Under the pieces are notes generated by a model. That model did not search any database, was not told where the DNA came from, and worked only from the letters and a program-made list of their open reading frames with translations. A program made the position numbers and the translations under genes. DNA of 32,038 bases from Fibrobacter sp. (GTDB lineage: Bacteria; Fibrobacterota; Chitinivibrionia; Chitinivibrionales; Chitinispirillaceae): NCBI GenBank assembly GCA_012515615.1, contig JAAYYB010000021.1, positions 1 through 32,038 of the forward strand, in the 5' to 3' direction. Shown here one piece after another: positions 1 to 32,038 of this stretch (position 1 is the first letter of the stretch; each line of letters starts with the position of its first letter).

Positions 1-57
1 AAAACCGTGACAAAAAGCCGGGGGCGAGTAGAAACCTTGAAAATCCCTTGTTTTTCA

Positions 58-199
58 ACCTCAGAGATGAATCAGGTAGTCTGAGGGGTTGAGGCACTAT
101 GTCACCTCAGAGATGATTTTGGGAATTTTGCATTGTCACTATTTCATCTCTGAGGTGAAATCGGGACTCTGGGTCTTGGCACTATGTCATCTCTGGGGA
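58..199. repeat. Cluster of short direct and inverted repeats
   Basis: The 13-mer ACCTCAGAGATGA occurs at 58-70 and 104-116. The 15-mer at 102-116 (TCACCTCAGAGATGA) is perfectly inverted at 144-158, with a 27-nt loop. A second motif, GGCACTATGTCA, is at 93-104 and 178-189, and a degenerate relative (GTCACTATTTCA) is at 135-146. The units therefore read as partly palindromic modules repeated three to four times. The rest of 1-380 holds a pyrimidine-rich stretch (about 209-236) and no convincing gene. The cluster may continue left of the window. I do not recognise the family. Confidence 0.6.
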
Positions 200-379
200 G
201 GCATCCCGGAACCCCCTCCCCCCTCCCAAACCCTCAAGGGCCCATCTTTGCTTCCTAAAATATCTTCATATTAACCAGTTTCTGTCAAAACTCTTCCCCC
301 CTCTCTTCCGCTCAGAATGGGAAGCTAACAGAAACTTAAAATCCTTATCATCTTACAACTTTTCAAAAGGAGCCCTTAG

Positions 380-574
380 GTGGCAACCAAAATGGAATGG
401 AAAGTGATGCAGGTCTGCGGACATGAACTTCAAGAATCCTTAGAGCGCTTTTCCCAGTCTGAATATGAAATCTTTACAATTCAAAACTGCGAATCTAAAT
501 GGTTCATTATCGCAAGAAAAACAGTTAAGGATAGATCAGAAAAAAGTGTGATGGGTTTCAGGGCGCCAGACTGA
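380..574 (+). CDS. Small DUF4177-like protein
   Basis: This is a 64-residue protein starting at GTG 380. The start is chosen because AAAAGGAG (365-372) lies 7 nt upstream; the ATG at 392 has no comparable site. The pattern is a short beta strand (EWKVMQV), a helix rich in Glu/Ser/Leu (HELQESLERFSQSEYE) and a second strand ending in aromatic and basic residues (WFIIARK). This resembles the small DUF4177 family, whose function is unknown. It has no signal peptide or membrane segment. Pyruvate kinase follows 14 nt after the stop, so the two are probably co-transcribed. The family assignment is by eye and modest; that the gene is real is more likely. Confidence 0.55.
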   Translation: MATKMEWKVMQVCGHELQESLERFSQSEYEIFTIQNCESKWFIIARKTVKDRSEKSVMGFRAPD

Positions 575-588
575 AAAGGGTTGCAGAA

Positions 589-2010
589 ATGAAAAAAAAG
601 GTGAAAATAATCGCCACTATTGGGCCGTCCTCCGCAACTCCAGAAGTAATCCATAAATTACTCACTGAAGGCACGAACATTTTCCGCATCAATTTTTCGC
701 ATGAAACACAAAAATCAGCTTCTGCAGTAATACTGCATATACGCCAGCAGGCTGGAAAAATCGGTTTGGAGCCCGCCATTCTGGTCGATTTACAGGGGCC
801 AAAAATCAGAACCGGTCCTACAAGGGAAAACAAAACATTCACTATTCAGGAAGGAACGCTTGTAAGGATAACTCCGGAGGAGATCGAGTCTGATGATAAA
901 GCAATATTTATCCGATACCCCGGTCTGAGTGCAAAAATCAAAAAGAACAGTCATATCCTGATAAACGACGGGGCGATACGACTGCGAGTGGAGCAGATCG
1001 AGAAATCCGGTAGCATTTACTGCACTGCTTTGAGCACCGGCGCATATTCCTCATTCAAAGGAGCAAATTTCCCCGGACTGGACCTGGGGATCCCATCCTT
1101 AACCGCAAAAGACCTCAATGACTTGAATTTCATTTTAGACAAGGACATCCAGTATATAGCATTATCATTTGTAAGGGGCCCCGAAGATCTCCAGGATCTC
1201 AGGGAAATCACCATAAAAAAGCGTAACGATCTGAAGATAATTGCAAAGATCGAAAAACCTGAAGCCGCCGAAAAGATCAGTGATATTCTGCAGGTTTGTG
1301 ACGGTATCATGGTTGCAAGGGGTGATCTGGGGGTTGAGACCACCCCTTATTCTGTTCCGGTAATTCAGAAAGAGCTCATTGACAAGGCTAACAGCGCCGG
1401 TAAACTTGTCATAGTGGCAACACAGATGCTCGAATCGATGATCCGCAGCCGCATTCCAACCCGCGCCGAATCAACCGATGTGGCAAATGCCATCATAGAT
1501 GGTACCGATGCCATCATGCTCTCCGGAGAAACCGCGGTGGGCTTATACCCGGTGGAATCGGTGCAGACGATGATACAGATTGCCACTATTACCGAAAACA
1601 GTCACTATATTCATGAAAAAAATGCCGATCTGATAATTAAAGACTGTTATCCCCCTCACGCTATCTGTGAGGCTGCAGCACACGCCAGTTTTGATATGGG
1701 AAAAATTCCCATCTGTGTCTTCACCGTTTCAGGTGATACGGCCCTCTATCTTTCAAAGATTAAGCCTCAGGCCCCCATTTATGCCTTTTCTCCTGAAATG
1801 CAGACAGTTCGTATGCTTTCAATGGCCTGGAACGTCACTCCCTTTTTCCTTCGGTTTGCCACTGATATCCCCGGGCTGCTGCGTGATGCGGAAGGGGTTC
1901 TACTGAATGCCGGCCTTGTTAAAAAGAATGATCTCCTGGCGCTCGTCAGCGGGACAACTCCGGTAAAGGGAGCCACCAACTCTCTTCAGATAAAGCGGGT
2001 CGGGGCCTGA
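589..2010 (+). CDS. pyk: Pyruvate kinase
   Basis: The enzyme converts phosphoenolpyruvate and ADP to pyruvate and ATP in the last step of glycolysis, in the cytoplasm. The 473-residue length is normal for the family. The N-terminal strand KIIATIGPSS is followed by FRINFSH (Arg33, Asn35, Ser37, His38), which binds nucleotide and K+. The B-domain lid is at roughly 70-168. The signature IIAKIEKPEAAE carries Lys220 and Glu222, and MVARGDLGVE carries Asp246. Thr278 sits in ATQMLESM. These numbers coincide with E. coli PykF. The C-terminal regulatory domain (about 350-473) ends in the usual LVSGTTPVKGATN segment. AAAAGGG lies 8 nt before the ATG. A terminator overlaps the 3' end. No catalytic residue appears to be missing. 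Confidence 0.97.
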   Translation: MKKKVKIIATIGPSSATPEVIHKLLTEGTNIFRINFSHETQKSASAVILHIRQQAGKIGLEPAILVDLQGPKIRTGPTRENKTFTIQEGTLVRITPEEIESDDKAIFIRYPGLSAKIKKNSHILINDGAIRLRVEQIEKSGSIYCTALSTGAYSSFKGANFPGLDLGIPSLTAKDLNDLNFILDKDIQYIALSFVRGPEDLQDLREITIKKRNDLKIIAKIEKPEAAEKISDILQVCDGIMVARGDLGVETTPYSVPVIQKELIDKANSAGKLVIVATQMLESMIRSRIPTRAESTDVANAIIDGTDAIMLSGETAVGLYPVESVQTMIQIATITENSHYIHEKNADLIIKDCYPPHAICEAAAHASFDMGKIPICVFTVSGDTALYLSKIKPQAPIYAFSPEMQTVRMLSMAWNVTPFFLRFATDIPGLLRDAEGVLLNAGLVKKNDLLALVSGTTPVKGATNSLQIKRVGA

Positions 2011-2038
2011 AAAGAGTCCTGGGCTCGGCTCGTTTTTT
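1996..2038 (+). terminator. Rho-independent terminator of pyk
   Basis: A 12-bp stem pairs 1996-2007 with 2021-2032, with several G-U pairs and one mismatch, and is followed by six T (2033-2038). It begins inside the last codons of pyk and separates that gene from the two-component pair downstream. Confidence 0.65.
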
Positions 2039-2107
2039 GCATATTTTCATAATGAGGAGATTTTGCATTCCGAAATCCCAAACCGGAATTTTTTTGATGG
2101 AGCATCT

Positions 2108-2545
2108 GTGACAGAGGAATCAGTAATACTGCTTGTTGAAGACAATGAGAGTCATGCAGTGCTGACAACCAGAGGACTCTCTCAGCATGAGCAGAAAATA
2201 AAGATCGTTCATGTAACCGATGGTGAAAGTGCTATCGATTATCTTCTGGGGCGGGGAAACTACTCCATGCCCGGCTCTAACCCCCGGCCCCGTCTGGTGT
2301 TGCTCGACCTTCGTCTACCTAAAATCGACGGGCTCGATGTGCTTAAAGAGGTGAAGAGTTCTGAGGATCTGCGGGCAATTCCGGTAGTGATTCTGACAAG
2401 CTCCATGGCTGAGCCGGATATAGTCAGGTCTTATTATTACAATGCAAATAGTTATCTGGTTAAACCACTTGACTTTGATGAATTCAGGCGTGAGATGTCT
2501 TGTGTTGCCGATTACTGGTTGAACTGGAATATCAATCCATTGTGA
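2108..2545 (+). CDS. Single-domain response regulator (Rcp1-like CheY type)
   Basis: This is a receiver domain with no output domain, about 145 residues. The acidic pair Glu11-Asp12 (LLVEDNE) is present. The phospho-acceptor is Asp67 in LLDLRLP, the switch Thr97 is in VILTSS, and Lys119 is in YLVKP. The insertion between beta2 and beta3 (LLGRGNY...NPRPRLVLLD) is typical of the Rcp1-like group that pairs with PAS or phytochrome kinases. The GTG at 2108 is chosen because GGAG (2099-2102) lies 5 nt upstream. An upstream in-frame TTG at 2063 sits only 2 nt after its GGAGA and would add 15 unconserved residues. The histidine kinase begins 41 nt downstream, so the two probably form a signalling pair acting by protein contact, not by DNA binding. 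Confidence 0.9.
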   Translation: MTEESVILLVEDNESHAVLTTRGLSQHEQKIKIVHVTDGESAIDYLLGRGNYSMPGSNPRPRLVLLDLRLPKIDGLDVLKEVKSSEDLRAIPVVILTSSMAEPDIVRSYYYNANSYLVKPLDFDEFRREMSCVADYWLNWNINPL

Positions 2546-2586
2546 AAAGGCGCAATTTTGAATCTTAATTCTTAGAAGTGGGTTCT

Positions 2587-4569
2587 ATGAATCAGCGCCG
2601 AAAAACTTTCCATTACAGCAATCGTCTCCTCTATATCCTGCCCTCTCTGATCTTTCTGATTCTGGTTGGGGGAAACTTCTGGGGGTACAAAAAAGCCCAG
2701 CAGCTCACACACGATCTCATAAAAAGCCAATGCAACTCCGCTGCATTACAAACTGTTACAAAACTTGAATTTATCCTTTTTGAAAGAAGGAAGGACCTGG
2801 AACATCTCAGGTCACTTTGGGGGAAATCCTCATTTAATAGTAAAGAAGAGAGATTCCGGACTGATGCCATGGGCATAATGAGCAGAGAGCTTTCATACTC
2901 AGAAATCGATCTGGTCGGTTCTGATGGAAATGTTTTATCACATGTTTCTTTAGACAGCTCCGGGTACAGAGACACCATCATCTCCAGATTAAGTTCCGCT
3001 CAAATCTCCCAGTCCATTCGCAGGAGCAAATCTGCCCTGATTAAAAGTGGATCCAAAGAAAAGAGTCAATTCCTGGCTGTATTCAGCTCTCCTATCCTTA
3101 AGCGCGGAGAAGTTCAAGCAGCTGTTGCCGGTATTTTAAAACTTGATACCTTGATAAAGAAGATTGCCTTCGGTTCTATTCCCGAAGATTTTGCCGCGGA
3201 AATGGTCGTAAATTCTGACACTGTTCCTTTGACCCTGAATAGTAACAGTTCCGGGCTTTTTTCTGCCCCTGATAGATCCGAAACTGAATTCAAAGCTGCA
3301 GGACTGAATTGGAAAATCATTGTTTATCCCCCAAAAAGTGGCCTTCTTGGAGTCCTTACACGCCAGAACAGAACCTACTTTATTCTCAACTCTATCGTAA
3401 TCCTGTTTTCATCTTTACTGATAGCTTTTGCAGTTTACAGTTTTATAGAACAGAAAAAGACACTGTCGAGTCTGAGAAGATCTGAAGAGAGATATCAGCG
3501 CCTTACCGAAAATGCAAAAGACATCATTTTCCGCAAGTCTCTTCCAAGCGGCAGATACGAGTATATAAGTCCGTCTGTAAAGGATGTGACCGGCTTCTCA
3601 CCACAGGACTTCTACTCATCACCCCTATTCATTAAAAACCTCCTCGCCCCCGAGTGGCGCAGCACATTTGAGAACTTTTGGTCAGAAATTCTAAACGGCA
3701 GCACAAATCCAACATTCGAATTCAAAATTATAAAAAAAAATGGTGAGCCGGGATGGCTTCACCAGAGAAACGTTATACTGTTTGAAGACGGAACTCCATC
3801 GGCTCTGGAGGGAATAATAACCGATATTACAGAACAAAAAAGCGCCACCAGAGAAAGAGAACAACTGATTAAAGAGCTTGAAAAGAAAAATGCCGATCTG
3901 GAAAGATTTACCTATACCATATCTCACGAATTACGGCAACCGCTGATCACAATCAAAGGTTTTCTTGGATATCTCGAAGAAAATGCGCAGAAAGGCCAAC
4001 GCACCCAGCTTCATCAGGATATAATGCAGATAATCCATGCCACAGAGACCATGCAGCGGCTGCTTAACGATCTTATCAGTTTAAACAGGATCGGGCTGGC
4101 TACCCGGAAAGCAGAACCTCTTGATTTAAGTGAGATTGCTCAAGCTGCAGTCGATCTTTTTAAAGAGAAAATCAACCTGAAAGGCATCGATGTGCAGATA
4201 GACCGCTCCATGCCAGAGGTTATAGGCTACCGCAGTGAGCTTTTTGAACTGTTCCAGAATATTATTGAAAATTCGGTTAAATTTACATCCGATCAACCTT
4301 CTCCATATATCAAGATTGGCACTGTCAGAACAGGAGAGGAAACGGTTTTCTTTATCAAAGATAATGGTATTGGTTTTAAGTCCAAATACAAAGATAAAAT
4401 TTTCGGTCTTTTTGACAAGCTGCATTCCGATACGGAAGGAACCGGAGTAGGGCTTGCACTGGCTAAAAGAATTGTTGAGCATCACGGCGGATGGATCCGG
4501 GCGGAATCGGAAGGTCCTGGAAAAGGAACAACTTTCTATTTCACTCTCCCCTTTGAACCTGTCACATGA
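2587..4569 (+). CDS. Membrane sensor histidine kinase with PAS domain
   Basis: This kinase of about 660 residues is the likely partner of the response regulator just upstream. TM1 is near residues 13-33 and TM2 near 264-286. They flank an extracytoplasmic sensing region of about 230 residues that I cannot assign to a named ligand family. A PAS domain (about 299-420) ends with the usual DITEQK motif and leads to a coiled linker. HisKA carries His447 in SHELRQPL. HATPase_c has the N box IIENSVKF (Asn562), G1 box DNGIGF (592-597) and G2 box GTGVGLALAK (618-627). The ATG at 2587 is preferred over the GTG at 2578, since only the ATG has purine-rich GAAGTGGG upstream. No clear terminator follows the gene. 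Confidence 0.93.
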   Translation: MNQRRKTFHYSNRLLYILPSLIFLILVGGNFWGYKKAQQLTHDLIKSQCNSAALQTVTKLEFILFERRKDLEHLRSLWGKSSFNSKEERFRTDAMGIMSRELSYSEIDLVGSDGNVLSHVSLDSSGYRDTIISRLSSAQISQSIRRSKSALIKSGSKEKSQFLAVFSSPILKRGEVQAAVAGILKLDTLIKKIAFGSIPEDFAAEMVVNSDTVPLTLNSNSSGLFSAPDRSETEFKAAGLNWKIIVYPPKSGLLGVLTRQNRTYFILNSIVILFSSLLIAFAVYSFIEQKKTLSSLRRSEERYQRLTENAKDIIFRKSLPSGRYEYISPSVKDVTGFSPQDFYSSPLFIKNLLAPEWRSTFENFWSEILNGSTNPTFEFKIIKKNGEPGWLHQRNVILFEDGTPSALEGIITDITEQKSATREREQLIKELEKKNADLERFTYTISHELRQPLITIKGFLGYLEENAQKGQRTQLHQDIMQIIHATETMQRLLNDLISLNRIGLATRKAEPLDLSEIAQAAVDLFKEKINLKGIDVQIDRSMPEVIGYRSELFELFQNIIENSVKFTSDQPSPYIKIGTVRTGEETVFFIKDNGIGFKSKYKDKIFGLFDKLHSDTEGTGVGLALAKRIVEHHGGWIRAESEGPGKGTTFYFTLPFEPVT

Positions 4570-4734
4570 AATTCCCGTTCCAGAACTTGATTTAGGATAA
4601 TTTAAAGACAGCCTGCGCTCCCATGAAAAAGGCATCCTGTTTTTACCGATACCTCCATCTTTCTTGGTGCAAAAAATGGCCGATGTTATTTTCGTGATTT
4701 CGAAGGAAATAATAACCGCTGAAAGCTGCAACGC

Positions 4735-5610
4735 ATGTTTTTTATCCGCAACAACCAGCTCATTGTTTCGGTTCTGGATCCGGTCTCTGATCGATTCCGC
4801 CTCGGCTCACGATACTGCACCGGTGGATACATCTGGCAAATCCGGGACCTCTCAAAAGGAGACCTCCTTTCCGGTCCTCTTTACCCTGATCCGGTTCCAT
4901 CCAGATTTGACGGACAGGGTGCTCCTGAAGTTTTTGAGACAGCACTGGGAGCAGAAAATGCCTCGGTTGGTGAACAGGTGCTGGTAATAGGTGTAGGGAC
5001 TGTCCTCAGATCAAGCCCGGTGGAGCCCTTTCATGTAAGAGACAACCCCGATGTTGTGGAATTCTGCTCCTGGAGAACCAAAATCAACGATTTTTCAGTA
5101 GTGATGGATTCCGATCAGGAGTTTAGCAAAAGGTCAGGGGAAACTTTAAATGAGTACAGGCTGCATCTGCAGAGAACTGTCAGTCTTCAGGACCGTCAGG
5201 TGTGCTCGGCTTCCACATTGAAAAACACCGGCATCTGTAAATTCCGGGTACGATGGTTTGCTCATCCTTTTTTCCCGTTAAACTCAGATCTTTCATGTTG
5301 TTCATTCTCTACTCCGGTTTCAGTACCTGAAAATCCGGGCTTTTACCTCACTGAGGGAAAAATTCTGAAAAGGCACAGTGAGCACAATTGGGAAAAAGGT
5401 TGTTACCAGCCGCTTGGCATTAAATCCGGTGAGCCATTGAAAATTACCCAGTTCCACCCCTTATCCGGCAGTGTGGAGGTGAACTGTAATTTCCCGCTGG
5501 CCTGGATGCCGGTATGGGGAAACTCCAGAACTTTTTCTTTTGAACCTTACTTTGATACAGATCTTTCACCTGGGGAATCTCTCAGCTGGCAGATCAGTTA
5601 CGGTTTTTAG
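4735..5610 (+). CDS. Putative aldose-epimerase-like carbohydrate-binding protein
   Basis: This is a 291-residue soluble protein without a signal peptide. The N-terminal pattern NNQLIVSVLDPVSDRFRLG, then SRYCTGGYIWQI, DLLSGPLYPDP and FDGQGAPEVFETALG, resembles uncharacterised proteins of the galactose mutarotase (aldose 1-epimerase) superfold. The body is beta-rich, as expected for that fold. I cannot point to the catalytic Glu/His pair of true mutarotases with confidence, so the reaction is unknown. The ribosome site before ATG 4735 is weak. The 165 bases separating it from the kinase gene contain no other gene. A structured repeat begins 22 bases after its stop codon. The gene is certain; the family call is moderate. 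Confidence 0.7.
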   Translation: MFFIRNNQLIVSVLDPVSDRFRLGSRYCTGGYIWQIRDLSKGDLLSGPLYPDPVPSRFDGQGAPEVFETALGAENASVGEQVLVIGVGTVLRSSPVEPFHVRDNPDVVEFCSWRTKINDFSVVMDSDQEFSKRSGETLNEYRLHLQRTVSLQDRQVCSASTLKNTGICKFRVRWFAHPFFPLNSDLSCCSFSTPVSVPENPGFYLTEGKILKRHSEHNWEKGCYQPLGIKSGEPLKITQFHPLSGSVEVNCNFPLAWMPVWGNSRTFSFEPYFDTDLSPGESLSWQISYGF

Positions 5611-5632
5611 TGATCCTCCCCGGTGGATTGCT

Positions 5633-5804
5633 TTAACCTAATTTCCGCAGTTGGGGTGGTTGAAGTAGCGCAACATGTTGAATTGATAAGACATGAAGGT
5701 GGCGCAGGCTTTATCGACAAGGTGATAAGGCCAAGACACCTGAATGGCTTAGCAATCAACAGGTTGCGCTAATACGCCGCATCCAACTGCGGAATTTAGG
5801 TTTA
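5633..5804 (+). repeat. Structured intergenic repeat, copy A (172 bp)
   Basis: The outer 22-bp inverted ends (5633-5654 and 5783-5804) match with two mismatches. An inner stem pairs 5667-5680 with 5757-5770 (13 of 14 pairs) and continues imperfectly inward. The core hairpin pairs 5707-5715 with 5724-5732 around the 8-nt loop GACAAGGT. Two further copies lie at 15670-15840 and 15927-16100, in the same orientation. It has no coding capacity. It fills most of the gap between two plus-strand genes. The family is not one I recognise. Confidence 0.88.
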
Positions 5805-5869
5805 TCCTCCGGCATGCAATTTCCTATATATTTATGTATTAAGGTATATTGAATTACAGGAGAACCATT

Positions 5870-6925
5870 ATGAGAAAGATCCTATTCTTAGTTGTTTTAT
5901 TATTTGCCTCATTTTCGGGATATTCGCGGGTTAAACAGGTCGGCCCTGTCATACAGCTGAGACCGGTGAACATCAAAAACGTGGCATATTCCCCTACCGG
6001 AAAATTTTTTGCCGTTCCCAATATGATTACAGCAGGAAGTGTAGGCGTGTTTTCAGTTAATCAGACCGGGCAAATTGCCGCCGTACCGTCGCGGTTCTCC
6101 GAACGTGACTTTTTCCGTTCATCGGGGGTTTTCTATTACCAGGAAAAAAATGATGAGAGCAGGGTGATGGCTTTTCTGCCTCTCCCGGAGCTCCTTTCGG
6201 GATACTCAGTCTCGTTTCTGCCAGGTGGTGATACACTGGCGATAGCCGGGGGAGATAAGGTCCTTATCTACGAATCCGCAAACTGGAAACAGATAAGAAC
6301 TGTCACAGTAACCCAAAACACCTCAAGAGCAGTTTTTTCTCCTGATGGAAGCCTTATGGCTGCGGTGGCGAAGGGCAGAGTATATGTGCTTGATGCAAAA
6401 ACATATTCTCTTATCTACAGTCTCGATCCAGCTCAGGGTCACCTTTTTGCGGATGTCGCATTTTCGCACTCTTCATCGAAGCTTGCCATATTTGAATACA
6501 GAAATCTCATGATGGACTATCAGTCAAGGATAAGAATATTTGACAGCCGCACAGGCGGACATGACCGGGATCTCCCCTATTTCTCCGATAAACCGGGAAC
6601 AGCTCCCGGGGCCCATCTTCCATTGCTTTCTTACTCTGCACAGGACAGCGCAATCGCTGTTACAATCGAGAAGACTATCATGAGTAAAGTACTTCTGGTG
6701 AAAAGCAACGATGGTACGCTTATAAGACAATTTAAAGGATTCTGTCACGCGTTTTCCCCCGATGGCTCCCTGTTTGCCGCAGGCGGCAGAATCTACTCCA
6801 CCAGGAACTGGAAAGAACTGGGAAAATACGGTAACTCCGCAGTGTGTGCCACATTCTCCCCTACTGAAAGAGTGCTTGTGGTTGTGACACCGGAGAGCCT
6901 GAAAAGATTTAAAATAGAAGAATAG
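5870..6925 (+). CDS. Secreted WD40/YVTN-like beta-propeller protein
   Basis: This is a 351-residue protein with a cleavable signal peptide: MRKILFLVVLLFASFSGYS begins with charged residues, then has a hydrophobic core. Repeated blade motifs follow: VAYSPTGKFFAVPN, VSFLPGGDTLAIAGG, AVFSPDGSLMAAVA, VAFSHSSSKLAIF, HAFSPDGSLFAAGG and CATFSPTERVLVVV. These indicate a beta-propeller of about six to seven blades, exported to the periplasm or cell surface. Such propellers usually bind proteins or ligands; no enzyme active site is evident. Start 5870 is chosen because AGGAGA (5858-5863) lies 6 nt upstream; an upstream TTG at 5849 would spoil the signal peptide. Copy A of the structured repeat lies 65 nt upstream and an AT-rich stretch (about 5821-5850) may hold the promoter. 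Confidence 0.85.
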   Translation: MRKILFLVVLLFASFSGYSRVKQVGPVIQLRPVNIKNVAYSPTGKFFAVPNMITAGSVGVFSVNQTGQIAAVPSRFSERDFFRSSGVFYYQEKNDESRVMAFLPLPELLSGYSVSFLPGGDTLAIAGGDKVLIYESANWKQIRTVTVTQNTSRAVFSPDGSLMAAVAKGRVYVLDAKTYSLIYSLDPAQGHLFADVAFSHSSSKLAIFEYRNLMMDYQSRIRIFDSRTGGHDRDLPYFSDKPGTAPGAHLPLLSYSAQDSAIAVTIEKTIMSKVLLVKSNDGTLIRQFKGFCHAFSPDGSLFAAGGRIYSTRNWKELGKYGNSAVCATFSPTERVLVVVTPESLKRFKIEE

Positions 6926-7232
6926 CTACTACCTCAACTCCGGTATACCCCGTGACGCGAGGCCTTTCAAGAGATCAGGCAGGGTAAGCGGCTTATATAA
7001 CCAGCCTGCCCTGCGCGAGATCAAATCGGCTAAGGCAGGATTGAGGCCTCCCACACAAGTTTTTTATACATTCCCCCGGTTCCCCCTTCCAAAAAACTCT
7101 TATGCTCCCCGATAGTTTTTTGTCTTTTTTTTCCCAAAAAAGAACCCTCACCCGACAATAATAATATACCAAACTCTAATTATATGTCTGATTAATAGCA
7201 TTTTTTTCAATTAATAGGAACTAACTGTATGT
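6926..7232. other. Non-coding gap with nested inverted repeats
   Basis: I see no gene here. The segment 6979-6989 pairs with 7004-7014 (10 of 11 positions, one of them G-U). It is enclosed by weaker arms near 6959-6970 and 7041-7050 built on GAGGCC, and the 7-mer GAGATCA recurs at 6971-6977 and 7017-7023. Further on, AAAAAACT (7091-7098) can pair perfectly with AGTTTTTT at either 7058-7065 or 7114-7121. One of these A/T hairpins may act as a weak terminator for the propeller gene, but none has a GC-rich stem next to a T-run. Confidence 0.4.
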
Positions 7233-7261
7233 TTGCATGTCTGTAAAAATACTATTATATT
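7233..7261 (+). promoter_or_regulatory. Candidate promoter of the V-ATPase operon
   Basis: TTGCAT (7233-7238) and TATATT (7256-7261) are separated by 17 nt, giving a sigma70-like arrangement with a good -10 and a poor -35. It would leave a leader of roughly 105 nt before atpE. The assignment rests only on position and similarity to the consensus. Confidence 0.4.
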
Positions 7262-7373
7262 GTTTTTCTTCTCCTGTATTCAGGAAAGTACACTTTATCG
7301 TTTAACATGCGATATTGGAAGACAAAAAAGGATCTCTAAAGTTTTTTCATTTACATCGTTCAGGGGAAAGCCA

Positions 7374-7988
7374 ATGGAACAAAAAATCCAGGAACTGACT
7401 GAAAAAATATACCAGGAAGGTGTGGAGAAAGGCGAACAGAAAGCCACCCAGATCATTTCTGAAGCGGAAGGAAAAGCCGCCGGCATTATCGGCGACGCTA
7501 AAGCAGAAGCCGAAAAAATTATCGCTGATGCTCGCACACAGGCCCAGGAGCTTAAAAGGAATACCGAATCTGAACTGAAACTCACAGGTTCCCAGGCTCT
7601 CTCTGCCATCAAACAGCAGATTTTGGACCTTGTCACGGCAAAAGTGATCGAAGATTCAACCACTCAGGTACTGGCCGACCCTTCAAACGTTAAAGACTTC
7701 GTTTCCACGGTTATTCAGAACTGGAACGTGACATCTGGGGAAGCTCCCAGGCTTGAAGTCCTTCTGCCGGCAAACAAACAGGAAGAGCTCAAAAAATCCT
7801 TCGAGAAGAGCGCATCCGACCTTCTGAAGAAAAACATCGACCTCTCCTTTACCAAATCTATCAAGTCGGGGTTCCGTATCGGACCGGTTGGCGGTGGTTA
7901 CAGAATCAGTCTTACCGATGAAGACTTCCAGGAATTCTTCAAAGAATACCTGCGTCCAAGAACCCGTCAATACCTGTTCGGTGAATAA
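7374..7988 (+). CDS. atpE: V-type ATP synthase/ATPase subunit E
   Basis: This is the peripheral-stalk subunit that links the catalytic head to the membrane part as a stator. The 204 residues open with a long, charged, Ala/Glu/Lys-rich helix (about 1-75, QIISEAEGKAAGIIGDAKAE and on). A globular C-terminal domain follows and ends with the conserved-looking GGGYRISLTDEDFQEFFKEYL. The start ATG 7374 is chosen because AGGGGA (7362-7367) lies 6 nt upstream. The same frame is open further upstream, to a TTG at 7233, but that extension lacks a ribosome site and family similarity. It is the first gene of the seven-gene ATPase operon, and the next gene starts 2 nt after its stop. Confidence 0.9.
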   Translation: MEQKIQELTEKIYQEGVEKGEQKATQIISEAEGKAAGIIGDAKAEAEKIIADARTQAQELKRNTESELKLTGSQALSAIKQQILDLVTAKVIEDSTTQVLADPSNVKDFVSTVIQNWNVTSGEAPRLEVLLPANKQEELKKSFEKSASDLLKKNIDLSFTKSIKSGFRIGPVGGGYRISLTDEDFQEFFKEYLRPRTRQYLFGE

Positions 7989-7990
7989 TT

Positions 7991-8836
7991 ATGGCAAGCA
8001 GCTACTATTTCCTCGTCGCAGGCCTCCCGGATATTTCTCTTGATGAGGGCAAGAATGTCCCCTCATTCACTGATTTTATCGCAGAGACCGAAGAGCAGGT
8101 TACCGGTACTGACCGCAAACTCCTGAAGCTGATCAGGCTTCCCTTCGATAACGATAACCTGATCTCCATTCTGGAAAACAAAACCGATTTCGATCCAAAG
8201 GGGAATTTCTCCCGTGATACTTTGACTTCATCTATTAAAAATCCCGAAATCCTTCCCAAATACATGCAGCTTTTTCTGGAATCGTACAAGGAAAACCGTC
8301 AGGTTTTCCCGGGATTGATCAATCGGGATCAGCTCAACTGGTTTTTCTTTGATGAAGTTATCGCAAACAACAACGCCTTTATAAAAGAGTGGTTCACTTT
8401 CGAGCTTAATCTCCGCAATCTGGTCGCAGGGATCAACAGCCGCAAAGGATTGAAGCATTTCGATGAGCTGGCAACGGAAAGAGACAAAGCTGTTTCCACG
8501 ATGATAATCGGGCGCAACGACGTGGCTGAACTGATACTGCGGTCCAATGCCCCTGATTTCGGCCTTTCATCTATTCTGCCTTGGACTGAAAAAGTTCTGG
8601 CCATCTCCCGGGGAAACCTTCTTGAAATGGAGAAGGGTCTGGATTCTCTTCGCTGGGAAATGCTCAATGACCTGACCACTTTTTCTTATTTCGGAATCGA
8701 AAAGGTTCTGGCATTTTCAATCAAACTCGCGATAGTCGAGAGATGGAAAGTTCTGGACCCGAAGACCGGCAGAGAGAGACTGGAAATGCTGGCTGAGGAA
8801 CTGAGAGCGGGATTTGAGATGCCGGTGGCGTTCTGA
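7991..8836 (+). CDS. DUF2764 family protein, V-ATPase-associated (probable C/d-like subunit)
   Basis: This is a 281-residue soluble protein between subunits E and A. The start MASSYYFLVAGLPDISLDEG matches the usual opening of DUF2764 proteins (YYFLVAGLPDL). In Chlamydia and Borrelia a gene of unknown function occupies exactly this position. The remainder is helix-rich, with LNWFFFDEVIANNNAFIKEWF followed by NLRNLVAGIN. From the fold type and the absence of a canonical subunit C gene here, a role like subunit C/d (the connector between rotor stalk and membrane ring) is the usual inference. It lies 2 nt after atpE, so translation is probably coupled. A 137-nt gap with a small stem (AGCCT/AGGCT, about 8887-8908) separates it from atpA. 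Confidence 0.85.
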   Translation: MASSYYFLVAGLPDISLDEGKNVPSFTDFIAETEEQVTGTDRKLLKLIRLPFDNDNLISILENKTDFDPKGNFSRDTLTSSIKNPEILPKYMQLFLESYKENRQVFPGLINRDQLNWFFFDEVIANNNAFIKEWFTFELNLRNLVAGINSRKGLKHFDELATERDKAVSTMIIGRNDVAELILRSNAPDFGLSSILPWTEKVLAISRGNLLEMEKGLDSLRWEMLNDLTTFSYFGIEKVLAFSIKLAIVERWKVLDPKTGRERLEMLAEELRAGFEMPVAF

Positions 8837-8973
8837 GGACAGGAATAGAAGAGTAAGAAAATATCAAGTTTAAATAGCAATATATAGCCTGAATATAGAA
8901 AAAGGCTGAGGACAAGTTTCAAAAAAGATATTATCCTTGCAATAAATAAAGTTGTTCTTAACGGAGGAAATCA

Positions 8974-10755
8974 ATGAGCACCAAGGGAAAAGTGGTCGGC
9001 ATTGTCGCTAACCTGGTCACTATTGAAGTCGACGGGCCGGTTGCTCAGAATGAGATCTGCTACATAGATCTTAAAGGCACCAGGCTGATGGCCGAGGTGA
9101 TAAAAATTACCGGTAAAAACGCATATGTGCAGGTATTTGAAAGCACCCGCGGTCTTTATGTAGGCTGCGAAGCTGAGTTCACCGGAAACATGCTGGAAGT
9201 GACATTGGGTCCCGGAATGCTCTCAAAAAATTACGATGGACTCCAGAACGACCTCGATAAGATGGATGGTGTCTTCCTTAAAAGAGGCCAGTACACCCCT
9301 TCTTTAGATAACGATAAAAAATGGCATTTTAAGCCTCTGGTCAAAAGCGGGGACAGCGTTTCTGCCGGTGACTGGATCGGAAATGTCAAAGAGGGCTGGA
9401 TCGACCACAAAATCATGGTCCCATTCGATTACAAAGGTTCCGGAACAATCAAATCCATCGTTGCCGAAGGCGATTACACAGTTCTTGATACTATCGCCTC
9501 TGTTACCGATTCAGACGGGAATGAACGCAGCCTTACAATGGCTATGAAATGGCCGGTCAAGGTTGAAGTAAAATGCCACAAGAACAAGCCCCGTCCTTTC
9601 AAAGTCATGGAAACCGGGCAGCGTACTTTCGATACACTGAATCCTATTGTTGAAGGCGGCACAGGATTTATCCCCGGTCCCTTCGGCTGCGGAAAAACAG
9701 TTCTTCAGCATGCTCTTTCAAAATACGCTGAGGCTGATCTGATTATCATTGTAGCCTGTGGTGAGCGCGCAAATGAAGTGGTGGAAATTTTTACTGAATT
9801 CCCTGAGCTTGAGGATCCGCGCACAGGGAGAAAACTGATAGAACGTACTATTATTATATGTAATACATCAAATATGCCGGTTGCCGCCCGTGAGGCCAGC
9901 GTTTACACCGGTATGACAATAGCCGAATATTACCGCGCTATGGGTCTTAAGGTTCTGCTGAATGCCGACTCAACATCACGCTGGGCTCAGGCGCTTCGTG
10001 AGATGTCAAACCGCATGGAAGAGCTTCCCGGACCGGATGCTTTCCCGATGGACCTTCCGGCGATTGTGGCAAACTTCTATTCAAGAGCAGGCTTTGTGAA
10101 TCTTAACAACGGTCAGACCGGTTCCATCACCTTTATCGGAACTGTCAGCCCCGCAGGTGGAAACCTGAAGGAACCCGTTACAGAATCTACAAAAAAAGCC
10201 GCGCGTTGTTTCTATGCTCTTTCACAGGGCCGGGCCGACAGCAAAAGATACCCTGCTGTTGACCCGATAGAAAGCTACTCTAAATACCTGGAATACCCTG
10301 AAGTGATAGAGTATCTTGACAAATTTATCGAACCGGGCTGGGTAAATAAAGTTTTGCAGCTTAAAGATATGCTTCTGAGAGGTAAAGAGGCACGTGATCA
10401 GATCAATATTCTTGGTGATGACGGTGTTCCTCTGGAATATCATATCACTTTCAACAAATCTGAAATCATTGACTTTATCATCCTCCAGCAGGATGCCTTT
10501 GACCGCATCGATGCATCAACACCGATTAAACGTCAACAGTATATGGCCAACAAAATTCTTGATTTATGCAGTTACGATTTCACCTTCGACAATTTCGAGG
10601 AAATTGGCAATTATTTCAAGAAAATCATCAATATTCTCAAGCAGATGAACTATCAGGAATTCAAGAGCGATAAATTCAACAGTCTTGAAGAGCAGCTCGG
10701 TACACTGCTGGCGGAAAGAAAAGCAGGTGAACTTGAAGCTCAGGCAGCTGTCTGA
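8974..10755 (+). CDS. atpA: V-type ATP synthase/ATPase catalytic subunit A
   Basis: This catalytic head subunit hydrolyses or makes ATP at the A/B interface. The 593-residue length is typical. The P-loop is GPFGCGKT at residues 235-242 (Lys241, Thr242), in the V-type form with Cys. The Walker-B region is KVLLNADSTSRWAQALREMS, followed by EELPGPDAFPMDLPA. The non-homologous insertion that distinguishes A from B subunits is present at roughly 110-200 (FKPLVKSGDSVSAGDWIG and around). GGAGGAAA ends 3-4 nt before the ATG, an unusually strong ribosome site that fits the high demand for a three-copy subunit. atpB follows after 14 nt. No key residue is missing. Confidence 0.97.
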   Translation: MSTKGKVVGIVANLVTIEVDGPVAQNEICYIDLKGTRLMAEVIKITGKNAYVQVFESTRGLYVGCEAEFTGNMLEVTLGPGMLSKNYDGLQNDLDKMDGVFLKRGQYTPSLDNDKKWHFKPLVKSGDSVSAGDWIGNVKEGWIDHKIMVPFDYKGSGTIKSIVAEGDYTVLDTIASVTDSDGNERSLTMAMKWPVKVEVKCHKNKPRPFKVMETGQRTFDTLNPIVEGGTGFIPGPFGCGKTVLQHALSKYAEADLIIIVACGERANEVVEIFTEFPELEDPRTGRKLIERTIIICNTSNMPVAAREASVYTGMTIAEYYRAMGLKVLLNADSTSRWAQALREMSNRMEELPGPDAFPMDLPAIVANFYSRAGFVNLNNGQTGSITFIGTVSPAGGNLKEPVTESTKKAARCFYALSQGRADSKRYPAVDPIESYSKYLEYPEVIEYLDKFIEPGWVNKVLQLKDMLLRGKEARDQINILGDDGVPLEYHITFNKSEIIDFIILQQDAFDRIDASTPIKRQQYMANKILDLCSYDFTFDNFEEIGNYFKKIINILKQMNYQEFKSDKFNSLEEQLGTLLAERKAGELEAQAAV

Positions 10756-10769
10756 GAGGAGAACGATTC

Positions 10770-12098
10770 ATGAAGACCAAAGCATTTCAGAAAATCTATA
10801 CACATATCGAAAACGTAACCAAGGCCACCTGTACAGTCGAGGCTGAAGGTGTGTCTAATGAGGAAATGGCCCTGGTGGACGGGCGGCCGGCACAGGTTGT
10901 TAAGATTTCCGGCAAAAAAATCACCATGCAGATCTTCCCGGGAACCCAGGGTGTGGCAACCGATGCCGAAGTGGTTTTCCTCGGTAAGCCTCCCACACTG
11001 AAAGTTTCAAACGAGCTGAAGGGACGCTTCTTCAATGCCTATGGTAATCCAATTGACGGTGGTCCTGAAGTAGAAGGTACAGAGGTTGAAATCGGAGGAC
11101 CATCTGTAAACCCTGTGCGCCGCAAGCAGCCCTCAGAACTTATCGCTACCGGTATCGCGGGTATCGACCTGAATAATACTCTTGTTACAGGTCAGAAAAT
11201 CCCCTTCTTTGCTGATCCCGACCAGCCGTTTAACCAGGTCATGGCAACCGTGGCTCTGAGAGCAAAAGCAGATGTCATCATACTGGGCGGTATGGGTATG
11301 AGCAATGACGATTACCTTTACTACAAGACCCTGTTTGACCATGCGGGAGCTCTCGACAGAATCATCGCCTTTATCAACACCACAGACAACCCGCCCGTGG
11401 AACGTCTTCTGGTTCCGGACATGGCCCTGACCGCAGCGGAATATTTCGCAACTGAGCATAAAGCAAAAGTTCTCTGCCTCCTTACAGACATGACACTCTA
11501 CGCGGATGCGCTTTCTATCGTGTCAAACCGTATGGACCAGATTCCGTCAAAAGACTCCATGCCCGGATCACTTTACAGTGATCTTGCTAAAATTTACGAA
11601 AAAGCCGCTCAGTACCCTGACGGCGGTTCAATCACAATTATCGCGGTGACCACTCTCTCCGGAGGGGACATCACTCATGCTATTCCCGACAATACAGGTT
11701 ATATCACCGAGGGCCAGCTTTACCTCAGACGTGATACCGATATTGCGAAGGTTATCGTTGATCCATTCCGCAGTCTTTCACGTTTGAAACAGCTCGTTAT
11801 TGGAAAGAAGACACGTAAAGATCACCCGCAGGTCATGAACACCGCTATCCGTCTTTACGCTGACGCCGCAAACGCCAAAACAAAGCTTGATAACGGTTTC
11901 GACCTTACCGAATACGACCGTCGTACACTTCAGTTTGCGCGTGAATACTCCCGCGAACTGCTTGCTATTGATATTAACGTTGAAGTTGAAGCTATGCTTG
12001 ACACAGGGTGGAAACTGTTCGGGAAGTACTTTACGAAAGACGAAGTGGGTATCAAGGCTGAACTCATGGATAAACACTGGGTCGGCGCGCAGTCATAA
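10770..12098 (+). CDS. atpB: V-type ATP synthase/ATPase regulatory subunit B
   Basis: This non-catalytic nucleotide-binding-fold subunit alternates with A in the head. It has 442 residues. Recognisable blocks are GKKITMQIFPGTQG, the LKGRFFNAYGNPIDGG block, the region SELIATGIAGIDLNNTLVTGQKIPFF, VLCLLTDMTLYADAL, IPSKDSMPGSLYSDLAKIYE, GSITIIAVTTLSGGDITHAIPDNTGYITEGQ and SLSRLKQLVIG. As expected for B subunits there is no Walker-A P-loop; its place is taken by FADPDQPFNQ. GAGGAGA lies upstream of ATG 10770. The gene sits between atpA and atpD, with gaps of 14 and 15 nt. Confidence 0.96.
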   Translation: MKTKAFQKIYTHIENVTKATCTVEAEGVSNEEMALVDGRPAQVVKISGKKITMQIFPGTQGVATDAEVVFLGKPPTLKVSNELKGRFFNAYGNPIDGGPEVEGTEVEIGGPSVNPVRRKQPSELIATGIAGIDLNNTLVTGQKIPFFADPDQPFNQVMATVALRAKADVIILGGMGMSNDDYLYYKTLFDHAGALDRIIAFINTTDNPPVERLLVPDMALTAAEYFATEHKAKVLCLLTDMTLYADALSIVSNRMDQIPSKDSMPGSLYSDLAKIYEKAAQYPDGGSITIIAVTTLSGGDITHAIPDNTGYITEGQLYLRRDTDIAKVIVDPFRSLSRLKQLVIGKKTRKDHPQVMNTAIRLYADAANAKTKLDNGFDLTEYDRRTLQFAREYSRELLAIDINVEVEAMLDTGWKLFGKYFTKDEVGIKAELMDKHWVGAQS

Positions 12099-12113
12099 TG
12101 TAACGGGGTAAAG

Positions 12114-12713
12114 ATGGCTCTTAATTTTCAATACAACAAGACCTACCTGCAGCAGCTCAACAAAGGGCTGAAAGTGCGTGAAAATGCGCTTCCCACCCTT
12201 GTTGCAAAAGAGTCAGCACTGAGGCTGGAAGTGAAAAAAGCCAAAGAGCAGGCCGCTTCAATTGAACAGGATCTCCAAAAGCAGTATACTGCCCACTCAA
12301 GCACTCACTGCTTGTGGAAAGAGCTGCCGGCAAATCTTGTAAAGGTGACCAGCGTAGCCACCGATATCAGGAAAATTGCAGGCGTTAAAACACCTGTCCT
12401 GCGTGAAGTGAACTTCGACCTTCAGCGGTACAGTGCCTTCTCTCTTCCGGCATGGGTTCCCTCTGGTGTCGAGATCCTTAAAAGTCTGGCAAGCCTCAAA
12501 ATCTCTCTTGACCTTGCGAAAAAAAAGGTGGAAATTCTTGAGTTCGCCCGCAAAAAAACTACTCAGAAAGTCAACCTTTACGAAAAGGTACAGATTCCTG
12601 AGTACAAGGAAGCAATCAGAAGAATTAAACGATTTCTTGAAGATGAAGAGAACCTCTCAAAATCTTCACAGAAGATTCTCAAGGCTAAAATCGCCGAGAC
12701 GGAGGCAGCATAA
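12114..12713 (+). CDS. atpD: V-type ATP synthase/ATPase central-stalk subunit D
   Basis: This rotor-shaft subunit, the functional analogue of F-type gamma, turns inside the A3B3 head. The 199 residues form two long helices rich in Lys, Glu and Leu (about 1-65 and 120-195), joined by a central segment (residues 65-120). The opening FQYNKTYLQQLNKGLKVRENALPTLVAKES is the typical subunit D start, in which the helix usually reads LxxLKxxLxxAxxGxxLLKxKR. GGGGTAAAG lies next to the ATG. Its stop codon TAA shares one base with the ATG of atpI, so translation is coupled. No subunit F gene, which normally binds D at the shaft, is found in the operon. Confidence 0.92.
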   Translation: MALNFQYNKTYLQQLNKGLKVRENALPTLVAKESALRLEVKKAKEQAASIEQDLQKQYTAHSSTHCLWKELPANLVKVTSVATDIRKIAGVKTPVLREVNFDLQRYSAFSLPAWVPSGVEILKSLASLKISLDLAKKKVEILEFARKKTTQKVNLYEKVQIPEYKEAIRRIKRFLEDEENLSKSSQKILKAKIAETEAA

Positions 12714-14629
12714 TGATTGTAAAGATGAAACGTCTCGAGCTTTTACTCTACTATAAAGAACGGGAACAATTTTTAGACTCCCTTCGCTCACTGGGCGTGG
12801 TTCATGTTGAAGAGGAATCTGACGGGAGCAGTGATTCCCGCATTTCTGAACTTCAAGGGACTATCCGCCAATGTGATCGGATCATTTCCGCTCTTAAAAA
12901 GGTGCAGAAGGATAAAAGCTTGACTGTCAGTCAGCTCAAAGATGGAGATCCGCTTCAGGTTCTCAACAAGTTTGAAGAACTTGAGCAGCAGCGTGAAAAA
13001 ACCGTTCAGGAAATTGCCGCCCTTAAAAAAGATGTAGCGCTGCTTGAACCCTGGGGCAATTTTGAACCATCATCTGTCAAAAGACTCTCATCTGTCGGTA
13101 TTAAGCTGCGTTTTCTGACAATGGCTCAGAAAAAATTCGATGCTCTCGACAAATCAAAACTGCCTGTTGAGCTGATAAGCCGCCTGAACGGACAGGTATT
13201 CTTTGTAGCAATAGAACGCGATGAACCGGTGAAGATCGATGCTGAAGAGATCAGACTGCCCGATTCGTCTTTATTTTCAGTAAATGACAAAATCAAATCT
13301 CTTGAGACCACCCGGAAATCTATCGATTCACAGATTGACAGCCTGGTTTCAAGTATCGGCATTCTTGACGCATTCATGATAGATAAGCAGAATACCCTGA
13401 ATTATGAACGCACACGCCTCTCGATGCAGGACCACGCCTCAGGCAAACTGCTTCTTATGAAGGGCTGGATTCCTGTTAATAAGGAAAAGGATGTTGCCGC
13501 CTATCTTCAGAAATTCTCTGCCTGGTTCAAAATATCAGAGCCGGGAATCCGGGAAACCGTTCCAATTATGGTTAAAAACGGCCCCTTTTCAAAGCTCTTT
13601 GAGCCGATCATGAAAATCTACTCGTTTCCAGATTACTGGGAAATGGACCCCACGCCATTTTTTGCTCCCTTTTTCATGATATTTGTAGGATTATGTCTTG
13701 GTGACCTGGCTTATGGGCTTATCCTTGCACTGCTTGGATTAGTCGCTACTGTTATGGCACCAAAACAAGCCAGGCCTCTGACCCTTCTGGTCACAGTGCT
13801 GGGCCTTTCAACTTCTGTAGCTGGAATCCTTATGAACAGCTTTTTCGGGCACACAATCTTTGGTGGACCCGGAATAGCTGATGGAAGTGCCTATTTCGCA
13901 AATGGTGTAAATATCTTTTCGCCTCTCAGTCCCATAGAAACCGGCACCGGTCAGAAGTTTCCAATGATGGCCTTTGCAATGGTTATCGGGATTGTTCAGC
14001 TCTCTTTTGGAATGATCCTCAAAGCTATTAACAACGCACTGCAGGGGAGCATTCTTGGTGCTTTACAACCTCTTGCATCACTGGGTATGCTGCTTTCGGC
14101 GATAATGATGGCTGCTCATGGTCATTTCCTTGATATGCATCAGCTGGTGATAGGACCTCTTAATATCGGCGCATTCCTTACTATTCTCTCTCCAGGTATG
14201 GCCAAAGCAAGTTTATTCATCTCCCTGGCTGTTTTCATGCTTTTCAACAATCTGCAAATGAAGATCTTCATGAGGCCGCTGATCGGACTTTGGGAACTCT
14301 ATCAATATATAAGCGGTATCGTAGGAAACGTCCTCTCCTATTTGCGTCTGTTTGCACTCGGACTCGCCGGTGGACTTCTGGCCGCCGCTTTTAACTATAT
14401 GGCTTTCATGTTCATCACAAAAGACGGACAGATCGAATACGCATCCCCGATGATCGTATTCACTATTCTTGTACTGATTTTAGGTCACGCTTTGAATCTT
14501 GCACTTTCTCTTATAGGAGCTTTTGTTCACCCCTTGCGCCTCACTTTCGTTGAGTTTTACGGCAGCCTTGGCTTTAAAGGTGGTGGCAAACCCTATAATC
14601 CTTTTAAAAACTTGAAATCAGTTCAATAA
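12713..14629 (+). CDS. atpI: V-type ATP synthase/ATPase membrane subunit I (a-type)
   Basis: This 638-residue subunit has a cytoplasmic N-terminal half that contacts the peripheral stalk and a membrane C-terminal half that forms the ion half-channels. The N-terminal part (1 to about 300) is coiled-coil rich (LQGTIRQCDRIISALKK, FEELEQQREKTVQEIAALKK). About seven to eight membrane segments follow from roughly residue 320. The essential arginine is expected to be Arg545, in GNVLSYLRLFALGLAGG, which is the conserved motif. Near the C terminus FVHPLRLTFVEFYGSLGF is also family-typical. GGAGG lies 7 nt before the ATG, which overlaps the atpD stop. atpK follows 35 nt after the stop. Confidence 0.95.
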   Translation: MIVKMKRLELLLYYKEREQFLDSLRSLGVVHVEEESDGSSDSRISELQGTIRQCDRIISALKKVQKDKSLTVSQLKDGDPLQVLNKFEELEQQREKTVQEIAALKKDVALLEPWGNFEPSSVKRLSSVGIKLRFLTMAQKKFDALDKSKLPVELISRLNGQVFFVAIERDEPVKIDAEEIRLPDSSLFSVNDKIKSLETTRKSIDSQIDSLVSSIGILDAFMIDKQNTLNYERTRLSMQDHASGKLLLMKGWIPVNKEKDVAAYLQKFSAWFKISEPGIRETVPIMVKNGPFSKLFEPIMKIYSFPDYWEMDPTPFFAPFFMIFVGLCLGDLAYGLILALLGLVATVMAPKQARPLTLLVTVLGLSTSVAGILMNSFFGHTIFGGPGIADGSAYFANGVNIFSPLSPIETGTGQKFPMMAFAMVIGIVQLSFGMILKAINNALQGSILGALQPLASLGMLLSAIMMAAHGHFLDMHQLVIGPLNIGAFLTILSPGMAKASLFISLAVFMLFNNLQMKIFMRPLIGLWELYQYISGIVGNVLSYLRLFALGLAGGLLAAAFNYMAFMFITKDGQIEYASPMIVFTILVLILGHALNLALSLIGAFVHPLRLTFVEFYGSLGFKGGGKPYNPFKNLKSVQ

Positions 14630-14664
14630 TCCCAATAAATAAAATGATCAAAGGAGGCTCATAG

Positions 14665-15114
14665 ATGGGATATATAATAGCAATGATCGGGTTGGGTTTG
14701 ATGGTTGGACTTGCCGGGATTGGTTCGGCAATGGGTACTTCCATGGTAGGTTCCGCTACTCTTGGTATGTTCAAGAAAAAACCGGAAGCATTTGGAAGCG
14801 GTATGGTTCTTACCGCGGTTCCTGCTACACAGGGCCTTTATGGATTCGTTGGTTTTTTCCTCTATAATGGCTTGATTACACCCAACATCAATGTGTTCCA
14901 GGGAGCAGTAGTTCTTGGTGCGGGTCTGGCTATCGGACTTGCGTGTCTCCTCTCCGGTATTTATCAGGGTAAGGTTTGCGCCAATGGCGTTGAAGCGATC
15001 GGACAGGGTCACAACGTGTTCGGTAATACCATGATTCTTGCAGCATTCCCTGAGTTCTATGCTATTCTCTCTCTGGTTGCCGCAATTCTTATGCAGGGCC
15101 TGATGAGACTGTAA
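14665..15114 (+). CDS. atpK: V-type ATP synthase/ATPase proteolipid subunit K
   Basis: This rotor-ring subunit has four membrane helices formed by a duplicated hairpin, 149 residues. The ion-carrying glutamate is Glu130 in the fourth helix (ILAAFPEFYAILSLVA). The first hairpin has no carboxylate; Thr55 and Gln56 in AVPATQGLYGFVGF occupy the equivalent place. Gln101 in GIYQGKVCANG is also present. In Enterococcus hirae NtpK the Na+ ligands are Leu61, Thr64, Gln65, Gln110 and Glu139. All the polar ones are matched here, so Na+ coupling is a fair inference. AAAGGAGG precedes the ATG at a suitable distance. A strong terminator follows 26 nt after the stop and closes the operon. Confidence 0.95.
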   Translation: MGYIIAMIGLGLMVGLAGIGSAMGTSMVGSATLGMFKKKPEAFGSGMVLTAVPATQGLYGFVGFFLYNGLITPNINVFQGAVVLGAGLAIGLACLLSGIYQGKVCANGVEAIGQGHNVFGNTMILAAFPEFYAILSLVAAILMQGLMRL

Positions 15115-15140
15115 ATTAATTCTGTTATCAGAATCAAAGA

Positions 15141-15168
15141 AAAAGGGACCATTACGGTCCCTTTTTTT
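15141..15168 (+). terminator. Strong terminator ending the V-ATPase operon
   Basis: AAAAGGGACC (15141-15150) pairs perfectly with GGTCCCTTTT (15156-15165) around a 5-nt loop, and the T-run continues to 15168. The complement also has a stem followed by T residues, so it can serve the convergent minus-strand gene ending at 15200 as well. Confidence 0.92.
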
Positions 15169-15199
15169 CTCCCTGCAGGTCAAAAAATATTCTGCTTTT

Positions 15200-15613
15200 T
15201 CAGAAATCGTAACTTCCGCTCTTATACGGAACACTGGTAAGGAAAGCACAAATTTTCCAGGTGTTGCTCTGCTGCACAAGAGTAAGCGCGTAACGGAATA
15301 ATGCGGTACTCTGTTTTCCTTCATTTGTATAGGTAATGGGCAGCTCAATGATCATACTCCCGACACCACTCTCTGCTTTAACATAACTGTAACGCAAATC
15401 TCCCCATGTTAAACCATCCATTATAGAGAAATCAGCGGCAAAGGATTCAGCCACTTCCTCATATGAAGTAATGACTTCATCATCGTTTGTACCCATGATC
15501 AGCAAAGGAGTATCAGTGGCTATATACGAAAGGCAACTCTGGAGATCTTTGCCTGCATAAGCACCGAGAAAAGCTCCAACCGTGTTAAACACTTCGGTTT
15601 CAAACTGGTTCAT
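15200..15613 (-). CDS. NTF2-like (SnoaL/DUF4440-type) small protein
   Basis: This is a 137-residue soluble protein with the NTF2-like cone-fold pattern. A first helix (FETEVFNTVGAFLGAYAGKDL) leads to SCLSYIATDTPLLIMGTNDDEVITSYEEVAESFAADF. Strands ending in TALFRYALTLVQQSNTWKICAFLTS follow. This arrangement is seen in the ketosteroid-isomerase-like DUF4440/SnoaL families; the ligand or reaction is unknown. The start is at 15613, because GAGAGGA lies 7 nt upstream of that ATG. The frame stays open upstream to 15796, but that stretch translates the structured repeat (copy B) and is not a genuine N terminus. The gene is convergent with the ATPase operon and shares its terminator. Confidence 0.82.
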   Translation of the reverse strand: MNQFETEVFNTVGAFLGAYAGKDLQSCLSYIATDTPLLIMGTNDDEVITSYEEVAESFAADFSIMDGLTWGDLRYSYVKAESGVGSMIIELPITYTNEGKQSTALFRYALTLVQQSNTWKICAFLTSVPYKSGSYDF

Positions 15614-15669
15614 AATGACATCCTCTCTCCTGATTGCAAAATGATACTGAAGGGCGGTTCTGGAAATAA

Positions 15670-15840
15670 TTAACCTGAAAGTCGCAGTTGGGGAGAATAA
15701 AAAACCGTAAGATGTTGAGATGATAAGGCTTGAAGGCATCGCAGGTCTTATCGACAAAGTGATAAGATCAAGATGTCTGAAGGCCTTAGCGCTCAACAGA
15801 TTACGATTTTTTGCCTATCCAACTGCGATTTTCAGGTTTA
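15670..15840 (+). repeat. Structured intergenic repeat, copy B (171 bp)
   Basis: The inverted ends 15670-15691 and 15819-15840 pair over 22 positions with one mismatch and one G-U pair. The core hairpin 15744-15752/15761-15769 encloses the loop GACAAAGT. The inner stem includes 15706-15710 with 15801-15805, and 15713-15717 with 15794-15798. It lies in the 5' region of the NTF2-like gene, 57 nt upstream of that start, and runs on the opposite strand to it. Most positions match copy C, and it is more distant from copy A. Confidence 0.88.
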
Positions 15841-15886
15841 AGGAGTTCTTCCGGATCTGCTTGAGGGAGGACCCGACAGAACTCCT
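15841..15886. other. Hairpin in the spacer between repeat copies B and C
   Basis: AGGAGTTCT (15841-15849) pairs perfectly with AGAACTCCT (15878-15886) around a 28-nt loop. It begins at the base after copy B ends. The remaining spacer (15887-15926) is AT-rich with no gene. It may belong to a compound element made of copy B, this hairpin and copy C. Confidence 0.55.
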
Positions 15887-15926
15887 AAGTGACTTAGTGT
15901 CAAATACTTATAATATCGTTTAATTT

Positions 15927-16100
15927 TAAACCTAAAAGTCACAGTTGGGGAGAACAAAAAACTGTAAGATGTTGAGATGATAAGGCTTGAAGGATTTGCA
16001 GGTCTTAACCGACAAGGTGATAAGATCAAGATGCCTGAAAGTCTTTGGACTCAACAGATTACGATTTTTTTACCTCATCCAACTGCGATTTTCAGGTTAA
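15927..16100 (+). repeat. Structured intergenic repeat, copy C (174 bp)
   Basis: The inverted ends 15927-15948 and 16079-16100 pair with a few mismatches. The core hairpin 16001-16010/16019-16027 keeps the loop GACAAGGT but has one extra base in the left arm. The inner TGTTGAG/CTCAACA stem is conserved. The element ends 10 nt from the stop codon of the minus-strand outer-membrane-like gene, so it would lie in that gene's 3' untranslated region on the opposite strand. Confidence 0.87.
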
Positions 16101-16110
16101 ACCATATTTG

Positions 16111-16734
16111 TCAGAATCTGAAATGAATTCCACCTTCTGCAGTAAATCCCGCACCCTTTGCTTTAGTTTCAACTTCATAGTCACCGCACAACCCAATCAT
16201 TCCACTAAAGCCAAATCTCCACACATAGGCCTCGATACCACAGCCGCCGCCTGCCGTAATCTTATTTTTAAATTCCCTGCCTTTTTGGCGCACATTATCA
16301 TACTCACTGCGGGAATAATCATATCTTGACTCATAATAATCGTATTTTCTATACTGTGTATTGAGATTCCCCCCGGCATACAGAAGAAATCTGAGGTACT
16401 TTGCTTCTGCAATATTTTTCAAAAATGTCAGACCTAAAGAACCCAGCCCCTCATGTGAATATCCACTGTCGATGTCATAATAGCCGCTATACTGCTCATC
16501 CGGATACTTATACTCACGGTAAAAGGGAAAAAAGTTAACCTGATATGCCCAGCTGTTTTTAATCCACTTTCTGAAAGAAAGTCCGTATCCGGAAGTGAGG
16601 CCGCCTGCAAATCCTACATAATTTGAATATCTTTCTGTTGTGACTTTTGAGTATGATGACTGACTCGTATCATTGTCATCATCTGCAAATGAACAGACAC
16701 ACAAAAGCAGAAGAACACCCACTATTTTCCTCAT
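16111..16734 (-). CDS. Putative outer-membrane beta-barrel-like protein
   Basis: This is a 207-residue exported protein of unknown function. The signal peptide MRKIVGVLLLLCVCSFA is followed by an acidic, Ser-rich mature N terminus (DDDNDTSQSSYS). The body alternates aromatic and glycine residues (YVGFAGGLTSGYGLSFRKW, YLRFLLYAGGNLNTQYR, ITAGGGCGIEAYVW) and ends in GGIHFRF. A C-terminal phenylalanine on an amphipathic strand is the usual outer-membrane barrel signal. A central Tyr/Asp-rich stretch (YKYPDEQYSGYYDIDSGYS and RKYDYYESRYDYSRSEYD) probably forms an extracellular loop. About eight strands would fit the length. AGGGGGA lies upstream of the start. It is probably monocistronic; the neighbouring glgC ends 217 nt upstream. 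Confidence 0.75.
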   Translation of the reverse strand: MRKIVGVLLLLCVCSFADDDNDTSQSSYSKVTTERYSNYVGFAGGLTSGYGLSFRKWIKNSWAYQVNFFPFYREYKYPDEQYSGYYDIDSGYSHEGLGSLGLTFLKNIAEAKYLRFLLYAGGNLNTQYRKYDYYESRYDYSRSEYDNVRQKGREFKNKITAGGGCGIEAYVWRFGFSGMIGLCGDYEVETKAKGAGFTAEGGIHFRF

Positions 16735-16911
16735 ACATCATCCCCCTTTAGAAATAATGACACACTGTCTTCTTTTTGTAATACCTGACTTATGAATCCG
16801 GAAAGAGACGAGGTGCGTTTAGACCTTGTAGAAGAAAGGTTTGAACAACTCGCCCTGATCCGGGTGCATTTGTTTGGTAATATACTACATTTTACAAACT
16901 ATACGGAAACT

Positions 16912-16937
16912 GCCGGAGTTCATTTCTGAACGCCGGC
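16912..16937 (-). terminator. Hairpin downstream of glgC
   Basis: The 11-nt arms 16912-16922 and 16927-16937 pair with a single mismatch around a TTTC loop, 15 nt past the glgC stop on the minus strand. There is no adjacent T-run, so it may be an mRNA-stabilising hairpin or a factor-assisted terminator. The rest of 16735-16951 contains only a doubtful 45-codon frame on the plus strand (16792-16929). Confidence 0.5.
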
Positions 16938-16951
16938 TTATATGCAGCTGA

Positions 16952-18217
16952 TTAAAAAATATAACCGGAAGGAATACGCGCGGATTTCGGAACCACAATT
17001 ATTCCATCGCGAATAACGATCCCGTCCTTTTCTCCATTCTTCAGCCCTTCCTTGTTTATTAACTGAACATTATCTCCGATCCTTACATCTTTGTCAAGGA
17101 TTGCATTCTTGATAACACAATTTTTCCCTATTCCAAGCCCATGGCCATCATCGCGCTCCTGTTCATAATAATCTGCACCCATCAGTATCACCCTCGTCAG
17201 CGTGCTCCCTGACCTGATTACAGATCTTAATCCAATTACACTGTCGGCAATCTTTGCATCGTTAATCATCGATCCTTCACAGATAATTGATGAGTTGATT
17301 ATGGAACCGTCAATCTTGGCGGCAGGAAGGTATCGCGCGTGTGTAAATATGGGTTTTTCCTGGTCATAAAAATTAAATGGTGGAACAGGTTTTGTCATAT
17401 CGATGTGAGAATCAAAAAACGCTTTTGTGGTTCCAATATCCTCCCAATACCCTGTAAAAGGATAGGCAAAAACGCGGTAATTGGAAATTGCTGCCGGAAT
17501 TATCTGTTTGCCAAAATCGTCATAATCGTACTTGTTAAGAATATCAAACAGCACTTTCTTTTTGAAAAGATAAATCCCCATCGACCCCACATGAGTTTTA
17601 TCATCTCCGGCACCGGAAAACTCCGCCTTTGACCTTAAAGCCTCAGGAATACTAAACTCATCAACAACGGCATCATCTAAGGGCTTTTCAACAAAATCTG
17701 CGACCCTGAACTCCGAATCAAGTTTCATAATGCCAAGTTCCCTTACTTTGGAACGCTCAACCGGCACCACACTCAGAGTTATATCAGCGTTGTTTGCATT
17801 GTGGAATTCTATAAAACGGTTAAAATCCATCCTGTAAAGATGATCCCCGGAAAGCAGCAGAACATTATCGCCGGCCATCTTGAAATTAGTGATATTTTTG
17901 CGAACAGCATCCGCTGTCCCCTGATACCAGCCTTTACTATCTGTAGTCTGTGATGCCGCAAGCACAGATACAAAACCACCCGAAAAAGTATCCATACGAT
18001 AGGTCTGAAAAATATGCCTGTGTAGAGATTCCGATGCAAACTGGGTAAGAACCCATATTGTTCGGATACCCGCATGAAGACAGTTACTGATTGGAATATC
18101 AATAAGCCGGAATTTTCCACCTATCGGCACAGCTGGTTTTGAGCGGGATTCGGTTAGCGGATGTAATCTGCGACCCTGACCGCCTGCAAGAATAATCGAT
18201 GTTACAGATCTGGGCAT
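16952..18217 (-). CDS. glgC: Glucose-1-phosphate adenylyltransferase (ADP-glucose pyrophosphorylase)
   Basis: The enzyme makes ADP-glucose from ATP and glucose-1-phosphate, the committed step of bacterial glycogen synthesis. The 421-residue length is typical. The nucleotidyltransferase signature IILAGGQGRRLHPLTESRSK runs from residue 8, followed by KPAVPIGGKFRLIDIPISNC. Other family blocks are YQGTADAVRKN, LLSGDHLYRMDF, DFVEKP and HVGSMGIYLFKKKVLF. The C-terminal third is a left-handed beta-helix (IDGSIINSSIICEGSMINDAKIADSV and on), and ADYYEQERDDG resembles cyanobacterial and plant-type enzymes. The ATG at 18217 is chosen because GAGGAG lies 5 nt upstream; a GTG 6 nt earlier overlaps that site. 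A sigma70-like promoter precedes it. Confidence 0.96.
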   Translation of the reverse strand: MPRSVTSIILAGGQGRRLHPLTESRSKPAVPIGGKFRLIDIPISNCLHAGIRTIWVLTQFASESLHRHIFQTYRMDTFSGGFVSVLAASQTTDSKGWYQGTADAVRKNITNFKMAGDNVLLLSGDHLYRMDFNRFIEFHNANNADITLSVVPVERSKVRELGIMKLDSEFRVADFVEKPLDDAVVDEFSIPEALRSKAEFSGAGDDKTHVGSMGIYLFKKKVLFDILNKYDYDDFGKQIIPAAISNYRVFAYPFTGYWEDIGTTKAFFDSHIDMTKPVPPFNFYDQEKPIFTHARYLPAAKIDGSIINSSIICEGSMINDAKIADSVIGLRSVIRSGSTLTRVILMGADYYEQERDDGHGLGIGKNCVIKNAILDKDVRIGDNVQLINKEGLKNGEKDGIVIRDGIIVVPKSARIPSGYIF

Positions 18218-18272
18218 AAACACTCCTCTGATTTGGTCATTAATCTGCCTGTCAATGCAGCTTTTCCCTCAA

Positions 18273-18302
18273 TTTATAATACAATATAGTACAATCTGTC
18301 CA
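18273..18302 (-). promoter_or_regulatory. Sigma70-like promoter of glgC
   Basis: Read on the minus strand, TGGACA (18302-18297) and TATAAA (18278-18273) are separated by 18 nt. Each differs from the TTGACA/TATAAT consensus at one position. The -10 element lies about 56 nt before the glgC start codon, giving a leader of about 50 nt. Confidence 0.55.
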
Positions 18303-18562
18303 CAGATAATTCAACTTCTGATGATCAGAGCCCCCTAAAGCATCCCTTATAACATGTTTGCTGTTTCGAGGATCTATGTTGAAGTAGTTTTCCTGCTCTT
18401 TTCTCTTTTTTTCAAGCAGAAAGTAGAGTATCTGTTAAGTTTGCATCAGATACGATCAACTGCAGGATTGCGTGCGAAAGAGTGAGCGATTCTCCAGCGA
18501 CTGGCAGGGGCGAGAAGGTGAAAAAAAATGCCGATCAGAACGGAATAAGTTATTCTCTAAAG
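18303..18562. other. Non-coding gap between the BON gene and glgC
   Basis: I see no gene or clear terminator in this stretch. It includes a CT-rich tract near 18391-18412 and a mixed segment around 18450-18520 without obvious repeats. A plus-strand open frame beginning at 18482 runs antisense into the BON gene and is not supported. Confidence 0.4.
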
Positions 18563-19225
18563 CTAAATAATATCTATCTTATTTACCACATCTATAACGC
18601 CATCAGTGTTACGCACAATATTCTCCGCTGCCTCAGAAGCTGCCTTTCCGGAAACATCCCCGGTCAGAATTACCTTTCCATTATCAACCTGAACATCTAT
18701 AGAATTCACATCAATTTCTATATGTCTGTCAAAAGCAGCCTCTATATCGCGAGCTATCAGCTCATCAACATAATGCTGTGCAGAAACAACTGCCAGACAA
18801 TTGTTAACAGAAACAACGCCATTGACATTCAGTATAATTTCTCCGGCCCGGATTTTTTGCCAGAAGGCCGGCACCGTTCCGTCAAGAGTCACCTTTCCGT
18901 TGTCAACAGAGACAAGGATATCAGTATTATCTATATTTGAATCCCATAAAAGTACATTTGAAACCATTCCTTTGATTTCCCCATCGGAGGGCACAATGTG
19001 ACCTGAGGGAAAACGCACAGAGACCTCGTTTCGGACAGCATTTACACCCGGAACCGCCCAGGCATCCTGTTCAGCGGCCAGCCTGGCCATATAAGATGGA
19101 GTCGTACCACTTAGAATTACTGTTCCATCCCGCATCTCTATAGAAATTCCAGATGCATCAATACGGGAATCCCAGAAGAGCTGATCGACGATGTTTTTTT
19201 TGATTTCCTCTTTACTGAAAGCCAT
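18563..19225 (-). CDS. Protein with three BON domains
   Basis: This 220-residue protein is built almost entirely of three BON repeats, at about 5-71, 82-147 and 152-220. Each has the D(N)G-K/T-V-x-L-x-G hallmark (RDGTVILSG, DNGKVTLDG, DNGKVILTG) followed by a helix and a terminal V-x-V strand. BON domains are found in OsmY-like periplasmic stress proteins and other envelope proteins, and are thought to bind membranes or other macromolecules. No signal peptide or lipobox is visible, so this version appears cytoplasmic, unlike OsmY. AGGAGGG stands just before the ATG. The phosphoribosyltransferase gene ends 8 nt upstream, so the two are one operon. Confidence 0.88.
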   Translation of the reverse strand: MAFSKEEIKKNIVDQLFWDSRIDASGISIEMRDGTVILSGTTPSYMARLAAEQDAWAVPGVNAVRNEVSVRFPSGHIVPSDGEIKGMVSNVLLWDSNIDNTDILVSVDNGKVTLDGTVPAFWQKIRAGEIILNVNGVVSVNNCLAVVSAQHYVDELIARDIEAAFDRHIEIDVNSIDVQVDNGKVILTGDVSGKAASEAAENIVRNTDGVIDVVNKIDII

Positions 19226-19233
19226 TTGCCCTC

Positions 19234-19890
19234 CTATTTTTTCTTCCTCTCAAATGCTTTCTGCAGCAATTCTGTTACTTCATTATCTTCCACCTGCTCA
19301 AAGTCCTCATACCAGTAACCTACAGACATAAAGGGCTCCGGCATGCTCAAACATACCACCTCATCTGCCTCTGACTTCAGTTCCTCACAGCTTGACTGTG
19401 CCCCTACCGGAATCGCCGCTACCAGCACCGATGGTTCCTTGCGCCTGATAGCTTTCAGCGCCGCTTTCATTGTAGCCCCTGTTGCAACTCCATCATCAAT
19501 CACCAATACCGTTCTGCCGGTGATGCGCGGGGACAAACGGCCATTTCGATAAAGTTTCTGGCGGCGGGCAAGCTCTTTACGCTCGCGTTCTGCCGTTTCG
19601 TCAATGATTTCCTCTGATATGGACAAGTAGTTTACAACTGCATCATTGAGAAACACTATCCCACCCTCGGCAATTGCTCCCATCGCCAGCTCCGACTCAA
19701 ACGGGGTACCTAATTTCCTTACCAGAAATACATCTAACTCGCCATTTAGAGCCTCAGAGACCTCATATGCTACTTTGATACCCCCTCTTGGAAGAGCCAG
19801 CACCAGAAGGTCGGGCGTGTTTGCGTATCTGGCAAGTTTTAAAGCCAGTTTTCTTCCAGCCTCTTCCCGGTTGCGGTATCTCTCCATCAT
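19234..19890 (-). CDS. Predicted phosphoribosyltransferase (COG1926-like)
   Basis: This is a 218-residue type I phosphoribosyltransferase-fold protein. The PRPP-binding motif VLVIDDGVATGAT (residues 128-140) has the paired Asp132-Asp133. The N-terminal block LLVLALPRGGIKVAYEVSEAL, then DVFLVRKLGTPFESELAMGAIAEGG, is the hallmark of a stand-alone group of unknown substrate. These proteins are often encoded near universal-stress or BON proteins. The hood region that determines base specificity is not of a recognised purine or pyrimidine type, so no pathway is claimed. GAGGAA lies 7 nt before the first of two adjacent ATG codons. It is followed by the BON gene after 8 nt. Confidence 0.88.
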   Translation of the reverse strand: MMERYRNREEAGRKLALKLARYANTPDLLVLALPRGGIKVAYEVSEALNGELDVFLVRKLGTPFESELAMGAIAEGGIVFLNDAVVNYLSISEEIIDETAERERKELARRQKLYRNGRLSPRITGRTVLVIDDGVATGATMKAALKAIRRKEPSVLVAAIPVGAQSSCEELKSEADEVVCLSMPEPFMSVGYWYEDFEQVEDNEVTELLQKAFERKKK

Positions 19891-19953
19891 ATAATCATTC
19901 CTCTAATCATCCTTTTTCAAAAACGGGAAAAAAGGTTCTCAAATCGGGAAGCT

Positions 19954-20262
19954 CTACCAGCTTATTGTACCCTCATCTGTGCCCCCATAACCACTGTGGC
20001 CATAATCACCTACACTTTTTGGCTTGCGGCCTGTTGCCTCACTCACTTTTATATGACGGCCCTGAAACTCTTTCCCGTTAAGGTTATGAATAGCGGCTTC
20101 TGCATTCTCCATCTCCACAAATCCAAAACCCCGGGATCTTCCTGTTTCCCTGTCGGTTATTATGGACGCTGATTCCACTTTACCATACTGGCTGAAAAGA
20201 TCCTTTAAAGCCTCATCTGTTGTGCCCCAGGATAGATTTCCTATGTAGAGTTTCTTTGACAT
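19954..20262 (-). CDS. RRM-type RNA-binding protein
   Basis: This is a 102-residue single RNA recognition motif protein. RNP2 is LYIGNL (5-10) and RNP1 is RGFGFVEM (44-51), with the RNA-stacking aromatics Tyr6, Phe46 and Phe48 present. A short Gly/Tyr/Ser tail follows (GDYGHSGYGGTDEG), like the glycine-rich RNA-binding proteins of cyanobacteria, which can be cold-induced. AGGGG lies upstream of the ATG. A perfect TATAAT on the minus strand (20309-20304) about 42 nt upstream may be its -10 box, though no good -35 is seen. It heads the minus-strand group followed by the phosphoribosyltransferase and BON genes, 63 nt away. Confidence 0.93.
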   Translation of the reverse strand: MSKKLYIGNLSWGTTDEALKDLFSQYGKVESASIITDRETGRSRGFGFVEMENAEAAIHNLNGKEFQGRHIKVSEATGRKPKSVGDYGHSGYGGTDEGTISW

Positions 20263-20408
20263 TCTTTGTCCCCTTAAAAATTGATCCTAACGTTATTTGA
20301 TAAATTATACGCCTGCCGATTGTGTTATAAGTGCAATCACAATACCAATAAGCTTTCAAGTGCGGCAGTAGTTTTGCTTTCCTGAGATGACATTCAAAGG
20401 ATATAAAC

Positions 20409-21905
20409 ATGAACAAAAGAGGAAGCGGTATTCTGCTTCACATCATCTCTCTGCCATCTCCTTACGGAATCGGGGACTTTGGGCCCCAGGCCTACCGCTT
20501 TGCAGATTTTCTCTCCCAGACAAAACAGAGTTACTGGCAGGTTCTCCCTCTCAACCCGACCGACCCCCAGCGCGATTACTCTCCTTACAGCAGCAACTCC
20601 TCTTTTGCCCTCAACCCACTGCTCATAAGCCCTGAGCTTCTGGCACAAGAAAACTATATCGATAAATCTGAATCAGCCCCCCCTTCGATATCCAGAACCG
20701 ATAGAGCCGAATACCAAACAGCCCTGACCTATAAACTGTCAATCCTTGAATCTGCATTCAGAAAAGCATACCCAAAAGGTCTGGGCACTGATTTCCAGAT
20801 TTTCTGCCGCCAGCACAGGCTCTGGCTCGACAACCATGCCCTCTATACTGCCCTTTCCTTAAAATTCAACGGCAAATCCTGGAGCCAGTGGCCCGAAAGC
20901 ATCCGTAACCGCAACCCCGATGCCCTTAAAGATGCATCCAGTGATCTTCAGGAATTAATTCTTAAAGAAAAATTCATACAGTTTCTTCTTCAACATCAAT
21001 GGAACAAACTAAGGGATTACTGCCACTCCCACAGTGTCCAGATAATCGGCGACCTTCCCATGTTTGTCAATTTTGAGAGCTCTGATGTATGGGCCAATCC
21101 CGCTATTTTCAAACTCGATGAAAAGCTTCAGCCGGAGTTCTACGCAGGAGTGCCTCCGGATCGTTTCAGCGGCAGCGGTCAGCTCTGGCAAAACCCGGTT
21201 TACAACTGGGATAACCTTTCCAAAAATGGATACCATTGGTGGGTGGAGAGGTTCAAACGATCTTTCGAGTTGTTTGACATCCTGAGAATCGATCACTTCC
21301 GTGGACTTGTAGCCTATTGGGAAATTTCAGCCAAAAACATGGACCCCTCAATCGGAAAATGGGAATCGGTGCCGGGATTTGACTTCTTCAATACTATTTT
21401 CAAGCACTTCTACTGCTTCCCCGTTATAGCCGAGGACCTGGGCATAATAACTCCCGATGTACGTGAGACCATTGCGCGCCTGGGAATTCCGGGCATGAAA
21501 GTGCTTCTATTTGCATTTGAGAACGGCACCAGAAACCACCCCTATCTTCCTCACATGTATGAGCGAAACTGCATGGCATGTACCGGCACCCATGATACAA
21601 ACACCATCAGAGGATGGTTCGAAAATGATTCTTCTGCCGATGAACGCAATAACCTGTTCCGCTATCTGGGCGAAAGCATCAGCAGCGAACAGATAAACTG
21701 GAAAGCGATCCAATTTCTCATGATGTCAGCCGCAGATATGGTCATTTTTCCCCTGCAGGATGTTTTAGGGCTGGGAAAAGAATCGCGTATGAATAATCCT
21801 GGAACCAGGGATAACAACTGGCTGTGGCGCTTTCCACAGGAAATGCTTACAGACGCAATCAGGTCAAAACTGGGTGAATTGACAATTATCTACGGAAGAG
21901 ACTGA
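20409..21905 (+). CDS. malQ: 4-alpha-glucanotransferase (amylomaltase, GH77)
   Basis: The enzyme transfers alpha-1,4-glucan segments between chains and so recycles maltodextrins and glycogen fragments. The 498 residues match the short bacterial amylomaltase form. The start RGSGILLHIISLPSPYGIGDFG is typical, as is the SPYSSNSSFALNPLLIS sugar-binding segment. The catalytic nucleophile is Asp295 (LRIDHFRG), the acid/base Glu342 (IAEDLG) and the transition-state stabiliser Asp396 (THDTNT). These sit within one to three positions of the Thermus enzyme. The 250s loop (GVPPDRFSGSGQLW) is present. AAGGA lies upstream of the start. It faces away from the RNA-binding gene and ends 3 nt before the stop of the convergent PAC2 gene. 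Confidence 0.96.
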   Translation: MNKRGSGILLHIISLPSPYGIGDFGPQAYRFADFLSQTKQSYWQVLPLNPTDPQRDYSPYSSNSSFALNPLLISPELLAQENYIDKSESAPPSISRTDRAEYQTALTYKLSILESAFRKAYPKGLGTDFQIFCRQHRLWLDNHALYTALSLKFNGKSWSQWPESIRNRNPDALKDASSDLQELILKEKFIQFLLQHQWNKLRDYCHSHSVQIIGDLPMFVNFESSDVWANPAIFKLDEKLQPEFYAGVPPDRFSGSGQLWQNPVYNWDNLSKNGYHWWVERFKRSFELFDILRIDHFRGLVAYWEISAKNMDPSIGKWESVPGFDFFNTIFKHFYCFPVIAEDLGIITPDVRETIARLGIPGMKVLLFAFENGTRNHPYLPHMYERNCMACTGTHDTNTIRGWFENDSSADERNNLFRYLGESISSEQINWKAIQFLMMSAADMVIFPLQDVLGLGKESRMNNPGTRDNNWLWRFPQEMLTDAIRSKLGELTIIYGRD

Positions 21906-21908
21906 TTA

Positions 21909-22841
21909 TCACTCGAAAAGATCGAGAAACCGATCTTCGTAGAGTTCATAAAGACCCCACTTGTCAAGTTCGTTTTTCAGTTCCTGCGCCTTTGACCTGT
22001 CTCTGTCAGCCGCCTGGAACATCCTTTCTATTCTATCCATCACATATCCGGGGACATCCTCCTTGCGAACATCTTCCCGCGGCTCCTCTCCGGCTGACTC
22101 TGTTTGCAACTCCATGGCGCCGGAAGAAAAAAACTCTTTAAGCTTTTCCTCTATCTCAGCAAACATGGGGTCTGCAGCTTCTATTTCTGCCTCAAGTTCA
22201 CTCATATCGATCTTAAGGCCCATCATGGAGGAAAGATTCTGAACAATCGACAAAGCCGCTTTGGGATATGTCAATCCAGTGGCATAAGCTGGAATAGTTG
22301 CCAACAAACAAACCGCATCTATTCCCTTAGTTTCCGCAAACCCCAGAATAAGACCGTTAAGACCGGCGATCATCCCGTCGGGCATTGCTTCCAGCCCGAT
22401 GCTCTCAAGCTCTCCCTTAAGTCCCGGATTGTTGCAAGCGTAAAGAAGCTGCGATTCCGCGGAATGACTCATCGATTGTGGCAATGCAGCGGCGGTATAT
22501 ATGCAAGGTGAATTAAGCTCCCTTGCCAGCTCTAAAATCGTACGGATCACATCGATATCATGATTGCCCCCTGCATGTGCGTTGCTCTCAAAGATAACCA
22601 GGTCAGGATTGTGGTTGTGATAAAAGACACTCTGGGGAGTCTCAGGAAAGCGGGTTACTCCGGAAGTAACCATTATGGATTCCGGAATTATAAACTGACT
22701 CATATCTATCTGGGCGAAAAGGTGGGAATTAAGATGTCGCCTCAGGTAGTCTATTGCCAGTATACCCACATTCCCTGCTCCGGTCCAGGCAGCAAACATT
22801 GGTGGAGAGGTATTAAAATTAGTCCTGTGGAGAATGTTCAT
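21909..22841 (-). CDS. PAC2 family protein
   Basis: This is a 310-residue protein of the PAC2 (proteasome-assembly-chaperone-like, COG1938/COG2047) family. Recognisable blocks are AAWTGAGNVGILAIDYL, then PDLVIFESNAHAGG, then YTAAALPQSMSH and MPDGMIAGLNGLILGFAETKGIDAVCLLATIPAYATGLTYPKAAL. The last of these carries the usual family glycines. The C-terminal 90 residues are acidic and helical (ELEAEIEAADPMFAEIEEKLKEFF onward), which may mediate interaction. Bacterial members have no assigned enzyme activity. It starts 5 nt after the PRC-barrel gene stop, so the two form a small operon. The ribosome site before ATG 22841 is poor, suggesting coupled translation. Confidence 0.88.
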   Translation of the reverse strand: MNILHRTNFNTSPPMFAAWTGAGNVGILAIDYLRRHLNSHLFAQIDMSQFIIPESIMVTSGVTRFPETPQSVFYHNHNPDLVIFESNAHAGGNHDIDVIRTILELARELNSPCIYTAAALPQSMSHSAESQLLYACNNPGLKGELESIGLEAMPDGMIAGLNGLILGFAETKGIDAVCLLATIPAYATGLTYPKAALSIVQNLSSMMGLKIDMSELEAEIEAADPMFAEIEEKLKEFFSSGAMELQTESAGEEPREDVRKEDVPGYVMDRIERMFQAADRDRSKAQELKNELDKWGLYELYEDRFLDLFE

Positions 22842-22846
22842 CTCTT

Positions 22847-23638
22847 TTATTCTTTCTCTCTTTCCCAGTATCCGTTCCGATTGTAATACTTGTAAAGTTT
22901 CTCTTCAAATTCACGCGTAAGCGGTTTTGTTGTATCAAACAGAGGACTGTTTCTTATCTCTTCCTGCAAAACATCTGCATATACCACAGCCTCTCCCCAG
23001 TCGATACCCTTTATCCACTGTGGTGCTATAAGAACTTTTTTCCCGGGGAGAAAATTGCGGGTTTCCACAACAAAATACCGGATCACCCACTTGTTGATAT
23101 CCAGTATATAATCATCAACATGCCCGATCTGCTCATCAAGAGCCTGAATATGATAACCCCGTATCTCTTTTGTTTCCCTGAGATGAGACTCCCGGGTTTG
23201 CGATTCCATCCGTTCATCTTTCTTAATTGCATCTATTGATCGCCTCTCCTCAAAAGAAGCATAGGGAGAGGCATGTTCAGGATAAAGGAGGCCTCCAAGT
23301 GAATTGACATTTATTGGATAATCCCAGTAGTAGGGCCAGGAGTAATAGTCATGAAGCTGCACCTCCTTTTGACTGGAGAGAGGTCTGGCAGTATCAATTT
23401 CAGGACTTGTACGCACCTGCTCTCTTGAATTTTTGACTCTGATTGCACCCTCAAGAACAGCTTCAAATGATGCAGGAGATAAAAGGACTCTCCTTCCAAT
23501 CAGAATCAAACCAATATCTATTACCAGATATCTTACAGCCCAGTTACGGTCATCAAAAAGAAACTGCTCAACTCTCCCGATTGCCCCGTCAACAGCTTCA
23601 ATTGATAATCCGGTCATCTCTTTTGCGCTCTTAAACAT
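22847..23638 (-). CDS. Double PRC-barrel domain protein
   Basis: This is a 263-residue protein with two PRC-barrel domains. The first is at about 1-85 (KSAKEMTGLSIEAVDGAIG, then VEQFLFDDRNWAVRYLVID). The second is at about 150-215 (ETKEIRGYHIQALDEQIG, then VDDYILDINKWVIRYFVVET). PRC barrels occur in photosynthetic reaction centre subunit H, RimM and many stress-related stand-alone proteins; those with this two-domain layout are usually uncharacterised. The linker is acidic and carries SWPYYWDYP. Start 23638 is chosen because GGAGG lies 6 nt upstream. The frame is open to 23770, but that extension translates short repeats and lacks a ribosome site. It is followed by the PAC2 gene. Confidence 0.88.
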   Translation of the reverse strand: MFKSAKEMTGLSIEAVDGAIGRVEQFLFDDRNWAVRYLVIDIGLILIGRRVLLSPASFEAVLEGAIRVKNSREQVRTSPEIDTARPLSSQKEVQLHDYYSWPYYWDYPINVNSLGGLLYPEHASPYASFEERRSIDAIKKDERMESQTRESHLRETKEIRGYHIQALDEQIGHVDDYILDINKWVIRYFVVETRNFLPGKKVLIAPQWIKGIDWGEAVVYADVLQEEIRNSPLFDTTKPLTREFEEKLYKYYNRNGYWEREKE

Positions 23639-23703
23639 CAGTAACCTCCAGTGGAGTATGTCTGAACTGTTTTGGGCAAAGAACATGCCATCTGCTGGAG
23701 AGT

Positions 23704-23772
23704 CACAAGTCGTATTCCTGCAGAAACGTCCGTCGGACATCTCTACCGAGTCACAAGTCACAAGTTGCAAGT
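23704..23772. repeat. Heptamer repeat (CACAAGT) upstream of the PRC-barrel gene
   Basis: CACAAGT occurs at 23704-23710, and as a tandem set at 23752-23758 and 23759-23765 with a variant TGCAAGT at 23766-23772. They lie 66-134 nt upstream of the minus-strand PRC-barrel start. The wider gap 23639-23994 holds no gene. It also contains an 8-bp inverted repeat (AATGGCAT 23818-23825, ATGCCATT 23840-23847). The repeats could be protein-binding sites or simple low-complexity sequence. Confidence 0.4.
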
Positions 23773-23994
23773 CAGGTGTTAAGAGTTACAAAGGGTACAT
23801 TTTACCTTAGCCCTTGAAATGGCATGATTCTATTCCTATATGCCATTCTTCAACGGCATGACGATCCATCGCGGCGGTGCCTAAAAAGGTCAGTTCTGAA
23901 GTCTCGAAATCACCACCCTTTACCTGTTCCATATCCAGACATATATTTTTTACTAACCAGGCATAGCACCCTTAACCACAAGCAAGGATAATTT

Positions 23995-24789
23995 ATGAAT
24001 AGAATAATCCCTCTATCCATCCTTCTTTCTTTTTCCATTCTATTTGCGGCAAATGACGGGGTTAACCTGAAGCTTGACTATGCAGCAAAACAGAACTGGA
24101 ACTACTCTCTTGATTACAGCTCGGAATGTGTTATTAGTGGCAATGGTTCTGCTTCTACAAAGAAAACAGATATAGCCTGCAGCGTTACAGGAGACCTGGC
24201 CCCCCAAAAAGATAAGCTTCAGCTTAAAGTCGGCGACATGAGCGTTAAATCCGATCTCTACGATTCATCTGTGATCTCCGGAATGATCGGAAAAATCAGC
24301 AAGACCGGTTACGACCTGAACCTGATTGAAGGTTCACCTGTGGTTGAAAATAATCTTGACCTCTCCGATGGAACACCGGAATGGAGCATCTATATGCAGC
24401 TCGCAAGGCTTCTTCCGGATATGCCCCAGCAGCCTGTAAAAAAAGGATACACCTGGGAACGCAGCGCCTCACTCCCCCTGCAGTCACCACAGGGCAAGGT
24501 TCAGTGTGAAATCTACCGGCTCTTTAAAGTCGAGAAAATATCACCAAAAAAGGACATCGTCTATATCAGCTGGCAATTTAAATACTCCTCCTCTGAAAGT
24601 CCCAATAATTCTACTCTCACCAGTTACGCGCCTGTTGCCGGCTCTGGAACCGGAAATGCGGTGATCAATGCAGCAAAAGGTTTAATAGTAAAAGCCGACA
24701 TGCAGTTTAAGACGCCGATTGCACAGATCGATAACGTGAATGTTAACTGGATTGAAAAAGCAGCACTGCAATATGAGGAAAAAAAATAA
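23995..24789 (+). CDS. Secreted protein of unknown function
   Basis: This 264-residue exported protein has the signal peptide MNRIIPLSILLSFSILFAA. The mature part is beta-rich, with alternating polar and hydrophobic residues (LKLDYAAKQNWNYSLDYSSE, KDKLQLKVGDMSVKSDLYD). It includes QQPVKKGYTWERSASLPLQSPQGKVQCEIYRLFKVEKI and a Ser/Gly/Thr segment near 205-220. The layout resembles periplasmic DUF6263-type proteins in which a sum of strands forms a lipid-handling-like fold, but I would not insist on the family. AAGGA stands before the ATG. No lipobox cysteine is present. The next gene begins 84 nt downstream, after a palindromic ATTTTGCAAAAT and an AAATAAC/GTTATTT arm pair that could be a weak terminator. 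Confidence 0.7.
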   Translation: MNRIIPLSILLSFSILFAANDGVNLKLDYAAKQNWNYSLDYSSECVISGNGSASTKKTDIACSVTGDLAPQKDKLQLKVGDMSVKSDLYDSSVISGMIGKISKTGYDLNLIEGSPVVENNLDLSDGTPEWSIYMQLARLLPDMPQQPVKKGYTWERSASLPLQSPQGKVQCEIYRLFKVEKISPKKDIVYISWQFKYSSSESPNNSTLTSYAPVAGSGTGNAVINAAKGLIVKADMQFKTPIAQIDNVNVNWIEKAALQYEEKK

Positions 24790-24873
24790 CACCATTTTGC
24801 AAAATCAGGGCCTCTGAAGTTATTTTTCGTTTTTGATCAAGCCCTAAATCTCAGCCTTGGTTAATGAAATTTG

Positions 24874-25599
24874 ATGAAACCCGGTGAAATCCTGATAATC
24901 ATACCCACCTTCAATGAGCGGGAAAACATAGTACTGCTGATCCCTGAGGTCAAAAAGATACTTCCTGAAGCAGATATCCTGGTCGTCGATGATTCATCGC
25001 CGGACGGAACAGGACAATGTGTAAAAGAAATTGCCGCAACAATTAATGGTGTCAACCTCCTGGAAAGATCCAAAAAAGAGGGACTTGGAAAAGCTTACAT
25101 CAGCGGTTTTAAATGGGCTCTGGAGAGAAATTACCAGTACATATTCGAAATGGATGCTGATTTTTCACATGACCCAAAATTCCTCCCCGACTTCATCTCT
25201 GCTATTCAGGAAAATGATCTTGTAATCGGATCCAGATATAAATCCGGTGTGAATGTTGTAAACTGGCCTATGAAGCGGCTTCTACTCAGTTATTATGCTA
25301 ACCAGCTTGCAAGAGTAGTCACCGGCATCCCGATAAGAGACAGCACCGGCGGGTTCAAATGCTTTCGGCGAAGCGTATTAGAAGCTCTGAAGCTGGAGAA
25401 AATCTCCTCTTCAGGATATTTCTTTCAGCTCGAAATCAATTTTTTCGCCTGGAAAAGAGGCTTCCGTATTAAGGAGATACCGATCATTTTCCCTGACCGG
25501 AAACGAGGTGTATCCAAAATGTCCACTAAGATCATTAGAGAGGCTCTGTTCCTTCTCTTGAGGTTGCGTTTTATTTCTTTTTTTAAGAGGAATTACTGA
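24874..25599 (+). CDS. Dolichol-phosphate mannosyltransferase-like glycosyltransferase (GT2)
   Basis: This is a 241-residue family 2 glycosyltransferase of the Dpm1 type, which transfers a sugar (usually mannose or glucose) from a nucleotide donor to a polyprenyl phosphate. Visible motifs are ILIIIPTFNERENI, then DILVVDDSSPDGTGQ, the DAD-type metal site MDADFSHDP, GSRYKSG, and DSTGGFKCF with SGYFFQLE. No C-terminal membrane domain is present, so it is the soluble, membrane-associated form. The ATG at 24874 is preferred over a TTG one codon earlier; the ribosome site is weak. The next glycosyltransferase starts at the base after its stop, so both belong to one transcript. The donor sugar cannot be read from the sequence. 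Confidence 0.92.
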   Translation: MKPGEILIIIPTFNERENIVLLIPEVKKILPEADILVVDDSSPDGTGQCVKEIAATINGVNLLERSKKEGLGKAYISGFKWALERNYQYIFEMDADFSHDPKFLPDFISAIQENDLVIGSRYKSGVNVVNWPMKRLLLSYYANQLARVVTGIPIRDSTGGFKCFRRSVLEALKLEKISSSGYFFQLEINFFAWKRGFRIKEIPIIFPDRKRGVSKMSTKIIREALFLLLRLRFISFFKRNY

Positions 25600-27219
25600 T
25601 TGCCTTCTAATACCACCGATAAACCCCTTATCTCTGTCATCGTCGTAAATTACCGGGTCCCGGATTGTCTCAAAGAGATGATCCGGTCATTACAGGATGC
25701 CGCGCTATTTGACAAAACTGAGATAATCGTAGTCGATAACGCTTCCGGCGATTGCTCTCAGCAGCTTATTACTTCTGAGTTCAAAGAAATAAAGTGGATA
25801 CAGCTTAAAAACAATATCGGTTTCGGGAAAGCATGCAATATTGGTGTTCAGAACGCCAGAGGCGAATACATTCTGCTCCTCAACCCTGACACTGTCGTGG
25901 CACAGAACACACTATCTGTTGCGGTAAATTTCATGGAGTCAAATCCCGGAGCCGGAATCATGGGTCCCAAGATTCTTAACCCCGATGGATCTCTTCAACC
26001 TGGCTGCCGGAGAAGCTTTCCGACTCCTGAGATCGCCTTCTATCGCTTTTCCGGTTTAAGCAGGCTGTTCCCCAACAGTCCACGATTCGGTAAATACAAT
26101 CTCAGTTACCTTGACCCGGAAAAACCTGCGGAGGTCGATGCAATATCAGGATCGTTCATGTTTATTCGACGTAAACTGTACACGCAGATTGGCGGTTTTG
26201 ATGAGCAGTTTTTCATGTACGGCGAAGATCTTGATCTGTGCTGGAGGATTCACGAAAGCGGCTACGCTGTCTGGTACAACCCCAAAACCCAGATCATACA
26301 CCGCAAGGGAAGAAGTTCGGCCCGTAATCTTATTCGGTCAAGAATTGCCTTCTATGAGGCAATGGTGATCTTCTCAAGAAAATACCGGCATAAGCGGGGT
26401 GGTTTTTTTCCGGACTGGCTCATTTTTTTCGGAATCCTGCTTCAAGCCTCACTTAATATCGGCACTACTCTTATTGGGCATTTCATAGCGGCAATTATTG
26501 ATCTGGCCATCATAAATACCACTCTGATGGTGGGTATAACATTACGGTTTACAAGCTCTCATAACCCGTATTGTAACTCATTTCTTCAGGTTTTTACCGT
26601 ACATCTCCTCATTTCAGCAAGCTTTATCTTCATGTTCGCCTATAACGGAATCTACTCCAAAAAGAAATATTCCATCTCAAACGCTCTCCTCTCTGGATTT
26701 CTTGCTTCCCTTATCTTCTTCGCAAGTGTCTACTTTATCAAAACAGTCGCGTTTTCCAGAATTGTGTTTGCAATAGCCGCTCCCCTTATTACGATTTTAC
26801 TTGTAGGGTGGAGAGAGGCCATACCGAAAGTGGTCAAATTCAAACAACTTGTATTCAGTCCCGACCGCGTTCTTGTTGTCGGAAACGGTCCTGTTGCATC
26901 TGCTGTTATCCGCCAGTTAGAGGAGCAGAGATCCGGAAAAATACAGGGCATCCTTTGGTCAAATGGCGAACCATCGCCAGGAGAATATGATGGTTATCAG
27001 GTGCTTGGTCCAATATCCAGACTTCCTGAGGTGATTAAAAACAACAAAATCGATGTTCTCCTCATTGCCACCGATTTACCATGGTATTCTCGTGTAATCG
27101 AGACTCTTTCAAAAAAAAGATTGAAAAATCTTACTATCCGATGGGTCCCCCACGAAATATTCGAACAGCAGAAAGACCTTCTGCCTTCTGAAATAAAACT
27201 GAACACCTTTTCAGTTTAA
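25600..27219 (+). CDS. GT2 glycosyltransferase fused to membrane and Rossmann-like domain
   Basis: The N-terminal part (about 1-265) is a WbbL-like rhamnosyltransferase-type GT2 domain: ISVIVVNYRVPDCL, then IIVVDNASGD, LLLNPDTVV and the C-terminal block GGFDEQFFMYGEDLDLCWR. About 275-405 hold several membrane segments (LIFFGILLQASLNIG, FIAAIIDLAIINTTLMVG, LLISASFIFMFAYNGIY, FLASLIFFASVYFI, IVFAIAAPLITILLVGW). The C-terminal 130 residues are Rossmann-like (VLVVGNGPVASAVIRQL, IDVLLIATDLPWYS). The membrane-plus-Rossmann part resembles the front half of WbaP-type polyprenyl glycosylphosphotransferases, but their catalytic sugar-transferase domain is absent. The TTG start at 25600 has AAGAGG 9 nt upstream and directly follows the previous stop codon. 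It probably acts in cell-surface polysaccharide synthesis. Confidence 0.85.
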   Translation: MPSNTTDKPLISVIVVNYRVPDCLKEMIRSLQDAALFDKTEIIVVDNASGDCSQQLITSEFKEIKWIQLKNNIGFGKACNIGVQNARGEYILLLNPDTVVAQNTLSVAVNFMESNPGAGIMGPKILNPDGSLQPGCRRSFPTPEIAFYRFSGLSRLFPNSPRFGKYNLSYLDPEKPAEVDAISGSFMFIRRKLYTQIGGFDEQFFMYGEDLDLCWRIHESGYAVWYNPKTQIIHRKGRSSARNLIRSRIAFYEAMVIFSRKYRHKRGGFFPDWLIFFGILLQASLNIGTTLIGHFIAAIIDLAIINTTLMVGITLRFTSSHNPYCNSFLQVFTVHLLISASFIFMFAYNGIYSKKKYSISNALLSGFLASLIFFASVYFIKTVAFSRIVFAIAAPLITILLVGWREAIPKVVKFKQLVFSPDRVLVVGNGPVASAVIRQLEEQRSGKIQGILWSNGEPSPGEYDGYQVLGPISRLPEVIKNNKIDVLLIATDLPWYSRVIETLSKKRLKNLTIRWVPHEIFEQQKDLLPSEIKLNTFSV

Positions 27220-27299
27220 ATTATTCCTGTATCCGGAAGTATTAAGTTATATTTCCTCATGCAAATACTGCTCTCCAATGCGTAATATAGTGGGTTTAC

Positions 27300-30215
27300 A
27301 TGCCAAGACTTTTTGATTTATTACCTGATGATACCAGAAAAGAGCTTATAGCCGAGGCTCGAAGCAATTTACGTCCAAAAGGCGCAAAAGGAAGTCATCC
27401 ACAAACGCAAAAACACAGAAAAGAAAATCCTCTTCCTGTGCCCGATTTCGTAGCCCTCGATATCGAAACCACCGGCCTTGATTTCAAAAACGACCGCATA
27501 ATCGAAATTGGCTGTGTAAAATTTATAGACAGCAAACCGACTCAGGAATATACTACATTTGTAAATGCAGGCATCGCAATTCCAGCATACATTACCGACC
27601 TGACAGGAATCTCAGATTCCGATATCAAAACAGCTCCGTCATTTCCAGAGATCGCCGATCAACTCCTCGAGTTCATTGGGAATCTTCCCCTGTGCGGTCA
27701 CCAGATCGAATTTGACGCCACTTTTATAAGTGAAGAGCTCAAAAGAATCAGCCGTCCGCCGCTTTCGGTCCAGCTCCTCGACACTGCTTTGCTTTCGCGA
27801 ATTCTCCTGCAGCCCCTCGGGCGCTTTTCGCTCAAAGCTGTCAGCGAATTTTTAAACGTAAAGCTTGAAAACGCTCACAGGGCCCTGCACGATGCCCGTG
27901 CATCGGGCGAAGTAGCCGTTTCTCTTGTACCCAGAATCACCTCGCTTCCTCTCAATATTCGTCAGACTATGGCTGCCTGCGCCCCGGGATCCTTCTTTAA
28001 GGGTCTGCTCATTAAATCTCTTGGGAGCTGCAAACCGCTTGTGAAAATCGAGAATAACCGCCTTCTCATCTCTCTTCCAAAAATCTCTTCTCCTGAAACC
28101 TTTACTTCAATTGAAAGAGAGAAAATCGGACAGATATTCTCAAATGACGGGGCACTTCAGAAAGTTTTCGATTCCTTCACTCCAAGACCCAGCCAGAAAG
28201 ATATGGCCCTGCAGGTTACCGACTCTCTCAACACACAATCTTTCCTGATAGCCGAAGCAGGAACCGGAACCGGCAAATCACTGGCCTACCTTATACCTTC
28301 TGCCATTTGGGCCCTTGCCAACAAATGCAGGGTCATTGTCTGCACCAGAACACGCAACCTTCAGGACCAGCTCTTTAAAAAAGATCTTCCCCTGATAAAA
28401 GAAATTACAGGCGAAAAACTCAAATATTCAGTTCTAAAGGGTAGAAACAACTACATCTGTCTTAACAGGTGGAAACGCCTGCTCACCGGTGAGGCCGGGA
28501 ATCTCTCCCCGCGTGAGCGTTTTGCGATTCTGCCCCTTATTCTATGGGTAGAGAATACCGAGAGCGGTGACATAGAGGAACAGAATCAGTTTAACCCTAA
28601 ATGGTTCAACAAAATCTGGAACCTTATCTCTGCTGAAAGCCATGAGTGTTCAGGAAGACATTGTGAATATTTCCAATCATGCTTTTTCCAGCAGGCCCGT
28701 CAAAAGGCTATGGGCTCTCACATCGTTGTCATAAACCATGCCCTTTTCTTCTCTGATATATGCAGTGAAAATTCTTTCCTGGGTAAAAACGGCTCCATCA
28801 TCTTCGATGAAGCTCATCACCTGGAATCATGCGGACACCGCCACCTCAGAGTCGAACTTGACACCAACAGACTCGGTCTTTTTACAGATATGGTCAATAA
28901 TCTTGTCCTGAAAATCGGGGATCTCAAGAACGAGAAAGTGATTTACGAAAACGGAAAAGAACTCAGGACACAGCTGAAGCATTTCCGCAAAAGGTCCCAG
29001 GGACTGCTGACGGAACTCGAAGGATGGGTCTACTCCCAGCAGCAGAATATAATCAGAGATTATCAGGTGTCATACGCGGAAGATGCCTTTGAAAGACTCC
29101 TTGAACCCTTTGTCTTTGAAACCACTCTTAATGAACTGATCGACAAGCTGTACTCCCTTAAACAGGCCCTCGTTTCACATCCTGATCCCCAACTCTTCGA
29201 AGAACTTGAATCAGACGTTCAGGCCTGCTCCGAAAGAGCATCGCAGCTCAAAGCCGATTTCAGTTACCTGATCTCTGCCAGAACCGAAGATCATGTCTTC
29301 TGGGTTGAAGGCAACAAGGAAAAAGGGTGGATTAAACTCTGCGGGGTTCCCCTTGATATCGGCGGAATGCTCTCTGAGGTCTGGAACAGCTGCAATGGCG
29401 CACTTATATTTACATCCGCTACACTCTCTATCTCTAAATCAGTAGCTTATTTTAAAAGCTCTGCAGGTCTCTCTCCGCATGATCAGCGAACTGCTGTAGG
29501 ACTGTTCAAATCTCCTTTTGATCCCAATCAGGCGATCATGGGAGCTATTAAAAACAGCCCTGAACCCGACAGCCCTCAGTTCTGCGACTTTATCGTAAAC
29601 ACAATCGTCAGTCTCCATACAGAATTCCAGAAGAATATTCTGGTCCTCTTTACCGCCAATTCAATGCTCAATTCAGTTTATGAACAGTTGAGGGCACAAA
29701 AACAAATTGAGAGCGGAAAACTTCTTGCACAGGGAATAAGTGGAACAAGACAGAACATTCTTGAGCAGTTTAAACAGAATCAGCGAAGAATTCTTCTTGG
29801 CACCGACAGCTTCTGGGAGGGTATAGATGTGCCCGGAGAAGCATGTGAAATTGTAATTATCGCCAGGCTCCCTTTTCCGGTTCCGACACACCCCCTCACA
29901 CAGGCAATAGCCCGGAGAATGGAAAAAATCAACGGCGAATCCTTCTTCTCATACTCGGTTCCCGAAGCAGTGATTAAATTCCGTCAGGGCGCCGGTCGGC
30001 TTATCAGAACTGTAAATGATCGAGGGGCCTTGATTGTGCTTGATAACCGCATTTTAACCAAAGGATACGGCAAACAGTTTATAAGATCTCTTGACGGTGA
30101 ATTCAGAAGCTTTGATGATATTACTCAAATGATCTCACAAGTAAAAAGCTTCTTTGACACCGATCCTTCAGATTTTCACTCTGAACCCAGCTACGTTCCC
30201 CTGGAGGACGCATGA
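27300..30215 (+). CDS. dinG: DinG-type helicase with N-terminal DEDDh exonuclease domain
   Basis: This 971-residue protein has two parts. The exonuclease domain (about 47-225) has all DEDDh residues: Asp54 and Glu56 in ALDIETTGLD, Asp in QIEFDATFI, and His and Asp in AHRALHDARA. The superfamily 2 helicase has Walker A GTGTGKS (321-327, Lys326), DEAH box 503-506, GALIFTSATLS, GTDSFWEGIDVPG and FRQGAGRLIRT. Four cysteines (387, 450, 455, 461) with C-x4-C-x5-C at the end match the iron-sulphur site of XPD/DinG. E. coli DinG lacks the nuclease domain, while Staphylococcus DinG has it but lacks the cluster, so this combination is notable. Likely roles are unwinding of R-loops or damaged DNA. The stop overlaps lptE by 4 nt. 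The ribosome site is weak. Confidence 0.93.
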   Translation: MPRLFDLLPDDTRKELIAEARSNLRPKGAKGSHPQTQKHRKENPLPVPDFVALDIETTGLDFKNDRIIEIGCVKFIDSKPTQEYTTFVNAGIAIPAYITDLTGISDSDIKTAPSFPEIADQLLEFIGNLPLCGHQIEFDATFISEELKRISRPPLSVQLLDTALLSRILLQPLGRFSLKAVSEFLNVKLENAHRALHDARASGEVAVSLVPRITSLPLNIRQTMAACAPGSFFKGLLIKSLGSCKPLVKIENNRLLISLPKISSPETFTSIEREKIGQIFSNDGALQKVFDSFTPRPSQKDMALQVTDSLNTQSFLIAEAGTGTGKSLAYLIPSAIWALANKCRVIVCTRTRNLQDQLFKKDLPLIKEITGEKLKYSVLKGRNNYICLNRWKRLLTGEAGNLSPRERFAILPLILWVENTESGDIEEQNQFNPKWFNKIWNLISAESHECSGRHCEYFQSCFFQQARQKAMGSHIVVINHALFFSDICSENSFLGKNGSIIFDEAHHLESCGHRHLRVELDTNRLGLFTDMVNNLVLKIGDLKNEKVIYENGKELRTQLKHFRKRSQGLLTELEGWVYSQQQNIIRDYQVSYAEDAFERLLEPFVFETTLNELIDKLYSLKQALVSHPDPQLFEELESDVQACSERASQLKADFSYLISARTEDHVFWVEGNKEKGWIKLCGVPLDIGGMLSEVWNSCNGALIFTSATLSISKSVAYFKSSAGLSPHDQRTAVGLFKSPFDPNQAIMGAIKNSPEPDSPQFCDFIVNTIVSLHTEFQKNILVLFTANSMLNSVYEQLRAQKQIESGKLLAQGISGTRQNILEQFKQNQRRILLGTDSFWEGIDVPGEACEIVIIARLPFPVPTHPLTQAIARRMEKINGESFFSYSVPEAVIKFRQGAGRLIRTVNDRGALIVLDNRILTKGYGKQFIRSLDGEFRSFDDITQMISQVKSFFDTDPSDFHSEPSYVPLEDA

Positions 30216-30712
30216 CCAGAATTTTTGCAGTCGCACTGACCCTTTTCTTTTTTGTAATTCCCGGCTGCGGCATCTATTCTTTCAAGAACACCTCTCTGCC
30301 ATCCCATATAAAAACGGTTGATATCCCGGTTATGTCCAACCTATCTCTGGAACCAGATATCGCTGATGAGATTACCAGAGAACTCAACCGTGAAGTTTTA
30401 AGCAAAAACCTTTTTAAAATCTCCTCCGAAAAAGGCGATGCCACTATAATCGGCAAAATCACTAATTATGAAAACACACCCTATATTTATGGCGCATCAG
30501 GCACAAAACAGGCTGATGTCGACCAGTATATTGTGCGCATTACTGCAGACATGGAATTCATTGATAACAAAGAAGATAAGTCACTATTCGAGGGATCTGT
30601 AAGGGGTGAAGGCATCTATAATTTCAAAACGGAAAGCGAACAAACCGGACGGGAAAAGGCCATAAAGGATGTTGTACAGCGGCTTCTTGAGAGCTCAATG
30701 CAGAGCTGGTGA
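30212..30712 (+). CDS. lptE: LPS-assembly lipoprotein LptE-like
   Basis: This is a 166-residue lipoprotein. The hydrophobic signal ends in VIPGCG with Cys19 as the expected lipidation site; Pro at -2 is less usual. The mature start GIYSFKNTSLPSHIKTVDIPVMSNLSLEPDIADEITRELNREV is the hallmark of the LptE/RlpB family in non-enterobacteria. LptE plugs the LptD barrel that inserts lipopolysaccharide in the outer membrane. The protein contains strands and helices in the LptE order and ends in REKAIKDVVQRLLESSM. GGAGG lies upstream, and the ATGA overlap with dinG implies coupled translation. dapF follows 20 nt downstream. No lptD is present in the window. Confidence 0.85.
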   Translation: MTRIFAVALTLFFFVIPGCGIYSFKNTSLPSHIKTVDIPVMSNLSLEPDIADEITRELNREVLSKNLFKISSEKGDATIIGKITNYENTPYIYGASGTKQADVDQYIVRITADMEFIDNKEDKSLFEGSVRGEGIYNFKTESEQTGREKAIKDVVQRLLESSMQSW

Positions 30713-30732
30713 CCAATCTTCGAGGTAACACT

Positions 30733-31566
30733 ATGAATTTCATAAAGATGCATGGACTTGGGAATGATTTTATCCTTACCCATGAAGTATCAGCCGGAAC
30801 AGTCAAATCTGTTGCAAAACAAGCAGTTACGCTTTGTGACCGTAGAAAGGGGATCGGTGCCGATGGTATCATTTTCGTACTCCCCTCCCAGAAAGCCGAC
30901 CTCAGGATGTGTATCTTCAACAGCGACGGCAGTGAAGCAGAAATGTGCGGAAACGGTATCCGTTGCTTCGCTTTATATGTTAAACTGCTGAATTTAAACG
31001 ACATACCATCACTTACTATAGAAACTCCAGCCGGCAATATTAAAACTGAGTTTATCGACGAAGACCACATAAAGGTTAATATGGGAAAACCGATCCTGGA
31101 AGCTTCAAGAATTCCTGTCGCCAAGACGGCCGGAAGAGTGTTAAATAAAGAAATCATTATTGATGGTAACTCGTTTAAATTCAATGCTGTATCGATGGGA
31201 AACCCTCACGCGGTAATATACGCCTGCGAACTCACGGACGAACTGGTTTTAGGGCAGGGACCAAAGATCGAAAAGCACCCGATGTTCCCCCGTAAAATTA
31301 ACGTAGAATTCATTAAGGTCCTGTCAGATAATGAAATAGAAATGAGGGTGTGGGAAAGAGGGTGTGGAGAAACTCAGGCTTGTGGCACCGGTGCCTGCGC
31401 AAGTGTGGTATCCGGAATTCTCAGCAATCGTCATGGCAAAAACGTCACCGTTAATCTTCCCGGTGGAAAACTTCAGGTTGAATGGAGCGGAAACGATGAT
31501 GATCCGGTTTATATGACCGGTCCGGCCAGAAAAGTTTTCCAGGGACAAATCGATCTGAACCTATGA
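30733..31566 (+). CDS. dapF: Diaminopimelate epimerase
   Basis: The enzyme converts LL- to meso-diaminopimelate, used for lysine and peptidoglycan. It has 277 residues. The opening MNFIKMHGLGNDFIL is typical. The first catalytic cysteine is Cys72 (MCGNGIRC) and the second Cys217 (QACGTGACAS), within one residue of the E. coli positions. The substrate contacts FNSDGSEAE, SMGNPHAV and GCGETQ are present. Start 30733 has GAGGT 6 nt upstream; a GTG at 30709 overlaps the lptE stop but lacks a comparable ribosome site and would add eight unconserved residues. The stop shares ATGA with the next small membrane gene. Confidence 0.97.
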   Translation: MNFIKMHGLGNDFILTHEVSAGTVKSVAKQAVTLCDRRKGIGADGIIFVLPSQKADLRMCIFNSDGSEAEMCGNGIRCFALYVKLLNLNDIPSLTIETPAGNIKTEFIDEDHIKVNMGKPILEASRIPVAKTAGRVLNKEIIIDGNSFKFNAVSMGNPHAVIYACELTDELVLGQGPKIEKHPMFPRKINVEFIKVLSDNEIEMRVWERGCGETQACGTGACASVVSGILSNRHGKNVTVNLPGGKLQVEWSGNDDDPVYMTGPARKVFQGQIDLNL

Positions 31567-31832
31567 GTTTCTTCGAACTTGCCATGCTGATCTGCTTCGG
31601 GGTCAGCTGGCCAATTTCAATCAGTAAAGCACTTCGCACTAAGGTGGTAGCCGGGAAAAGTCCGGTTTTCATGTCTATTGTCATCGCAGGGTATGCCTTC
31701 GGAATTATCCACAAACTGCTCTTCTCTTTTGACTGGGTTATCTCTATGTACATCTTAAATCTTCTGATGGTTTCTTTGGACCTTATACTTTACTTCAAGT
31801 ATTGTGACAAGGATGGTTGCATCCGGCAATAA
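31563..31832 (+). CDS. Small PQ-loop-like membrane protein
   Basis: This is an 89-residue membrane protein with three hydrophobic segments (about 3-21, 35-54 and 58-78). The stretch GVSWPISISKALRTKVVAGKSPVF recalls the PQ-loop/SemiSWEET signature (PQ, then a basic TK/KS-rich turn, G and S), with PI in place of PQ. SemiSWEETs transport sugars as dimers, but this subgroup is uncharacterised, so transport is only a guess. It ends in a short charged tail with two cysteines (CDKDGC). It overlaps dapF by 4 nt, so translation is coupled. A further open frame begins 20 nt before its stop. Confidence 0.75.
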   Translation: MSFFELAMLICFGVSWPISISKALRTKVVAGKSPVFMSIVIAGYAFGIIHKLLFSFDWVISMYILNLLMVSLDLILYFKYCDKDGCIRQ

Positions 31833-32038
31833 CTTCGCCTTTGGTCATACCGGTGAAAACCGGCATCCGGTCACTTCTCATCTGTTCAAAGACTCCACCC
31901 GTTATCTCATGAAAAGAGCCCGCCCGGTTTCCCGGACAGGCTCCATCGCCATCCTCAGATCGGGGCTACTTCAGCTTACTTTAACTTCAATCGCTTTCGG
32001 TTTCGCCCTTTCGTTCTTTGGTATCACAAGTTCAAGCA
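31813..32038 (+). CDS. Truncated gene running off the window (putative membrane protein)
   Basis: An open frame from ATG 31813 runs to the last base without a stop (75 codons in view). It overlaps the end of the small membrane gene by 20 nt, in another frame. The first 50 residues are basic and polar (FKDSTRYLMKRARPVSRTG). One hydrophobic segment follows (GLLQLTLTSIAFGFALSFFG). AAGG abuts the ATG directly, which is too close for a good ribosome site, so the start could also lie further in, at ATG 31909. No family is recognisable from this part. Confidence 0.45.
   Translation, partial: MVASGNNFAFGHTGENRHPVTSHLFKDSTRYLMKRARPVSRTGSIAILRSGLLQLTLTSIAFGFALSFFGITSSS

Follow-up and report, generated by a model that had tools for sequence, protein, structure and literature searches.

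Helicases of the DinG type with an exonuclease domain at the N-terminus have been defined by their domain architecture as the class ExoDinG (Cheng 2025, PMC11981726). According to that paper, the ExoDinGs of Bacillales and Lactobacillales carry a pseudo-FeS (pFeS) domain; it also shows the number of cysteines along a tree, and in its section 3.5 calls for biochemical work on members whose FeS domain is intact. According to Gao 2025 (PMC12345164), the DinG of Staphylococcus aureus combines a 3'-5' exonuclease with a 5'-3' helicase without a cluster, and both activities are required to withstand mitomycin C and formaldehyde. CasDinG is reported there to unwind DNA without a cluster as well. The same paper lists Fibrobacterales as an ExoDinG lineage and cites the DinG of Bacteriovorax stolpii as one that has the cysteines. 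For Bacillus subtilis DinG, an account of work with fork substrates reports no robust helicase activity (PMC12525004). Listeria DinG is reported to remove unprocessed rRNA, in a paper that also describes action of S. aureus DinG on RNA (PMC12774634). Our literature search, which covered titles, the openings of abstracts and few subscription papers, turned up no biochemical study of an ExoDinG with the cluster.

The window analysed here is the whole stretch of 32,038 nucleotides from a Fibrobacter sp. assembly, and one of its genes is the subject of this study (Table 1). The encoded protein is very probably an ExoDinG from Chitinispirillales-type Fibrobacterota, that is, a 5'-3' helicase of the XPD/DinG type that is preceded by a DEDDh 3'-5' exonuclease and is expected to contain a [4Fe-4S] cluster. 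Its reading frame begins with ATG, a start supported by the conservation of the peptide MPRL in the aligned relatives. Its stop overlaps the start of the next gene, encoding an LptE-like lipoprotein, by 4 nt, and dapF follows (window positions 30212-31566). By-eye naming of reading frames places an LptE-like frame after the ExoDinG gene also in four other loci (L021, L024, L027 and L029), with dapF present in L024.

Table 1. Positions in the window of the ExoDinG gene, its parts and its downstream neighbour.
Feature	Position	Strand	Basis or remark
ExoDinG gene	27300..30215	+	971 aa; S. aureus DinG 8zef_A matched at residues 49-944, E 1.2e-67
N-terminal conserved peptide MPRLFDLL	27300..27323	+	precedes low-confidence linker
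DEDDh exonuclease domain, residues 51-205	27450..27914	+	Pfam RNase_T, 101 bits (cut-off 24)
Walker A AGTGTGK, residues 320-326	28257..28277	+	motif read-off
Fe-S region with C387, C450, C455, C461	28458..28682	+	motif read-off and alignments
DEAH box, residues 503-506	28806..28817	+	motif read-off
Putative Arch domain, mostly helical insertion, residues 522-659	28863..29276	+	predicted helices; name by analogy
Helicase_C_2, second motor domain, residues 770-931	29607..30092	+	152.1 bits (cut-off 25.3)
C-terminal conserved tail YVPLEDA	30192..30212	+	alignment of relatives; pLDDT < 50 at 961-971
LptE-like lipoprotein gene, downstream neighbour	30212..30712	+	Pfam LptE, 37.5 bits (cut-off 23)

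The first-pass annotation of this DNA had reported the DEDDh residues, the Walker A motif and cysteines 387, 450, 455 and 461, and our motif read-off and alignments agree with it to the residue. In the nuclease domain, D54, E56, D139, H193 and D198 are all intact, within the motifs DIETT (54-58), HQIEFD (ending at D139) and HRALHD (193-198). The four cysteines align with C120, C194, C199 and C205 of Escherichia coli DinG and with C108, C168, C173 and C179 of YoaA. A Pfam DEAD_2 match above the curated cut-off covers residues 348-524, and motif VI (QGAGRLIR) lies at residues 896-903 of the second motor domain. The protein thus has the parts that define an ExoDinG: an N-terminal DEDDh domain with its five residues, two motor domains with Walker A, DEAH box and motif VI, and an FeS domain, here with four cysteines where the definition allows three or four, or a pFeS domain. 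The Arch domain, defined as an insertion in motor domain 1, is assigned from a predicted helical insertion in the AlphaFold model, with which the DinG folds 6fwr and 6fws align over residues 269-943.

Among NCBIfam models, the best matches were DinG models, every one of them below its equivalog cut-off. This holds for NF005981 (627.3 against 789 bits) and TIGR01407 (522 against 547.7 bits), so that the protein and the Bacillus-type one belong to different equivalogs. It also holds for the E. coli-type DinG model NF008729 (371.5 against 598 bits), relative to which our protein has an extra nuclease domain, and for the YoaA model NF053712 (509.2 against 680 bits).

The predicted fold is consistent with an ExoDinG. 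An AlphaFold2 model made from a 26-row alignment of nuclease-bearing DinGs with all four cysteines (CCCC) had a mean pLDDT of 85.9 and a pTM of 0.81, with pLDDT below 50 at residues 1-4, 25-41 and 961-971. Foldseek ranked S. aureus DinG 8zef first (945 columns, TM 0.68/0.73, rmsd 6.7), followed by 9ii8 and then E. coli DinG 6fwr; by sequence, too, the best solved relatives were 8zef (residues 49-944) and 6fwr. VIA-align gave Z 30.7 over 636 residues for 6fws and Z 30.3 over 850 residues for 9ii8. The nuclease domain matched the E. coli epsilon subunit 2gui with Z 24.7 and rmsd 1.5 over 163 residues. Identity to the solved structures was only 20-23% in the structural alignments, which, like the missed equivalog cut-offs, speaks against the assignment.

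In an alignment of the query (P0001) with 14 of 24 relative loci (L003-L026), none of the five DEDDh residues or four cysteines varied, at identities as low as 47%, so these motifs are not due to chance. All were again invariant in the 26 rows used for the model (the query and 25 named loci of several phyla); since that set was picked as nuclease-bearing with CCCC, this shows only that the motifs align free of gaps. At the N-terminus, M1, P2, L4, D6 and L7 were invariant in the 15-row alignment, and at the C-terminus the YVPL-acidic tail was missing from the translated span in 2 of the 15 rows. Both end peptides, MPRL[FS]DL[LI] and YVPL-acidic, are specific to the order and adjoin low-confidence stretches of the model. 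Possibly, they are partner-binding motifs.

Matches to the protein at E <= 1e-30 came from 39 of the 41 genomes searched. At E <= 1e-20, 159 of the phylum's 167 genomes gave one, some of these matches covering the helicase only; both counts include the genome of origin. In that genome, the ExoDinG is the single match to the DEAD_2 family (PF06733). A frameshifted or chimeric reading frame was ruled out by relatives of equal length and by the 39 genomes with a match. A horizontally acquired or phage gene was likewise rejected, given orthologues across the order and the LptE-like gene downstream in the four loci named above. A search of viral contigs with the protein yielded seven pattern matches and no confirmed relative.

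The spread of the architecture was surveyed in the best 80 of 587 confirmed loci from a scan of genome contigs, a sample thereby biased toward the query's kin. The nearest named relatives among these 80 are metagenome-assembled genomes (MAGs) of the Fibrobacterota, from Chitinispirillaceae (63% identity), Chitinispirillales (53%) and Chitinivibrionales (47%). DEDDh and CCCC occurred together in 43 of these best 80 loci, from seven phylum-level lineages (Chloroflexota 30, Bacillota 3, Fibrobacterota 3, Cloacimonadota 3, Zixiibacteriota 2, Calditrichota 1, UBP11 1). Two others of the 80 had DEDDh with three cysteines, and five, all Bacillota of the class Bacilli (Exiguobacterium, two Lysinibacillus, Sporosarcina and Peribacillus), had DEDDh without a cluster motif. 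DEDDh was lacking in 25 loci with CCCC and in one with three cysteines, and the remaining four of the 80 were cut by contig ends (L063, L070, L093 and L094). In a larger table of 97 rows, DEDDh with CCCC was found in 58 rows, or 56 genomes, because L006/L027 and L026/L029, whose contigs are equal in length, were each judged to be one genome listed twice. Two nuclease-bearing DinGs of Dormiibacterota/Chloroflexota (L072:5001-7607 and L086:5001-7580), grouped on the tree, have SCCC instead of CCCC. A Zixiibacteriota DinG (L049:5001-7847) has kept CCCC next to a decayed nuclease domain with none of the five DEDDh residues.

The evolution of the cluster was followed on a maximum-likelihood tree of the helicase part, built from 76 of the 97 rows after removal by hand of 21 near neighbours, with the four cysteine columns excluded. 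Cluster state changed once on this tree, within Bacilli. The five cluster-less Bacilli form one clade (SH-aLRT 99) nested among cluster-bearing rows, and their sister is the four-cysteine ExoDinG of a Tepidibacillus MAG (SH-aLRT 100). The tree itself gives the change no direction; we read it as a loss and not a gain because of this nesting and because both E. coli outgroup proteins have CCCC. The Staphylococcus-type cluster-less form is therefore probably derived, the combination of exonuclease and cluster being older within ExoDinG; most simply, a single loss of the cluster followed the fusion of the nuclease. An alternative explanation might be that the cysteines, even if conserved, bind zinc or nothing, and that the protein works like cluster-independent S. 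aureus DinG, which like CasDinG unwinds DNA without a cluster (PMC12345164). This seems extremely improbable, since the cysteines are spaced and placed as in E. coli DinG and YoaA, none of the four varies in the 26 rows (a set chosen for CCCC), and their loss happens once, as a clade.

The history of the nuclease is less simple. Its presence changed twice on the helicase tree, with L070, L093 and L094 unset and L049 scored as a decayed exonuclease form. Rows with the exonuclease form two groups, separated by helicase-only clades. Exonuclease and cluster might accordingly be ancestral to all DinG/YoaA-type helicases, the helicase-only forms having lost the nuclease; two changes fit one gain and one loss, and they fit two independent fusions equally well. 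Forcing the exonuclease forms into one clade cost 16.6 log units on the helicase tree (p 0.038, from a quick tree, with the group named post hoc), and on the exonuclease-domain tree the same test did not reject one clade (p 0.196; 31 rows and 156 columns, with an unsettled bootstrap and very long branches). In that poor tree, Orn-like rows stand beside the query's domain on a branch of 6.1. As the root of the helicase tree is set by the single, very long branch of E. coli DinG, we regard such a general ancestry as possible and rather doubtful.

The first-pass annotation had suggested that the protein may show an ancestral or dual-activity form, and had proposed a tree with domain and cysteine mapping. 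The tree described above, with its single change in Bacilli, bears out the first part in that the form probably predates the cluster-less state of Bacilli. Dual activity, in contrast, is also found in cluster-less S. aureus DinG, and because that protein unwinds DNA without a cluster, it is not special to the cluster-bearing form. Nor is the combination of nuclease and cluster special in itself, given its frequency among the best 80 loci and its description in 2025 (PMC11981726, PMC12345164). The annotation had named 'common and already characterised' as the finding that would speak against it: the combination is common, and as an architecture it has been characterised. Judged from sequence, nuclease and cluster motif in one chain are real but ordinary, and the protein is a further ExoDinG in which the motif has been kept. 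The architecture being known and widespread, the find alters no picture.

A search of the genome of origin with PF00929 (RNase_T) returned a single match, the DEDDh domain of Table 1. The search thus found no separate PF00929 enzyme of the DnaQ or Orn type there. The ExoDinG was the only RNase_T match in 28 of 40 genomes of the order, classified by hand from listed places and frame lengths; nine others had further matches, two had one match that was not an ExoDinG, and one had none. Elsewhere in the phylum, three sampled genomes of family f8 and one of f12 had three or four matches each, the f8 genomes having four. The DnaE of the genome of origin (L123, C213) carries FVHLHNHTEYS near its start, including the PHP motif HLHNH, which we take to be of the catalytic, proofreading type. 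If so, proofreading need not fall to the ExoDinG, which would explain why no RNase_T-type epsilon subunit was found.

These matches raise the question of whether the protein is mainly an RNA-processing or general 3'-5' exonuclease, its helicase serving as a threading motor and its cluster being structural. Being the sole PF00929 match in its own genome and in most genomes of the order would suit such a role, as would the reported activities of Listeria and S. aureus DinG on RNA (PMC12774634). We nevertheless consider it unlikely: the DnaE could proofread, the search for nucleases covered the single family PF00929, and the cluster and helicase motifs are intact in every aligned row of the order. 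A bolder version, in which the ExoDinG is the sole DEDDh exonuclease in most cells of the order, trims DNA and RNA 3' ends in general, and uses its cluster as a redox switch that couples and uncouples helicase and nuclease, is very improbable. Its starting point, the sole RNase_T match in the genome of origin, is the best remaining lead.

For an ExoDinG with an intact cluster motif, which we favour, we infer exonuclease and helicase activity, cluster binding and a role in repair, including that of crosslinks, by analogy with relatives. The motor domains would load on single-stranded DNA and travel 5' to 3', with the FeS domain at the entrance acting as a wedge and possibly as a redox gate, and the Arch domain gripping the strand. 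Unwinding would feed 3' ends to the exonuclease, which would trim them. One chain could then both unwind and resect stalled, crosslinked or frayed ends, perhaps of RNA too. In view of the lack of robust helicase activity reported for B. subtilis DinG and the action of Listeria DinG on unprocessed rRNA, the cellular task may differ. The protein and its many relatives would suit the biochemistry of intact-FeS ExoDinGs, in particular the question of whether the cluster still has a role after fusion to a nuclease, and the single loss in Bacilli makes a natural comparison for the role of the cluster in ExoDinG.

Compared to known systems, the protein is most like the intact-FeS ExoDinGs such as Bacteriovorax stolpii DinG, sharing with them the DEDDh domain at the N-terminus, both motor domains, the putative Arch domain and the cysteine motif. 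It differs in coming from an order of Fibrobacterota other than Fibrobacterales and in having its own conserved peptides at both ends. S. aureus DinG (8zef, 9ii8) is the best solved match over nearly the full length and shares the DEDDh and motor motifs; unlike our protein, it is described with a pseudo-FeS domain without cysteines (PMC12345164), in line with the nuclease without cluster that the first-pass annotation had ascribed to it. Conversely, E. coli DinG (6fwr, 6fws) shares the helicase part and the four cysteines and, as also anticipated there, lacks the exonuclease domain, with 54 residues ahead of Walker A in the alignment. E. coli YoaA likewise shares the four cysteines and is without an exonuclease domain.
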